NCBI RefSeq assembly: GCF_009712225.1
Contig: NZ_WASP01000006.1
Coordinates: forward strand, 124,001 to 188,000
DNA: 64,000 bases
From: Desulfovibrio sp.
GTDB lineage: Bacteria; Desulfobacterota; Desulfovibrionia; Desulfovibrionales; Desulfovibrionaceae
Direction of reading: 5' to 3'
The notes below the pieces were generated by a model that had not been told where the DNA came from, searched no databases, and was given only the letters and a program-made list of their open reading frames with translations. The translations under genes and the position numbers were made by a program. This document shows positions 1 through 64,000 of the stretch, one piece after another (the stretch's first letter is position 1; each line of letters begins with the position of its first letter).

Positions 1-1208
1 AAAACAATTTCCGGGTTGGCCTCCGGGCCCAGCCAGTCTTCGCGCAGCATGTCGGGAACCATGTCGTTCAGTTCCGCCAGGCTTTCGCGCAGCTTTGCGG
101 CGCGTGAGGGGGTGGTTTCCTGCGCCAGGGCGGCACGCAGTCGCTCGCCGCGTGTCTGCCGCAGGGGCTCAAGCTGCTGGTAGATAAATTCGGCAAGGTG
201 CAGCGACGAGGGCTGCCGCTGGCCCACATAGGCAAGGAATTCTTTTTCTTCAATGGGGGCGGGGGCTGGCATGTCCCAGCGGACGGCCAGCGAAGCGGCG
301 TGCCTCTCGTTCCAGGCGCGCAAAAGCTTGAGCACGTATTCGCGCATCCAGTCGTTGACCGGTGCGTACTTGCGCAGCACGTCAACTATGTCGCGGCGGT
401 GCAGCAGATCGTTGAAGGCCTTGGATGTCTCCGTATTGAGCGGCGACCATGTAAATTCCACCAGCTTGCCCCGAAAGGTGGCCTTGAATTCAATGCCTAT
501 GCGCACCGTAATGCCCATTATGCGGGCTGCTCGCAGCAGTTCCTGTGCGGCTTCGGGGTCAACGGTGTTGTAGTAGATCACCGTGAGAAAGCGGATGCCC
601 TTGATCCAGGCGTCCATGACAAGATGCGTGGGGTTTTTGCGGCCCTTGGTGTTGGCATCGTGCACGTGGTGGTCAAAGGCGTGCTGGTTCCATTCTTCTG
701 GCATTTCCAGCAGGTGATATTTGCGCAACAGTGCCCGCACAATGCGCGGCGTGCCTCGTACGGCCTGATGAAATTCGTGGGCCAGCGGCAGCTGGCGGCT
801 CAGGTCGCCGTGCGAACGCACAAGGTCTTTCATTATCTGCACAAGCACGCGGGCCGTGTTGTTTTGCAGTGAAGAATGCGAGGAATACAGCACTTCATCG
901 TGCAGGCGGCGCAGGGCCTGCAGGCGCTCGTTGGGGCCGCCCGCGGCGAGGCTTTCAAGCAGTACGATAACGGCGCTGGCAAGGCGCAGGCCGTGCGATG
1001 AGGTCATTTCAATGATGCCGTGAGGGTGCAGGCCCGGCTCTGGCTGGCGCAGGGAATCATTGTGTGCGCGCGCCTCGGCAAAGGCATTTACCATCTGGAT
1101 GAGCTTGTGATCCTGCCTGTCGAACAGCAGCGAAGAAAACTTCTGGTGCACCTGAGGGCGTTCACCAGCGTTGGAAGTGTCGTGTGTAGAGTGTGAAGGT
1201 ATAGACAT
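1..1208 (-). CDS. Uncharacterised protein, C-terminus beyond the left edge
   Basis: A continuous frame of about 402 codons runs from an ATG at 1208 off the left edge. It begins MSIPSHSTHDTSNAGERPQV and stays open through the whole stretch. The N-terminal 170 residues look helical. From about residue 190 comes FDHHVHDANTKGRKNP, followed by AWIKGIRFLTVIYYN and then GITVRIGIEFK. The His-x-His plus alternating strand/helix pattern resembles a PHP or other TIM-barrel metal-dependent hydrolase, but that is a resemblance only. No strong Shine-Dalgarno sequence precedes the ATG, so the start could be elsewhere. I do not recognise the family. The neighbour at 1429 is divergently transcribed. Confidence 0.7.
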   Translation of the reverse strand, partial: MSIPSHSTHDTSNAGERPQVHQKFSSLLFDRQDHKLIQMVNAFAEARAHNDSLRQPEPGLHPHGIIEMTSSHGLRLASAVIVLLESLAAGGPNERLQALRRLHDEVLYSSHSSLQNNTARVLVQIMKDLVRSHGDLSRQLPLAHEFHQAVRGTPRIVRALLRKYHLLEMPEEWNQHAFDHHVHDANTKGRKNPTHLVMDAWIKGIRFLTVIYYNTVDPEAAQELLRAARIMGITVRIGIEFKATFRGKLVEFTWSPLNTETSKAFNDLLHRRDIVDVLRKYAPVNDWMREYVLKLLRAWNERHAASLAVRWDMPAPAPIEEKEFLAYVGQRQPSSLHLAEFIYQQLEPLRQTRGERLRAALAQETTPSRAAKLRESLAELNDMVPDMLREDWLGPEANPEIV

Positions 1209-1428
1209 GGAAAAAAATTTGGCAAAAGTGCTTATTGATGTTCGCATGGCCTGACTGGCCCGCAAAGGAACTGATTTTTGTCATGATGCAGCGCATGTGC
1301 GCGAATGTCCAGCCTCATGTTACGGTGGGGCAGGGGGCAGTATTGATAAAAGGCCCGACTGCCGTTAACGGTATTTATGGGTTCAAGGCATAACCGGCTG
1401 CTGCAGGCCATTTACCACGGGAGCGTAT

Positions 1429-1692
1429 ATGTATCAGAAATCCAACCAGCTGGCTGGCGGGCATGAGTTTGCTACCGCTCAAGATATGCTGGACTGGCTC
1501 GAAAAGGCCATGACTGACAATATCCGGAACAATCGCGACAGGCATCGTTTCGAGGCTGACCCGTATGTATACACGGTTAATTTTGCCGAGGCCGCAGGGC
1601 TTGCGCTTGATGATTCGCAGGCGGGCGACGTGCAGCGACGTGTGCAGCAGTGGGTTGAACAGCAATATTCCGAGGCGGTTATCGAAGAATAA
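1429..1692 (+). CDS. Small hypothetical protein (87 aa)
   Basis: Starts MYQKSNQLAGGHEF with GGGAG about 7 bases upstream. It is an acidic, soluble, mostly helical protein with no signal peptide, membrane segment, cysteine cluster or recognisable motif; the tail (VQQWVEQQYSEAVIEE) could be amphipathic. It stands alone and is followed within 30 bases by a hairpin terminator, which supports a separate short transcript. Coding bias matches neighbouring genes. No function can be assigned. Confidence 0.65.
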   Translation: MYQKSNQLAGGHEFATAQDMLDWLEKAMTDNIRNNRDRHRFEADPYVYTVNFAEAAGLALDDSQAGDVQRRVQQWVEQQYSEAVIEE

Positions 1693-1719
1693 TCTGTATA
1701 TTGCCGATCAGTAAACCCA

Positions 1720-1755
1720 GCGCACCGGGCGGTTGGCCGTTCGGTGCGCATTTTA
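1720..1755 (+). terminator. Rho-independent terminator after the 87-aa gene
   Basis: Arms GCGCACCG (1720-1727) and CGGTGCGC (1742-1749) pair perfectly and are followed by ATTTTA. Confidence 0.6.
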
Positions 1756-2040
1756 CATGGTTGTGTAGTCTTTTTTGCTGACTCTGTGATGCAAATATGC
1801 ACCTTGGACATGCTTATCATATTTATGATATGTATTTGAAGCAAGCATTGTAGCTGTATTTGTATTTACAGTATGTTGGCTAGTTGTATGGCGTGTTAGA
1901 ATAGAATTGCAGAGAATAAACAAGGCGATAATGTATTTTTAAATGTAAATTTTGGCTTTTTTGTTGCAAAATGTGGATAAATTGATGAAGCTCTCGCGAG
2001 AAAAATTCTTATCAGTGTAATTTTCAGGGTACCAATAAGC
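1756..2040. other. AT-rich gene-free stretch upstream of the diguanylate cyclase
   Basis: The roughly 350 bases between the 87-aa gene and the cyclase hold the terminator and then AT-rich DNA. No convincing reading frame is seen. A small palindrome CTCGCGAG lies near 1992. The stretch presumably carries the promoter of the cyclase gene, but I could not pick a clear -35/-10 pair. Confidence 0.4.
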
Positions 2041-3672
2041 ATGAGTGCAGTTTTACACAAAGCAAAAGCGCTGTTCCGTAAATTGAAAAATCATATAGAA
2101 GAGCGCCCTACGCGAACCATATTTGTTCTGTGGGCGTTATCTATTCCTTTTGCAATTTGTATTTCTTTGTTTGTTGCACTGTATTTGCGCGCGGGGTACC
2201 TGAACGAAGGCCTGGATGAAGCGGAATTCTCTCTGACGCAGCGTGTACAGCGTGTTGCGGAAATGACCGAGCTCAAGTTTGACACAATCCGCAAACTCAC
2301 CGCGCTGCTGGCCACAGATTCGCGAATAGTTGCAGCCCTCAAGGGCGAGGGTGATCTTGCGGAATGCACCCGCTACCTGCAGAGCGTTGGCGATACACTG
2401 AGGCTGCACCGCGCCTTTCTGCTTGATACCAAGGGTATCTGCGTTGCCTCAAATGATGCCAATCTTGCCAGCAATCTGGTTGGCGTAAACCTGTCTGACC
2501 GGGAGTATTTTGCCCGCGCCATGCGTGGCGAAAGTTCTGCACAGTTTGTGGTGGGGCGTGTTTCAACCGTTGCGGGCTTTCATTTTTCCGCACCTGTGAT
2601 GGGTCCCAATGGCTATCTCGGCGTTGTTGTTCTCAAGCTCGACAAAGACACTCTGGCCCAGCAGCTGTATTTGCCCACCGGTTTTGTTACCGACAATGCG
2701 GGTGTTGTTGTGGTTTCCGATTTGCCAGAAAACATGCTGCGCGTTGTGCCGGGCGGGTCAGCCGCTACGCTTGATTCTGCGCAAAACCTGTTGCGCTATC
2801 AGCGCGACCGGCTTGAGTCTGTCTATCTGAGTGAGGTTTCAGTAAACAAGCGTGCTGCCTGGCTGCTCGCTCCTGGGGGTATGCCCTACCTGTGCAAGAC
2901 CATGACTATCGGCAAGGAGGGGCTGAGCATTTATGGCTTTGAAAACCTTGCCCCCTTGCTGAGTGATGCCGCAGAAACCTTTATATTCCAAATGCTCACG
3001 GCCTTTGTATTTCTGGTGATGGGTTTTGCCGTAATTATCGGTACGACAGTAAACTTTTTGCGCGACCGGTATCTGCGCGACACACTGGAAAAACTTAACG
3101 ATACACTGCGGGTTCAGGCCCAGCACGATGCACTGACCGGGCTGCTTAACCGCAGAATGTTTGATGAAATGGCCGAAGCCTGGTTTGCCCAGACCCTGAG
3201 GCTGAGTGTGCCTTTTTCGCTGGTGCTGTTTGATATCGACCATTTCAAGCGGCTCAACGATGCCTTTGGACATCAGGCTGGCGACAATGTGCTGCGCGAA
3301 ATCGCAGCCGGTGTGCAAAGGGAGCTTTCCCGGCAGGGTGACAGGGTCTTCCGCATCGGCGGCGAAGAATTTGCCGTGCTTGCAAGCGCAGCCAATGAAG
3401 GCCAGTTGCGTGTTGTCATGGAAATGATTCGCAAAACGGTAGAAGACCTGCGGCTCAAACATCCCAACGGACCCGGAGCAGTGGTGACCATCTCTCTTGG
3501 GGGGCTGCTGGTGCGCGGCTGCTGCGACATGACATTTGACGATGCCTTTAGAAAATCGGATGAAGCCTTGTATCTTGCCAAGGCTCGGGGCCGTAACCGC
3601 TGGGTGTTGGCAGAAAGTTGCTGCCTTACGGATTCGTCGCAAGCCAATGCTTGTCACAGATCCAGCAACTGA
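2041..3672 (+). CDS. Membrane diguanylate cyclase with Cache sensor and GGDEF domain
   Basis: Should make c-di-GMP from two GTP in response to an external ligand. Layout of the 543 residues: a cytoplasmic lead, a transmembrane helix at about 26-49, a periplasmic Cache-type sensor at about 50-310 (motif DREYFARAMRGE), a second helix at about 314-338, then GGDEF. The active-site loop is GGEEF at 440-444, so catalytic residues are intact. RQGD sits exactly five residues before it, matching the RxxD inhibitory I-site, so product feedback is expected. The C-terminal tail after WVLAE is short and lacks homology signs. It is a single-gene unit with no partner beside it. The ligand cannot be told from the sequence. 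Confidence 0.9.
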   Translation: MSAVLHKAKALFRKLKNHIEERPTRTIFVLWALSIPFAICISLFVALYLRAGYLNEGLDEAEFSLTQRVQRVAEMTELKFDTIRKLTALLATDSRIVAALKGEGDLAECTRYLQSVGDTLRLHRAFLLDTKGICVASNDANLASNLVGVNLSDREYFARAMRGESSAQFVVGRVSTVAGFHFSAPVMGPNGYLGVVVLKLDKDTLAQQLYLPTGFVTDNAGVVVVSDLPENMLRVVPGGSAATLDSAQNLLRYQRDRLESVYLSEVSVNKRAAWLLAPGGMPYLCKTMTIGKEGLSIYGFENLAPLLSDAAETFIFQMLTAFVFLVMGFAVIIGTTVNFLRDRYLRDTLEKLNDTLRVQAQHDALTGLLNRRMFDEMAEAWFAQTLRLSVPFSLVLFDIDHFKRLNDAFGHQAGDNVLREIAAGVQRELSRQGDRVFRIGGEEFAVLASAANEGQLRVVMEMIRKTVEDLRLKHPNGPGAVVTISLGGLLVRGCCDMTFDDAFRKSDEALYLAKARGRNRWVLAESCCLTDSSQANACHRSSN

Positions 3673-3792
3673 TTTGGGCGCTGGTGCATTTATCAGGTAG
3701 TATCTGCTGCCACCTGTGCCGGACCGGGCCGTGCCAGGCCGGTTAAGCTTTGATGCGCCGGGCGCGCGTTGTGCGTTATGTATATTTTTCAG

Positions 3793-3820
3793 TTGACTTT
3801 GAATTTCATTTTCATAAACT
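3793..3820 (+). promoter_or_regulatory. Sigma-70-type promoter for the 3886 gene
   Basis: TTGACT (3793-3798) and TAAACT (3815-3820) with a 16-base spacer. Transcription would start near 3827, leaving a leader of about 60 bases. Confidence 0.45.
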
Positions 3821-3885
3821 AGGCGCGTGCCCACGCCTGTGGGCTGAATCATATTTTGCCGCACTGGCCAAGGAGTAAAGCGCGC

Positions 3886-4191
3886 ATGTTTAACAGGTTT
3901 GGAACAACGCAGGACATGATGATCCAGACGGTGCAGGAAGATGGCGAAGAGTTGGTGCTGGCCATCGACAGCAGGGGCCTGTACCTCACCTCCGCACAGT
4001 TTGTGGGCCGCCCCATTGCCGACCGTAATCGCTACAGCGCCACCCGTAAGGGGGTGGAACAGCGCATCGCTGCACTGGGAATGGATGTGCCGGGTCTGCT
4101 GGCTGCCAACCAGCACCGTATTCAGGTTGAAACCGTATCTGCCAAAAAGGTCAACCCGCTCAAGGCCTCCAAGCGCGGAGCCAAGGGCTAG
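3886..4191 (+). CDS. Small conserved-looking hypothetical protein (101 aa)
   Basis: The start at 3886 (MFNRFGTTQDMMIQTVQEDG) is chosen because AAGGAG ends about 10 bases upstream; an upstream TTG in the same frame has no such site. The first half looks like a small beta-rich fold (ELVLAIDSRGLYLTSAQFVG). The C-terminus is basic (SAKKVNPLKASKRGAKG), which could mean nucleic-acid or ribosome contact; this is inference. There are no cysteines and no membrane segment. It has its own promoter and precedes radA by about 215 bases. Function unknown. Confidence 0.65.
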   Translation: MFNRFGTTQDMMIQTVQEDGEELVLAIDSRGLYLTSAQFVGRPIADRNRYSATRKGVEQRIAALGMDVPGLLAANQHRIQVETVSAKKVNPLKASKRGAKG

Positions 4192-4406
4192 AAGCTCACA
4201 GGCAGCTCTGCTGCCGACACGGCATGCCGCGTATGCGGCCCAGCACACCGCCCGTTGCACAACCGGCTGCCATCTGGCAGCTGCTGTGCGGCGGGCGCTG
4301 TTGTTCTGGGCTGCGCGCGGTTCAGCCTGTGGGGCGAGCACTTAACGGCAAAAGTTGTGTATGTCATAACCTTGCGCCGTGTGTACTTTTTTCGTAGGCT
4401 TTATTC

Positions 4407-5750
4407 ATGACGAAAACACGCGAGATTTATATATGCTCTGCCTGCGGCTCTCAAACCATGCAATGGCGCGGGCAATGCCCCAACTGCCATGAATGGAACA
4501 CCCTGCAGGCGGCGGTGCAGCCCAAATCTGTCCCAGGCGGCAACAGACCCCGCCCGGCCACGGATTCCTCCAGCCGACCCATTCCGCTGCGGGATGTGGA
4601 AGATGGGGGGCATGAGCCCTATGGCAGCGGCCTCAAGGCGCTTGACCGGGTGCTGGGCAAGGGCCTTGTGCCTGGTGCGGCCATTCTTGTGGGCGGCGAG
4701 CCGGGCATCGGCAAATCAACCCTGCTGCTTCAGGTGGCGGGGCTGGTGGCCAAGCAGGGCAGGCGTGTACTTTACGCCAGCGGCGAAGAATCGCTGCCCC
4801 AGATCAAGGGGCGCGCCGAACGCCTGGGCATGCTTGAACCCAACCTGCTGGCCATTGCCACCTCGCGTGTGGAAGATGTGCTGGAAGCGGCCAATGTCGC
4901 GCCCCCTGCCCTGCTGGTGGTAGACTCGGTGCAGACCCTCACAAGCCTTGAGGCCGATGGGCTGCCCGGCAACGTAAGCCAGGTGCGGGCAGTGGCCACG
5001 GCCCTGCTTGAGGCCTGCCGCCGCCTTTCGTGCACGCTCATTCTGGTGGGTCATGTGACCAAGGATGGCGTGCTGGCTGGTCCCCGGCTGCTCGAGCACA
5101 TGGTGGATACCGTTATTTCGCTTGAGGGCGACCGTCGTCAGATGTTCCGCCTGCTGCGCGTGTTCAAAAACCGCTTTGGCCCCAACGAAGAGCTGCTGGT
5201 CTTTCGTATGGAAGAATCGGGCATGCAGATTGTGGACGACCCTTCCACCTTCTTTCTGGGCCAGCGTGACCCTTCACTCTCGGGCACCGCGGTGGTTATG
5301 GCCGTGGACGGGCAGCGCCCGCTGGCTGTTGAGGTGCAGGCCCTTGTTTCGCGCACGTTTTTGAGTATTCCACGCCGCGCAGCTCTCGGGTTTGATGTGG
5401 GGCGGCTGCACCTGCTTTTGGCCGTGCTGGAAAAAAGACTCAAGCTCAACTTTGGTCAGGTGGATATTTACGCCAAGGTGGGCGGCGGCATGAAGCTGAG
5501 CGAACCGGGGCTTGACCTGGCGCTGGTGGCTGCGGTGCTTTCGTCGTACTATGATGTCCCCATGCCGGAAAAAAGCGTGTTGTGGGGCGAGGTGGATCTT
5601 AACGGGCAGGTTCGGCCCGTCTCAGCGCAGGAGCTGCGCCTCACGCAGGCCCGGCGGCTGGGTTTTGACCCCATTGTGCACCCTGCGGTGGAGCAGGGCG
5701 GCATAAGCACCATTGCTGCGCTGCAGCAACGGCTTTTTCATCGTAAATAA
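4407..5750 (+). CDS. radA: DNA repair protein RadA (Sms)
   Basis: A RecA-like ATPase that drives branch migration of recombination intermediates. The 447 residues show the full family layout: an N-terminal zinc finger (CSACGSQTMQWRGQCPNC, residues 10-27), Walker A GEPGIGKS at 97-104, the RadA signature KNRFG at 254-258, and a Lon-protease-like C-terminal domain (VSIPRRAALGFDVGRLHLLLAVLEKR through VRPVSAQELRLTQA). Length matches the family. It heads a run of five same-strand genes, with the CYTH gene 11 bases downstream. Its start codon has little Shine-Dalgarno signal. Confidence 0.97.
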   Translation: MTKTREIYICSACGSQTMQWRGQCPNCHEWNTLQAAVQPKSVPGGNRPRPATDSSSRPIPLRDVEDGGHEPYGSGLKALDRVLGKGLVPGAAILVGGEPGIGKSTLLLQVAGLVAKQGRRVLYASGEESLPQIKGRAERLGMLEPNLLAIATSRVEDVLEAANVAPPALLVVDSVQTLTSLEADGLPGNVSQVRAVATALLEACRRLSCTLILVGHVTKDGVLAGPRLLEHMVDTVISLEGDRRQMFRLLRVFKNRFGPNEELLVFRMEESGMQIVDDPSTFFLGQRDPSLSGTAVVMAVDGQRPLAVEVQALVSRTFLSIPRRAALGFDVGRLHLLLAVLEKRLKLNFGQVDIYAKVGGGMKLSEPGLDLALVAAVLSSYYDVPMPEKSVLWGEVDLNGQVRPVSAQELRLTQARRLGFDPIVHPAVEQGGISTIAALQQRLFHRK

Positions 5751-5761
5751 AGGCGGCGGGT

Positions 5762-6403
5762 ATGGGCCTTGAAATTGAGCGCAAATATCTGCATATAAAT
5801 TTGCAAAGCCTGCGTCAGAAGCTTGTCGACAATGGGGCGCATTGCCTTGGCGCGCATTTTGAAAGCAACTGGGTATACGACTCCGCCGAGGGTGGCCTGG
5901 TGGGCGGCGGCCAGCTGCTGCGCCTGCGCACCCAGCAGTGGCACGACAAGACGCGCCACCTGCTCACACTCAAGCTGCCCGCCATACATGACGGCGGCTT
6001 CAAGGTGCGTGAAGAGCGCGAAACCGAAGTGGCCGACGGCGCGGTTATGCGCGGTATTCTTGAAGGGCTGGGCTATCGTGTGGCAGCACGGTACGAAAAG
6101 ATTCGCGAGCCCTGGCGCATGGATCTTGTGGAAATTGAACTGGACATCCTGCCTTTTGATCAGGTGGTGGAGCTTGAAGGCCGTGCTGAGGACATTGAGT
6201 CGGTCGAACGGCGTCTGAACCTTGACAATGCCGAAATAAGCACCAAAAGTTATCATGAGCTGCATCAGGAATGGTTGCGGCAAAATCACAAGCCTGCGCA
6301 ACTCTCCTTTGTGTTTGACGAAGCGCAAAGCGTGCATTGGCGCACATCACTGGGCCTGACGGAAAGGGCCGCTGCCAATCCGGCTTCGACGCGGCAGAGC
6401 TGA
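5762..6403 (+). CDS. CYTH domain protein (class IV adenylate cyclase / triphosphatase family)
   Basis: The N-terminus MGLEIERKYL contains the ExExK signature (E4, E6, K8) of the CYTH triphosphate-tunnel fold. Further paired basic/acidic strands follow: LLRLRTQ, LLTLKLPA, FKVREERETEV, and VEIELDILPF with VVELEGR. Members hydrolyse inorganic or thiamine triphosphate, or cyclise ATP to cAMP; the sequence alone does not decide which. At 213 residues it is slightly longer than the smallest CYTH proteins. It sits between radA and clpS with gaps of 11 and 19 bases, so it is probably co-transcribed, although no functional link to proteolysis is known to me. Confidence 0.85.
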   Translation: MGLEIERKYLHINLQSLRQKLVDNGAHCLGAHFESNWVYDSAEGGLVGGGQLLRLRTQQWHDKTRHLLTLKLPAIHDGGFKVREERETEVADGAVMRGILEGLGYRVAARYEKIREPWRMDLVEIELDILPFDQVVELEGRAEDIESVERRLNLDNAEISTKSYHELHQEWLRQNHKPAQLSFVFDEAQSVHWRTSLGLTERAAANPASTRQS

Positions 6404-6422
6404 AACGCCTTGGGAGCCATAA

Positions 6423-6743
6423 ATGTCTTTTATTCCTGACAATCAAACTGGCGGTGAAAGCCGCGTAATTGTGGAAAAGAAACTCAAGGAGCCGGATCGC
6501 TACCGGGTTCTGCTGCATAACGACGATTACACAAGCATGGAGTTTGTGGTTTCGATCCTGTGCGGTATCTTCCACAAAACAGCCGAAGAAGCCACGGCCA
6601 TCATGCTGGCAGTACACCAGCGCGGTGTTGGTCAGTGCGGCGTGTATACTCTTGAAATAGCCGAAGCCAAGGTTCGGCGTGTTCACAATACGGCCCGGGC
6701 GGCTGGGTATCCCCTTAAATGCACCATGGAAAAAATCCATTGA
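6423..6743 (+). CDS. clpS: ClpS adaptor, N-degron recognition
   Basis: ClpS binds proteins with destabilising N-terminal residues and hands them to ClpAP. The 106-residue protein has a flexible N-terminal arm and then the core RYRVLLHNDDYTSMEFVV, which contains the NDDYT substrate-pocket motif. It continues with AVHQRGVGQCGVYTLEIAEAKV, the helix-strand part that docks on the ClpA N-domain. Length and motif are typical. clpA begins 9 bases after its stop and aat follows clpA, so adaptor, unfoldase and tagging enzyme are encoded together. Confidence 0.96.
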   Translation: MSFIPDNQTGGESRVIVEKKLKEPDRYRVLLHNDDYTSMEFVVSILCGIFHKTAEEATAIMLAVHQRGVGQCGVYTLEIAEAKVRRVHNTARAAGYPLKCTMEKIH

Positions 6744-6752
6744 GATAAGCCT

Positions 6753-9065
6753 ATGTTGAGTAAAAACGTTCAGTTGGTCATTCGGGACGCCCTCATGGAA
6801 GCCCACCGGCGACGGCATGATCTGTTGACTGTGGAGCACGTGCTCTTTGCGCTGACCAACAGCATGAAGGGGCGCATCATTCTTGAGGGCAGCGGGGCAA
6901 GTGTGCCTGTGCTGCGCGAGCAGCTTGAGGAATTTTTCAGCAAGGAACTGGAAACCGTTTCGCTGGCGGAAAAGCACGAGGTCGCTCAGACAGACAGCGT
7001 GCAGCGCGTACTTGAGCGTGCGCTTGAGCATATCCGTTCGGCGGGGCGCGATGCCGTAGAGCTTGGCGATCTGCTCATTTCCATTATGGACGAGGAAGAA
7101 AGCTACGCGCATTTTTATCTGCGCAAACAGGGTGTTGAGCGTCTCGACGTGCTCACCTTCATTTCGCACGGTTTTGATGAGGGCGCAGGCTCACGCGGTG
7201 TGGAAGCCGGGGCGGAATCGGCTGAAAACGGCGAGGCCAAGGCCGACCCGCTGGCGCAATATACGGTTGAGCTTACGGCCCGTGCCCGCGAGGGTAAGAT
7301 TGACCCCCTGGTGGGGCGTGTGGCGGAACTTGACCGCGCCGTAGAGGTGCTGTGCCGCCGCCGCAAAAACAACCCGCTGTTTGTGGGCGACCCCGGTGTT
7401 GGCAAAACCGCTCTGGCCGAGGGGCTTGCCCTGCGCATTGTGGAAGGCAACATTCCTGACATGTTTGCCAAAACAAAGCTTTATGCGCTTGATATGGGCC
7501 TGCTGCTGGCTGGCACTCGCTATCGCGGCGATTTTGAAGGCCGGCTCAAGGCTGTGGTGCAAAGGCTCAAGGAAGAGCCCGACTGCATCCTGTTTATTGA
7601 TGAAATTCACACCATTGTGGGTGCTGGCTCTACGTCTGGCGGTTCGCTTGACGCATCCAACCTGCTCAAGCCTGTGCTGGCCAATGGCGAGATTCGCTGC
7701 ATCGGTTCCACCACCTACGAGGAATACCGCAACCACTTTGAAAAAGACCGGGCGTTGGCCCGCCGGTTTCAGCGCATCGACCTTACGGAACCCACAGCCG
7801 AAGAATGTCTGGGTATTCTTGAGGGGCTTGAACCGCGCTATGCGCAGTACCACCATGTGCGCTACAGCCCTGCGGCTCTCAAGGCCATGGTCGAGCTAAC
7901 CTCGCGCCACGTGCGCGACCGTCTGCTGCCCGACAAGGCCATTGACGTGCTGGATGAAACCGGCGCAGCCGTGCGGCTGGGGCGTGGCGTAACACCCGCC
8001 GCCAAATCGGGTAAAAAAGGCAAGGATGCCCCTCTGGTGGGTGTGCCCGATGTGGAGCGTATTGTGGCCCGCATGGCGGGCATACCCGTGCGCACTGTTT
8101 CGGGCAAGGAACGCAACAAGCTGGCAACGCTTGAAAAAGACCTCAAGGGGCTTGTGTTCGGGCAGGAAAAAGCCATAGAGCTGACCGTGCGCGCCATTTT
8201 GCGCGCCCGCGCAGGGCTTGGGCAGGAACAGCGTCCCGCCGGGGCCTTCCTGTTCTACGGCCCCACAGGCGTGGGCAAAACAGAGGTGGCCCGCAGCCTT
8301 GCCAAGCTCATGGGCGTGGAATTTCTGCGCTACGACATGAGCGAATACATGGAAAAGCATTCTGTTTCGCGGCTTATCGGTGCGCCTCCAGGCTATGTGG
8401 GCTTTGATCAGGGCGGGCTTATGACCGAGGCGGTGCGTAAGGCTCCGTATTCTGTGGTACTGCTCGACGAAGTGGAAAAAGCCCACCCGGATATCTTCAA
8501 CGTGCTGCTTCAGGTCATGGACTATGCCACGTTGACGGATAACACGGGCCGTAAAACGGACTTTTCGCACGTTATCCTCATCATGACCTCCAACGCCGGG
8601 GCCTTTGAAATGTCGCGGCCCGCCATGGGCTTTGGCGGCACGGCCCCGCAGGATGCGGCGCACAAGGGCCTGAAAGCGGTAGAAAACACCTTCAGCCCCG
8701 AATTCCGCAACCGGCTGGACGCGCTGGTTCCCTTTGGCAGCCTTACCGAACCCATGATGCTGCGCATCGTGGACAAGTTTGTGGCCGAAATACGCACCAG
8801 CCTCGAACACCGAGGAGTAACGCTCACGTTGAGCGACAGTGCCCGCAAGTGGCTGGCCCGCAAGGGCTTTGACCCCGCCATGGGCGCGCGCCCCCTGCGC
8901 CGTCTGCTGCGCACGGAGCTGGAAGACCGCCTGGCGCACGAGTTGCTGTTTGGCGCTCTCAAAAAAGGCGGCACGGCCAGGCTGGGCCTCAAGGAAGACC
9001 AGCTGGTTCTTGAGCACGCGGGCAGCGCTGCCAAGAGCCGCAAGCCTGAGCCGGTAGACGCCTGA
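6753..9065 (+). CDS. clpA: ATP-dependent Clp protease ATP-binding subunit ClpA
   Basis: A hexameric AAA+ unfoldase that feeds ClpP. The 770 residues contain the Clp N-domain ([20 protein letters not shown], binding ClpS), a first AAA module with Walker A GDPGVGKT at 212-219 and Walker B LFIDEIHT, and a second module with GPTGVGKT at 503-510 and [12 protein letters not shown] ClpP-docking loop of the [hydrophobic]-G-F type is seen as PAMGFGG, before [10 protein letters not shown]. The C-terminal D2-small domain is complete ([18 protein letters not shown]). There is no M-domain, which separates it from ClpB. clpP is not in this window. Confidence 0.97.
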
Positions 9066-9193
9066 TGACCATGCTTGCACGGCGGGCTGGAGCTGTCCTT
9101 TTGCGGCAGTTTCGGCCCGCCTGTGTGGTGCCTTTTGCTGTTGCCAGCCCCTGCCTTTAAACACTCAAATGTTATTTGTCGGCAAAGGAAACT

Positions 9194-9976
9194 ATGATCG
9201 GGGCATTTACGGCACTGGCCTCTCAATTTCCGCCGCCGGAATCAGCCCGTGACGACGGTCTGCTGTGCATGGGGGGCGACCTGCGGCCAGAACGCCTGAT
9301 CGCAGCCTATAGCCGTGGAATTTTTCCCTGGTATTCGCAGGGGGTACCCATTCTCTGGTGGTCGCCCGATCCCCGCTGCGTCATGCCTCTTGAAGGCTTT
9401 CGCCTGCCTGCGCGCAGCGCCCGCAAGCTGCGCCTTCACCCCTTTGAGCTGACCCACAATGCCGCCTTTGGTCGGGTTATACGCGCCTGCGCCAAGCCGC
9501 GCGACAAGGAAGGTGGAACCTGGATCATCGACGACATGATGCGCGCCTACGAAGACCTGCACGCTCTGGGCTATGCCCACTCCGTAGAGGCATGGTACGA
9601 CGGCGAGCTGGTGGGCGGGCTGTACGGCGTGGCACTGGGCCGGGCCTTTTTTGGCGAGTCCATGTTTCACACCATGTCGGAAGCTTCGCGTGCGGCACTG
9701 GCCGGGCTGGTGGCCCTGTTGCGCCAGCGCGGGGCGTCGCTGCTTGATTGCCAGCAGGAAACGCCGCACATCATGCGCATGGGCGGGGTAATGCTGCCGC
9801 GTGCTGTTTTTCAGGCCGAGCTTGCCCGGGCATTGGCCCCGCAAACGCAAACAGGCGCTGCGCATGTGTGCGCAACGCCTGAAATGGCTGGAAACAATGA
9901 GCCGTTTCCCTGGCTGCCCTGGGGGCTCGTGTACAGCTATTCGCCGTCAGACGGCTTTTGGCTGGCCAGATCGTAA
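9194..9976 (+). CDS. aat: Leucyl/phenylalanyl-tRNA-protein transferase
   Basis: Transfers Leu or Phe from tRNA to proteins with N-terminal Arg or Lys, creating the primary degron read by ClpS. The ATG at 9194 is preceded by AAAGGA (9185-9190) and is preferred over an in-frame TTG at 9176. Family blocks are clear: GLLCMGGDL, YSRGIFPWYSQGVPILWWSPDPR, the GGLYGVALGRAFFGESMF catalytic block and DCQQETPHIMRMGG. The 260 residues are somewhat longer than E. coli Aat. The gene lies 128 bases after clpA. Its last 40 bases overlap the convergent gene on the other strand. Confidence 0.96.
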   Translation: MIGAFTALASQFPPPESARDDGLLCMGGDLRPERLIAAYSRGIFPWYSQGVPILWWSPDPRCVMPLEGFRLPARSARKLRLHPFELTHNAAFGRVIRACAKPRDKEGGTWIIDDMMRAYEDLHALGYAHSVEAWYDGELVGGLYGVALGRAFFGESMFHTMSEASRAALAGLVALLRQRGASLLDCQQETPHIMRMGGVMLPRAVFQAELARALAPQTQTGAAHVCATPEMAGNNEPFPWLPWGLVYSYSPSDGFWLARS

Positions 9977-10431
9977 AAACCCTGGGCAGGAAAGGACAGC
10001 GGATAGTCGCGCACCGCGTCAAAGCGGATAAAGCCCGTTGTCTTGCCTTCGCCAATACCGGCCAGAGGCGCAACGCCAAAGGGTACGGGCAGGTCGAGCG
10101 GGCAGACCGTGATTTTTTCAATCTGGTCGGCGTAGCGCTTTTCAAGGTATTCAACCAGCTCGTGGCTTTCTTCGGCGGTGAAGGATTCAAGCACACAGCG
10201 CAGCGCGGCTTCTTCGGTGGCGCCCTGCAGCACTTCAGCAGGAACAGAAGGATCAACGGGGGCCACAAGGCCAAGGCCCTTGATGGCTTCCAGTTCTTCG
10301 TCGGTTCCACCGGGGCGGAAAATCTGCACATCCACGTGGCGGCAACCCTTGAAGGTGCTGAGTGTGGCGGCCACAATGAAAACACGGTCGATGGGCAGAT
10401 CTATCTGAGAAGGTACAAAGATTTTTTCCAT
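9937..10431 (-). CDS. Hypothetical protein (164 aa), convergent with aat
   Basis: Starts MEKIFVPSQIDLPIDRVFIV. A cytoplasmic, acidic protein with alternating strand/helix regions (VDVQIFRPGGTDEELEAI, ADQIEKITVCPLDLPVPFGVAPL). No catalytic motif or membrane segment is seen. The reading frame is on the opposite strand to its neighbours and its 3' end overlaps aat tail-to-tail by 40 bases. Its start lies 57 bases from the divergent uvrB start, so the two promoters must share this short gap. I do not recognise the family. Confidence 0.75.
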   Translation of the reverse strand: MEKIFVPSQIDLPIDRVFIVAATLSTFKGCRHVDVQIFRPGGTDEELEAIKGLGLVAPVDPSVPAEVLQGATEEAALRCVLESFTAEESHELVEYLEKRYADQIEKITVCPLDLPVPFGVAPLAGIGEGKTTGFIRFDAVRDYPLSFPAQGFYDLASQKPSDGE

Positions 10432-10488
10432 GGCAATTCCCGTTCGTTATTGATGTAATTCTGTCCTCTTACTCCAAAACGCAATATT

Positions 10489-12525
10489 ATGGAAGATAAT
10501 CAGGTCATCCCTTTCAGCCTTGAAACGGCATACACGCCCACGGGCGACCAGCCCACGGCCATCGACGCCCTTGTGGACAATATTGAGGCCGGTGTTCCGG
10601 CCCAGGTTCTGCTGGGCGTTACCGGCTCTGGCAAAACATTCAGCATGGCCAATGTCATTGCCCGCTGCAACCGTCCGGCTCTGGTGCTTGCGCCCAACAA
10701 AACGCTGGCGGCCCAGCTGTACGGCGAGTTCCGCGAGCTGTTTCCGCGCAATGCCGTGGAATATTTTGTCAGTTATTACGACTATTATCAGCCAGAGGCT
10801 TATGTTCCCGCCTCTGACACCTATATTGAAAAAGATTCGTCCATCAACGACAACATCGACAAACTGCGCCACGCCGCCACCCACGCCCTGCTGACCCGGC
10901 GTGACGTGATCATTGTGGCCTCGGTTTCGTGCATCTACGGCCTTGGTTCGCCAGAATACTACGCCAAGATGGTCATTCCCGTTGAGGTGGGCCAGCACTT
11001 TCCCATGGACAAGCTCATCACCCGGCTGGTTGAAGTGCACTACGAGCGTAACGACTACGACTTTCACCGTGGCACGTTTCGCGTGCGGGGCGACGCGCTC
11101 GAGATCATTCCCGCTTACCACCACGAGCGGGCGCTGCGGCTGGAATTTTTTGGCGACGACATCGACCTCATGCGCGAAATCGACCCTCTCACGGGTGAGG
11201 TTCTGGCCGATGTGAGCAAAACCGTGCTGTATCCGGCCAGCCACTTTGTGTCGGCACAGGACAACCTCAAGCGTGCTGCCAGCGACATACGCGACGAACT
11301 GGCCGAGCGGCTTGTGTATTTCAAGGAGCACGGCCAGCTTGTGGAGGCCCAGCGCATAGAGCAACGCACACAGCTTGATCTTGAAATGATTGAAGAACTT
11401 GGCTATTGCAACGGCATAGAAAACTACACCCGCCATCTCGATGGGCGCAAACCGGGCGAGCCGCCCTCGTGTCTGCTCAACTACTTTCCCAAAGATTTTC
11501 TGCTTTTTGTGGACGAATCGCACATCACCATTCCGCAGGTTGGCGGCATGTACAAGGGCGACCGCTCGCGTAAGCAGACTCTTGTGGACTACGGTTTTCG
11601 CCTGCCTTCGGCTCTGGATAACCGCCCCCTGCAGTTCAACGAATTTACAGACCTGCTCAATCAGGTGGTGTACGTGTCGGCCACGCCGGGCAAGTACGAG
11701 CTGGATCAGGCGCAGGGCATTGTGGCAGAGCAGATCATCCGGCCCACGGGGCTGGTTGACCCGATGGTAGAGGTGCGCCCCACCAAGGGGCAGATGGAAA
11801 ACCTGCTGGGTGAATGCCGGGGCAAGATCACGCTGGGCGAGAGGGTGCTTGTCACCACACTTACCAAACGCATGGCGGAAGACCTCACCGAATACTGCTG
11901 CAACATGGGGGTGCGGGCGCGCTACCTGCATTCGGATATTGATACGCTCGAGCGCATGCAGATCATCCGCGCCTTGCGGCTTGGGGAATTTGACGTACTG
12001 GTGGGCATCAACCTGTTGCGCGAGGGGCTTGATATCCCCGAGGTTTCGCTGGTCTGTATTCTGGACGCTGACAAGGAGGGCTTTTTGCGCTCCACGGGTT
12101 CGCTAATCCAGACATTTGGCCGCGCCGCCCGTAACGCGCAGGGCAAGGTTATTCTGTACGCCGACAAGATTACCGACTCCATGCGTGCCGCCATGGGCGA
12201 AACCGAGCGCCGCCGCGCCAAGCAGTCGGCCTACAACGAGGAGCATGGCATCACCCCCACCAGCACCCGCAAGAGCCTTGAATCTCCGCTGGATAGCCTG
12301 TATGTGGAGGATGGCGGAGGCCGTGGGCGCGGCAAGGGCAAGGGCAAGGGTAAACAGCGCGAGGCCGACGCCGTGCCGCTCACAGCCGAAGATACCGCTG
12401 TTCTTGTTGCCAAGCTTGAAAAAGAAATGCGGCAGGCCGCGCGCGATCTGGAATTTGAACAGGCCGCCGAACTGCGTGACCGTATCCGCATTTTGCGGGC
12501 CAGACTTATCGCCATGCCCGACTAG
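10489..12525 (+). CDS. uvrB: Excinuclease ABC subunit B
   Basis: The damage-verifying helicase-like subunit of nucleotide excision repair. Walker [10 protein letters not shown] is near residue 45. The DNA-clamping beta-hairpin region is [16 protein letters not shown], helicase motif VI is [14 protein letters not shown], and the C-terminal UVR coiled coil ([22 protein letters not shown]) recruits UvrC. The 678 residues match the family. An odd glycine/lysine/arginine linker ([13 protein letters not shown], about residues 610-622) sits between the helicase core and the UVR motif. No LexA-like box is obvious in the 57-base gap upstream. ligA follows after 75 bases. Confidence 0.98.
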
Positions 12526-12546
12526 ACCGGGGCGCTTGCCCGGTGA

Positions 12547-14730
<2,184 letters not shown>

Positions 14731-14746
14731 CGGAAACGGAGAAGCT

Positions 14747-15535
14747 ATGAGCACTTCAATTATCGTGGTTGGGGCAAGCGGTCGCATGGGCAAGACCATC
14801 AGCGGGCTTGTGGAAGCCGACCCGCAGTTTACCCTTGCCGGACTGGTGGACAGCCCGGAGCGCATTGGCGCTCTTGCGGGTGTAGCCTGTCCTGTTTCCG
14901 ACAGCCTTGCGGCTCTGCTGCCCAAGGTTCCGGGCGCGGTGGTCATTGATTTCACGGCCCCCTCGGTGAGCCTGCAGTCGGCCAAGGCCGTGGCACAGAC
15001 CGGCAACGCCCTTGTTATCGGCACCACTGGCTTTACCGATGCGGAAAAAGACGAACTGCGCGCTCTGGCCATGCGGGCTCCCATTTTCTGGGCTTCGAAC
15101 ATGAGCATCGGCGTAAACGTGCTGCTCAATATTCTGCCCCAGCTCACCAGAGCTCTTGGTGAAGATTACGACATTGAAATGGTTGAGCTGCACCACAACC
15201 GCAAAAAGGACAGCCCCAGCGGTACGGCCCTGACCCTTGGCGAATGCCTTGCCGAAGCCCGCGACTGGAAGCTCAACGATGTGCGCTGCTCTGCCCGTGA
15301 CGGTATCATTGGCGCGCGCCCCAAGGAAGAAATTGGCATTCAGGCCATCCGAGGCGGCGATGTGGTTGGCGTACACACCGTGTACTTTATGGGGCCGGGA
15401 GAACGCATTGAAGTAACCCATCAGGCCCACTCGCGTGAGAACTTTGCGCGCGGCGCCATCCGCGCTGCTGGCTGGATGGCAGGGCAGAAGCCCGGCAAGC
15501 TCTACAGCATGCAGGATGTGATCAAGGACATTTAA
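14747..15535 (+). CDS. dapB: 4-hydroxy-tetrahydrodipicolinate reductase
   Basis: The NAD(P)H-dependent step of lysine and diaminopimelate synthesis. The start at 14747 has GGAG just upstream. The N-terminal Rossmann motif is VVGASGRMGK. The catalytic signature is HHNRKKDSPSGTA, with the acid/base histidines at 149-150, the lysine after them and the substrate-binding SGTA. The end (GARPKEEIGIQAIRGGDVVGVHTV) is typical. Length is 262, within family range. It is the last gene of the uvrB-ligA-dapB run and is followed by a strong terminator. lysC of the same pathway lies at the far right of the window. Confidence 0.97.
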   Translation: MSTSIIVVGASGRMGKTISGLVEADPQFTLAGLVDSPERIGALAGVACPVSDSLAALLPKVPGAVVIDFTAPSVSLQSAKAVAQTGNALVIGTTGFTDAEKDELRALAMRAPIFWASNMSIGVNVLLNILPQLTRALGEDYDIEMVELHHNRKKDSPSGTALTLGECLAEARDWKLNDVRCSARDGIIGARPKEEIGIQAIRGGDVVGVHTVYFMGPGERIEVTHQAHSRENFARGAIRAAGWMAGQKPGKLYSMQDVIKDI

Positions 15536-15591
15536 CGGCAGGGTAGAAGGGCTTGCAGCTCTGCAACCTGCTTGTTGAACCGCACATATCA

Positions 15592-15652
15592 GGGCCCGTT
15601 TTCTTCTGGTGCTGCACATGACGCACGGGAAGAAAACGGACCCTTGCTTTTT
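15592..15652 (+). terminator. Rho-independent terminator of the uvrB-ligA-dapB run
   Basis: A 15-base hairpin: arms 15592-15606 and 15629-15643 pair with a single mismatch (C15595 against A15640), followed by TTGCTTTTT. Confidence 0.75.
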
Positions 15653-15685
15653 AAAGCCAGGTGCCTGCAGCCAGAATGATGCTGC

Positions 15686-15717
15686 AAAAAGCCCCGGCGC
15701 GATAACCGCACCGGGGC
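15686..15717 (-). terminator. Rho-independent terminator of the chemoreceptor gene
   Basis: Read on the minus strand, GCCCCGG (15717-15711) pairs with CCGGGGC (15697-15691), followed by TTTTT (15690-15686). Confidence 0.75.
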
Positions 15718-15778
15718 CTTGGCAACTACGTATGGGGCTGGCTGGCTTGCAGCCATGCCCGCGCCTGAGCGTACAAGG

Positions 15779-18094
15779 TTACGAAACCATCTGGGCGATG
15801 AGCTTCTTGAGTTCCTGCGCCTGCTTTGCAAGCTCGGTAACAGCAGCCGCAGAGTGGGCCATGGCAGAAGAAGTCTCGGCACTGATGGTGTTGATCTGCT
15901 CGATGGAACGGTTGATCTCGTCGCTGGTGGCCGACTGCTCTTCGGCGGCTGCGGCGATGGAATGGGCCTGATCCGCAGCCTGATCAACCAGCACCACGAT
16001 TTCGGAAAGGGCCGCGCCAGAGGTGCCCGCAAGCTCGGTGGTCTGCTCGATGGTGTTGACCGTGCTGTTGACCTTATCAATGTTCTGCGATGTGCCGCTC
16101 TGTATGCCCTGAATTGCAGAGCCAACCTCGCGGGTCGCCTGCATGGTCTTTTCTGCCAGTTTGCGCACTTCGTCGGCTACCACGGCAAAGCCGCGTCCGG
16201 CTTCGCCAGCCCGTGCCGCTTCAATGGCCGCGTTGAGGGCCAGCAGGTTGGTCTGGTCGGCAATGTCTGAAATAACGGTCATGATCTGGCCGATGCTCTG
16301 GGCCTGATCGCCCAGCGAAGCCATGCCACTTTTGAGCGCCAGAGCCTGATCGTGCAGCTGATTTATGCCCAGCACCACCTTGTTGACCACATCCGCACCG
16401 TGCTCTGCCTTGCGCTTGGCGTCGGTTGTGGTGTCTGAAGCGCCGCCAGCGTTGCGTGCCACTTCAAGCACAGAGACATTCATCTGTTCCATGGCCGTGG
16501 CCGTTTCAGAAACGCGCTGTGTCTGCTGGTCGGCTCCACGGCTGGCCTGCTCCACCTGCGTGGAAAGTTCTTCTGTAGCGGTGGAAAGCCGGTCGGCAAT
16601 GGTATTGGCATTCTGTGCGATCTGGGCAACCGTATCGCGTTGTTGTTCAATGGTGAGCTGCTGCTTTTTGATTTCCGTCAGGTCAAACACCAGGGTCATT
16701 GCGCCCACCACTTTTCCGTCCAGATCGTGAATGAGCGAAGCGTCGATGCGCAGATACCTGTGTACGCCGTCAGAGAAGGTCATATCTGTTTCAATGCCGT
16801 GCGCGTTTGTTCCTTCTGCAAGGCATTTGTGGCAGACGGTGCGCCTGCTGGGATCACCGTAGAAAAATTCGGCAGAGGGCATGCCAAGGGCGTCTTTGGC
16901 GGGGCGCTTGAAGCCCACCAGCTTGAGCATGGCTTCATTCACGTAGGTAATGTTGACCTCCGTATCCACAACAAGGGTAGGGAAGGTAATGCCCTGCAAC
17001 ACGCCGTCTGCAAAGCCAAGACGGTTTTTAAGCACCTCTGTGGTTTCCTTGAAGTTGCCAGCAAGTTCCGCCAGTTCAAAACTGAAATTGCCAGCAAGCG
17101 AAGCCTTGAAATTTCCATGCGCAATCTGCGCACTGTAATCCATGATATTTTTAAGAGGGCTGGTAATAACACGACGCACCATAAAGATGATGCTGCCAAG
17201 AAGCACAATAAAAATACATGCGGCAAGGGCAATAAGAACATTGCGTTGCGCAAGCGCATCGCTGGCAAGATCGTCTTCAAAGGCAGAAATGCAGACAATC
17301 CAGCCTGTTTTTTCAATAGTGCTGAATACAAGTACCTTGCGTCTGCCCTTGAAATCATAATCAAAAGAGCCTTGTTTCATTTTGAGCGCCTTGAGCACAA
17401 AATCCATTGTGCTGGCATCGCTCATGTACATATCTGGGCTGGGGTGGGCTATAACACGGCCATTGGCGTCAATGATGAATGCGTAACCGTTATCCGCAAC
17501 CTTGATGTTGTTAACATGGCTTTTTACATAGTCATTCCAGTTGATCGTGACACAAACAGCGCCAATGGGCTTGCCGTCATCACCGAGAACTGGAGTTGCA
17601 AGTGCAAATACTTCTTTTTTGGTTGTTTTTGAAACTATAATGTTTGGATCAATGGCGTCTTTGCCTTGCATGGCAGTTTTAAAATATTCTCTTTCGCCGT
17701 AATTGTTACCAATGAAAGATTCTCCTGCACTTGATGCGCCAGATACGGCAATACCCTTGCTGTTTAATACAAAAAGCGAATTAACGCCCTTGTATTCCTT
17801 GATAAGGGATTTGATAAGAACGTCCATTTCTCCACTGGCACCCTCTATGGCGCTTTGCGCCTGTCCGCTTTGCGCAGGAACTTTGAGCATGCTCAGGTTG
17901 GAAGCAATCAGGTCGTTAACGTTGGCAATAAGGCCGCTGTTTATGAGCTTCATGCCATCAACGGACGTTTCATTGATGATGTTGTATGAAGATTTGCCAA
18001 CATAAATGACAAGAATAGAAACACCAGTAAGTAAAACTATGCTTATAATTGCAGCAAGTGCTGAGTTTACGCTTTTGAAAGAAAGGCGTGGCAT
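15779..18094 (-). CDS. Methyl-accepting chemotaxis protein with Cache, HAMP and PAS domains
   Basis: A membrane chemoreceptor of 771 residues. A first membrane helix is at about 8-30 and a periplasmic Cache domain follows ([18 protein letters not shown] near 150). The second helix near 290-312 leads into HAMP ([23 protein letters not shown]). A cytoplasmic PAS domain carries a Cys-x-x-Cys pair (CHKC), and the signalling hairpin ends in the tip [26 protein letters not shown]. There is no C-terminal CheR-binding pentapeptide. GGAGG precedes the ATG. The PAS cysteines could bind a cofactor or sense redox; that is inference. No che genes are adjacent. Confidence 0.95.
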
Positions 18095-18147
18095 AATGTC
18101 CTCCAGTCAGCGTGGGCTACCAGGCTAGTTTGAGAGTCTTTTAACGG

Positions 18148-18164
18148 ATGTTAAAAAATAACAT
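18148..18164. promoter_or_regulatory. Palindrome upstream of the chemoreceptor gene
   Basis: ATGTTA and TAACAT separated by five A residues, 54 bases upstream of the start codon in an AT-rich gap. Possible operator; no regulator identified. Confidence 0.25.
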
Positions 18165-18350
18165 GCCGATAAACAAGCATGGAGGAAAAACAAATTGTAT
18201 TGTTTTTGTAAATAATATTATCGTCAAAACAAATATATACTTTATATTGTTTGTAGTAAAAAATTATTGAAAATAATATTTTACGTCAAGTAATCAAATG
18301 ATTTTTATTGTAATGTTATTATTAATGGTTATTGAAGTTGTTTTAATGCG

Positions 18351-19271
18351 TTATCTTCTGCTCAATATGGCCACTGCACCCAGAATAAGAGTGCCGCCAA
18401 GAACAGTGCCGAGGCCAGGCCTGTCGGCAAAAAGCAACCAGGCAACAAGAATGGCGTAGACTGGTTCAAGCGTAATGATAATGGCGGCCTGTCGGGCTTT
18501 AAGGGCCGTAAGGCTGCTAACGTACAGGCTGTAGGCAAGGGCCGTGCACAGCAGGCCAAGGCAGGTAATCCACAGCCAGTCAAGCGGGGCAAGGACCACA
18601 AGGTCGGTTGCGGCAAAAGGCAGCAGGCACACGATGATGACCACATTTTGCCACCAGCAGGTATGCATGCCAGACATGCCGCCGGCAAAATGCCGGTTGG
18701 CTATGGCTACGAGGCCATACACACCGGCAGATGCAATGCCCCACAACAGGCCATGGGTAGCGGTGTCGGTCAGGGAAAATGACGGCGTAAGGCATACAAG
18801 CCCAAGGGTGACCATTGCAATACACTGCAGTTCGCGCGAGCTTGGACGCTCACGGTAGGCAATAGCTTCAAAAATTGCCGTAAATACAGGAAAACAGGCA
18901 AACCCAAGCGTGCCCACAGCCACGCCACCCAGTTTTATGCCCATAAAAAATGTCACAAAGTGTGCTGTAAGCAGTACACCACTTATACCAAGGCCCACAA
19001 CATCGCGCAGATTAACATTTTTCCACGGCGGATTGCGCTGCATGAGGCAAATGCCGCCCAGCGCCGCAACTGCAACCAAGGCTCTGCCGCACACAAGATC
19101 AATGGCGGAGCACTGGCACAGTTTGCCAAAAATGCCTGATATGCCAAACAGTACTGTTGCGATGTGCATGCGTATGAGGGCAGAGCGAACAGCACCACCC
19201 TGCGTTTTGTTTTTTTCGCAAACTGTGGCATTGTTCTGGCAAGAATGCTCCGCCTGATTGGCTGGCTGCAT
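18351..19271 (-). CDS. DMT-superfamily (EamA) transporter
   Basis: A 306-residue membrane protein with about ten hydrophobic segments in two EamA halves. The first half begins MHIATVLFGISGIFGKL and the second GLLWGIASAGVYGLVAIANR. It ends with the typical LEPVYAILVAWLLFADRPGLGTVLGGTLILGAV block. AAGGAG precedes the ATG. Such carriers export amino acids, metabolites or drugs; nothing here indicates the substrate. The first 30 residues are hydrophilic and unusually cysteine- and asparagine-rich for the family. It is a lone gene between AT-rich gaps. Confidence 0.88.
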   Translation of the reverse strand: MQPANQAEHSCQNNATVCEKNKTQGGAVRSALIRMHIATVLFGISGIFGKLCQCSAIDLVCGRALVAVAALGGICLMQRNPPWKNVNLRDVVGLGISGVLLTAHFVTFFMGIKLGGVAVGTLGFACFPVFTAIFEAIAYRERPSSRELQCIAMVTLGLVCLTPSFSLTDTATHGLLWGIASAGVYGLVAIANRHFAGGMSGMHTCWWQNVVIIVCLLPFAATDLVVLAPLDWLWITCLGLLCTALAYSLYVSSLTALKARQAAIIITLEPVYAILVAWLLFADRPGLGTVLGGTLILGAVAILSRR

Positions 19272-19543
19272 GTAATCTCCTTGATGGTAGTGGGCTAGTG
19301 GTACTCGGAATGCCTGTCCCCGGCAAGCAGCAAGGTTGTTTAAACATTGCGGTAATAGAGCCGGATGTGCAGTGCTTGCCTGGGGGGTTGCATTATGTCT
19401 GATAACCGTAGAAAATATTTCTGCAAAAAAGTCTAGATTTTATCTTGAAATTTACAGGCGGGTAGTGTAGCGCAGAAAGAAAAGATGGCGTAACACGATG
19501 TTTGGCAAAACTGTGCCAGGCCGCACGCATCATCGGGGGCATC

Positions 19544-19966
19544 ATGCCGCAGGTTGCAGCACGCATTAACGACGATCAGGAACGCTGGCTCAAAGACTAT
19601 TTTCGTACAAAGAGCGCTGGGGCTGAGTTTATTCTTCCCTGGGCCGTTGATACGTTTTTTCGGGCCATTACGGGCATCAAGCACATATTCAGCGCGGCTG
19701 AGCTCAAAACTATTGTGGAAGCCCACAAAGATATGAAGCTTATGCCTGATCACACGCGTCTTTCGTATCTTTTGCTGCGGGTTACCGATGCGTGTGACAT
19801 AAACGGCGTGCATATGCGGCATGGAGCCAGCAAATCGAGCCTTGAAGCCAAAATAAAAAGCCTGGACGACACGCAGGCAACCGCACTGATGGTGTGGGCT
19901 TCTGCCTTCTGGGTAAGCCGCAACTGTTCCGCAGAAAATATGGACGAGTACATCAAGGCCTATTGA
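19544..19966 (+). CDS. Hypothetical protein (140 aa)
   Basis: Start at the in-frame ATG at 19544 (MPQVAARINDDQERWLKDYF), with a GGGGGC stretch upstream; a TTG at 19502 is also possible. The protein is soluble and helical and begins like a ribbon-helix-helix or small DNA-binding region (PQVAARINDDQERWLKDYF), but this is a weak impression. The middle holds LSYLLLRVTDACDINGVHMRHG. No known family is recognised. It lies just before the structured RNA-like element and panD. Confidence 0.6.
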   Translation: MPQVAARINDDQERWLKDYFRTKSAGAEFILPWAVDTFFRAITGIKHIFSAAELKTIVEAHKDMKLMPDHTRLSYLLLRVTDACDINGVHMRHGASKSSLEAKIKSLDDTQATALMVWASAFWVSRNCSAENMDEYIKAY

Positions 19967-19973
19967 TTTTAAT

Positions 19974-20179
19974 TTGCCATCTATTTAGGTTCACAACGCC
20001 TTGGCAGCCCGGAGTGTTGCGACCACACCGGGTTTGCTGCCCTCAGGGGCGGATGTGGGAGTATCAATACGTTGCGCATTAGCTGTGCTGGCCCCGTAGT
20101 GGTCGGCACGGTGAACCACTACAAGATGGCAATTTGGGATTAGGCATATTATTCTGGTCGCGTCAGCGGCCTTTTTTTT
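19974..20179 (+). ncRNA. Candidate structured RNA / regulatory leader before panD
   Basis: No reading frame fits here, yet the stretch is full of pairing. The outer helix is TTGCCATCT (19974-19982) with AGATGGCAA (20124-20132). GGTTCAC (19988-19994) pairs GTGAACC (20111-20117). A hairpin is formed by GGCAG, CCCGG and GTG at 20003-20016 against CAC, CCGGG and CTGCC at 20024-20041. GGGGC (20046-20050) pairs GCCCC (20091-20095). An alternative hairpin GTAGTGGT/ACCACTAC (20096-20103/20115-20122) excludes the second helix. The loop sequence CGACCAC (20020-20026) is complementary to GTGGTCG (20099-20105). Overlapping bases GCGACCA (20019-20025) are complementary to TGGTCGC (20155-20161), which includes the terminator arm. 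It could be a riboswitch-like leader of panD, or a free small RNA such as 6S. I recognise no known family. Confidence 0.45.
20156..20179 (+). terminator. Intrinsic terminator between the structured RNA and panD
   Basis: GGTCGC (20156-20161), loop GTCA, GCGGCC (20166-20171), then eight T. It ends 31 bases before the panD start, so it either ends the RNA or controls read-through into panD. Confidence 0.75.
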
Positions 20180-20210
20180 CGGCGCGGGCAACCGCGCAAG
20201 AGAGAGCATC

Positions 20211-20624
20211 ATGCTGCAAATACTGCGCGCCAAGCTGCACTGCATACGCGTTACCGGGTGTGAGCTGAACTACCACGGTTCTGTTACCCTGGACCCGGAA
20301 CAATGCCGCGAGGCTGGCATCTACCCGCTGGAATTTGTGTATATCTGGAACAAAAGCAACGGCCAGCGCATCTCGACCTATGTCATTTATGGCGAACCGG
20401 GTTCACGTTGCTGCATTCTCAATGGCGCTGCCGCCCGCGCCTGCCAGCGCGGCGATGAGGTTATCATCAGCGCTTACGAGTATGTGGACAGTCCAAAGGA
20501 TCTGTACAGCCGCAAGCCCGTGGTGCTGACCTTCAACGAGGACAACAGCGTGCAGGAACGCCTGCGCTATGTGGTGGACGGTGAAGAACAGGGAGACTTT
20601 GGCTTTCATGTTGAAAGCGAATAA
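20211..20624 (+). CDS. panD: Aspartate 1-decarboxylase
   Basis: Makes beta-alanine for pantothenate and CoA. It is a self-cleaving pyruvoyl enzyme: the motif [10 protein letters not shown] holds the Gly23-Ser24 scission site that generates the pyruvoyl group. LNGAAAR further on matches the family NGAAAR block, and [11 protein letters not shown] is also conserved. The 137 residues fit, with a slightly longer tail. Only a weak AGAGAG Shine-Dalgarno lies before the ATG. No panB or panC is adjacent; the gene stands alone behind an intrinsic terminator and the structured region described above. Confidence 0.93.
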
Positions 20625-20696
20625 TGCTCCTGCTTTGGGAACGCAGCGCGGCCCGCGCGCCTGATCTGCCGTGACAATGAAAACAGGATAGTAATG

Positions 20697-20728
20697 AAAA
20701 AGGAGGCCCCTCAGGAGCCTCCTTTTTT
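20697..20728. terminator. Bidirectional terminator between panD and the J-domain gene
   Basis: AAAAAGGAGGC (20697-20707) pairs with GCCTCCTTTTT (20717-20727) and gives T-runs on both strands, serving the convergent genes. Confidence 0.8.
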
Positions 20729-20760
20729 GCATATAATTGGCGGGCCAAGAATGCCGCGTG

Positions 20761-21828
20761 TTACTCGTTGGTAAGTATGAGATAAAGGTCGCCCTGCCAG
20801 GGGCCAACGCGCTTGCCAAGCCCGCGCAGCCGAATGGGTTTGCCCACGGCAAAGTCGGGCGGCAGGGTGATTTCTACCGTTTTGAGTTCGCCAGAAAGGG
20901 CCTGCCGTATCTGCAGGCGAATGCGCTTGCCCGGTGCAAGGTTGGCCGAGGGCAGGGTGAGGCTCTGCTCCTCGTCGATCTGCCTGCGCAACCAGCCTTT
21001 GACCATGCCGGTAACGCCCTTACTGTGCTCTTTGTTCCACTTGGGCGTACCCCAGGCAAGGTTGCTCTGGTGCAGTTTTACGTTGCGCTTTTCTGCGGCG
21101 GCAGGCTTTGCCTTGGGCTGCTCCGGCGCAGGTTCTTCTTGTCGGGGCGGCGGCGTTTCGGCCTGATGCTGGCGATTCAGTTCGCTGTAAATGTCTTCAA
21201 ACACGCGGCGTGCAAAGGGGTCTGTAAGCAGGTCGCGCAGTACATCGTGCTCGGAATATCCGTTTTGCGCGCCCTGTTGCCCGGCGCTGGGGCCTTTTGC
21301 CCCTGTCTGAGCCTGTTCCTGCCTGCTGGCCCGGTTTGCCCCCGCAGCGCCCCCAGCAGCTTCGCCTGCTCCTGCTCCCGCCGCGCCATTTGTCCCGGCC
21401 GCACCAGAGCTGTCAGTGGGGCCAGTTGCCCCCGCTGCGCCAGCAGCCCCTGCCTGTCGGGCACTTTCAGATTCCGCGCTGGCGTTTTGCCGGGCTTCTT
21501 TTTCCGCACGGGCAGAAGCCTGCCGTTCGTTTTCTTCCGCCTCATCCTTTGCCGCGCGCGCTCTGGCTTCTTCCTGCTCGGCCCTGCTGGCCTCGGTTGA
21601 GGCGCGCACGGTGTCTTCGTGCTTGAGCACGGCAGAAAGTGCCACGTAGGCCTCGTTGAGCAGCTGAAAATCCTTGCTGGCATCGGGGTTGCCGGGATTT
21701 AGGTCGGGGTGCAGCTCAAAAGCCCGTCGCCGGTAGGCCCGCTTGAGGTCTGCCGTGTCGGCGTCTTTTTTCAGCTTGAGAATGTCGTAGCATTCTTTAA
21801 GCGAGATTTGGCGGGGGCGGCGTCGCAT
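20761..21828 (-). CDS. J-domain co-chaperone (DnaJ/CbpA-like) with a low-complexity middle
   Basis: A 355-residue Hsp70 co-chaperone. The J domain occupies about residues 10-70 with the catalytic HPD (FELHPDLNPG). Residues about 75-190 are a low-complexity, charged then Ala/Gly/Ser-rich linker (EEARARAAKDEAEENERQ, then repeated GAAGA/GAAGT). The C-terminus resembles a DnaJ substrate-binding beta domain (ITLPPDFAVGKPIRLRGLGKRVG, then GDLYLILTNE). No zinc-finger CxxCxGxG repeats are present, so it is CbpA-like rather than true DnaJ. It is the last gene of a three-gene unit, two bases after the YkgJ gene. Confidence 0.88.
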   Translation of the reverse strand: MRRRPRQISLKECYDILKLKKDADTADLKRAYRRRAFELHPDLNPGNPDASKDFQLLNEAYVALSAVLKHEDTVRASTEASRAEQEEARARAAKDEAEENERQASARAEKEARQNASAESESARQAGAAGAAGATGPTDSSGAAGTNGAAGAGAGEAAGGAAGANRASRQEQAQTGAKGPSAGQQGAQNGYSEHDVLRDLLTDPFARRVFEDIYSELNRQHQAETPPPRQEEPAPEQPKAKPAAAEKRNVKLHQSNLAWGTPKWNKEHSKGVTGMVKGWLRRQIDEEQSLTLPSANLAPGKRIRLQIRQALSGELKTVEITLPPDFAVGKPIRLRGLGKRVGPWQGDLYLILTNE

Positions 21829-21830
21829 GG

Positions 21831-22283
21831 CTACTTAAGGATTAGCGCGTTAGCTTCGCACGAGGGGTCAGATGCAAGAAGACCATTTTCCTGCAGATAT
21901 TCCCGCCCTTCGCGTGCAAACTGGGCATGCTTGGCATCTGGTTCGATACCAGGGCAAAATTCCTTGGCCATGGCAAGGCTTGCCGCGTCTTCGATATTGC
22001 CGCGAAAGAAAGGCCATGCCCTGCATATGGAGGGTTTGCCCTCGTGCACGCCACAGCCGCTGCCCTGATGGAAAAACACGCAGTAACCATCTTCGCCGCA
22101 GCGTATCTTGAGCTTGCCGCCGATGCGCTCGCAGTACTGGTCTGCCACCTGTTCCGGTGGCAGCTGCATGTGAGCGGCCAGCCGGGTCATATCGGTTGGG
22201 CTCACGACAATGCCGCCCCTGCCTTCGCAGCAGTGGCCACACATGCGGCAGTTAAAAACTGATTCTCCGTTAACGGCGGTCAT
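21831..22283 (-). CDS. YkgJ-family cysteine cluster protein
   Basis: 150 residues with the YkgJ/UPF0153 metal-binding pattern: FNCRMCGHCCEGRGG near the N-terminus, then GYCVFFHQGSGCGVHEGKPSICRAWPF. The eight or so cysteines are thought to bind zinc or an iron-sulfur centre; the cellular role of the family is not settled. The gene is packed between the CoA-binding gene (gap 3 bases) and the J-domain gene (gap 2 bases), so the three are almost certainly translated from one mRNA. Confidence 0.88.
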   Translation of the reverse strand: MTAVNGESVFNCRMCGHCCEGRGGIVVSPTDMTRLAAHMQLPPEQVADQYCERIGGKLKIRCGEDGYCVFFHQGSGCGVHEGKPSICRAWPFFRGNIEDAASLAMAKEFCPGIEPDAKHAQFAREGREYLQENGLLASDPSCEANALILK

Positions 22284-22286
22284 GGG

Positions 22287-22727
22287 CTAAAATCCTTGGC
22301 CTTGAGAAGTGAGCGAAGGGCGCAGCAATCGCGCGTGTTCAACCATGATGCAGGAATCTTCAACCACGGTTATGCCGGTATCGGCCAGAACCGCGCGTGC
22401 TTCTGGCGAGCGTATGCCAAGCTGCATCCAGAAGAGTTTGGGCTTCCAGCCAAGGCCCAGAACTTCTTGCGCATGGCCGGGGCAATATTCCGGCGCGCGA
22501 AAAAGATTGATGATATCCACGGGTTCTGGCAGTTCCGCAATGCTTGGCACAGCAGGCAAGCCCCACACCTCCTTGCGCACCGGGTGCACAGGAAAAATGC
22601 GGTATCCCTGCTCAAGCAGGTAGCGGCCAACCCTGTCCACAGCCTGACCGGGTTTGTCCTTGGCGCCGATAATGGCGATACTGCGCAATTCACCAAACAT
22701 GGCGCGCATCAGTCTGTCGTCAAGCAT
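22287..22727 (-). CDS. CoA-binding domain protein (YccU type)
   Basis: A single Rossmann-like CoA_binding_2 domain: IAIIGAKDKPGQAVDRVGRYLLEQGYRIFPVHP, then the family block EPVDIINLFRAPEYCP and a C-terminal WMQLGIRSPEA...GITVVEDSCIMVEH. At 146 residues it is the whole domain with nothing fused. Members bind CoA or a similar nucleotide, and the physiological role is unclear. It is the first gene of the tight operon with ykgJ-like and J-domain genes. Confidence 0.88.
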   Translation of the reverse strand: MLDDRLMRAMFGELRSIAIIGAKDKPGQAVDRVGRYLLEQGYRIFPVHPVRKEVWGLPAVPSIAELPEPVDIINLFRAPEYCPGHAQEVLGLGWKPKLFWMQLGIRSPEARAVLADTGITVVEDSCIMVEHARLLRPSLTSQGQGF

Positions 22728-22908
22728 AGTACATCCATGCCGCCATGGGGCGGATAGTCAGCGGGCAGCCCAGTGGGTTGCTCCCGTGGTTATATCTGTA
22801 AACATTTCTAATAGACGGCAATGGCAAAATGCGCAAGTTCCAGGCCCCGATTTATCGAAATATAGCTCCCCGGCTGTTCTGTGACTCCCCACTCATGCAA
22901 CTGACCGT

Positions 22909-22942
22909 GCCCTCCAGGGCTACGCAGCCCTGGGTGGAGGGC
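22909..22942 (-). terminator. Hairpin at the end of the KefB-type gene
   Basis: GCCCTCCA (22909-22916) pairs TGGAGGGC (22935-22942), with inner GGGCT/AGCCC; the stop codon lies in the loop region. There is no T-run on the minus strand, so termination is uncertain. Confidence 0.35.
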
Positions 22943-24938
22943 TCGCTTCCTTGTTCGATTCGCGCAGTGGGCCGGAAAAAAGCGGGGCTATGGCCAGCAG
23001 TTTTTCTGTTTTGCCAAACAGATACACCACGTCGTCAGATTCAAAAAGGTCGTTGGGTTCTGGCGATGCCTGTGTTGCGCCATTGCGCAAAATGGCAATG
23101 ACCGTCACCCCGTATTTGCGGCGCATCTGGCTTTGGGCCAGGCTGATACCGCAGAGCGGCGATGCCTGGGAAAGCCGCATGGCCTGAACGCCCATATCGG
23201 GCAGGCGGCTTACCATGGAATCGAGCGAATCTACCGAAGCGCTCATACGGCGGATCATGCGGTAGTTTTCCTGCCGGATGCGCGCGGCGAACGAATCGAT
23301 ATCCTGCCGGGGCACTAGATAGCGCGTGAGCACACGACTGAAGACCTCGATGGAGGTTTCAAATTCCTCGGCTATCACCTCGTCCGCACCAAGCTGGCGC
23401 AAGGGGGCGACCTCACTCACAAAGCGCGTGCGGGCAATAATATGCAGGTGCGGGTTAAAGCGGCGGGCCTCGATAACAATGGCGCGCACTGCTGAAGGGT
23501 CGGAAATCACGATGGCCAGCACCCGTGCCTTGGTGACGCCAAGGTGTTCAAGCACGATGGGTTGCGAGGCGTCGCCGTGCGAGATGGGTTCCTTGTGGCG
23601 GTAGCGGGTGACGGTTTCGGGGTTCATTTCAAGAATGGTATAGCAAAGGCCCGACTCGCGGGCCACATGGGCCAGATGCTTGCCGCTGATGCCAAAGCCA
23701 ACGATGATCAGGTGGTCTTTCATGGCGCACGCGCCTTCGTGGTTTTCAGCCGTGGCAAGCTTGTGCTCGTTGCGTTTGCCCGCCACCAGATCGGCAAAGC
23801 GGGGTGCAATGGCCATAAGGCCAGGCGTAAGCATCATGGTGAGCACGCTTACATCAAGAAATGTCTGGTAGGCGTTCATGTCAAAAAGCTTGGCACTCAG
23901 GCCCGAGGCCGCCAGAACAAAGGCAAATTCACCCACCTGCGCCAGAGAGAGCGAGGTGATGATGGCTGCCCGCAGGGGGTAGCCCTGCACCAGCACCGCA
24001 GGCAGGGTGAGCAGGGTTTTGATGACGATGAACAGCGCCGTTATGACAAGAATGCTGACAACATGCTGAGAAAAATATTCCAGGTTCAGCATCATGCCCA
24101 CAGAGATGAAAAACAGGCTCATGAACACATCGCGGTAGGGCAAAATACCCGAGATAACGCTCATGCTGTACTGCGAGCGGGCGAGCATGAGGCCAGCCAT
24201 AAAGGCCCCAAGCGAAAGGGAAAGCCCCAGATAGTTGGTGAGCATGGCCATACCGAGGCACAGGCCAAGGGTCGAGAGCAGCAGAATTTCTCTGGTGCGG
24301 GTGCGCACCACGGCTTCCATGAGCCTGTCGAGGCCAAAGCGGGCGAAAAGCAGCACGCAGCCAAGCACCGCTACCACGCGCAGGGTAGAGAACACCGCGC
24401 CTTCAAGCGAAAGCTCAAGCGTGCCGGCCAGCAGGGGCACGCACAGCAGCATGGGGGCCACCATGATGTCCTGAAACACAAGAATGGCCAGTGAAAGGCG
24501 TCCTGTGGGCGTATTGGTGGCCCCGCGCTCCTGCAAAATGCGCAGCACAATGGCCGAAGATGAGAGCGCCACCAGGCAGCCCCACAAAATACCCTGCTGA
24601 AACGTGCCGTGGCTCAGCAGCATGGCAATGCCAGCAACAGCCATGACCGTAAGGCCTATTTGAAGGCTGCCGCCCAAAAAAACCGGCCTTTTCAACCGGT
24701 TGAGGGCTTCGCCAGAAAGCTCCATGCCAATGGTGAACAGCAGCATGGCAACGCCAAGCTCTGCAATGTGGTCAATGGCCCGCATGTCTTTGACAATGCC
24801 AAGCAGCGAAGGGCCACACAAAACGCCTGTGAGCAAAAAACCCACCGTGGCGGGCAGTTTGATCTTGTTACAGACGATGGTGACAAAGATCGAAAGCAGA
24901 AAAATAATGACTATTTCATAAAGCAAAGGAACTTCCAT
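22920..24938 (-). CDS. KefB/KefC-type monovalent cation:proton antiporter (CPA2)
   Basis: 672 residues: an N-terminal antiporter domain of about 12 membrane segments (from IVIIFLLSIFVTIVCNKIKLPATVGFLLTGVLCGP, with the CPA2 block ELGVAMLLFTIGMELS), then a cytoplasmic RCK-N/TrkA-N domain (DHLIIVGFGISGKHLAHVAR) and a TrkA-C domain near the end (NDLFESDDVVYLFGKTEKL). The nucleotide fold suggests gating by NAD(H) or a related ligand. It should exchange K+ or Na+ for protons in the inner membrane. GGAGG precedes the ATG. No KefG/KefF-like partner is adjacent. Confidence 0.92.
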   Translation of the reverse strand: MEVPLLYEIVIIFLLSIFVTIVCNKIKLPATVGFLLTGVLCGPSLLGIVKDMRAIDHIAELGVAMLLFTIGMELSGEALNRLKRPVFLGGSLQIGLTVMAVAGIAMLLSHGTFQQGILWGCLVALSSSAIVLRILQERGATNTPTGRLSLAILVFQDIMVAPMLLCVPLLAGTLELSLEGAVFSTLRVVAVLGCVLLFARFGLDRLMEAVVRTRTREILLLSTLGLCLGMAMLTNYLGLSLSLGAFMAGLMLARSQYSMSVISGILPYRDVFMSLFFISVGMMLNLEYFSQHVVSILVITALFIVIKTLLTLPAVLVQGYPLRAAIITSLSLAQVGEFAFVLAASGLSAKLFDMNAYQTFLDVSVLTMMLTPGLMAIAPRFADLVAGKRNEHKLATAENHEGACAMKDHLIIVGFGISGKHLAHVARESGLCYTILEMNPETVTRYRHKEPISHGDASQPIVLEHLGVTKARVLAIVISDPSAVRAIVIEARRFNPHLHIIARTRFVSEVAPLRQLGADEVIAEEFETSIEVFSRVLTRYLVPRQDIDSFAARIRQENYRMIRRMSASVDSLDSMVSRLPDMGVQAMRLSQASPLCGISLAQSQMRRKYGVTVIAILRNGATQASPEPNDLFESDDVVYLFGKTEKLLAIAPLFSGPLRESNKEASPPPRAA

Positions 24939-25000
24939 GCAGCCTCCTGCGACAATCTAGCACTGCGGGCCTGCACTGTGCAAGGCGCAGTGTGCCCATA

Positions 25001-25050
25001 GCAGACAGCCCACGCTCGGTGCATGGCTGCTCCGGGCGTGGGCTGTCTGC
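25001..25050. repeat. 15-bp perfect inverted repeat
   Basis: GCAGACAGCCCACGC (25001-25015) and its exact complement (25036-25050) around a 20-base loop, between the repeat-protein gene's 3' end and the antiporter start. No T-run on either strand. It could be an mRNA-stabilising or factor-dependent termination hairpin. Confidence 0.7.
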
Positions 25051-25090
25051 GTGTAACTGTTTGCAATATTTTTTGTTTGCCGCGTGTCTG

Positions 25091-26029
25091 TCAATTGCCG
25101 GGGCGCATGTCGGGCAGGGCCACAAAGGGGCCAACGGATATCTCCCGTGCCGGAGCCAGCAGTACCTGCTGCCCGTCGTCCATCTGCACAAGGCCGTCTG
25201 ACATAAAAGTAAGCCGCAGAGGCACAACCACTGTGCGCAGCATGGTCAGCTGGTCTTTTTCCATACGCGGGGCAATGCTTTGCTGTCTGCCGTCGGCCTG
25301 CCAGCGCAGGGTGCATGCGACAGTGGCAAGACCGTAAACAGTGCCTTTTTCGTCAAAGCACAGGGAATTTACATCGCCGCAGATGGCCGAGGCCGTGGAA
25401 TCGTATGCTGCCAGATCGCCCAGAGGCGTGGGTACATGTACAGGGCGCGCTGGTTCGCAGCTGCGCAGGTTGCCGTTTTCGTAAAAGGCGCAGCCAAACC
25501 GCACCGGCAGGGGGCCCAGGGGGGTGGCGATCCGCAAGTTTTCACCTGGCCAGAAGGTGACGCTTTCAAGCATGCCGGAAGCATGGAAGCGCAGACCCTG
25601 AACCTTGGCGTTTACGCTTTGCCCATGCAGGTTAAGGCTGAGCTCTGTGGCAAGCCTGCGTTCGTCCTGTTCTGTCCAGTAACCGCTCAGCTTGCCCTTG
25701 CGCAGCAAAATGCGTTTGAGCGAACCTTTTTCGTGCCAGGCCAGCCATTCGGCGGGCATATCGCCCAGTGGCGTGTTTACTGTGGTCTGGCTTTGCAGCT
25801 CAAGGCTGCGCCACATGCCGTTGGGGTACAGGCTGAAACTCTTGCCACTGCTGCGGCGCACGTCTTCTGGGTCGTAGAGCGCAACCAGCCTGCCCTGCGG
25901 CGTGGGCACGCTGTTTTCTTCCAGCAGGCGGCAGTCCTGAGGTGTGCCGCCGGGCCAGCGCGTGAGCACATGCACGTCGCTGACAGGGCCATAGGGGGTC
26001 AGTACCGTTTCCAGTTGCAGCGATGTCAT
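25091..26029 (-). CDS. Repeat protein with TP-x-G motifs, linked to the AnfO-like gene
   Basis: 312 residues without signal peptide or membrane segment. TP-x-G tetrads recur (TPYG, TPQG, then TPLG three times), each followed by a short strand and a strand-turn unit of the form F-x-x-x-G-x-[LM]-x-S (FHASGMLES, FYENGNLRS, LYPNGMWRS). This looks like a MORN/YwqK-like beta-repeat scaffold of about 70 residues per unit, probably for protein contacts. AGGAG precedes the ATG, and the gene starts 9 bases after the AnfO-like gene on the same strand, so the two should be co-expressed. The function is unknown. Confidence 0.75.
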   Translation of the reverse strand: MTSLQLETVLTPYGPVSDVHVLTRWPGGTPQDCRLLEENSVPTPQGRLVALYDPEDVRRSSGKSFSLYPNGMWRSLELQSQTTVNTPLGDMPAEWLAWHEKGSLKRILLRKGKLSGYWTEQDERRLATELSLNLHGQSVNAKVQGLRFHASGMLESVTFWPGENLRIATPLGPLPVRFGCAFYENGNLRSCEPARPVHVPTPLGDLAAYDSTASAICGDVNSLCFDEKGTVYGLATVACTLRWQADGRQQSIAPRMEKDQLTMLRTVVVPLRLTFMSDGLVQMDDGQQVLLAPAREISVGPFVALPDMRPGN

Positions 26030-26038
26030 GGCAGACTC

Positions 26039-26689
26039 CTACACGCCGTCTGGCGTTGTTTCGCCGCAGAGTGCGTGCGAAATGCGGGCGCGGACGGTTC
26101 CGTCATCCTGCCGGGCAAGGGAGCAGGTAAGACGATGCTGGCGCATGTGCTCCTCAAGCCAGGGGGGCATATGCCCGCAGATGACCTCGAGCTCCACAAA
26201 GGGAGTGAACGCAAAAAATGGCCGCAGGGCTTTTTTTGACGTGATCTCAGGGTGGGCGGCCTGCACTTCCATAAGGTTGATGGTATACACGCCGGGGGTA
26301 TCTGTGGGCGTGGGGGCCGTGGGGGCCTGCACCTCGCCCTGTGCCGAAGCCAGAATTTCGCTGGCAAGGGCGTCGAGGATATCGGGCGAAAAGGCATCCA
26401 GCTCGCACAGGCAAAAGCCCATGCGGTTCAGTTCGTTGTAGGCAAGGCCAGAAATGCTGAGCCCGGCAATGGCGGCCTGATCTGGCAGCAGCTGGGCAAG
26501 TTTGCGCAGCTCATCGCGTATCTGGGGCAGGGTGGTGCAGCCCTCAAGCGAAAAAGGCACGGATTCAGAGGTATGCCAGCCCTTGCCCGTACTCCAGTCG
26601 CGCTGCCAGACAGCAAGGTGTGTGCAGTTATCCATGGAGCTTACGGAATTTTCTGTATTTTCCAGTACTGCAATGCAGTCACATTTCAT
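26039..26689 (-). CDS. AnfO-like nitrogenase accessory protein
   Basis: The start at 26689 (MKCDCIAVLENTENSVSSMD) has GGAG upstream. The 216 residues follow the pattern I know for AnfO proteins of Fe-only nitrogenase loci: an opening strand, a SVPFSLEGCTTLPQIRDELRKLAQ block, SGLAYNELNRMGFCLCELDAFSPDILD, and a C-terminal FVELEVICGHMPPWLEEHMRQH. No catalytic motif is visible; AnfO's molecular role is not established. A proline/threonine linker (APTAPTPTDTPG) separates the two halves. No anfDGK genes are in the window. The gene lies 350 bases downstream of nifV on the same strand. The assignment is from memory of the family pattern. Confidence 0.6.
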   Translation of the reverse strand: MKCDCIAVLENTENSVSSMDNCTHLAVWQRDWSTGKGWHTSESVPFSLEGCTTLPQIRDELRKLAQLLPDQAAIAGLSISGLAYNELNRMGFCLCELDAFSPDILDALASEILASAQGEVQAPTAPTPTDTPGVYTINLMEVQAAHPEITSKKALRPFFAFTPFVELEVICGHMPPWLEEHMRQHRLTCSLARQDDGTVRARISHALCGETTPDGV

Positions 26690-27039
26690 GGCGATCTCCG
26701 TGTGCCTGGGCTTCCAGAGTGTTAACGGCAACCAGTAATATGGTTATTTAAAATAACATCTATCTATATGCCGTAATTATAATAAAGGTATTTTGGCACA
26801 AGATGGATTTCGTTCTCTGCCAAGGAAGACAATCCTGCTTTGAGGTAATGTACTCTTATAGTGCTTGGCCGAAAATGCAGGCGCAGCCCGCGCTGATCGT
26901 TGCCCGCTTGCCGGGCTTGGGAACAGCGGCAGCAATGGACGTGTCAGGTTCACTTTATCCAATTGCTTTAGTCATCCGTAGCTTCCTGCGTCGTACCGGC
27001 TAACGCGACGATGGCAGAGGATAAAAGACGCTTGTGTCG
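26690..27039. other. Gap between nifV and the AnfO-like gene
   Basis: 350 bases with no credible gene; short open frames on both strands lack coding character and ribosome sites. I could not find a convincing -24/-12 sequence here. The AT-rich half next to the AnfO-like gene holds the palindrome described separately, so this gap probably carries that gene's own promoter. Confidence 0.5.
26743..26757. promoter_or_regulatory. Palindrome upstream of the AnfO-like gene
   Basis: GTTATTT-A-AAATAAC, a perfect 7-bp inverted repeat about 54 bases before the start codon. Possible operator; the binding protein is unknown. Confidence 0.35.
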
Positions 27040-27903
27040 CTATAAGCCAAAGGGGCGGGTGCCATAGCTGTACCCCAGATGTTTGCCCCAGCCGCTCATG
27101 GATTTTTGTGGCAAGAGCGTGGCCGCAAGGCGTTCCAGCTCAAGAGCCTTGCGGGAATCTACCGCGCACGAGGTGTTGCCAAGCCGCGCGGCCGCAGCCG
27201 TAAAGGTTGCCAGCCCGCAGTTGCCCGCCCTTTCGCCAATGCCCCACAAGGTGGTGTTGACGTATCGCGCCCCGGCGTTGACGGCCATGAGCGAATTGGC
27301 CACGGCCATGCCAAAATCGTTGTGCGCGTGTATTTCCACGTCCACGCCTGCCTCGCGCAGCATGCGCACGGCCCGCCACACCTTGTCGGGCGTGTAGCAG
27401 CCCACGGTGTCGCTGAGGCGCACGCGCACCACGCCGCACTGGCGGGCAGCCCGCGCCGCTTCCTTCAGCTGGTCGGGTGTGGCGTGCGAGGCGTCCTCAA
27501 AACCCACGGTAACTTCCGCACCACGGCTGGCAGCAAGGGCCGCGCACTTTGCCAGCGAGGCAAGCACCTCGGCACGGGTAGTTTTGAGTTTGTCCTTGAT
27601 CTGCCGGTCAGAAACAGGACAGCACAGGTGGATGATGTGGGGAGAACAGTCGAAGGAGTGGCGCACGTCGCTTTCGCGCAGACGGTTCCAGGTAGAGACT
27701 CGGGCGGTTGCACAGGCCTCGCGGATGGAGCGGATGGTGGCTTTTTCGTTTTCGCCCATGGCGGGAACGCCCGCCTCAATCTGGTCCACGCCGGCCTCGT
27801 CCATCATGGACGCAAGGCGGATTTTGAGGGCTGGGGCAAAGGCAAAACCGGGGGCCTGCTCGCCGTCGCGCAGGGTGGTATCGACAATAATGATCTCAGG
27901 CAT
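27040..27903 (-). CDS. nifV: Homocitrate synthase, catalytic (N-terminal type) subunit of split NifV
   Basis: Condenses acetyl-CoA with 2-oxoglutarate to make homocitrate, the organic ligand of FeMo-co. The 287 residues cover the HMGL-like TIM barrel only: the opening motif IIIVDTTLRDGEQAPGFAF, the metal-binding HxH in VEIHAHNDFGMAVANSLMAVNAGA, and GIGERAGNCGLATF. The C-terminal accessory and communication region of a full NifV (about 380 residues) is missing and appears instead in the adjacent upstream gene, with which it overlaps by 8 bases. A two-gene nifV is known from Clostridium pasteurianum. Last gene of the nif run. Confidence 0.88.
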   Translation of the reverse strand: MPEIIIVDTTLRDGEQAPGFAFAPALKIRLASMMDEAGVDQIEAGVPAMGENEKATIRSIREACATARVSTWNRLRESDVRHSFDCSPHIIHLCCPVSDRQIKDKLKTTRAEVLASLAKCAALAASRGAEVTVGFEDASHATPDQLKEAARAARQCGVVRVRLSDTVGCYTPDKVWRAVRMLREAGVDVEIHAHNDFGMAVANSLMAVNAGARYVNTTLWGIGERAGNCGLATFTAAAARLGNTSCAVDSRKALELERLAATLLPQKSMSGWGKHLGYSYGTRPFGL

Positions 27904-28840
27904 GACCCACCTCCACAGAAGCCGTTGCGCCCGAAAGACCGCAACAGTCCATTCGGGCAGAAGACAAGGATTCGGGGGGATGGCATGTGTGACACAGGTC
28001 GAGAAACTGGGCGTCGGTCAGGCTGCACTGCTGGTGTTCGGCAAGCTGCTGAACCTTGACCAGCATATGTTCTTCCTCTGTACGGGGCAAGCTTAAACCA
28101 AGCTGGCGGGCCTTGATGCGCAGGGAAACGCGGCCAGAATGCTTGCCCACTACAATCTGGCGTTCAAGCCCCACGGTGGCTGGCGGGTACGGCTCGTAAA
28201 GAAAGGGCTTTTTGACAATGCCGTCCACATGGATGCCAGATTCAACGGCAAAGATATCCGCACCCAGCACAGCCTTGTGACGGGATATGTCAAAGCCCGC
28301 CTGCGCCAGCAGGGCGGTGGCCTGCGGTATTTTATCAAGGTTTGCAAGGCCTGTTTCAATCCCCTGCGCGTACAGGCTCAGGGCCACTTCTTCCAGCGCC
28401 GGTCCGGCATCGGGGCCGTGCAGGGCAGAGCCGCCAATGCAGCCCGCCACGCGGGGGCCGCCCTTGAGCAGCCACAACACGGCCAGGGCCGTGGCGCAAC
28501 CAGCGTGGTCGCCGGGGCAGAATTCCACCGTGTCCTTAATGACGGCAAAGCGGGGCCAGAGGTCGGTTTCAAAAGTATAAAGGGCATCGCAGCAGCCGCT
28601 CAGGCGCGCCCACGGCCCGTAAGGAGCCGGACGCTTGCCCGTGAGGCGGGTCCTGGTGCTGGCTGCGGCAAACTGCAGGTCTGGGGGAATTTCGACTACA
28701 AAGCCCATGTGGTGCATGAGGTCGATCCATTCCCCGGCCCAGAGCGCAAATTCGTCTGCGGTCTGCCTTTCCTCTTGCGAGTGCGCGGCTGGCAGCACCC
28801 GGTAGAGCAGGCAGAGCGTTCTGTCCACCAGTTGCGGCAT
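27896..28840 (-). CDS. nifV: C-terminal-type subunit of split NifV with a degenerate barrel
   Basis: The C-terminal half is clearly NifV/LeuA-like (GADIFAVESGIHVDGIVKKP, then VGLERQIVVGKHSGRVSL and an EEEHMLVKVQQLAE helix). The N-terminal part looks like a decayed homocitrate-synthase barrel: EFCPGDHAGCATALA stands where the HxH/HNDxG block belongs, and SALHGPDAGPALEEV where GIGERAGNxxLEEV belongs. The metal-binding histidines are therefore not conserved. It should act as a structural or regulatory partner of the next gene, which has the intact active site. AAGAGG precedes the ATG. The tail is cysteine-rich (CHTCHPPE, DCCGLSG). Confidence 0.78.
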   Translation of the reverse strand: MPQLVDRTLCLLYRVLPAAHSQEERQTADEFALWAGEWIDLMHHMGFVVEIPPDLQFAAASTRTRLTGKRPAPYGPWARLSGCCDALYTFETDLWPRFAVIKDTVEFCPGDHAGCATALAVLWLLKGGPRVAGCIGGSALHGPDAGPALEEVALSLYAQGIETGLANLDKIPQATALLAQAGFDISRHKAVLGADIFAVESGIHVDGIVKKPFLYEPYPPATVGLERQIVVGKHSGRVSLRIKARQLGLSLPRTEEEHMLVKVQQLAEHQQCSLTDAQFLDLCHTCHPPESLSSARMDCCGLSGATASVEVGHA

Positions 28841-28921
28841 GGAAATAACCTCTTGGCAAAGATGGCGTGTACCCCGACCTGACCGGTTTGCCTCCGGTCA
28901 GGTCGGTGGAATGGGCCGGAA

Positions 28922-31651
28922 TTATCCGCAGAGCGCCCTGGCGGCGTCATTCACGGCCTTGTCCACATTTTCGTACTGGGTGAACACGCGTATTCCCCTG
29001 GTCTCAAGCTTTTTCAGCGGGCTTTCGCCTATGCGCAGGGCCAGCACACCCTCGCAGTCGTCCACGGCGGCCAGAATGCCCGCCATGCGCCCTGCCTTTT
29101 CGCCGCAGTCGTCCATGCCGTTGCAGTATCGGGAGACACTGCGGGTTTCCACGTAGCTGGCGGCAGCGCCGTCGCTTTCGTAGATATAGAACTGGTCGGC
29201 CTGACCAAAGTGCTGGTCAACGGTCATACCGGTCTTGGAGGCCACGGCAATGCGTATCTTGCGGGCCACGGCGAGCCTTGATTCTTCCACCATGGGGGCC
29301 TTTTCGGCCACTGGCGGGCGGTAATCAATGGATTTGTCGTCGCCCAGCAGGCCCACGGCATCGGCACGGCACTGCTTGCAGTGATACATCTGCTTGAGAG
29401 TGGGTTCGCAGCTGCGGCGCATGTCCATGAGTTCCTTGTTGCTCACAAGGGGCATGTTTTCAAAAACGCTGCCCTTGACCGGGATGAGCTGCATGATGTT
29501 GGTCATAACCGCGCCAAGTTCGCGCGCGGTTTCCACAACCTGCGGAATGTGCCCGTCGTTGATGCCCTTGAGCAGCACGGTGTTGACCTTGCACACGATA
29601 CCAGCCTTGGTAAGGGCGCGCAGGCCCGCCATCTGGTTGGCCAGCAGGAGGGCGGCCGCGGTTTCGCCCGTGTAGCGCTTGCCCCTGTACATGGCGAACT
29701 TGTAAATCTGCGCGCCAATGGCGGGGTCAACGGCGTTGATGGTAACGGTGGCGTGGCTCACGCCCACGCGCTTCATGTCTTCCACGTATTCCGGCAGGGC
29801 CAGACCGTTGGTGGACATGCAGAAGGTGATATTGGGGTCTTCCCTGCGGATCATCTCAAGCGTGCGGAAGGTTTCCTCGGGGTTTGCCAGCGAATCGCCG
29901 GGGCCGGCGATGCCCACAACCGTAAGGTTGGGCATGTCGCGCTTTACAGCCATAAAGCGGTCAAAGGCCTGCGTGGGGGTGAGCACGGCTGTGGTAACGC
30001 CGGGGCGGCTCTCGTTGACGCAATCGTACTTGCGCAGGCAGTAGTTGCAGCTCAGGTTGCACTTGGGCGCGATGGGCAGGTGCAGCCGCGCCGAGGTGGC
30101 ACAGGCCCCACAGCTGAAACAGGGGTGGGATTTGGTGCGTTCTGCACTTACGGCGGCCAGCTCGGTGAGCGCGGCGGCAGGTGCAACGGGTTCGCTGGTC
30201 AGCTCAGTGGCCGGGGCGCTGGCAGAAGCGCTGGCAGATTCGGTAACTTCAATGCGCGAGGCTTCAGCTTCCATGGCGGTATCTTCCTTGAAGTACTTGT
30301 TGAGAAGCTCCTCGCGGAAGCTGCCTTCGGTAAACTGCAACATGGCGTTGGCCGTGGCTTCCATGAGACTGAGCGAGCCGTCATAGAACAGCAGGCGCGT
30401 GCGCTGTCCGCCAACCCTGTCGTGGATGGGAAAACCGTAACGCAAGAGAGGGACGTGGTGGCTTTCCTCAATGCGGCGACCGTCTGAATTGCCCAGCATG
30501 AGGTTTGCCTTGCGCGCAAGCAGGGCGTTTTCAATGGCGGCAAAGTCGGCAAAATTCAGAATGTCAAAGTCGCCGCTGAACTGGGTTTCCGTGGCCTTGG
30601 CCATATCTGGAGCAAGGACCTTTTCAAAACTGACGCAGCGGCTGCCGGTGGCGGCCACAACGGGCACGGCTCCGTTTTCACTCGAGGCGCGCACAAGACC
30701 CAGCACCATATCTGGTTCGCCAAAGACGGCCACACGGCACTGCGCGTTGTACTTGTGCGCGTCGATCATGGCGTCGAGATAGCGGGCGCGTTCTTCGCGT
30801 ATGGTGGCGGGTACTTGCCCGCCGAGAGCCTCAAGCGTGGCTACAAGGGCATCGGCATCGCGCAGGCCCACGGGCAGGTTCATGCGCAGCAGTGGCACAC
30901 CGTAGGTATCGCGCAGGTACGCGCCGGGTGAATATTCTTCGGGGCAGAATGGCGCGAGTTCGAGGGTCATGCGCGCGCCAGCCATAAGGCCAATGCGGGC
31001 AAGCGTTGTACCATACTGAGGCAAACGGTTGTAGTTGTCTTCATGCCCGCCATCGAGGTTTTGCGAAAGATCTGGCAGCAGCACGTAGTCGAGGCCGCAA
31101 CCGTCTAGCAGCGCCTTGAGTGCCCTGGAATCAGCCGCAGAAAGGTGCCCTGTGATGATGTTGACCACGTTGTTGGGCGTGGCATTCATGGGCACGTGGC
31201 GCACAATGGCGTGCAACGCGCGAAAAAATCCTTCGTACTGCGAGCCGCCGTAGCCGGGCGAAGAAACGGGAATGATGGTGGCCGTTACTTCAGGGTGTTC
31301 GTCCTTGAACTGCCTGATGATGGCGGGCACATCTTCGCCAATGGTTTCGGCCAGGCAGGTGGTGGAAACGCCGATCACCTCGGGGTTGTAGAGCTTGATA
31401 AGGTTTTCAAGCCCCTTGAGCAGGTTCTTGGTGCCGCCGAATACCGTGCCTTCTTCCGTAAGCGAAGACGAGGCGATATCAACCGGCTCATTGTAGTGGG
31501 TTGCCATGTGCCGCCGAATGTAGGTGCTGCATCCCTGCGAGCCGTGCAGAATGCTCATGCTCTTGCTGATGCCGTAGAAGGCGCTTACCGAACCCATGGG
31601 CATGCACATCTTGCAGGGATTTGTATTCAGGTTGACAAGATTGGCGCTCAT
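28922..31651 (-). CDS. nifN-B: NifN-NifB fusion: cofactor scaffold plus radical-SAM core synthase
   Basis: 909 residues joining two FeMo-co assembly steps. Residues 1 to about 440 are NifN (NPCKMCMPMGSVSAFYGI, GSQGCSTYIRRH, TTCLAETIGED), partner of NifE. An Ala/Glu/Ser-rich linker follows. NifB begins with SHPCFSCGACATSARLHLPI and has the radical-SAM CxxxCxxC at Cys531, Cys535 and Cys538 (CNLSCNYC). It converts [4Fe-4S] pairs plus SAM to the carbide-containing NifB-co. The last 100 residues are a NifX/NafY-like domain (IRIAVASKTGMTVDQHFGQADQF). The same fusion is known in C. pasteurianum. It starts 73 bases after nifE. Confidence 0.95.
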   Translation of the reverse strand: MSANLVNLNTNPCKMCMPMGSVSAFYGISKSMSILHGSQGCSTYIRRHMATHYNEPVDIASSSLTEEGTVFGGTKNLLKGLENLIKLYNPEVIGVSTTCLAETIGEDVPAIIRQFKDEHPEVTATIIPVSSPGYGGSQYEGFFRALHAIVRHVPMNATPNNVVNIITGHLSAADSRALKALLDGCGLDYVLLPDLSQNLDGGHEDNYNRLPQYGTTLARIGLMAGARMTLELAPFCPEEYSPGAYLRDTYGVPLLRMNLPVGLRDADALVATLEALGGQVPATIREERARYLDAMIDAHKYNAQCRVAVFGEPDMVLGLVRASSENGAVPVVAATGSRCVSFEKVLAPDMAKATETQFSGDFDILNFADFAAIENALLARKANLMLGNSDGRRIEESHHVPLLRYGFPIHDRVGGQRTRLLFYDGSLSLMEATANAMLQFTEGSFREELLNKYFKEDTAMEAEASRIEVTESASASASAPATELTSEPVAPAAALTELAAVSAERTKSHPCFSCGACATSARLHLPIAPKCNLSCNYCLRKYDCVNESRPGVTTAVLTPTQAFDRFMAVKRDMPNLTVVGIAGPGDSLANPEETFRTLEMIRREDPNITFCMSTNGLALPEYVEDMKRVGVSHATVTINAVDPAIGAQIYKFAMYRGKRYTGETAAALLLANQMAGLRALTKAGIVCKVNTVLLKGINDGHIPQVVETARELGAVMTNIMQLIPVKGSVFENMPLVSNKELMDMRRSCEPTLKQMYHCKQCRADAVGLLGDDKSIDYRPPVAEKAPMVEESRLAVARKIRIAVASKTGMTVDQHFGQADQFYIYESDGAAASYVETRSVSRYCNGMDDCGEKAGRMAGILAAVDDCEGVLALRIGESPLKKLETRGIRVFTQYENVDKAVNDAARALCG

Positions 31652-31724
31652 TGTCTTCTCCTTTGTTCCAGGCGGCCAGTGGCCGCGGCGGCGGGCAAAC
31701 TGCGTGCAAGCCGATTACGCTGTG

Positions 31725-33152
31725 CTAGAAATATGCTGCTCTTGCGGCCAGTGCTTCGCGCACCAGATTGGCCTGCGCCTGCGTTGCCTCGGCAAATGAG
31801 GCAGAGCTGCGCGTAAACTGCCAGACAGGGCTATTGATCGAAAGGTTCACCTCGCGGGTGAAGTTTTCCACGCCTTCAAAGCCGCCCAAAGCGTGTTTGC
31901 GCTCGTGGTTGTGGTCGCAAAAGGCAATGCCCAGCTTGTAGGCCAGGGGGCGTTCCTTGACGCCGCCCACCAGAATATCCGCTCCTTTCTGCTTCATGAA
32001 GGTTTCAAGCTCTGCGGGGTTGGCATCGTCAAGAATGACCGTGCCGGGGTTCACGAGGCTTGAAATGATTTCATAATCTTCAGGCTTGCCGGTCTGGGTT
32101 CCTACCACCACGGTTTCGATGCCCATTTCGTTAAACTGACGGATGAGCGATATGGCCTTGAAGCCGCCGCCTACAAAGATGGCGGCCTTCTTGCCCACAA
32201 AATGGGGCTTGTACTGTTCAAGAAACGCTTCAGCCTTTGCGCCGCGCTCGGCAATAAGGGCTTCGGCCTTGCGTTTGGCGTAGTCGTCGTTGAGGCGCTC
32301 GGCCACCTGCCGCAGGGCAGTGGAGGTGTCCTCTACCCCAAAGAAGCTGGCGCGCATCCAGGGAACGCCCATTTCGTCTTCCATGCGGTGGGCCAGATAC
32401 ATCATGGAACCGGCGCACTGCACGATATTGAGCTGGGCCGCCGGGGCCTTGATGAGCGTTTCGTAGGCTGCATCGCCCGTAAGGGTGGCAACAATGGGAA
32501 TGCCCATTTCCCGCAGGTAGTTGCGGATAATCCACATTTCGCCCGCAAGGTTATAGTCGCCCAGTATGTTGACGCCCTTGAGCCTGGGCTGTTCCTTGTG
32601 CGGCTCCATAAGCTGCACCAGCGCATTGCAGGCCATGCGGTAGCCCGTGGACTTGGTGCCCGAAAAACCTGGAGCCTTGACCGCGATCACACGGATTCCG
32701 TGCTTTTTTTCCGCATTGCGGCACACGGCTTCCACATCGTCGCCGATAACGCCCACAATGCAGGTGGCGTACACAAAAATGAGCTTGGGCGAATAGTTGG
32801 CAATGGCCTCGTCAATGGCGCGGGTGAGTTTTTCCGCACCGCCAAAAACAATGTCTTTTTCCTGCAGGTCTGTGGAAAAGCTGTTGCGGAACAGTTCAGA
32901 GCCGCTGGTGAGGCTGCCGCGAATATCCCAGGTATAGCTGGCGCAGCCGATGGGGCCGTGCACGATGTGAAAGGCGTCGGTAATGGGGTTTAACACCACG
33001 CGCGCACCGCAGTACACGCAGGCCCGCTGGCTCACGGAACCGGCCACGCTGGCCGTATCGCAACGCAGGCCATCGCCGCTACAGCAGCTCCCGCCCTTGT
33101 TTCCCTTTTCCTTGATGGACGTGCGGCGTTCTTCAAGTATTTCCATAGCCAT
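31725..33152 (-). CDS. nifE: Nitrogenase FeMo-cofactor scaffold protein NifE
   Basis: Forms the NifEN complex on which FeMo-co matures. The start at 33152 (MAMEILEERRTSIKE) is chosen because AAGGGGG lies six bases upstream; the open frame extends further but without sense. Cluster-ligand cysteines appear in ACVYCGARVVLNPI, HGPIGCASYTWD and YATCIVGVIGDD; homocitrate-pocket positions differ from NifD as expected for NifE. A Cys-rich N-terminus (GGSCCSGDGLRC) is present. The 475 residues fit. Located between nifK (64 bases) and nifN-B. Confidence 0.94.
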   Translation of the reverse strand: MAMEILEERRTSIKEKGNKGGSCCSGDGLRCDTASVAGSVSQRACVYCGARVVLNPITDAFHIVHGPIGCASYTWDIRGSLTSGSELFRNSFSTDLQEKDIVFGGAEKLTRAIDEAIANYSPKLIFVYATCIVGVIGDDVEAVCRNAEKKHGIRVIAVKAPGFSGTKSTGYRMACNALVQLMEPHKEQPRLKGVNILGDYNLAGEMWIIRNYLREMGIPIVATLTGDAAYETLIKAPAAQLNIVQCAGSMMYLAHRMEDEMGVPWMRASFFGVEDTSTALRQVAERLNDDYAKRKAEALIAERGAKAEAFLEQYKPHFVGKKAAIFVGGGFKAISLIRQFNEMGIETVVVGTQTGKPEDYEIISSLVNPGTVILDDANPAELETFMKQKGADILVGGVKERPLAYKLGIAFCDHNHERKHALGGFEGVENFTREVNLSINSPVWQFTRSSASFAEATQAQANLVREALAARAAYF

Positions 33153-33216
33153 GGGAACCCCCTTGGAAGGGCGGGGAGCCAATGCCCCCCGGCCCCTGTC
33201 GCGGCTTTGAGCCGTC

Positions 33217-34581
33217 TTACATGATAAGATCCATGTCTTCGTCAGCGCAGTTGCGGTCAAACTCTTCCATAAGAGTGTCAGCGATCTTGGTGGCAAGCTG
33301 GAAGGCACCACGGTAACCAACCATGGGCAGCGAGGCGTGCCCGTAGCGGTCAAGAACCGGGAAGCCTGCGCGCACCAGCGGAATGTTTTCTGCCTTGGCG
33401 ATCTGCTTGCCGTGCGAGTTGCCGAGCAAGAGGTCCACGGGTTCATCCTTGATGAACTGGTGCAGGTCAAAGAGGTCCTTGGCGGCAAAGGCCTTGCACT
33501 CATCTTCCTTGCCGTATTCCTTGAACATGGCGTTAGCCAGCTTGACGAATGTTTCGCCGGGCGTACCGGTGAGCACGTATTTGGGAACCATGCCCAGTTC
33601 CAGGCAGAAGCGGGTCATGCCGAGCACGGTGTCGGGGTCGCCGTACACGGCAACCTTTTTGCCGTAGAAGTAGGGGTTGGCGTCGAGCATAAGGTCGAGC
33701 AGGCGACCGCGTTCTTCGTCGATAAGCGGGTCAACTTCGCCGCCGTTGAGGTTTGCCATGGCCATGATGAAGGCATCGGTATCGGCCAGGCCGATGGGCA
33801 GGGGCAGCAGGTCAAAGTCCACGCCGCACTTGCGCTTGAGCTGGGCGGCGGGCTCGGCGCTGGTCAGGCGGCCAAGGGCCAGAACCTTGCGGCAGCTGCC
33901 GAGCCCGCGGATTTCTTCAATGGTCGTGCCGCCCTCGGGGTACATCTTGTATTCGCCTGTCATGGGAGCATCCATGACATTGCTGCAATCGGGGAACATG
34001 ATGGACTTGAGCTTCATCAGGTTCACAAGATGCTTGTACTCGCGGATGTCACCGGGGTTCACAAAACCGGGAAACACCGCCACGGTTTCGGTGCCCTTGC
34101 CCTTGGCGGCAAGGTAGCTGATGAAACCGGCCATCATGTTGCCAAAACCCGTAACGTGCGAGCCCACGTAGCTCGGCGTGTTGCAGTGCACCACGATCTT
34201 GCCGTCCGGAATCTCCATGTCGTCGATGTAGGTCTTGAGGTCATCGCCGATGGTTTCGGAAAGGCAGGTGGTATGCACGGCAATGATGTCCGGGTTGTAG
34301 ACTTCAAAGGCCGTCTTTGCGCCCTGGCGGATGTTGGGGCCGCCGCCGAACACGCAGGCGCCTTCGGTAAACGAACTGGTGACACCAATGGCCGGTTCCT
34401 TGAAGTGACGCGTAAGGTAGGTGCGGTGGTAAGAAGCACAACCCTGCGAACCGTGGCTGTACGGCATGCAGTTGCGCACGCCCAGGGCGGCAAACAGCGC
34501 GCCCACCGGCTGACAGGTCTTGCACGGGTTGATAAGAACGCCCGATCTGTTCACATGTGTCTTTGGGGTGAGGTCAAGCAT
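33217..34581 (-). CDS. nifK: Nitrogenase molybdenum-iron protein beta chain
   Basis: Pairs with NifD in the catalytic alpha2-beta2 protein and carries half of the P-cluster ligands: INPCKTCQPVG, GSQGCASYHRTY and HTTCLSETIGDD supply the cysteines. At 454 residues it lacks the roughly 50-60 residue N-terminal extension of proteobacterial NifK and so resembles the clostridial/methanogen form. The gene starts one base after the nifD stop, consistent with coupled translation. Confidence 0.96.
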   Translation of the reverse strand: MLDLTPKTHVNRSGVLINPCKTCQPVGALFAALGVRNCMPYSHGSQGCASYHRTYLTRHFKEPAIGVTSSFTEGACVFGGGPNIRQGAKTAFEVYNPDIIAVHTTCLSETIGDDLKTYIDDMEIPDGKIVVHCNTPSYVGSHVTGFGNMMAGFISYLAAKGKGTETVAVFPGFVNPGDIREYKHLVNLMKLKSIMFPDCSNVMDAPMTGEYKMYPEGGTTIEEIRGLGSCRKVLALGRLTSAEPAAQLKRKCGVDFDLLPLPIGLADTDAFIMAMANLNGGEVDPLIDEERGRLLDLMLDANPYFYGKKVAVYGDPDTVLGMTRFCLELGMVPKYVLTGTPGETFVKLANAMFKEYGKEDECKAFAAKDLFDLHQFIKDEPVDLLLGNSHGKQIAKAENIPLVRAGFPVLDRYGHASLPMVGYRGAFQLATKIADTLMEEFDRNCADEDMDLIM

Positions 34582-34582
34582 A

Positions 34583-36172
34583 CTATTCTCCCACAGTTCC
34601 TTGCAGGGTGGCGCGGTTCTTCCAGGGCGGGGTTACCATGTGCCACGCGGGGGTAAAGTAACCCATGCAAAGGTCGTAACCGAACCGTGTTGCGCCCTTG
34701 AAACCCGCGTAAGGCCCGCTGTAATCGTAGCTGTGCAGCTGGCGCGAGAGGGTACCGGCCTTCTGCAGCGCGTACTTGTCCTTGATGCCAGAGAAAAACA
34801 TGTCGGGCTTGAGGATTTCCATGAATTTTTCAGCTTCATACATGTTGAGGTCGTCAACCACGTAGGTTCCCTCATCCATGTCGCGTATCATGCCGTGGTA
34901 CTTTTCAAGCGGAATTTCGGCCGCCAGCTTGTCGTACTCTTCCTGGGTAAGGTAGGCGTGATACTTCTTTTCGTCCTTTTCCACGGTGATGTGTTCAATG
35001 TTCTTGCTGTCCGCGTCGTCCTTGATATTGGGGATGATTTCCCGGCCTTCGTAGTCGTCGCGGTGACCAAATTCGTAGCCGGCCAGCACTGTCTTGATGC
35101 CCAGGTCCTGCAGCAGACCCTGATAGTGGTGCGAGCGGCTGCCGCCCACAAAGAGGGCAGCGGTTTTGCCGTTGAGGCGGGCCTTGTACGAGGCCATCTG
35201 GTCCTGCACTTCGGCCAGCTCTTCGGCGATAACCTGTTCGGTGCGCTGCGCAAGCTCGGGGTCGCCAAAATAGGCCGCCATGTCGCGCAGGCTCTGCACT
35301 GTTCCTTCCAGACCGATAAAGTTTACCTTGAGCCAGTCCACGCCATACTTGGTCTTCATCATTTCGGCGATGTAGTTGATGGAGCGGTGGCACTGCACGA
35401 GGTTGAGATTGGCCTTGTGCGAGCTGGCGATGCGTTCCACTTCGCCATCACCGGTGAACACCGAAACCACTTCGTAGCCGATCTTTTTGAGAATGCGTTC
35501 CTGCTCCCAGCCGTCGCCGCCGATGTTGTATTCGCCAAGAATGTTGATGGAATACTTGCTGGCGGGTTCATAACTGCCGGTACCGATAACGCGCTTCATG
35601 AGGCCGTTGTTGGCGATGTGGTGACCTGCCGACTGGCTCACGCCCTTGTAACCTTCACAGCTGTACGCCACGCAGCGGATGCCGTATTCTTTCTCAGCTT
35701 CTGCGGCCACGGCCTGAATGTCGTCGCCGATCAGGCCCACGGGGCAGGTGGCGGCAATCATGATGGTTTTGGGCTTCATGATTGCCATGATTTCGTCGAT
35801 GGCCTTCTTGAGCTTTTTGGTGCCGCCAAAGACGATGTCGGGTTCCTGCATGTCAGTGGTAAAGCAGTACTGAATGTAGTTGGGTGCATCACCCTCGGCC
35901 TTGGCCTTGTTGCGGCGCGTGCCCCAGCTGTAGAAGCCGCAGCCTACGGGCCCGTGGGTGATCGTGACCATGTCCTTGATGGGACCGAGCACAACGCCCT
36001 TGCAGCCAGCGTAACAGCAGCCCCGGTTGGTCATGATGCCGGGAATGGCACGCGTGTTGGCGATAATCATCTGGTCTTCCGCAGGATTGACCTTGAGCAT
36101 GTGCTCCTTGCGGTTCTTGAAGACCTTGGCGTTGTAGCGCTCAAGCACTACTGCGTTGGCGTCAATACTCAT
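34583..36172 (-). CDS. nifD: Nitrogenase molybdenum-iron protein alpha chain
   Basis: Holds FeMo-co, the site of N2 reduction. FeMo-co ligands are visible: Cys261 in LNLVQCHRSINYI and His480 in QLHSYDYSGPY. SQSAGHHIAN carries the Gln and His that mark a molybdenum enzyme rather than VnfD/AnfD. P-cluster cysteines lie in RGCCYAGCKG, HGPVGCGFYSW and AATCPVGLIGDD. At 529 residues it is longer than proteobacterial NifD because of an insertion around 380-430 (KDDADSKNIEHITVEKDEKK onward), typical of the clostridial-type enzyme. PII genes lie directly upstream. Confidence 0.96.
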   Translation of the reverse strand: MSIDANAVVLERYNAKVFKNRKEHMLKVNPAEDQMIIANTRAIPGIMTNRGCCYAGCKGVVLGPIKDMVTITHGPVGCGFYSWGTRRNKAKAEGDAPNYIQYCFTTDMQEPDIVFGGTKKLKKAIDEIMAIMKPKTIMIAATCPVGLIGDDIQAVAAEAEKEYGIRCVAYSCEGYKGVSQSAGHHIANNGLMKRVIGTGSYEPASKYSINILGEYNIGGDGWEQERILKKIGYEVVSVFTGDGEVERIASSHKANLNLVQCHRSINYIAEMMKTKYGVDWLKVNFIGLEGTVQSLRDMAAYFGDPELAQRTEQVIAEELAEVQDQMASYKARLNGKTAALFVGGSRSHHYQGLLQDLGIKTVLAGYEFGHRDDYEGREIIPNIKDDADSKNIEHITVEKDEKKYHAYLTQEEYDKLAAEIPLEKYHGMIRDMDEGTYVVDDLNMYEAEKFMEILKPDMFFSGIKDKYALQKAGTLSRQLHSYDYSGPYAGFKGATRFGYDLCMGYFTPAWHMVTPPWKNRATLQGTVGE

Positions 36173-36183
36173 ACATACCTTCC

Positions 36184-36561
36184 TTATGCGTCAGCGCGCT
36201 CGCCCGTGCGAACCACATAGGATTCTTCCACCGGCATCACAAAGATCTTTCCGTCGCCGGGGTGGCCGGTGCTGTTGGCCTCTATGATGGCCTTGACCAC
36301 AGCTTCGACCTTTTCATCGGGAACGCAGATATTGAATAACCGCTTGGGAATCAGCCTGCCCACTTCCGTAAGGGATTCGCCCGCGGGAGTGCGCGGCAGC
36401 TCGCCGCTTTCCATAACCATGCGCAGGGTGGCGGGATCCATACCCTTTTTGCCGCGCCCCAGACACTTGGTGCATGAGAATGAGGGGCACCCGGCCTTTG
36501 AGAGGGCATTTTTAGTAGCTGCCACCATGTTGGCCCGAACCATTGCAACTATTTCCTGCAT
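36184..36561 (-). CDS. nifI2: PII-family nitrogenase regulator NifI2
   Basis: The second of two GlnB-like proteins encoded between nifH and nifD. In methanogens the NifI1-NifI2 complex binds NifDK and blocks electron transfer from NifH when ammonia returns, an effect relieved by 2-oxoglutarate. The 125 residues begin MQEIVAMVRANMVAATKNAL. They include an enlarged, cysteine-containing T-loop region (GCPSFSCTKCLGRGKKGMDPATLRM), RLIPKRLFNICVPDEKVEAVVKAII, and the PII block GHPGDGKIFVMPVEESYVVRTGE. It starts 9 bases after nifI1 and ends 11 bases before nifD. Confidence 0.93.
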   Translation of the reverse strand: MQEIVAMVRANMVAATKNALSKAGCPSFSCTKCLGRGKKGMDPATLRMVMESGELPRTPAGESLTEVGRLIPKRLFNICVPDEKVEAVVKAIIEANSTGHPGDGKIFVMPVEESYVVRTGERADA

Positions 36562-36570
36562 GGGAGCCTC

Positions 36571-36894
36571 CTACAGGCCAGACTTGCCGCTGCTGATGGT
36601 CCAGGCCTCGCTGACGCTTGAAACAAAGATTCTGCCATCGCCAAAGTGGCCGTCGCCAGTCTTGGCCACGCGCAGGATAACGCGGATGGCGTCGTCCTTG
36701 TCTTCGTCGCTGACCACAAGCATGAGCATCTGCTTGGGAATTTCGTCGTATTGAATGTCGCCCACCATTATGCCTTTTTGCTTGCCACGGCCCACCACGT
36801 CGAGCTTGGTAACGGCGGGAAAGCCCGCTGACAGCAGCTCTGAGAGAACCTCGGTGGTCTTTTCAGGCCGGATAATCGTGCGAATCATCTGCAT
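36571..36894 (-). CDS. nifI1: PII-family nitrogenase regulator NifI1
   Basis: The first PII-like regulator of the nif operon. 107 residues with the compact PII fold: MQMIRTIIRPEKTTEVLSEL, the short T-loop KLDVVGRGKQKGIMVGDIQYDEIPK, and the B-loop GDGHFGDGRIFVSSVSEAWTI. There is no GlnB-type uridylylation tyrosine context (RGxxxxYRG), which supports ligand-only control. It follows nifH by 27 bases. Works with NifI2 to switch nitrogenase activity. Confidence 0.93.
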   Translation of the reverse strand: MQMIRTIIRPEKTTEVLSELLSAGFPAVTKLDVVGRGKQKGIMVGDIQYDEIPKQMLMLVVSDEDKDDAIRVILRVAKTGDGHFGDGRIFVSSVSEAWTISSGKSGL

Positions 36895-36921
36895 AGCTGT
36901 TCTCCGTTTCGTGCTGTTGGT

Positions 36922-37941
<1,020 letters not shown>

Positions 37942-38483
37942 ATTTTTCAGTTTTTGACAGGGAAAAATGGCCGATACAAATTTGTTTGAAACAGGCGCGT
38001 AGATCACTGCAAAAACAGAAACCATCCGCCACTCGATGGGGCAGGTGTTTCAAAATACAGTGGGTCAGCTTTTGGCAAGTGGTTGGGAAAGGGCGCTGTG
38101 GTGGAGCCGCAAAGGCAGCAAAGCCTGACAGCTGATACAAATAGCAAACAGCCCTGCGGGCAAGGCAGAGCTGTGGAGTGGGCCACTGTGCGGGCGGGTA
38201 TGCGGTGCGGTGTGCTGGAGAAACTGGCGGCTAACGCAGTCTGAATGCGCGTGCGCCCCGTGGCCGAGACTTTACCAGCCTTTGCCGCTCGTTGTGCACC
38301 TTGCCGAGCATGGACTGGTCTGCACTCTGCCCGGCGTTTGGCCACAAGCCTTTATGCGATGAGGTGCGGGGAATTTGAGCTAAAATTGTACCAGATTTTG
38401 ATGTAATGCGCAGAGGCGACAAAGCGTGAACAGCGGCGGGCGGTTTGGTCTGTCGGCTGTGCCAGAAACGGCGGTCAGGGTCT

Positions 38484-39248
38484 TCAGCAGGCCTGCCAGA
38501 TGATCATTTCAAGGGAATATTCGGTGCGCTCCACATATGCGCCGTCTCGGTCGCGAAAGGCCTCAATGTATGCGGCTATATGCGCGGTGTCTGGGTGTGC
38601 GCCCCGCGCCCGCAGGTTGGCGGTGCAAGCCTCCAGCAGTTGCTGGCGGCTGTGGGGCACAACCCACTGACCGTTTACTGGCAGCACCGTGTGTGGAATG
38701 TGGCGGGTCTGCAACCATGCGCGCATGGGCGGCGCATCGGCAAAGCGGGGCGGGCTGACCTCATAGTGATCGTACAGCGCCGCCATGACATCAGAGGGTT
38801 TGCGCTCGGTAAAGCCCATAAAGACCACCTGCTCCTGCGCGCAGGCGTGCAGCTTTTCGCGTGCGGCATCGTCGGTGAGGGCGGGAGTCATGGAGGCAAA
38901 GACAATCTGAAAACGCTCGCCCGGTGTAAAGTGTTCCCAGTCAGAGAGCACGGGGCGGATGTTGGCAAGGCCTTGGGCTGCTGCGTCCTGCATGAGAATG
39001 CGCAGCATTTTGTCCGAAATATCCAGGGCCGTGACCGTGGCTGCGAGCTGGGCAAGGCGGATGGTGTACATGCCGCTACCGCAACCCACATCCAGCACTG
39101 TTTTGCCGCGAAAATCGACGCCATTTTCACGGGCAAGATTCAGCATGCGGGCCTCGTAGGTGGAGTCCCCTGCTTCAAAACGGGGAAACGACTCGGCCCG
39201 GCTGTTCCAGAAATCTCTGGTGCCGTATTTTTTGCTGTCGTTATTCAT
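38484..39248 (-). CDS. Class I SAM-dependent methyltransferase
   Basis: The start at 39248 (MNNDSKKYGTRDFWNSRAESF) is preferred to far-upstream codons that would read through the hairpin repeats as protein. Motif I is VLDVGCGSGMYTIRL, motif II VTALDISDKML, followed by a LSDWEHFTPGERFQIVFASMTPAL region typical of the fold. The 254-residue protein shows no membrane segment or zinc site. The substrate is unknown. It lies 740 bases upstream of nifH on the same strand, but the gap and the sigma-54 promoter make it a separate unit. The Shine-Dalgarno is weak. Confidence 0.85.
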   Translation of the reverse strand: MNNDSKKYGTRDFWNSRAESFPRFEAGDSTYEARMLNLARENGVDFRGKTVLDVGCGSGMYTIRLAQLAATVTALDISDKMLRILMQDAAAQGLANIRPVLSDWEHFTPGERFQIVFASMTPALTDDAAREKLHACAQEQVVFMGFTERKPSDVMAALYDHYEVSPPRFADAPPMRAWLQTRHIPHTVLPVNGQWVVPHSRQQLLEACTANLRARGAHPDTAHIAAYIEAFRDRDGAYVERTEYSLEMIIWQAC

Positions 39249-39257
39249 AAAATATAA

Positions 39258-39282
39258 GGGCAGGCGGCGGAACCGCCTGCCC
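39258..39282. repeat. Hairpin repeat, copy 1
   Basis: GGGCAGGCGG, loop CGGAA, CCGCCTGCCC: a perfect 10-bp stem. A second near-identical copy is at 39375-39399. Confidence 0.75.
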
Positions 39283-39374
39283 GAGAGTGTTGGCAAGGTC
39301 AACACGACCGGAAAACAGGAGCAGGCTGCGGCTTTGCCGCACCGCGAAGCGACTGGTTTCCGTGCCTTTACGCC

Positions 39375-39399
39375 TGGCAGGCGGCAGAACCGCCTGCCC
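39375..39399. repeat. Hairpin repeat, copy 2
   Basis: TGGCAGGCGG, loop CAGAA, CCGCCTGCCC: a 9-bp stem, differing from copy 1 at the outermost base and one loop base. It lies between glpC and the methyltransferase gene. REP-like element or transcript-end hairpin. Confidence 0.75.
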
Positions 39400-39423
39400 C
39401 AAAGGTTACAGACAACTGGTGCG

Positions 39424-40635
39424 TTAGCGGGCTTCAAGCCGCTGGCGCAGAATGCTCACCGGGTGCAGGCTGAACTTGCCCGAGCCGTGCGTGATCTGCA
39501 CGCGGCAGGTGCCGCATTCAGAAACCGCCGCCTGAGCGCCGCTTTCGCGAACCTTGGCAAACAGCTCTGAGCCCACAGTCTGGGCGATATCGTATTTTTC
39601 CTTTTTAAAGCCGTAACTGCCAGAGATACCGCAGCAACCGGCATCGGCATTTTCCACCGTAACGCCATCAAGGCGGCGCAGCAGTTCAAGACCCGGCAAA
39701 CCGTTGCCCTGGGCACGCAGGTGGCAGGGAGCATGGTAGATGAGCTTGAGGTCTGGCAGGTTGGTATGCTTGCCGTCGGTCTTGAGCGAAAGGTCGCCAC
39801 TGTCCACGGCATCCAGCAGAAACTCCTGCGCATCGGCCAGGCGGCACGCGCCGTACTTGTCCGCCAGATCGGGGAAGTATTCCGGCAGGTCAACGCGGAA
39901 CATGAGTGCGCAGCTGGGGCAGCCCGTAACCACGGGCAGACCTGCATCGCGCCACAGGCCAAGGGCCTTGAGGTTATGCTCGGCATTGGAACGGGCATGC
40001 TGCCAAAAGCCGTTGGCAACCATGGGCAGGCCGCAGCACACCAGTTCTTCGGGCACTATAACCTTGTAGCCAGCGCGGTTCATGGCCCACACCATATCGA
40101 GGCCGGTACGGGGATCGTACACGTCCACATAGCAGCCGGGGTAAAAAACCACGCTGCGCTTGTGATCTGGCTGATGCACATGACGCATGAGCTGGCGGAA
40201 GGTTTGCGGCGCAAAGGCGGGCAGAGGCGCGCGTTTGTCGATGCCCAGGGCATCAAGAACCGTGCGCGTGACAGGGTTGAGCATGCCAAAGTTCTTGATG
40301 ATGGCGGGGATAAGCCGCAGCCACTTGGCCATGAGCTCGCCATGCCCAAGCACCCAGTCGCGCAGACCGGGTGAGTGTTTTTTGAACTGGTCGGCCCGGG
40401 CCATCATGTTGAGGCTGGAAACAGGCACGCCGTGCGGGCATGAGATGTCGCAGTTTTTGCAGTTGGCGCAATAGTGCAGCGAGGGATCTTCTGTAAGGCC
40501 CAACAGACGAAAACGCTCATAGGCCGGGCCGATCATGCGTGGGCCCAGAAACTTGGGCGTGGCCTCCGCCACGGGGCAGTGCACCACGCAGGTGGTGCAG
40601 GCTATACACTTGTCCGGATTAATGCGCACGCTCAT
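39424..40635 (-). CDS. glpC: Anaerobic glycerol-3-phosphate dehydrogenase subunit C
   Basis: The membrane-associated iron-sulfur subunit passing electrons from GlpA to the quinone pool. Two ferredoxin-type 4Fe-4S motifs (CIACTTCVVHCP, then CANCKNCDISCPHGVP) are followed by two CCG domains: FYPGCYVDVY...ELVCCGLPMV and YHAPCHLRAQG...DAGCCGISGSYGF. The 403 residues match E. coli GlpC in size. The start codon overlaps the glpB stop (ATGA), indicating translational coupling. Last gene of glpABC. Confidence 0.95.
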   Translation of the reverse strand: MSVRINPDKCIACTTCVVHCPVAEATPKFLGPRMIGPAYERFRLLGLTEDPSLHYCANCKNCDISCPHGVPVSSLNMMARADQFKKHSPGLRDWVLGHGELMAKWLRLIPAIIKNFGMLNPVTRTVLDALGIDKRAPLPAFAPQTFRQLMRHVHQPDHKRSVVFYPGCYVDVYDPRTGLDMVWAMNRAGYKVIVPEELVCCGLPMVANGFWQHARSNAEHNLKALGLWRDAGLPVVTGCPSCALMFRVDLPEYFPDLADKYGACRLADAQEFLLDAVDSGDLSLKTDGKHTNLPDLKLIYHAPCHLRAQGNGLPGLELLRRLDGVTVENADAGCCGISGSYGFKKEKYDIAQTVGSELFAKVRESGAQAAVSECGTCRVQITHGSGKFSLHPVSILRQRLEAR

Positions 40636-41921
40636 TGTTTTTCCCCGGCAGCGGCGGCTGCGGCGGCCATGCGACCCGCCTGCCAGCCCGTGGCGATGGC
40701 AACGCCATGACCGCTTTTTTCTGTTGCGTAATCGTAGCCGCCAAGGCTGCGCCCGGCAAAAAACACGTTTTGCCAGCGTACGGCAGCAGCTGCATCCACA
40801 GGCCGCATTTCGCGGTCAACGCGCACACCCATTCGTGAGAACAGGTGATTGCCGAAAATTTGCGGTTCAGACCACAGGGTCACGTCCTGCGGAACAGTAA
40901 TGTCTATTTTGAACACGGAATCCCAGCACTGGCCGGGCTCAAGCACCATGCCGCCACCAAGTATGCCGCCGGTGGCGGTAACAAAGGCGCGGGCCGCATG
41001 TCGGCGCTGCTGGCCAGAGGCCTCGGCAAGCACCGACGTGCAGTTTTTGTCTGCCGTCTCTGCACGCAGCACCGTGGTGTTTTCCACCAGTTCAAAATCA
41101 TGTTTGTGCAGGGCGTTCAGCAGGGCGTCGCGCAGGCGCAGCCCGCCAACACCCGGAGGAATGGAAAGCATTTCGACCACCGGGCAGCCTGCGGCCGCGT
41201 TGACGGCCTGCCACACTTCGGGGTTGGCCTTGCTGCCGCACAGCGGTGGCATAAGGATAAGGTCGTACTTGCCAGCGTAGGGGGCAAGTGCGTCCAGCAG
41301 CCACTGGCGGCTTTGCGGCTTGTCTGTGAGGCGGGCAAGGTCAAGCGCTGTAATGGCGCGGTGGGTTTCGCCAAAGGGCGAGGGCAGCAGGCCCTGGGTG
41401 AATTCCCTGTCAGCCCAGCTTTTGTAGCGCTTGAGCTGGCTTACCACCAGGGCGGGCTGGCAGTCGCGCAGGCCGTGCACGCTGAGCACCAGCACCTTTT
41501 TGGCGCTGGCCATGGCCTGGGTGTTCAGACTGGCGGGCAGCAGATAGGTGGGCTTGAGCGTGCCCATGATTGTGGGCAGCTGGGTGTTGCGCGGCGTGCC
41601 ATCCTGCGCGAGGGCGGGGCGCATGGGCCAGTGCTGCTTTTCCATGGTGTCGGAAAAGAACTTAAAGGCCGTGCGCACGCTTTCCGTTCCCATGAGGCGG
41701 TACGGGTGGTCCTCTGGCAGCAGTGCCAGGCTTTGCCACGGGTCTGAGGCCAGCCGGCTGTCTGCATAGCCAAGAAAATCAACCGAGCCGCCGCTGATGG
41801 CCAGCGACCCCATGCCCGTTGTAAGCAGCCGCACGCTGCGGCCCTGTTCGGCTGCGGTCAGCGCAGCCACAAGACCCGCCAGACCAGAGCCGACCACCAG
41901 TACGTCAACAATCCTGCTCAT
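40632..41921 (-). CDS. glpB: Anaerobic glycerol-3-phosphate dehydrogenase subunit B
   Basis: The flavoprotein subunit linking GlpA to GlpC. The start at 41921 (MSRIVDVLVVGSGLAG) has GGAG upstream and overlaps the end of glpA by 17 bases. The dinucleotide motif is VLVVGSGLAGLVAALTA, and the FAD-fold C-terminus includes FFAGRSLGGYDYATEKSGHGVAIATGWQAG. 429 residues, typical. The overlap with both neighbours shows a polycistronic glpABC message. Confidence 0.93.
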   Translation of the reverse strand: MSRIVDVLVVGSGLAGLVAALTAAEQGRSVRLLTTGMGSLAISGGSVDFLGYADSRLASDPWQSLALLPEDHPYRLMGTESVRTAFKFFSDTMEKQHWPMRPALAQDGTPRNTQLPTIMGTLKPTYLLPASLNTQAMASAKKVLVLSVHGLRDCQPALVVSQLKRYKSWADREFTQGLLPSPFGETHRAITALDLARLTDKPQSRQWLLDALAPYAGKYDLILMPPLCGSKANPEVWQAVNAAAGCPVVEMLSIPPGVGGLRLRDALLNALHKHDFELVENTTVLRAETADKNCTSVLAEASGQQRRHAARAFVTATGGILGGGMVLEPGQCWDSVFKIDITVPQDVTLWSEPQIFGNHLFSRMGVRVDREMRPVDAAAAVRWQNVFFAGRSLGGYDYATEKSGHGVAIATGWQAGRMAAAAAAAGEKQ

Positions 41922-43512
41922 GGGCGGCTCCATCAAGATTGAGTGTTCCCGCGTATACGGCGCGGCCAAGTTCCATTTCACGGGCCTGCATGCCCCAGAG
42001 GGCCGGGCGCAGCCCGCCCCAGCGTTCCTGCAGGAAGCGCCGTGCGTTGTCGGTGGGCGAGAGCTCAAGCGAAATGCCGTGCTCGGCCAGCGCAGCAACG
42101 GTGCGCAGCGAGCAGAACGTGCCCTGGCATGTGCCCATGCCCAAGCGGGTGCGAAGGCGGATATCGGTGAGCGAATGGGTGGAGGGATCTTTTGCCACGC
42201 ATTCGATCTCGGCCATGCTCACCATTTCGCATTCGCAGAGCAGGGGGTTGGTTTCGGCCTTTTCGGCCTGTTCCAGCACCGGGCCAATGTCGTCGCCCAT
42301 GCGGTCGGCCATAAGCTTGATGCCCTGCACGGGAAAGTATTTGGCCGCTCGGGCAAGGGTTGCTTCGTCCGGATCGGGTATGATCGGTTCCTCAGCCGTG
42401 CGGCAGGGGACGTTAATGCCAAGTTTGGCGCAAACGCGGTCTGTAGCCCGTTCTCCCATGAGGCGGTATGTGGTGAGCTTGCCGCCAAAGATGGAAACCA
42501 TGCCGTCGAGGCCCTGTTCCGCATGGTCCACAACGTGGAAGTTGCGGCTGGCTTTGCGCCCGGCGGCATTGCCCGGCGTGTACAGGGGGCGTGTGCCCGC
42601 AAAGGCCCGCAAAATGCGGTATTCGCGCACGCGCGGGAACAGCGGCTCGCCAATCTTGAGCAGGCGCAGCACTTCCTCGCTGGTGGGCGTGGTGTCGTCG
42701 GGCCTGTCGGTGGGCATGGATGTTGTGCCCAAAATGGTGATGGAGCCGTGAGGCACAAAAATATCGCCGTCCGAACCGGGGTGCAGGCGGTTGACCACGC
42801 GCGAGGTAAAGCGGTGGTTAAAGACCACGAGCGTGCCACGGTCAGGCGAAACAGCCACATCAAGCCCGGCCAGCGCCGCAATGCGGCCAGACCACGAGCC
42901 AGCGGCGTTCACCACCATGGAACAGGCGATTTCTACCGTTTCGCCCGTGTTCTTGTTGATGGCCGTAACACCGCACACCTTGCCGTTTTTTTGGCAGATG
43001 CCGGTTACCTCGTGATAGGTGAGCATTTTTCCGCCGTGTCTGCGGGCAGACATGGCGTTGTGCAGCACCAGGCGAAAGCCGTCCACGCACGAATCGGGCA
43101 CGCGAAAAACGCGGCTGATTTCGGGCGACATGTTGGGCTCGAGGCGCAGGGCTTCCTTAACGTCAACTTCGGGGGCATCAATACCCGCTCGGCCACAGGC
43201 CTCAACCCAGCGGTCCACATAGGAGGGATCGTCCTCTGGCGTGAGGGCAAAGAAGCCTTCAGTTTCTTCAATGCACTGCCTGCCAATGCGGCGCACGATC
43301 ATGTTTTCTTCAATACATTCGCGTGCCGACTCATTATCGCCTACAGCATAGCGCCCACCGCTATGCAGCAGGCCGTGAAAGCGCGAGCTAGTGCCGTGGG
43401 CCAGGCCGCCCTGTTCGAGCAATATGGCAGGAATACCGCGCATGCAAAGATCGCGCAGGGTTCCAATGCCTGTTGCGCCGCCGCCAATGACGACAACAGT
43501 AGTTTCAAGCAT
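41905..43512 (-). CDS. glpA: Anaerobic glycerol-3-phosphate dehydrogenase subunit A
   Basis: The catalytic FAD subunit oxidising glycerol 3-phosphate to dihydroxyacetone phosphate. The start at 43512 (MLETTVVVIGGGATGIGTLRD) follows GGAG by about six bases; codons further upstream are ignored because they read promoter DNA. FAD motif GGGATG, DAO-fold blocks ARECIEENMIVRR and FGGKLTTYRLMGE, and a C-terminal BFD-like [2Fe-2S] region with CECEMVSMAEIEC and GMGTCQGTFC. 535 residues, as in E. coli GlpA (542). Confidence 0.95.
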   Translation of the reverse strand: MLETTVVVIGGGATGIGTLRDLCMRGIPAILLEQGGLAHGTSSRFHGLLHSGGRYAVGDNESARECIEENMIVRRIGRQCIEETEGFFALTPEDDPSYVDRWVEACGRAGIDAPEVDVKEALRLEPNMSPEISRVFRVPDSCVDGFRLVLHNAMSARRHGGKMLTYHEVTGICQKNGKVCGVTAINKNTGETVEIACSMVVNAAGSWSGRIAALAGLDVAVSPDRGTLVVFNHRFTSRVVNRLHPGSDGDIFVPHGSITILGTTSMPTDRPDDTTPTSEEVLRLLKIGEPLFPRVREYRILRAFAGTRPLYTPGNAAGRKASRNFHVVDHAEQGLDGMVSIFGGKLTTYRLMGERATDRVCAKLGINVPCRTAEEPIIPDPDEATLARAAKYFPVQGIKLMADRMGDDIGPVLEQAEKAETNPLLCECEMVSMAEIECVAKDPSTHSLTDIRLRTRLGMGTCQGTFCSLRTVAALAEHGISLELSPTDNARRFLQERWGGLRPALWGMQAREMELGRAVYAGTLNLDGAAHEQDC

Positions 43513-43681
43513 GGTTTCTCCAGTGGAGCAAATTGTCGAAATCATCCAGATACATGCAGACGCTGTCAGATGCCGCGTCCGCGTGGCCGAAAAACAACGG
43601 CGCACATACGCAACAGGATTGAAGAGCCAGACCGTTAGAATTATTGCCGCGGTTTTGCCCGGGATGATCGTTGATGCCATA

Positions 43682-43709
43682 TGGTTATCAATTTGTGTTG
43701 TTGCGTCAA
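43682..43709 (-). promoter_or_regulatory. Possible sigma-70 promoter of glpABC
   Basis: On the minus strand TTGACG (43709-43704) and TAACCA (43687-43682) with a 16-base spacer, about 170 bases before glpA. The long leader weakens the case. Confidence 0.3.
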
Positions 43710-43795
43710 GATTGAACTCTGCCCAATGTGGTGGATGTTCTTGCCTTGGGCGGCAATGCCGCATAATGAAAGCAAAAAACTTGAGGATTGCGAAT

Positions 43796-44575
43796 ATGGA
43801 TTGGTCACAAAAACGCTGCGTTGTGCTTGATATGGATGGCACTGTCTATCTTGGCCATATTCCCATTGCAGGAGCTGTGCGCTTCATTCAGCAACACTGG
43901 GACAGCCTGGATTTTTACTTTCTGAGCAACAATACTTCAAAATCTCCGCTGACCTACGTGGACAAGCTCAACGGTATGGGCATTGCAGCACGCGAAGACC
44001 TGCTGCTGTCGCCCGTTACGCCGCTGGTGGATTTTTTGCGCGCCAAAGGCATTAAGCGCGTGTACCCCGTAGGCAATGCCGACTTCCAGCGCGACCTGCA
44101 GCACCGCATGCCCGAGCTGCAACTGGTGGAAGATGGCGCGCAGGCGGTAGTGCTGGCCTACGATACCGAGCTTACCTACCACAAGCTTGCGCGTTCTGCG
44201 GTGCTGCTGCAGGACAGCTCTGTGCTGTTTCTCGCCACGCACCCGGACCTCGTGTGCCCCTCGCCCGAAGGTCCTCTGCCCGATGTGGGCAGCTTCATAA
44301 GCCTGTACGCCACAGCCACGGGCAGAAAGCCGCAATACATTTTTGGCAAGCCCGATCCCGCTGTGCTTGCCCCTCTGTTGGCCCGCTACCGCAAGGAAGA
44401 AATGGTCATGGTGGGCGACCGCCTGAGCACGGACATTCAGCTGGCCCGCAATGCGGGCATTGATTCCTTACTTGTGCTCAGTGGCGAGGCTACTCGGGCC
44501 GATCTGGCGCGTGAGGAACATCAGCCCACACTGGTGCTTGAAGATCTGGGCCACGCCGACAAAGACTGGGCATAA
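43796..44575 (+). CDS. NagD-type HAD phosphatase (class IIA)
   Basis: The start at 43796 (MDWSQKRCVVLDMDGTVYLG) is preceded by GAGG. Catalytic Asp12 and Asp14 lie in the DMDGTVYLG motif I; motif II is FLSNNTSKSP, and motif IV VGDRLSTDIQLARNAG is preceded by the GKPDP hallmark of the p-nitrophenylphosphatase/NagD group. 259 residues. Relatives dephosphorylate phosphoglycolate, glycerol 3-phosphate, nucleotides or pyridoxal phosphate. Its place between glpA (divergent) and glpT (convergent) suggests glycerol 3-phosphate or a related triose, which is inference from context. Confidence 0.88.
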   Translation: MDWSQKRCVVLDMDGTVYLGHIPIAGAVRFIQQHWDSLDFYFLSNNTSKSPLTYVDKLNGMGIAAREDLLLSPVTPLVDFLRAKGIKRVYPVGNADFQRDLQHRMPELQLVEDGAQAVVLAYDTELTYHKLARSAVLLQDSSVLFLATHPDLVCPSPEGPLPDVGSFISLYATATGRKPQYIFGKPDPAVLAPLLARYRKEEMVMVGDRLSTDIQLARNAGIDSLLVLSGEATRADLAREEHQPTLVLEDLGHADKDWA

Positions 44576-44601
44576 GCCCACTGCCTTGTGCTATCCATCT
44601 G

Positions 44602-44633
44602 ATACCCGCCAGAGCGCAAGCCCTGGCGGGTAT
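44602..44633 (+). terminator. Hairpin after the NagD-type gene
   Basis: ATACCCGCCAG (44602-44612) and CTGGCGGGTAT (44623-44633), an 11-bp perfect stem without a T-run. Confidence 0.45.
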
Positions 44634-44647
44634 TCTGGTTATGGACG

Positions 44648-44685
44648 AAAACTCCCGGCGTGCCGTGTGGCGCGCCGGGAGTTTT
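44648..44685. terminator. Bidirectional terminator between the phosphatase gene and glpT
   Basis: AAAACTCCCGGCG (44648-44660) and CGCCGGGAGTTTT (44673-44685), a 13-bp perfect stem with T-runs on both strands. Confidence 0.8.
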
Positions 44686-44757
44686 ACAAGGCAAGAGAAT
44701 GTGAGGCCCGCCCACTATTGGCTTTTGCCACCAGTGTGCGGGCCTTTCTACTGTACG

Positions 44758-46101
44758 TTAGGCCTGTGCGGCCTTTTGCGAATTTCTCAGCGACATGCCG
44801 GTTATGAAGAACAGCACGATGGAAAGAAGGCAGGCCACAGTCATCAGCATAAAGCCGCCGTCCCAGCCAAAGTGGTCAACGGTGTAGCCCACAATGGCGT
44901 TGGCCGCCACCGTGCCGCCAAGGTAGCCAAACAGGCCGGTAAAGCCGGCAGCCGTGCCAGCGGCTTTTTTGGGTACCAGTTCCAGCGCGTACAGGCCAAT
45001 AAGCATGACAGGCCCGTAAATGAGAAAGCCAATGGCAATCAGGGTAATCATGTCCACGGTGGGGTTGCCAGCGGGATTTTTCCAGTAGATCACGGTGGCG
45101 ACGGTCACCAGAATCATGAACACAATGCCGGTGGCGGCGCGGTTGCCCTTGAAGATTTTATCCGAAACCCAGCCGCACAGCAGTGTGCCCGGGATGCCCG
45201 AAAATTCGTACAAAAAGTACGCCCACGAAGACTTGGAAAGGCTGAACGCCTTTACTTCCTTGAGATAAGTGGGGGCCCAGTCAAGAATGCCGTAGCGCAG
45301 CAGGTAGACGAAAATGTTGGCAAAGGCGATGTACCACAGCAGCTTGTTGGGCAGGATGTAGAGCTTGAAGATTTCTTTGGCCGAAAGCTCTTTTTCCTGC
45401 TTGTCGTCGTACGATTCGGGGTAGTCGTTCTTGAACTTTTCAATGGGCGGCAGACCGCACGACTGCGGTGTGTCGCGCATGGTGATCAGGGCAAAAACAG
45501 CGATCATCACAGCGCCAAAGGCGGGCATATAAAAGGCCGAACGCCAGTCACTGAACAGCATCATGCCCAGCAAAAACAGGGGACTGACCAGACCGCCACC
45601 CAGGTTGTGGGCGCAGTTCCATATGGAAACGACCGCGCCGCGCTCGGAATGGGACCACCAGTGTACCATGGTGCGGCCGCAGGGCGGCCAGCCCATGCCC
45701 TGGAACCAGCCGCTCAAAAAGAGCAGCACAAACATGATCGGCACACTGGAGGTGGCCCAGGGCACAAAGCCCATGAGCAGCGAGATGGCAGCCGAAAGCG
45801 TAAGGCCCAGGGGCAGGAAGAGACGGGGGTTGGAACGGTCAGAAACAACACCCATGAGGAATTTGGAAAAACCGTAGGCGATGGCAACGGCAGACATGGC
45901 CACGCCAAGATCGCCACGGCTGAAGCCCTGCTCAATCAGAAAGGGCACAGCCAGCGAAAAGTTTTTCCGAATAAGGTAAAAGCCCGCATAACCAATAAAA
46001 ATACCCATAAAAATCTGCCAGCGCAGGCGCTTGTATAGGGCAGACTGCTTATCAACAGGAATCTCATCAATGTGAGCCGCAGGTTTTAAAATGCCAACCA
46101 T
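44758..46101 (-). CDS. glpT: Glycerol-3-phosphate:phosphate antiporter
   Basis: An OPA-family major facilitator of 447 residues (E. coli GlpT has 452) with 12 membrane segments. Family blocks: [27 protein letters not shown] at the N-terminus, the OPA signature [29 protein letters not shown], and [32 protein letters not shown]. The start at 46101 ([20 protein letters not shown]) has only a weak GAGAA upstream. It should import glycerol 3-phosphate for glpABC, which lies beyond the phosphatase gene. UhpT-type hexose-phosphate transport is the alternative but is less likely in this setting. Confidence 0.9.
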
Positions 46102-46833
46102 GGTGTTCTCGTTGCGCTTAGGGTTGCAGGGTAGTGACTTTGCCGGTTTGCTGCCGGGCATAACCGCGCGGCATGACAGCAGAACAGCCGTCAGCCTGCT
46201 GCCTGCCATTAAAAAAATTATGTTTTGGGCGCAGGGATTTTAAATGAATTTTATAAAAAAATTCAATAGCTGGGGTAAAAAAATAAATATAAATCATGCC
46301 TTAGCGTTATAAAAATATTGTTTTACTGGAAGTTTCACGGGTGAAAATTAAAATTATTTAAGCTTCTAAAAATGTTTTTGCTGTATGTTAATTGAGGAAT
46401 ATTTTTATGTATTGATATTCAACATATCTTTTATTATTTATAAAAAATTATAATTTGCTTTCTTTATTTGAGTAAAATTTATGCAATTTCATAAATCATG
46501 AATATTATTATTTCTATTTATATTTATAGTAACAATTGAAAAATTATATTGTTTGATTTTAATTTTTATTGATTCTTTCATTATTAATTATGTATGAAAT
46601 AATGATTTTTAATATATTTATTAAAAAAATCAATGTTTATATTTTTTTGAAAATAATAATTTATATATTGAGTAAAAAACTCAAATTATCAGCATTAATT
46701 TTAAAGTATAATTGTAATATATGTTTTTTTGAATTATGTGTTGTATGAAAAAATAGTATTTTTTGATTAAAAATTTGTTAGCATAAGTTGTGTCAGCAGA
46801 CTTGTGCGGTACGTCACACCAGTGTGGCATAAA
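46102..46833. other. Long, very AT-rich gene-free stretch
   Basis: From about 46210 to 46800 the sequence is almost entirely A/T, with repeated TTTTTA/TAAAAA runs, in sharp contrast to the GC-rich genes on both sides. No credible gene lies on either strand. A small hairpin CACACCAGTGTG lies near 46817. It holds the glpT promoter region and possibly a nucleoid-protein binding zone. Confidence 0.6.
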
Positions 46834-46875
46834 CAAAAAAAGCCCCTGCCTTGTAACAGGCAGGGGCTTTTTTTG
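46834..46875. terminator. Bidirectional terminator at the end of the TRAP operon
   Basis: A 17-bp perfect stem (46834-46850 with 46859-46875) containing AGCCCCTGCC/GGCAGGGGCT, flanked by seven A and seven T, giving T-runs on both strands. Confidence 0.85.
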
Positions 46876-46893
46876 TTTATCAGCGTACGGCTG

Positions 46894-48183
46894 CTAGTTG
46901 CCGCCCATCAGCCAGTTCATGGGAACGAGCGAAAGCTTGGGGAAGAACAGCAGCAGGAAGAGCATGAGGGTTTCCACAAAGACAAAGGGTATCAATTTGA
47001 CTATCAGGTCGGCAAACTTGATGTGGCCGATACCGCACACCACATAAAGCACCGTACCCACCGGGGGCGTAATAACACCGATGCCCAGGTTGAGCACAAA
47101 GAGCAGGCCAAAGTAGTAGGGGTCGATGCCAGCCTGCTGGATAAGCGGGTAGAACACCGGCGCAAAGATCAGGATGTTGGGTGTAAGGTCCATGACCATG
47201 CCGATAAGGAACAGGAAGATATTGATGCTGATAAGCAGCAATATGGGGCTGTCGATAAGCGGCGAGAAGAGCGCGGTCATCTGGTTGGGAATCTGCGCAA
47301 TGGTAATGAACCAGCCCACGGCGGTGGCCGTGGCCACAATCAGCATGACCACCGAGGTGGTGCGGGCAGCGCGGGCGCTCACCCGCAGCAGGTCGCGGAA
47401 GGAAAGCTCGCGGTAGTACAGCACGCACACCAGAATGGCGTAAATGGCCGCAAACGCACCGCCTTCGGTGGGGGTAAACACACCAAAGCGAATACCGCCC
47501 AGCAGCAGCACGGGCATCATGAAGGCGGGCGTGGAATCAATAAGAATCTTGATTGCTTCCTGCTTGGTAAAGCGGATGGTTTCGTTGTAGCCGTCTTTGC
47601 GCACCACAAAGAACCATACCACCATGAGGGCCAGACCGATAAGGATACCGGGCACAAGGCCGATCATGAACAGTTTGGTGATGGAAAGCCCGCTCACCGT
47701 AGCGCCAAGCAGAATAAAGTTGGTGCTGGGCGGAATGATGGGGCCAAGAATGGCACCAGAGGCGATAACCGCGCCCGCGCGGCCAGGGTGGTAGCCCACT
47801 TCCTTCATCATGGGCAGCAGCAGGCCGCCAAGAGCCGCTGCTTCACCCACAGAGCTGCCCATCAGACCGGCAAAGATGATACTGGCGATAATGGCCGCAT
47901 AGCCAAGACCGCCGCGCACCCTGCCAATCATGAGCTGGGCCAGTTGTACCACACGTTTTGAAAGGCCGCCCTCTGCCATGATTTCACCGGCAAACACAAA
48001 GAAGGGAATGGCCATCAAGGGGTAGTTGTTGGCACCGTCCAGCATGCTGCCGGGAATAATCATGGCGTCCCACATGCCAGAGTGCCACATGAGCACGATG
48101 GAGCACAGCACAAGCACAATGGCCAGCGGAACACCAATGAGCATGAAGAAGAAGAGGGAGCCGAGGAAAATAAAGAGTTCCAT
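46894..48183 (-). CDS. dctM: TRAP transporter large permease (DctM type)
   Basis: 429 hydrophobic residues with about 12 membrane segments. Typical DctM blocks: MELFIFLGSLFFFMLIGVPLAI, NNYPLMAIPFFVFAGEIMAEGG, IIFAGLMGSSVGEAAALGGLLLPMM, GAILGPIIPPSTNFILLGA and the late LNLGIGVITPPVGTVLYVVCGIGH. It couples Na+ (or H+) entry to uptake of the organic acid delivered by the periplasmic protein. AGGAG precedes the ATG, and it starts 9 bases after dctQ. Confidence 0.94.
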   Translation of the reverse strand: MELFIFLGSLFFFMLIGVPLAIVLVLCSIVLMWHSGMWDAMIIPGSMLDGANNYPLMAIPFFVFAGEIMAEGGLSKRVVQLAQLMIGRVRGGLGYAAIIASIIFAGLMGSSVGEAAALGGLLLPMMKEVGYHPGRAGAVIASGAILGPIIPPSTNFILLGATVSGLSITKLFMIGLVPGILIGLALMVVWFFVVRKDGYNETIRFTKQEAIKILIDSTPAFMMPVLLLGGIRFGVFTPTEGGAFAAIYAILVCVLYYRELSFRDLLRVSARAARTTSVVMLIVATATAVGWFITIAQIPNQMTALFSPLIDSPILLLISINIFLFLIGMVMDLTPNILIFAPVFYPLIQQAGIDPYYFGLLFVLNLGIGVITPPVGTVLYVVCGIGHIKFADLIVKLIPFVFVETLMLFLLLFFPKLSLVPMNWLMGGN

Positions 48184-48192
48184 TCTTCTCTC

Positions 48193-48753
48193 CTAGCCCT
48201 TTTGGAAGGTGGATGCGGGTCTGCGAATAAGGGCCACCAGCGAGCGCAGCTCAACAATAAATCCTACAAGGGCCATGATGGGCAGGGTGCCATTGATAAA
48301 GGCCATGTTGACATTGGTCGCCACCGAGTAGGTATCAAGCGTCTGCAGCACGTTGACCACGCCGCCGTAGCACAGCAGGCCAAGGGCAAAAAGGCTGCAT
48401 GCCGATGCCATGATATCCACGGTTTTGCGTTTTGCACCTTCAAACGTGACCACAAGCAGGTCAACGGCAATGTGTTTTTTGCAGATAAAGGCTTCAATGG
48501 CACCAAAAAAGGTGATGTACATGAAAAGAAACCGCGCCCATTCTTCACTGGGCGGGTAGCTGGATGAAAAAATGTAGCGCAGCAGGGCATTGTAAAACAC
48601 AAGGCCAATCATGCCCAGAAAGATAACGGCGCAAAACACTTCAAACAGCAGCTGCCCCATGGTTTCATGCTTGGGTTCCTGCTCTGGCTCAAGCAGGGCA
48701 TGCACGCCCGGCGCATGGTCGGGCGGAAAGTTTTTGGAAACATCCTCGCTCAT
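48193..48753 (-). CDS. dctQ: TRAP transporter small permease (DctQ type)
   Basis: 186 residues with a hydrophilic N-terminal 30 and four membrane helices. The DctQ hallmark is VFYNALLRYIFSSSYPPSEEWARFLFMYITFFGAIEAF. It forms the membrane complex with DctM. GAGG precedes the ATG. It is separated from the binding-protein gene by 197 bases containing two hairpins, and touches dctM. Confidence 0.9.
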   Translation of the reverse strand: MSEDVSKNFPPDHAPGVHALLEPEQEPKHETMGQLLFEVFCAVIFLGMIGLVFYNALLRYIFSSSYPPSEEWARFLFMYITFFGAIEAFICKKHIAVDLLVVTFEGAKRKTVDIMASACSLFALGLLCYGGVVNVLQTLDTYSVATNVNMAFINGTLPIMALVGFIVELRSLVALIRRPASTFQKG

Positions 48754-48856
48754 AACGAACCTCAGTAAAACGCTGCCCCCAATCGCTGGCTTTACCGTGC
48801 GCTGCCTGTGCAGGCATGCCCGTTGCGCCGCTAGATAGCTGCGTAAAAAATTGTTT

Positions 48857-48889
48857 CAACCCCTGCACCAATAAGGTTGCAGGGGTTTT
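48857..48889 (-). terminator. Intercistronic hairpin between dctP and dctQ
   Basis: AACCCCTGCA pairs TGCAGGGGTT around an AT-rich loop. A second stem, CAGGCCGGAAAAG/CTTTTCCGGCCTG (about 48905-48937), lies directly after the dctP stop. Neither has a long T-run on the minus strand, so partial termination or mRNA protection is more likely than full stop. Confidence 0.45.
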
Positions 48890-48950
48890 ATTCATGAACC
48901 GCGCAGGCCGGAAAAGCACATACTTTTCCGGCCTGTAAAGCAGATAACAG

Positions 48951-49955
48951 TTATTTGGATTCGCGGTAGCCGGCGGCGCTGTCCAGAATAGCCTGGCAAT
49001 TGGGCACCGTGTCGTAAAAGAGCTTCCAGCTGCGCTTGCCGGCTTCGGCCATGTAGTCGTGAAATTCCTTGCTGGGCGTGTTGATGTGGCCCTTGTTGGC
49101 AAGAATGGTTTCCTTGGCCTTTTCGTCGCCTTCCTTGACCATGGCCCACACGTCGTTGGCAGAGCGCTTGGCGGCTTCGTCAAACCACTTTTTGTCCTCA
49201 TCGGGCAACGACTGGTAGAACTTGTCGTTGATATAGAGGGAGTGGATAACAAGGATGTGGCCGGTAAGGGTGATTTCGGGCGTGATTTCGTACATTTTGA
49301 GGCTTACGATATCGGCCAGCGGGCTGTCGCCGCCGTCAATGACGCCCTGGTCAAGAGCGCCGGGCACTTCTGCAAAAGGCATGGGCTGGCCGCTGATGCC
49401 GCATTCCTTGGCAAAGTTGGTGTACAGCGGAATGTTGGGCACGCGCATGCGCAGGCCCTTTACGTCTTCCACGGTAACGATGGGCTTCTTGGTGTAGAAG
49501 TGGCGGAAGCCCAAGGGAAAGGCGTTCATGGTGCGCAGACCTGATTTTTCGGTAAAGCCTTCGTTGATCAGGTCAAAGGTCTTGCCTTCCATGGCGCGGC
49601 GGGCATGATCAAGATCATCAAACAGCATGGGCGTTTCAAGCATGGCCATGGCGGGGTGCAGGGCAGAGGTCTGCGTGCCGGTGGCGCACATCTGAATGAT
49701 ACCCTTACGGGTGGCGGCAATGTAGGCGTCTTCCTTGCCAAGCTGGCTGTTGGGGAAGACCTGCACTTCATATTTGCCATTGGAAAGTTCGGCAAGATAC
49801 TTGCCGAACAGATGCATGCCCAGAGTTTCGGGCTCACCCTCGGGCTTCATGCCCGCAATCTTGATGAGTGTCTTGGCCTGAGAGGCCCCGGCAAAGCCAA
49901 GGGTCATGCCGCAAACAAGACCCAGAGCTATAAACAGTGCAACAATACGTTTCAT
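48951..49955 (-). CDS. dctP: TRAP transporter periplasmic binding protein (DctP family)
   Basis: The start at 49955 follows GAGGAGG. A 25-residue signal peptide (MKRIVALFIALGLVCGMTLG, cleaved after ASQA) leads into a DctP fold: LIKIAGMKPEGEPETLGMHLFGKYLAEL, the ligand-carboxylate-binding region GLRMRVPNIPLYTNFAKECG, and QGVIDGGDSPLADIVSLKMYE. 334 residues, normal length. The substrate cannot be fixed; C4-dicarboxylates and other small organic acids are the usual ones. First gene of dctPQM. Confidence 0.93.
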   Translation of the reverse strand: MKRIVALFIALGLVCGMTLGFAGASQAKTLIKIAGMKPEGEPETLGMHLFGKYLAELSNGKYEVQVFPNSQLGKEDAYIAATRKGIIQMCATGTQTSALHPAMAMLETPMLFDDLDHARRAMEGKTFDLINEGFTEKSGLRTMNAFPLGFRHFYTKKPIVTVEDVKGLRMRVPNIPLYTNFAKECGISGQPMPFAEVPGALDQGVIDGGDSPLADIVSLKMYEITPEITLTGHILVIHSLYINDKFYQSLPDEDKKWFDEAAKRSANDVWAMVKEGDEKAKETILANKGHINTPSKEFHDYMAEAGKRSWKLFYDTVPNCQAILDSAAGYRESK

Positions 49956-50589
49956 CCTGTAAACCTCCTCACTTATAAACTTTTGTGCCACCAGAAGAAC
50001 AAAAACCAAACCCTGACCACAGCAGGGCCGTAGTTATACCAGGTGACTGGCCTGCGTGCCCCAATGCACGCAGAGTTCCAGATTCTTGAAGGCCAAAAGC
50101 TGAGGCAAACTTAAGTGACCTGCCACCTAAAATTCAACTGTTATTTGCGAAAAAAGTTTGAGAAAGCTCCGATATCTTGAGTTTAAGCCAAAAAAGTTTT
50201 TTTGATGTAAAGTGAGTTGCGCTGTGAAGTTGTTCATGCAATCAATTAATACTGTTGTTATTACATTGAATGATGTTATTGTAATCATTTTTTACAATAA
50301 ATTTAATGAAAGATAATATTTTTTATTCATAAAGTAATAAAGTGGAAGTTTTTCTATATAACATGTGCTTGCATGATGGGTATTCGTTTTTAAAAAATCT
50401 AACTTGGAAATAAGTTGAATCAAAAAAATTTTTTTTTAAAAAAATATGTGTTAAAAATTTATCAAGTAATCTTAATATAAAAAAATATTATATCATAACA
50501 TGCATGTAGTAATGTTTGTGTGACAGATAGTTTACAATTGAGTGACATTTCTGTGACGTTGAAAGCCTCGCCTGATTTGTTCAACAATA
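49956..50589. other. Upstream region of the TRAP operon, largely AT-rich and gene-free
   Basis: Next to dctP the DNA is mixed and contains an 8-bp hairpin or operator-like repeat CTGCGTGC/GCACGCAG (50052-50059/50066-50073). From about 50130 to 50540 it turns strongly AT-rich with no credible gene. No sigma-54 pattern was found upstream of dctP. Confidence 0.5.
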
Positions 50590-50675
50590 ACAGCCCTTTT
50601 AATCCATGCATTGCAGTGGGCTAAAAGGGCTGTCTGACTGTACGGTTGCCACATTGCGCGGGCTGCGCAATGTGG
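50590..50675 (-). terminator. Two hairpins after the DUF362 gene
   Basis: CCACATTGCGC/GCGCAATGTGG (50649-50659/50665-50675) lies nearest the stop, followed by ACAGCCCTTTTA/TAAAAGGGCTGT (50590-50601/50632-50643). The second resembles an intrinsic terminator with its T-run inside the stem. Confidence 0.55.
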
Positions 50676-50700
50676 TGTTCCTCTGGGTAGCGTGGTTGCG

Positions 50701-51798
50701 TTATACTTTTTTAAGCTTGTATTCGCGGCTGCCGAGGCCCAGGGTTTCGCCATAAGACAGCTGCACCGTGCCGCTCGTGTGGGGCCAGCGGGCGGTGAAC
50801 TTGTCTGTGATGTCTGCACCGGGGGTGACTGGTGACAGCGAGGGTGCTCTGGATACCAGATCAAAGCAGGCCTGATCGAGAGCGACTGGATCTGTGGAGG
50901 CAAGAATGCCCACATCGGGCACCAGGGGCATGTCGCTCCAGGGGGCGCAATCGCAGTCTGGTGTGACGTTGAGGACAAAATTGATATAGCAGATATTCTT
51001 TTTGCGACCTTTTACAACACCATATGCGTACTCTGTCATGCGTTCCATGAAAGGCTGGATTTCTGTTTCCCAGTCAATGCTGATGGCTTTTTCCGGGCAG
51101 ACGGTAATACACTCAAAGCAGCCAATGCATTTGGCAATGTCTACAACGCTCTTTTTACTTTTCATGCCCAGGGCGTGTTGTGGGCACACCTTTACACACT
51201 TGGCGCAGCCAACGCATTTTTTTTCGCTCACGGCCACGTGGGTTGCGTGCTGGGCTTTCTTGCCGCGCACCGCAGCGCCGCCCATGGCCAGGTTTTTGAT
51301 TGCCCCGCCAAAGCCCGCCATTTCGTGTCCCTTGAAGTGCGAAAGCACCACCATGGCAGGAGCCCGCCGGATTTCTGTTGCTATGTGCACCTCTTTGAAG
51401 TGCTTGCCGTTTATGCGTACAGGTGTGTCATTTTCGCCATACAGGCCGTCGGCCAGAATAACCGGGGCGTGTACCACTGATGGGGCAAAGCCATGGGCAT
51501 AGGCTGTTTGCATATGGTCAACAGCATTGTGACGGCTGCCGGAATAGAGCGTTGTTGTGTCGGTAAGAAAGGGTTTGCCGCCTGCAGCCACAATCATGTC
51601 CACAACCTGGCGCACAAGGGTGGGGTTGAGGTGGGTGTCATTGCCGTATTCGCCAAAGTGCAGCTTGATTGCGGCAAGTTCCTTTTTTTTGATGATTTTC
51701 TTGAGGTTCAGCGCTTCGCACAGGCGGGCGACCTTGGCGATTTTGCTGTCTTCGTGCGAGCGGCAGTGCATGTCTGCATAATAAACAGTGGCGGGCAT
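50701..51798 (-). CDS. DUF362 protein with two 4Fe-4S ferredoxin motifs
   Basis: 365 residues. The N-terminal DUF362 portion has AAIKLHFGEYGNDTHLNPTLVRQVVD, FLTDTTTLYSGSRHNAVDHM and LSHFKGHEMAGFGGAIKNLAMG. Inserted at about residues 190-250 are two ferredoxin motifs, CVGCAKCVKVCPQHA and CIGCFECITVCPEKA. It closes with ILASTDPVALDQACFDLV. Such proteins are common in anaerobes; redox function is likely, but substrate and partner are unknown. AGGAGGT precedes the ATG. No signal peptide, so cytoplasmic. Stands alone, divergent from upp. Confidence 0.9.
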   Translation of the reverse strand: MPATVYYADMHCRSHEDSKIAKVARLCEALNLKKIIKKKELAAIKLHFGEYGNDTHLNPTLVRQVVDMIVAAGGKPFLTDTTTLYSGSRHNAVDHMQTAYAHGFAPSVVHAPVILADGLYGENDTPVRINGKHFKEVHIATEIRRAPAMVVLSHFKGHEMAGFGGAIKNLAMGGAAVRGKKAQHATHVAVSEKKCVGCAKCVKVCPQHALGMKSKKSVVDIAKCIGCFECITVCPEKAISIDWETEIQPFMERMTEYAYGVVKGRKKNICYINFVLNVTPDCDCAPWSDMPLVPDVGILASTDPVALDQACFDLVSRAPSLSPVTPGADITDKFTARWPHTSGTVQLSYGETLGLGSREYKLKKV

Positions 51799-51939
51799 TG
51801 TCTGACCTCCTGGTGGGGTGTTTGCGGGGTCGTCAGGCCAAGCTGGTATGGCGCGTCAGGCACGTTGCAAAGCGCCTGGGCCAGACAAATATTACCGCAC
51901 TCTCGGGAGTCAGGGCAATGAGGTTGCCTGCCAATCTCA

Positions 51940-51968
51940 TTGACACGCACCATGATTAAGAATAGTGT
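51940..51968 (+). promoter_or_regulatory. Sigma-70 promoter of upp-uraA
   Basis: TTGACA (51940-51945), 17-base spacer, TAGTGT (51963-51968). Predicted start near 51975, leader about 48 bases. Confidence 0.5.
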
Positions 51969-52022
51969 ATTTCGGTTTTAATTTTTTTCAATCCGTCCGT
52001 TATGTATAGTCAAGGAGGCGTT

Positions 52023-52649
52023 ATGGCCGTTTATGTCGTTGATCATCCTCTTGTGCGCCACAAGCTGGGCATTTTGCGCATGGGGGCCACCTCCACGCGT
52101 GAGTTCCGTTCTGTTTCCAACGAAATTGCGCGTCTGCTTATTTACGAAGCCACCAAGAGCTTCCGCACCGAAAAGCACACCGTCGAAGGCTGGGCCGGAC
52201 CGGTGGAAATTGAAGCCATTTCGGGCAAGATGGTGACCGTGGTTCCCATTTTGCGCGCTGGGCTGGGCCTTATGGACGGCGTGCTGGATATGATTCCCGG
52301 CGCGAAGATCAGCGTTGTGGGCCTGTACCGCAACGAAGAAACTCTTGAACCTGTTGAATATTACGTGAAGCTCGCCACCGACATGGATCAGCGGCTTGCT
52401 ATCATTCTCGACCCCATGCTGGCCACCGGCGGATCGCTTATTGCCGCCATCAGCCTGTTGAAGCGCCACGGCTGCAAGCAGATTTGCAGCCTCAACCTTG
52501 TGTGCGCCCCCGAAGGTCTCGCCAAGGTCAAGGCCGCCCACCCCGATGTGGACATCTACACGGCCGCCATTGATTCTCACCTGAATGAAAACGGGTATAT
52601 CATTCCTGGTCTCGGCGACGCCGGCGACCGTATCTTTGGAACCAAGTAG
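52023..52649 (+). CDS. upp: Uracil phosphoribosyltransferase
   Basis: Makes UMP from uracil and PRPP. The start at 52023 ([19 protein letters not shown]) follows a strong AAGGAGG; an ATG 21 bases upstream lacks one. The 208 residues contain the PRPP loop [15 protein letters not shown] and the uracil-binding C-terminus [17 protein letters not shown]. Length is exactly family-typical. The uracil permease gene starts 10 bases after its stop, forming a salvage operon. Confidence 0.97.
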
Positions 52650-52659
52650 CGGGGGTCCC

Positions 52660-53925
52660 ATGAGTTCAGCCAGCACGCGGCGCGAAATTGCACCCACTGA
52701 CTATAATTTTCGCTTCAGGGATTGCCTTGTGGGCGCGCAAATGCTTTTTGTGGCCTTTGGCGCTCTTGTTCTTGTTCCCATTCTGACCGGCCTTGACAGC
52801 AACGTGGCCCTGTTCACCGCTGGTGTGGGAACGTTGCTTTTCCAGATCTGCACCCGGGGCAAGGTGCCCATTTTTCTTGCCTCTTCCTTTGCCTTTATCG
52901 CACCCATCATCTATGGTGTGCAGACCTGGGGCATGGCGCAGACCCTTGGCGGGCTGGTGTGCTCTGGACTTGTGTACTTCATGCTGAGCGGTCTTATCCG
53001 CTGGCGTGGTACCGACGTGGTGCTGCGCGTGCTGCCGCCCATTGTGACCGGCCCGGTCATTATGGTTATTGGCCTTGTTCTGGCCCCGGTGGCGGTTCAT
53101 ATGGCCCTTGGCAAGACCGGCGACGGTGCTGTGGTGCTTGTGCCTGAAAATACGGCCCTGTGGATCTCCATGACCTCTCTGGCCGTTACCGTGCTGGTGT
53201 CGCTGATGGGCAAAGGCTTTTTGCGCCTCATGCCCATTTTGTGCGGCATTGCGGCGGGTTTTCTCGTTTCCATCTTTCTTGGCGTGGGCGACTGGACCAA
53301 GGTAGCCGCAACCCCCTGGTTGCAGATGCCTTCGTTCACCTTTCCCGAATTTGCCTGGGAGCCCATCCTCTTTATCATGCCCATTACGCTTGCCCCGGCC
53401 ATTGAGCACTTTGGCGACGTGGTTGCCATCAGCTCCATCACCGGGCGCGATTATCTGAAAGACCCCGGCGTGCACGCCACCATGTTTGGCGACGGCGTTG
53501 CCACCATGGCCGCTGGCTTTGTGGGCGGCCCGCCTTGCACCACCTACGCCGAAGTTATCGGCGCGGTCAGCCTTACAAGGGTGTTTAACCCCGCTGTTAT
53601 GACCTGGGCTGCCATGTGCTCCATCCTGCTTTCATTTGTGGCCAAGATTGGTGCTTTTCTGGGGTCCATTCCCGTGCCTGTCATGGGCGGCATCATGATT
53701 CTGCTGTTTGGCGCAATCATGGTGGTGGGTCTCAACACACTGGTTCGCGCTGGCAAGGATTTGATGGAACCGCGCAATATGATCATTGTGGCGCTTATCA
53801 TCATCTTTGGCGTTGGCGGTATGCAGTTCAGCATTGGTTCGTTCAAGCTCGGCGGTATCGGCCTTGCGGCCCTGACCGGTGTAGTGCTCAACCTGCTGCT
53901 GCCCAAGAGCAGAAGTCAGGAATAA
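52660..53925 (+). CDS. uraA: Uracil permease (NCS2 family)
   Basis: 421 residues and about 14 membrane segments. NCS2 motifs: [24 protein letters not shown] near the N-terminus, [26 protein letters not shown] (substrate-site Glu), and [26 protein letters not shown]. Uracil specificity rests on the upp partner as well as the sequence. The start at 52660 has GGGGGT just upstream; a longer frame overlapping upp is rejected. Followed by a strong terminator. Confidence 0.95.
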
Positions 53926-54540
53926 TGCCACAACCCCGGTTGCTCCAGCGGTGCAATAAAGCAGAAGCCCTCTATTCGTAGAGGGCTTTTTTTATGCCCG
54001 TAGAGAGTCAGCTGACTCAAGTCCCGTGGGCCTGGGGAGAGCTATGGATATCCGTGGAGGACTGTGACGGGTAGTACTGCAGGTGAACAGACGGGCAGAC
54101 ATGGTGGCGGGATGCAGAAAATGGTATCAATGTGATATCTCTTCTGTGTTGTCTGTATGTATTGACTTTCATATCTGGAGAGACCACAGATCTGTTAACT
54201 GACTGCACAGTCAAGACATTCTTTTAGTAATCACGGTGTTTTTTTGCATCAAATTATTTCATAAAAATATGTTGAATTCATCATTGCATAAAAAAATCAT
54301 GGCCCGCACAACTTTATTGGCAGGATGTGTCAAATGGCATAAAATTTTATCTATATATTATATTGTTAATAAAAAACTCTTAAATTTATACAAAACAAGA
54401 TAATTTGAAGGATCATCAAAACATCTGTACCTGCCATAAAAAAAACGGTATGAAAGTTTTCCCACAATTGCACATGGTTTTGTCTGTTACTGGCTGTGTC
54501 AGAACCTTTTTTTCCTTTTTGGGTAAATCCTGAGTCTGCA
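53926..54540. other. Gene-free region between uraA and the PAS-GGDEF gene
   Basis: After the uraA terminator comes a perfect 14-bp palindrome GAGTCAGCTGACTC (54005-54018), then mixed and finally AT-rich DNA. A TGACTG-CA-CAGTCA inverted repeat lies near 54199. No credible gene. The two AGTCA-type palindromes might be operator sites for the cyclase gene. Confidence 0.45.
53965..53993 (+). terminator. Rho-independent terminator of upp-uraA
   Basis: AAGCCCTCTA, loop TTCG, TAGAGGGCTT, then TTTTT (53965-53993). Confidence 0.85.
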
Positions 54541-55803
54541 ATGTCATGTAGTAGTAGTCATCAGTCCTGGGAATGGGTAGCCGGTCCTGATCTGTGCTAT
54601 TGCGATGATGTCCCCCTGAAGTCGGCCATACTTGGCGTTTCTACAGTTAAAGGCCAGACCCTGTTTTTCGGCATGGATGTTGCCGATCAGCAGATGGCCA
54701 TGGAAACGCTTATGGACGAATACGGGGAGCCTCGTGCCTTTGCCAATGTTATCGGCCATTATATCAGAAAAAGCGATGGTGTTCTGTTTCTGCTCGAAAT
54801 GAGCGGTGTGCCGCTGTTTGACGAAGGCTACGGCCTTATGGGCTACAGGGGCACAGAACGCGTTATTGCCAGTATCTCGCTGTATTCTGCGGGCATTTCC
54901 ACCTCCATTGAACTTGATACCATCTATGCCACAGCGCCCATTGCCATGTGCGTTGTTGACCGCACCGGCATGCTCATTTCTGCCAACGAGCACCATGGTC
55001 TGCTTTCGGGCCGGTCGCTGTTTGACACAAGCGGTGCGCACATTTCGCTGCTGCACCCGGAGCTGGAAGAAAAAATTCAGAGCGATTTTTATAATCTGGA
55101 TAATGGCGGCCAGGCTTCTGACCACGAGGTGCATATCGGGGGCAGGGAATACGCCGTTTCGGTAACGCCTGTACGCAATGCTTCAAGCTCCATCACGGCA
55201 CTTTCACTGGCGTATTTTGATATAACCGAGCGGAAGTCGCTTGAGCGCAAGCTCAAGGATGCAAACGAGCGCCTGCGGCACTTGTCTATTCACGACCACC
55301 TCACGGGCGCGTATAACAGAAGGTTCTTTGACGCCATCATTCGCAAGGAGGCCGCTCTTTACAAGCGGCGCGCGGGCAAGCTTTCCGTCATTCTCATCGA
55401 TATCGACTACTTCAAGTTTTATAACGATAAATATGGCCATGTCGCCGGAGACGAATGCCTGTCGCAGGTGGCCAATACCATGCAGGATTCTCTGGCTGGC
55501 GTGGGGGGTGAGCTGTACCGCTACGGCGGCGAAGAATTTGCCGTTGTTCTGCCAGAGTATGACGCGTCAAGCGCGCATGAGGTCTGCGAATCGTTACGAG
55601 CAGCTGTGTATGACCTTAAAACGCCGCATACGGGCAGCGAATGCAACTATGTGACCATCAGCGCCGGAGTGGCCACCTTGCATGAAAAGCAGGAAGATGC
55701 GCCCGCAGCCAACCTTGCCGCAAAACTGGTCAAGGCGGCAGATACCGCCCTGTATCAGGCCAAAAATGCCGGTCGTAACCGGGTAAAGGCCATTATCGTG
55801 TAA
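54496..55803 (+). CDS. Cytoplasmic PAS-PAS-GGDEF diguanylate cyclase
   Basis: Up to 435 residues from a GTG at 54496; an ATG at 54541 (MSCSSSHQSWEWVAGPDLCY) is an equally plausible start, and neither has a clear ribosome site. A first PAS domain (about 20-130) ends in the typical GLMGYRGTERVIASIS, and a second begins LDTIYATAPIAMCVVDRTG. The GGDEF domain has the intact loop YGGEEF and the metal Asp in LIDIDYFKFYND. Five residues upstream stands GVGG, so the RxxD inhibitory site of the other cyclase in this window is absent. No membrane segment is present, so it should sense an internal signal. Confidence 0.9.
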   Translation: MSEPFFPFWVNPESAMSCSSSHQSWEWVAGPDLCYCDDVPLKSAILGVSTVKGQTLFFGMDVADQQMAMETLMDEYGEPRAFANVIGHYIRKSDGVLFLLEMSGVPLFDEGYGLMGYRGTERVIASISLYSAGISTSIELDTIYATAPIAMCVVDRTGMLISANEHHGLLSGRSLFDTSGAHISLLHPELEEKIQSDFYNLDNGGQASDHEVHIGGREYAVSVTPVRNASSSITALSLAYFDITERKSLERKLKDANERLRHLSIHDHLTGAYNRRFFDAIIRKEAALYKRRAGKLSVILIDIDYFKFYNDKYGHVAGDECLSQVANTMQDSLAGVGGELYRYGGEEFAVVLPEYDASSAHEVCESLRAAVYDLKTPHTGSECNYVTISAGVATLHEKQEDAPAANLAAKLVKAADTALYQAKNAGRNRVKAIIV

Positions 55804-55837
55804 GCCTCAGGCGTTCCTGTAGTTTGCCAGTGTTGCA

Positions 55838-55878
55838 GCCTGTTCTGTCGCATGCCGAGCGACAAAACAGGCTTTTTT
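55838..55878 (+). terminator. Rho-independent terminator of the PAS-GGDEF gene
   Basis: GCCTGTTCTGTCGC (55838-55851) pairs GCGACAAAACAGGC (55859-55872) with one mismatch, followed by six T. Confidence 0.8.
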
Positions 55879-56234
55879 GCGCCTGGTATCTGCCTTTGTT
55901 GTGCCCGCCACAAACCACGGCAGGCAACAGCGTGCAAGCAGGTTGCGGCGAATGGTGCTGTTACAGTTTTGCTGCTTCGCTTTGCCCCTGCCATGCAATT
56001 TCAATCTGTTAGCGTGCCCGCGGCAAAGCCAAAATGCACGGAAACCTTCACCTCGCCAGAACACAAGGCTTCTGCAATTTTTCTATAGTGCAGGGCATGC
56101 AATACACAACGCATCCGCATCATTTTATGCAAGGCCGCAAGCAGGGGACACAGCCCCCCATGCTGCGGCCTTTTTGCTGACAGTGCATGATGGCGGAAGC
56201 GCGGACGGCCCAAGCATACCCAGGAGGAAGCCGC
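55879..56234. other. Leader region of the PHP-glycosyltransferase gene
   Basis: About 355 bases without a credible gene. It includes an attenuator-like hairpin (given separately) some 60 bases before the start codon. No clear promoter was picked. Confidence 0.45.
56132..56175 (+). promoter_or_regulatory. Terminator-like hairpin in the leader of the PHP-glycosyltransferase gene
   Basis: AGGCCGCA (56132-56139) pairs TGCGGCCT (56164-56171), with inner AGCA/TGCT and GGGG/CCCC pairs, and runs into TTTTT. It lies upstream of the gene, so it could attenuate expression. Confidence 0.4.
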
Positions 56235-58775
56235 ATGTTCCAGAGCCTTGCCGGAAACAGTAAAGAATCCAGTTCGTTTCAGGCCTCGTTTGGCGTTGAT
56301 CTGCACGTTCATTCCTGCCATTCAACATGCCCTTCGCAGTGGATTCTGCAAAAGATCGGCTGCGGTGAAAGTTACACTCCACCCCGCAAGATATACGACA
56401 TCGCCAGGGCCAGAGGCATGAACTACGTGACCATTACCGATCACGACACCATCAGCGGAGCTCTGGAAATAGCCCATCTGCCGCAGGTATTCATCAGCGA
56501 GGAGATTTCTGCCTTCTTTCCCGACGACAGGTGCGAAATACATGTGCTTGCATGGAACATAACAGAAGCCCAGCACCGTGAAATATCGCGCCTGCGCCAT
56601 AATATTTTTGATCTTGTTCCCTATCTTATGGGGCAGGGCATTGCCCACGCCTGCGCTCACCCGCTGTGCGCCGCCAACAACAGGCTGACCATTGAGCATG
56701 TGGAACAGCTTGTACTGCTGTTTTCAGTGTTTGAGCTCAACGGAGCCCGTAATAATGTGCAAAATGAGGCGCTGCACAAAATTGTAAGCGCCCTTACCCC
56801 CGAATCCACTGCGCGGATGGAAGAAAAGCACGGGTTCAGCTCCCATGTGACGCGGCCATGGATCAAGAGTTTTGTGGCCGGGTCGGACGACCATTCTTCG
56901 TGCAACATCGCCAGAAGCTCCACGGTAATCAACGTGCCGCGCGCCCTGATCGGACGCTCTGGCTATGCACCCACGGCGGCGCTTATGCGCTCGATCATGG
57001 AGGGCAAAACCACTCCCAGTGTCATCCCCGCTACGCCATTGGGATTTGCCCACAACCTTTATGCTATTGGTTACCAGTTTTACAAAAATACCACGGGCCT
57101 CGCGCAGGATATCAACAATAGCACGGTGCTGCGCTTTGCCGAGAACATGCTCACCGGACAGCCGGAGACACGCAGCCGCACTATCAGAACGCGGGTCATG
57201 TCGCTTGGCGGCTTTTTGCTGCAATGCGGCAGGTGGGTGGCACGGTCTGAAAAAAGCATGCAGGAAAATATGCTTGAGGCCGCAGGCCGCGCCATTGCTG
57301 GCTCGCCCAGTCTGTCTGCGGCGGCAGAGAGCATTAACGAAATTTTGTCCCAGCAGCGCATGCCCCGGCGCGAGGCCCTGCTGGCCAGCTTTGTGGCCGA
57401 AGTAACGGAAAATGTGCAGCTTTCGTGCGCCAATTCCGTGCTTGCCGATGTTCTGAAGGGTAATTTTTTCAACGTGTTCAAATTGGTGGGAGCCATGGGT
57501 TCGCTTTATGCCATGCTGGCGCCTTACGGCATTGGCTACTCACTTTTTGCAGAAGACAAGATGTTTGCCCGTCAGTGCCTGCGCCGCATAACCGCAAAAG
57601 ACAGGGCAAAGGAGAGCCACGGCGAAAACGCGGCCATCGCCCACTTTACCGACACCTACAGCGAAGTGAACGGCGTGGCCAAAACGCTGCAATCCATGCT
57701 GCCTCTGGCGAGAGAGCAGGGCAAAAAGATGGATATTCTCACCTGTGTGCGGCAGGATAGCACAGGCCCCAACGCCCAGTTCACCCCTGGCCCCGTCAAT
57801 TTCAGTCCCATTGGCAGTTTTTCCATCCCGGAATATCCAGAACTTTCACTCAACTATCCCCCGGCGCTCAAGATAGTGCAGCACTGCTACGAGCGCGGCT
57901 ACACCCTGCTGCATTCGGCCACGCCGGGCCCCATGGGGCTGGCGGCCCTGCTGACGGCAAGGATGCTCAAACTGCCCATCCACGCCACCTACCACACGGC
58001 CTTTCCGCAGTATATTCTTGAGCTTACGGGCGATCCCTCGCTTGAGGAAGCCACGTGGCGTTACGTATACTGGTATTACAGCCAGATGGATGTGGTTTTT
58101 GCGCCCTCAGCGGCAACCATGAAGGAGCTTATCGCCCACGGCCTGCCGGAAGAAAAGATTCGCCTCTATCCGCGTGGGGTAGACGCCAAACGCTATACCC
58201 CGGCCTGGCAAAAGCAGCACGAGGCACAGGCCGACGGTGTGCGTTTTTTGTATGTGGGGCGGCTCTCGCGAGAAAAAAGCGTGAACCGTCTTGTGGATGC
58301 CTTTCGGCTTGTGCATGAACACATGCCCACGGCATGCCTGAACATAGTGGGCGACGGCCCGCAGGCAGAGGAACTGCAAAGACAGGCGGCTGACCTGCCG
58401 GTGACCTTCACTGGTTATCTGAGTGGCACGGCGCTGGTGCGGGCCTATGAGCAGGCGGATATCTTTGTGTTTCCGTCCACCACCGATACTTACGGCAAAG
58501 TGGTGCTTGAGGCTCAGGCCGCCGGTCTGGCTGTGGTCGTAAGCGGGCAGGGCGGGCCGCGAGAAAATGTGCTGCCCGACAAAAGCGGTATTGTGGTCAG
58601 ACAGGAAACAGCAGAGGCCTACGCCTCGGCCATGATGGCGCTGGCAACCGATCCGCGCACGCTTCTCGCCATGAAGCGCGAGGCGCGCTGTTACGCAGAA
58701 TCGCGTAGCTCGGAAAAAGCCTTTGCCGCGCAGTGGAAGCTTATTGAAACCCTGACGCCGCAGGCCTGCTGGTAA
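56235..58775 (+). CDS. Fusion of a PHP phosphoesterase domain and a GT4 glycosyltransferase
   Basis: 846 residues; start at 56235 fixed by AGGAGG. The N-terminal PHP domain (about 20-230) has the metal-site pieces DLHVHSCHS (His24, His26), YVTITDHDTISG, EIHVLAWN, ACAHPLC and VAGSDDHSS. Residues about 290-460 are helical and unassigned. From about 465 a GT4 transferase follows: HFTDTYSEVNGVAKT, HSATPGPMGLAALLTARMLKLPIHATYHT, FLYVGRLSREKSVN, and the donor-site stretch PSTTDTYGKVVLEAQAAG, with Asp in place of the first Glu of E-x7-E. It probably transfers a sugar to a lipid or polysaccharide; the PHP part may hydrolyse a phosphoester. Exact substrates unknown. No sugar-biosynthesis neighbours. 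Confidence 0.88.
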   Translation: MFQSLAGNSKESSSFQASFGVDLHVHSCHSTCPSQWILQKIGCGESYTPPRKIYDIARARGMNYVTITDHDTISGALEIAHLPQVFISEEISAFFPDDRCEIHVLAWNITEAQHREISRLRHNIFDLVPYLMGQGIAHACAHPLCAANNRLTIEHVEQLVLLFSVFELNGARNNVQNEALHKIVSALTPESTARMEEKHGFSSHVTRPWIKSFVAGSDDHSSCNIARSSTVINVPRALIGRSGYAPTAALMRSIMEGKTTPSVIPATPLGFAHNLYAIGYQFYKNTTGLAQDINNSTVLRFAENMLTGQPETRSRTIRTRVMSLGGFLLQCGRWVARSEKSMQENMLEAAGRAIAGSPSLSAAAESINEILSQQRMPRREALLASFVAEVTENVQLSCANSVLADVLKGNFFNVFKLVGAMGSLYAMLAPYGIGYSLFAEDKMFARQCLRRITAKDRAKESHGENAAIAHFTDTYSEVNGVAKTLQSMLPLAREQGKKMDILTCVRQDSTGPNAQFTPGPVNFSPIGSFSIPEYPELSLNYPPALKIVQHCYERGYTLLHSATPGPMGLAALLTARMLKLPIHATYHTAFPQYILELTGDPSLEEATWRYVYWYYSQMDVVFAPSAATMKELIAHGLPEEKIRLYPRGVDAKRYTPAWQKQHEAQADGVRFLYVGRLSREKSVNRLVDAFRLVHEHMPTACLNIVGDGPQAEELQRQAADLPVTFTGYLSGTALVRAYEQADIFVFPSTTDTYGKVVLEAQAAGLAVVVSGQGGPRENVLPDKSGIVVRQETAEAYASAMMALATDPRTLLAMKREARCYAESRSSEKAFAAQWKLIETLTPQACW

Positions 58776-58952
58776 GGCTGAGATTCAGGGCCGTGCGGAT
58801 GGGGGCTCTGTAGCCCACGCGAAGAGTCGAGGGCCACCAACACCGTTGCATCAGATCGTTGCAGCAGGCCGATGTAGCGTCTCGGTGCCGCCAGCTGGTG
58901 CACCGCAGAGCACGGGCACATGTGCAGCCGCCGTAATCTTTTGTCGTGTATG

Positions 58953-58983
58953 AACCGCCACTGGCAACCGCCCCGTGGCGGTT
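58953..58983. terminator. Hairpin between convergent genes near 58.96 kb
   Basis: AACCGCCAC (58953-58961) and GTGGCGGTT (58975-58983) with TATT following on the plus strand. It touches the stop codon of the minus-strand gene. Confidence 0.5.
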
Positions 58984-59207
58984 TATTCGTCGCTTACCCG
59001 GCTCACAAGGCGGGCCAGAACGTCCGGGCCGTCCTTGATCAGTTTTTCGTGCATTGCAGAGGCCTCGTTAAACGACAGCTCGGCAAGCATATCCTTGCTC
59101 TTGTCGGGGTTGGCGGCAAGAATGGCTTCAAAAGTCTGGGCCACGGCATCTCTGTCGCGGCCAGTCAGTTCGCTTAGGGCGTTGATCAACACATCAAGTC
59201 TACGCAT
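58983..59207 (-). CDS. Small hypothetical protein (74 aa)
   Basis: The start at 59207 (MRRLDVLINALSELTGRDRD) has GAGG upstream. Helical and acidic, with the run TFEAILAANPDKSKDMLAELSF and no cysteine or membrane segment. The composition is plausible for a real protein and the gene ends in a hairpin shared with the convergent neighbour. No family recognised. Confidence 0.6.
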   Translation of the reverse strand: MRRLDVLINALSELTGRDRDAVAQTFEAILAANPDKSKDMLAELSFNEASAMHEKLIKDGPDVLARLVSRVSDE

Positions 59208-59471
59208 GGAATAGTCCTCAAGGCCTTGCAAGGCTTACGGGCATGGTAGCAGCAACCGGCAAGAGCAGCAGCTTCAGCCGGTGTGGTAACCATGCGGGAA
59301 TAGTACGGTTTATTTTCTGGCTGCTTGTATAGCGCCAATGGGGTGCACGGTGCAAGCCCTCGCGCACAAAAAAGGCCGAGGGGCTGATTCAGTTGGCCTG
59401 CCACAGTGGCAAGGAATCATGCCGAGCAGCAGGCGCTCTGCTGATTTTTGGACTCTTGGGTTCTGGTCAGA

Positions 59472-60623
59472 TCAGGCCGGGCCACCAAGCAGGGCCGGAA
59501 TATCAAATTCCGCAGATTCAGCCACAGAGAGTGAACGCGTGATGCGCAGCCCGATGTAGCGCGTGAGGTCGACAAACTGCGGCTGAATGGTGCGTCCATC
59601 TGGGTCTTGCGCCACAAGAACGCAGGGCTGGGCAGGAAAATTGGTGTTGGAACGGCACACAATGCCCCGGTGCTCGTTTGAAAGCTCCACAGCCGTACCC
59701 ACGGGAAAAATACCCACCATCTTGATGAAACGTTCAACATAGCCCGGTGCCCAGGCCTGCCCGCGCATCTTGTACATCATGCCAAGAGCCTTGTTGGGCG
59801 GCAGTGCACCCTTGTAAACACGCTTGGACGAAAGCGCGTCGTACACGTCGCTGAGCGAGAGAATGCGCCCGATAACACCAATCTGCTTGCCAGAAAGCCG
59901 GTAGGGGTAGCCCGTGCCGTTGTGCTTTTCGTGGTGCTGCTCGATGCCTTCTGTGGTTTCCTGGTCAACGCTCGAAAACTGTTTGATTTTTTCAACGCCC
60001 AGCTGCACATGCGAGCGCATGGTTTCAACTTCCTGAAACGTCAGCGAGCGGGGGGCAGTAAGAATTTCGTGTGGAATCAGCGCCTTCCCGTAATCGTGCA
60101 GCAGGCCGGACAAACCAACGCTGTGCAGGCGGTCTTCAGGCATGCCCAGAAAATTGGCAAAGGCCACGGCAAAAATGGTTACGTTGACGCTGTGGGCGTA
60201 TGTGTATTCGTCTGTTTTTTTGAGCAGCGAAAGGGTCACAAGCGCATCAACGTTGCGCGAAAGACTCTTGATGATGTCTCCCACCAGCGGGCGCGCAAAG
60301 GTAAGATCAAGCGCGCCGCCTCTGGCGGATTCAAGAAAGTTTTTAACGTTTTCGTACGCGTCTTCGTATATCCGGTTGGCGTTTTGCAGCTCGACGGCAA
60401 GCGGAGTATTGGGCTGGGGCGCAGCAGCATTTTCGTCGCAGGAGCGCTCAGGATCGTAGTATGCCTCGGCAAAACCCTGCAGGATAATTCCATTTATTTC
60501 ATCGTTAGATGCCAAAATGCCCTCCTGCATATAAAGCAGGGGAGCTTTTAGCCATGAAATCCCAGGATCGACGATGTACATTCCTGGGCGAAGGGTTGCG
60601 ACTGGTATTTTGATGTGCGCCAT
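59472..60623 (-). CDS. HD-GYP c-di-GMP phosphodiesterase with N-terminal DUF3391-like domain
   Basis: Start at 60623 (MAHIKIPVATLRPGMYIVDP), chosen because LRPGMYI is the typical opening of the DUF3391 region; the ribosome site is weak. The C-terminal HD-GYP domain holds the HD pair in GLLHDYGKALIP, then HVQLGVEKI, and the GYP block HHEKHNGTGYPYRLSGKQIG, with ILSLSDVYDALSSKRVYK. All metal and GYP positions look intact, so hydrolysis of c-di-GMP to GMP is expected. 383 residues, cytoplasmic. It opposes the two GGDEF cyclases of this window. Confidence 0.92.
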   Translation of the reverse strand: MAHIKIPVATLRPGMYIVDPGISWLKAPLLYMQEGILASNDEINGIILQGFAEAYYDPERSCDENAAAPQPNTPLAVELQNANRIYEDAYENVKNFLESARGGALDLTFARPLVGDIIKSLSRNVDALVTLSLLKKTDEYTYAHSVNVTIFAVAFANFLGMPEDRLHSVGLSGLLHDYGKALIPHEILTAPRSLTFQEVETMRSHVQLGVEKIKQFSSVDQETTEGIEQHHEKHNGTGYPYRLSGKQIGVIGRILSLSDVYDALSSKRVYKGALPPNKALGMMYKMRGQAWAPGYVERFIKMVGIFPVGTAVELSNEHRGIVCRSNTNFPAQPCVLVAQDPDGRTIQPQFVDLTRYIGLRITRSLSVAESAEFDIPALLGGPA

Positions 60624-60948
60624 GAGTTCTTGATCGCCTGCGTGTAAAGTGCGTGCTTTTGCCTGAAACTTCCAAACCGGGTAGGAGCGATAAGCTTCAA
60701 ACCGTCGCATACAGTATTTTTTATACTGCGATATTTGAAAAATAAATTCAACACACAATTTATTGCAAGTTAATCATATAATTATGTGTAGGGTTTCGGT
60801 TGGTTGTGCTGCTTGTGAGCGCCTGAGGTAAAGGATATAGACCTGCGTGGTTACTGTGATAGCGCAGCTTATCGTGTTTTGTGAATTGGCAATAATTATT
60901 AATTTGCATAAAACCACTGGAGCCGCAGCGGCGGCGCAGGAGGTAATC
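60624..60948. other. Divergent control region of the HD-GYP and deacetylase genes
   Basis: 325 bases with no gene. It contains a palindrome CAGTAT-TTTTT-ATACTG near 60712-60728 upstream of the HD-GYP gene, AT-rich DNA, and the deacetylase promoter listed separately. Confidence 0.45.
60886..60914 (+). promoter_or_regulatory. Sigma-70 promoter of the polysaccharide deacetylase gene
   Basis: TTGGCA (60886-60891), 17-base spacer, TAAAAC (60909-60914), about 35 bases before the ATG. Confidence 0.45.
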
Positions 60949-61989
60949 ATGGTTCTGCTATCTATGCGTAAGGGAAGCAGGGGGCGTATGTGCGCCCTGT
61001 GGGCAACGGTGCTGTGCCTGTGGGTGGTGATGCAGGCAGCGGCATGCGCGCAGGAGGTGGCCCCCGCCAGCAGTGGCGCGGCCTCCTGGCTGCCCGACGC
61101 GCAGGACGCCCGCAAGGCCCTGCCCAACAATTCCACACCCCCTTCGAGGCGCGAACCGGCCACTATGCTGGCCCCCCTCCCATCCGCTGATGTGGGCACC
61201 ATTCGCCGGGTTACCATTGCCGACGGAGCCAAGGTGGTTGCCCTTACTTTTGACATGTGCGAGCTGGATACAGTCACCACTGGCTGCGATATGGAAATTT
61301 TGGGCTTTTTGCGGACCGAGCGCATACCCGCCACGCTCTTTATGGGCGGCAAATGGATGCGCACCCATGCCCGCAGGGTGATGCAGATCATGGGCGAGCC
61401 CCAGTTTGAAATCGCCAACCACGCATGGTCGCACGGCAATTTTGCCCTGCTTTCGCCCGCTGGCCTGCGTGCCCAGGTTTTGTGGACGCAGGCGCAGTAT
61501 GAGCTGCTGCGCGAGCAGGTGCAGAGCGAAGCCAGGGCACAGGGGCGCCCTGAACCAGCCATTGCGCCCGTGCCAACATTGTTTCGCCTTCCTTACGGGC
61601 GTTGCAACGATCAGGCCCTGCAGGCGCTGGCGAACCTTGGCATGCAGGTTGTGCAGTGGGATGTGGTGGCAGAATCAGGCGCGGACAATACCAGGCCCGA
61701 ACACGCGCGCCATGAGGCCCATCTGGTTGCCTCGCAGGTACGGCCCGGTTCCATTTTGCTGCTCCATGCCAATCTGGTTCCCAAGGGCTCGGCCCAACTG
61801 CTGCGCGATACCGTGGCAGAGCTGCGCGCCAAGGGCTACAGCTTTGTAACGGCAAGCACCCTGCTGGGCATGGGCAAGCCGCAGCACACCATGAACGGGT
61901 ACTTTACCTCGCCGGGCGACAACAAGGCCCTGGACGGCCAGTTTGGCATCGACGGCACGGGGCGGCGCACGCCCTTTAACGGCAATTAG
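60949..61989 (+). CDS. Exported polysaccharide deacetylase (NodB domain)
   Basis: The start at 60949 follows AGGAGG. The first 35 residues form a signal peptide (MVLLSMRKGSRGRMCALWAT, then a hydrophobic core ending AAACAQE). After a Pro/Ser-rich linker, the NodB domain begins at about 90 with VVALTFDMCELD (catalytic Asp102), then ATLFMGGKWM, the metal histidines in IANHAWSHGN, RLPYGRCNDQAL, and a late LLLHANLVPKGS. The usual TFDDG reads TFDMCE here, so the second, metal-binding Asp is Met. The 346-residue product should act on cell-envelope or exopolysaccharide acetyl groups. Confidence 0.85.
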   Translation: MVLLSMRKGSRGRMCALWATVLCLWVVMQAAACAQEVAPASSGAASWLPDAQDARKALPNNSTPPSRREPATMLAPLPSADVGTIRRVTIADGAKVVALTFDMCELDTVTTGCDMEILGFLRTERIPATLFMGGKWMRTHARRVMQIMGEPQFEIANHAWSHGNFALLSPAGLRAQVLWTQAQYELLREQVQSEARAQGRPEPAIAPVPTLFRLPYGRCNDQALQALANLGMQVVQWDVVAESGADNTRPEHARHEAHLVASQVRPGSILLLHANLVPKGSAQLLRDTVAELRAKGYSFVTASTLLGMGKPQHTMNGYFTSPGDNKALDGQFGIDGTGRRTPFNGN

Positions 61990-62025
61990 CCCGCAATCCG
62001 CTGTTACGCGCAAGGATTACCACCC

Positions 62026-62670
62026 GTGAAGCAATATCTTTTTTTTGACCTCGACGGTACGGTTACCGATTCCAAAACAGGCATCATCCGTTCCGTGCAG
62101 CACGCGCTGGCGCATTTTAACGTGAGCCGCGCAGACGAAGACCTGCTGTACTTTATTGGCCCGCCCCTGCGTGATTCGTTTGGCAAAATATTTGACGGCG
62201 ACACCGCCAAGGCAGAGCTGGCCGTAAAAAAATACAGGGAATACTACACTGTTACAGGTATTTTTGAAAATGCCCTGTATGATGGCATTGCCGACCTGCT
62301 GGCCGCCCTGCGCGGCGCTGGCCGCGTTGTATCGCTGGCTACCTCAAAGCCTGAGCCTTTTGCCTTGCGTATTCTTGAGCATTTTGGCATTGCCGGCCTG
62401 TTTGACCACGTGGCAGGGGCGGAGCTCACTGGCCCGCGCAACAGCAAGTCGTCTGTGCTGCGGCACGCCTGCGGTCTGTGCGATGTTGACGATATGCAGC
62501 AATGCCTGATGGTGGGCGACAGAAAGTACGACGTGCTGGGCGCGCATGCCGTGGGAATGTCCTGCGCCGGTGTGCTCTACGGCTACGGTTCGCGCCGCGA
62601 GTTGGAAGAAGCCGGGGCGGAGTGCCTGTGCGACGACGTGCCCTCGCTGCGGCGCATGCTGCTGGCCTGA
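62026..62670 (+). CDS. HAD hydrolase, phosphoglycolate phosphatase-like
   Basis: The start is a GTG at 62026 with AAGGATT upstream (MKQYLFFDLDGTVTDSKTGI). Catalytic Asp8 and Asp10 lie in FFDLDGTVTDS. The cap domain includes FIGPPLRDSFGKIF, motif II VVSLATSKPEPFA, motif III lysine near RNSKSSVL, and motif IV CLMVGDRKYDVLGAHAVGM. 214 residues, as in Gph/PpaX-type phosphatases. Substrate not defined. It begins 36 bases after the deacetylase and probably shares its transcript. Confidence 0.85.
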   Translation: MKQYLFFDLDGTVTDSKTGIIRSVQHALAHFNVSRADEDLLYFIGPPLRDSFGKIFDGDTAKAELAVKKYREYYTVTGIFENALYDGIADLLAALRGAGRVVSLATSKPEPFALRILEHFGIAGLFDHVAGAELTGPRNSKSSVLRHACGLCDVDDMQQCLMVGDRKYDVLGAHAVGMSCAGVLYGYGSRRELEEAGAECLCDDVPSLRRMLLA

Positions 62671-62715
62671 ACCTGTAAATGCGGGCATGCCCCGCGCGGT
62701 CTGAATAACCCGTAA

Positions 62716-62747
62716 AAAAAGCTCCCCGCGTTTGCGGGGAGCTTTTT
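62716..62747. terminator. Bidirectional terminator between the HAD gene and lysC
   Basis: AAAAAGCTCCCCGC (62716-62729) pairs GCGGGGAGCTTTTT (62734-62747) around a 4-base loop, with T-runs on both strands. Confidence 0.85.
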
Positions 62748-62777
62748 AATGCTCAGCGAGCGCTGGCAGGGGGCCGG

Positions 62778-64000
62778 TTAGCCCAGATCCCAGTCCAGAC
62801 CAAAGGTGTCGTGCAGGATGCGCACGGCAAGCTCAACGTATTTTTCCTGAATCAGGATGGTGATCTTGATTTCAGAGGTGCTGATCATGAGGATATTGAT
62901 GCCTTCCTGGGTCAGCGCGGCAAAAGCGCGCGCGGCAACGCCAGAGTGGTTGCGCATGCCCACGCCGATGGCGGAGACCTTGGCCACGCTCACGTCGTGC
63001 AGCACTTCGCGGGCGCCTGTCTTCTTGGCCACTTCTTCCATCATCTCGAGGGTCTGCTTGAGCTCCTTGCGTGAGACGGTGAAGGTCATGTCGGTGTGGC
63101 CATCCTGGCTGGTATTCTGCACGATCATGTCGACCAGAATGCCCTTTTCGGAGAGGGGGCCAAAAACCGCCGCAGCCGTGCCTGGCACGTCGGGAAGGTC
63201 GCGCAGGGTCACGCGGGCCTGGTCTTTGTCATAGGCAATGCCGGAGACGAGTACGGCTTCCATGGTGGAGTCCTCCTGGGTGACAAGCGTGCCGGGATCA
63301 CTGCTGAACGTAGAGCGCACGCGCACGGGAACCTTGTATTTTTTGGCAAATTCTACAGAGCGTATGTGCAGTACCTTGGCCCCCATGCTTGCCATTTCAA
63401 GCATTTCCTCATAGGCAACGCGGTCCATCTTGCGGGCCGTGGAGCAGATGTTGGGGTCGGTGGTGTAGACGCCGTCAACGTCGGTGTAAATGTCGCATTC
63501 CACAGAGCCCAGAGCCGCAGCCAGGGCCACCGCAGAGGTGTCCGAGCCGCCACGGCCAAGGGTGGTGATGCGCCCGTCTTCGGTGCAGCCCTGAAAGCCA
63601 GCTACCACGAGAACATCATATTCCTTGAGGTGCTTGCGTAGCGAGTTGCTGTCGATGGAGCGGATGCGCGCACGACCAAAGTCGTTGTCTGTGGTGATGG
63701 GAATCTGCCAGCCGAGCAGCGAACGGGCGCGAATGCCCGCATCTTTCAGCAGCATGGTAAACAGGCTGATGGAAACCTGTTCGCCAGTGGAAACGAGAGA
63801 ATCGACTTCCGCGCGGTCAGGCGTAGAAGACCATTCATCAGCAAGGGCAAGCAGCTTGTTGGTGTCGCCAGCCCGCGCCGAAAGCACCGCAATGACCTTA
63901 TACCCCTGGGCAAGGCCTTCCAGCACTTTTTCACGCACCTGCTTCATGCACTCCAGCTTGGCAACGGAAGTGCCGCCAAATTTCTGGACCAGAATTTTCA
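62778..64000 (-). CDS. lysC: Aspartate kinase (start codon cut by the right edge)
   Basis: Phosphorylates aspartate, the entry to lysine, threonine and methionine synthesis. The frame enters at the right edge with KILVQKFGGTSVAKLECMK, so only the first base of the presumed ATG is outside; full length would be 407. Catalytic pieces: KFGGTSVA, FQGCTEDGRITTLGRGGSDTSA and YTDVDGVYTTDPN. Two ACT domains close the protein (VTLRDLPDVPGTAAAVFGPLSEKGI and VSAIGVGMRNHSGVAARAFAAL), the usual site of lysine/threonine feedback. Monofunctional, without a fused homoserine dehydrogenase. Confidence 0.96.
   Translation of the reverse strand, partial: KILVQKFGGTSVAKLECMKQVREKVLEGLAQGYKVIAVLSARAGDTNKLLALADEWSSTPDRAEVDSLVSTGEQVSISLFTMLLKDAGIRARSLLGWQIPITTDNDFGRARIRSIDSNSLRKHLKEYDVLVVAGFQGCTEDGRITTLGRGGSDTSAVALAAALGSVECDIYTDVDGVYTTDPNICSTARKMDRVAYEEMLEMASMGAKVLHIRSVEFAKKYKVPVRVRSTFSSDPGTLVTQEDSTMEAVLVSGIAYDKDQARVTLRDLPDVPGTAAAVFGPLSEKGILVDMIVQNTSQDGHTDMTFTVSRKELKQTLEMMEEVAKKTGAREVLHDVSVAKVSAIGVGMRNHSGVAARAFAALTQEGINILMISTSEIKITILIQEKYVELAVRILHDTFGLDWDLG

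Follow-up and report, generated by a model that had tools for sequence, protein, structure and literature searches.

Attenuators with a terminator/antiterminator switch carry upstream RNA that is able to pair with the 5' arm of a terminator. Structured RNA has also been described upstream of pantothenate-pathway genes, that of aspartate decarboxylase included, in the form of the pan motif (RF01749), whose stems carry two conserved bulged A residues, occur mostly in tandem and were suggested to bind protein (Weinberg et al, 2010; PMC2864571). A 2015 paper states that pantothenate biosynthesis had until then no identified regulation, and presents PanD-PanZ as the first mechanism of this kind in E. 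coli (PMC4410942). Little work seems to have been done on the control of pantothenate synthesis at the RNA level, though the pan motif was described upstream of such genes. The main text of a survey of non-coding RNA in O. alaskensis G20 (PMC11124144) mentions neither panD nor pantothenate, and literature searches on Desulfovibrio small RNA together with panD, or on D. desulfuricans riboswitches together with transcription start sites, gave nothing relevant among the papers listed, which does not by itself show the element described here to be unpublished.

Here, we analysed a window of 64,000 nt (the whole stretch of DNA under study) from a Desulfovibrio desulfuricans-like genome (G000), focusing on an element between upg and panD (Table 1). 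A reading made from the letters of this one sequence (the sequence-only reading) had proposed a transcriptional switch here, and every pairing that it named exists in the window sequence. We consider the element probably an attenuator of the general terminator/antiterminator kind, outside any named family. The more specific reading that we prefer is held tentatively, at somewhat short of an even chance, from sequence comparison: a transcription attenuator on the + strand that acts in cis within an operon, with a clade-specific terminator/antiterminator before panD.

Table 1 Features of the upg-panD region (window positions; two ranges are given for the two sides of a pairing).
Feature	Position	Strand	Remarks
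upg (label of this analysis only)	19544–19966	+	140 aa from the start chosen here; conserved panD neighbour
Closing helix	19974–19982 with 20124–20132		TTGCCATCT with AGATGGCAA; present in sequence
5' module (TAGGTTCACA + hairpin P1)	19986–20037	+	identity taken over 19986–20031 (alignment columns 18–63), 0–3 gap columns
Second helix	19988–19994 with 20111–20117		GGTTCAC with GTGAACC; present in sequence
Hairpin P1	20004–20037	+	5' arm 20004–20012, 3' arm 20028–20037, 15-nt loop
Loop heptamer GCGACCA	20019–20025	+	complementary to terminator 5' arm; GCGACC invariant in 7/7
Other pairing of the loop	20020–20026 with 20099–20105		CGACCAC with GTGGTCG; present in sequence
Hypervariable middle	20038–20154	+	identity taken over alignment columns 64–210; many indels
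8-bp hairpin	20096–20103 with 20115–20122		GTAGTGGT with ACCACTAC; present in sequence
TGGTCGC	20155–20161	+	overlaps terminator 5' arm; partner of P1 loop
Intrinsic terminator GGTCGC-GTCA-GCGGCC + T8	20156–20179 (stem 20156–20171)	+	31 nt before panD ATG
Hairpin GCGCGG-GCAA-CCGCGC	20182–20197	+	just before Shine-Dalgarno-like stretch GAGAGAG, 20200–20206
panD, aspartate 1-decarboxylase	20211–20624	+	PF02261 133 bits; TIGR00223 105.6 bits, just under cut-off 106

The element was compared with the described systems by covariance search. No Rfam family matched above its cut-off in the whole window and none at E ≤ 10 in 19900–20260; when four homologous loci were searched, none of the six matches at E ≤ 5 fell in the element. 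There was also no tRNA or tmRNA in the window. The pan motif was considered and rejected, with no genome among 61 of the genus above its cut-off and no match at the element; four weak matches (14.9–23.4 bits) lay under the 36.2-bit cut-off. Among 14 control genomes the RF01749 model matched in three, Bacillus subtilis among them, and exceeded the cut-off in one. Like the pan motif as published, the element is structured RNA before an aspartate decarboxylase gene, but P1 is a single hairpin that, by eye, lacks the two bulged A residues shared by those RNAs. The likeness to terminator/antiterminator attenuators lies in upstream RNA that can pair with the 5' arm of a terminator and in the closeness of this terminator to the gene. 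The differences are that Rfam shows neither a T-box nor a known ligand domain in the element, that no leader peptide was seen in passing, that its antiterminator would be a hairpin-loop pseudoknot, and that it occurs in a single clade, in the upg-panD gap.

To describe its distribution, we searched 288 genomes of the family by BLAST, scoring two candidates per genome. Fifteen genomes, the source genome included, gave a match at E ≤ 0.01, and in seven of these (G000, G013, G011, G097, G099, G096 and G119) the element lies at panD with upg upstream. The PanD proteins of these seven are at least 94.9% identical to that of the window; G099, G096 and G119 form a near-identical trio (93–99%), so the seven sequences represent about five lineages. 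The remaining eight matches were short (35–40 bits), had no panD in the fetched flanks and were taken as chance. Neither the source genome nor the other six had a second copy by BLAST at E ≤ 0.01 (two candidates scored per genome in the family-wide search), with E values of at least 0.04 beyond the seven panD loci. A further search used a covariance model, R1, built on the 5' module, with stricter filters and at most 19 candidates scored per genome in the results considered. Over the 288 family genomes, 17 matched R1 at E ≤ 0.1, namely the seven and ten weak ones in other genera (21.0–28.5 bits); the best of these (G065, E = 0.002) lies inside, and in the sense of, a 204-aa open reading frame and was taken as chance. 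A draw of 297 genomes of the order yielded six genomes with the element, all among the seven, and brought up the G065 match again. As far as these searches reach, the element appears to be single-copy and limited to the D. desulfuricans clade. Phages and plasmids gave no match at E ≤ 1e-5, and on these searches, together with those for a second copy, a mobile or repeated element was rejected.

The surroundings of panD were examined in 41 loci from 40 genomes, a subset of the 159 genomes of the family in which panD was matched; 37 of the loci belong to the genus and four to other genera of that family. Within the fetched flanks, some of them shortened by contig ends, upg adjoins panD in 31 of the 41 loci. 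Four of these 31 have an operon-like spacing of 2–14 nt without a terminator, and 24 have a recognisable terminator between the genes, its T-run lying 12–38 nt before panD in 13 cases and 55–245 nt in the other 11. Outside the seven, a terminator occurs without the element in 17 of 24 upg-panD loci, so the element is unneeded for whatever the terminator does elsewhere. The gap between upg and panD measures 242–264 nt in the seven genomes; in the next relative by PanD identity (G098, 82%) the entire gap is 78 nt, and the only hairpin seen in it is the terminator. Four other members of the genus have long gaps (259–295 nt) without a match to the element, so the spot between upg and panD seems prone to sequence gain. 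The upg product had no family or PDB sequence match (Pfam, NCBIfam and PDB searched), and its predicted model, all-helical and weak (mean pLDDT 64.8, four sequences), had no Foldseek match at E ≤ 0.001; the protein could conceivably have a role linked to PanD, such as in maturation.

Conservation within the element is uneven, as assessed in 18 pairwise comparisons (those within the trio were left out) against the four-fold degenerate sites of upg and panD, which are 50–73% identical (70% for the nearest pair, G000/G013). The 5' module is 77–86% identical between lineages (96% for the nearest pair) and more conserved than the four-fold sites in 18/18 comparisons; by this measure it is under constraint. 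The middle is 36–65% identical and at or below the four-fold sites in 18/18 comparisons, while identity is 77–95% for the terminator and 67–89% for the piece after it. Across the seven homologues, P1 pairs in 92.1% of cells, against 33–48% when slid by 1–3 columns, and the inner hairpin proposed from the single sequence was retained in 92–95%. P1 contains two compensatory pairs (G-C to A-U in two sequences and C-G to U-A in one). Its five one-sided changes all give G-U on the + strand. Shuffles scored at least as high in 9/500 cases for cells paired, 8/500 for the covariation score, 52/500 for pairs changed on both sides and 306/500 for pair types, and because of these counts we rate the support for P1 as moderate. 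In G099 and G096 the isolated module has a lowest-energy fold other than P1.

The other pairings of the sequence-only reading fared differently among the seven homologues. While its loop:terminator-arm pairing, its terminator and the inner hairpin are all conserved, the 8-bp hairpin (52% of cells paired) and the competing partner of the loop at 20099–20105 (56%) are not, so that two competing partners for one loop are unsupported as it described them. The closing helix is paired in 66% of cells; four of its pairs show changes on both sides, and three of the nine fail in at least four sequences. The second helix is paired in 69%, with many G-U pairs. Taken together, these two helices pair in 67% of cells, as opposed to 33–53% in slid versions; given this excess and the four two-sided changes, a shorter closing helix may be real. 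The RNA of the element as it stands in the window folds better than dinucleotide shuffles (z = -5.3), also without the terminator (z = -4.2). The surplus without the terminator recurs in G011 (z = -3.7) and is weak or absent in the other five, including the nearest relative, G013 (z = -0.4), and the remaining four (-0.3 to -1.2), and a strong overall fold is thus common to one of six relatives. When folded alone, the hypervariable middle showed no surplus in any of the seven (z = -0.54 to +0.12).

The pairing of the P1 loop (GCGACCA) with the terminator arm had been proposed beforehand on the basis of a single sequence, which makes the relatives a test of it. All seven homologues retain it (100% of cells), as a conserved 7-bp alternative whose formation would exclude the terminator. 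On 212 gap-free columns, GCGACCA/UGGUCGC is the only helix of at least 7 bp that pairs in 7/7, and the only other helix of at least 6 bp in all seven is the terminator (6 bp). This test ignores helices that run across indels and misses P1 itself, in which some pairs fail in single sequences and an indel falls in the 3' arm. A length of 7 bp was reached in 11 of 1,000 full column shuffles, and shuffled upstream columns matched the arm in all sequences over 7 bp in 50 of 20,000 and over 6 bp in 684 of 20,000. A single cell of the loop:arm helix differs (A-U to G-U in G097), without a compensatory change, and loop and terminator may both have been altered on one ancestral branch, in which case the match in seven genomes may count as one event. 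The terminator itself is kept in all seven (100% of cells), its stem and T-run lying between the element and panD and ending 30–36 nt before the gene. A 5' arm that matches the loop, GGTCGC, is present in 7/7 genomes of the clade and in 0/17 of the other upg-panD terminators, whose 5' arms are GGCCGC, GCCGC, GGCCGT or extensions of these. In five of the seven genomes GCGACC is a copy of the terminator 3' arm; G000 and G013 have GCGGCC there instead, with a U-G pair in the stem, and although this 3' arm does not copy the loop, the 5' arm still matches it.

Under the attenuator reading, transcripts begun upstream, probably at upg, would run through P1, whose loop would present GCGACCA. The loop could then capture the newly made 5' arm UGGUCGC, forming a 7-bp antiterminator pseudoknot ahead of transcription of the 3' arm; without capture, the terminator would form and panD would be left out. 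The switch could be set by upg translation, by a protein or by simple kinetic partition, and no ligand is indicated. In all seven genomes the 30–36 nt from terminator to panD are too little for an ordinary promoter, so panD RNA should cross the terminator. We infer a shared upg-panD transcript, pseudoknot formation and control of panD by the pseudoknot. A consensus promoter scan of 19280–20760 placed no promoter anywhere, and so none for upg either. Computed energies are -8.9 to -10.2 kcal/mol for the terminator and -11.1 to -11.2 kcal/mol for loop:arm without pseudoknot cost; in this model the two pairings are similar in strength, before any such cost. In equilibrium folds of the RNA before the terminator, the hexamer is predicted to be mostly unpaired only in G000 and G013 (mean probability unpaired 0.82 and 0.67) and mostly paired elsewhere in the other five (G011, 0.00; G097, 0.24; G099, 0.24; G096, 0.25; G119, 0.42). 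Of the switch logic originally suggested, the terminator/antiterminator half is strengthened by loop:arm being kept in 7/7, and the partner at 20099–20105 is unsupported. In the fullest version, a clade-specific switch, a hairpin loop repeating the 3' arm of the terminator that follows it would trap the 5' arm of this terminator, giving RNA-level control of panD in Desulfovibrio by a loop-terminator pseudoknot antiterminator inside an operon, a design with no matching Rfam model; this version we regard as doubtful. A working attenuator would give sulfate-reducing bacteria a simple RNA switch that lends itself to testing, and would exemplify a recently arisen switch next to an older terminator.

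Instead, the upg mRNA could end at the terminator, the element being its structured 3' region or a small RNA processed from it, with GCGACC acting on other RNAs or proteins and panD expressed by leaky read-through. In line with this, the conserved part begins some 20 nt past the upg stop codon, the element ends in a terminator, and 17 other upg-panD loci have a terminator between the genes and no element; invariant hexamers exposed in a loop are typical of seed regions. However, complementarity of the invariant loop to the terminator 5' arm (the 7 bp seen in 50 of 20,000 shuffles) would not be expected from this explanation, and no promoter-like site for an independent RNA was found. We consider it unlikely.

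A second alternative, which we judge less probable again, holds that only the terminator matters, perhaps with the hairpin near the start codon, and that the extra ~170 nt are an insertion of this clade, the 5' hairpin either stabilising mRNA or having no function and the 7-bp match being due to chance or to duplication of the terminator. The middle would suit such an origin, being at or below four-fold-site identity, rich in indels and devoid of a fold surplus. Also, by eye, the 5' module occupies the place of the terminator (TAGGTTCA / GGCCGC) in relatives such as G021 and G098, which makes a duplication possible, but loop and terminator share little beyond the hexamer (again by eye), and the constraint on the 5' module speaks against this alternative. 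The hairpin at 20182–20197 is itself kept in 86–93% of cells with one compensatory pair, a hairpin forms there in 7/7 folds, and it may affect panD translation.

The sequence-only reading had also thought of a ligand, and a riboswitch that binds a CoA-pathway compound or aspartate would accord with the position before panD and with the terminator logic. We consider this very improbable, as the element occupies one locus per genome in one clade (R1 in 7/288 family genomes and 6/297 order genomes, all among the seven) rather than presenting a conserved core at several loci or lineages. What is conserved before the terminator is the hairpin and its 5' flank alone, the middle is hypervariable, there is no Rfam match, and no metabolite-binding core is visible. 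Finally, 6S RNA (RF00013), which that reading had raised and which the long, largely helical, hairpin-like fold of the element in the window recalls, or another known RNA family, can be dismissed, since neither RF00013 nor any other family model matches over the element at E ≤ 10, the 6S RNA of this genome lies on another contig (C3, 2624–2807; full-length match of 75.5 bits, cut-off 46.4) and no pan motif exceeds its cut-off in 61 genomes of the genus.

Regarding panD itself, the PanD of the window is 60–67% identical to the PanD of 22 Alcaligenaceae/Burkholderiaceae-type records and about 36–46% identical to PanD from other families of its own order, and this closer likeness suggests horizontal transfer of the gene. 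D. vulgaris Hildenborough is described as having no panD and as using another decarboxylase (PMC10102598), which fits a patchy history of panD in the order.
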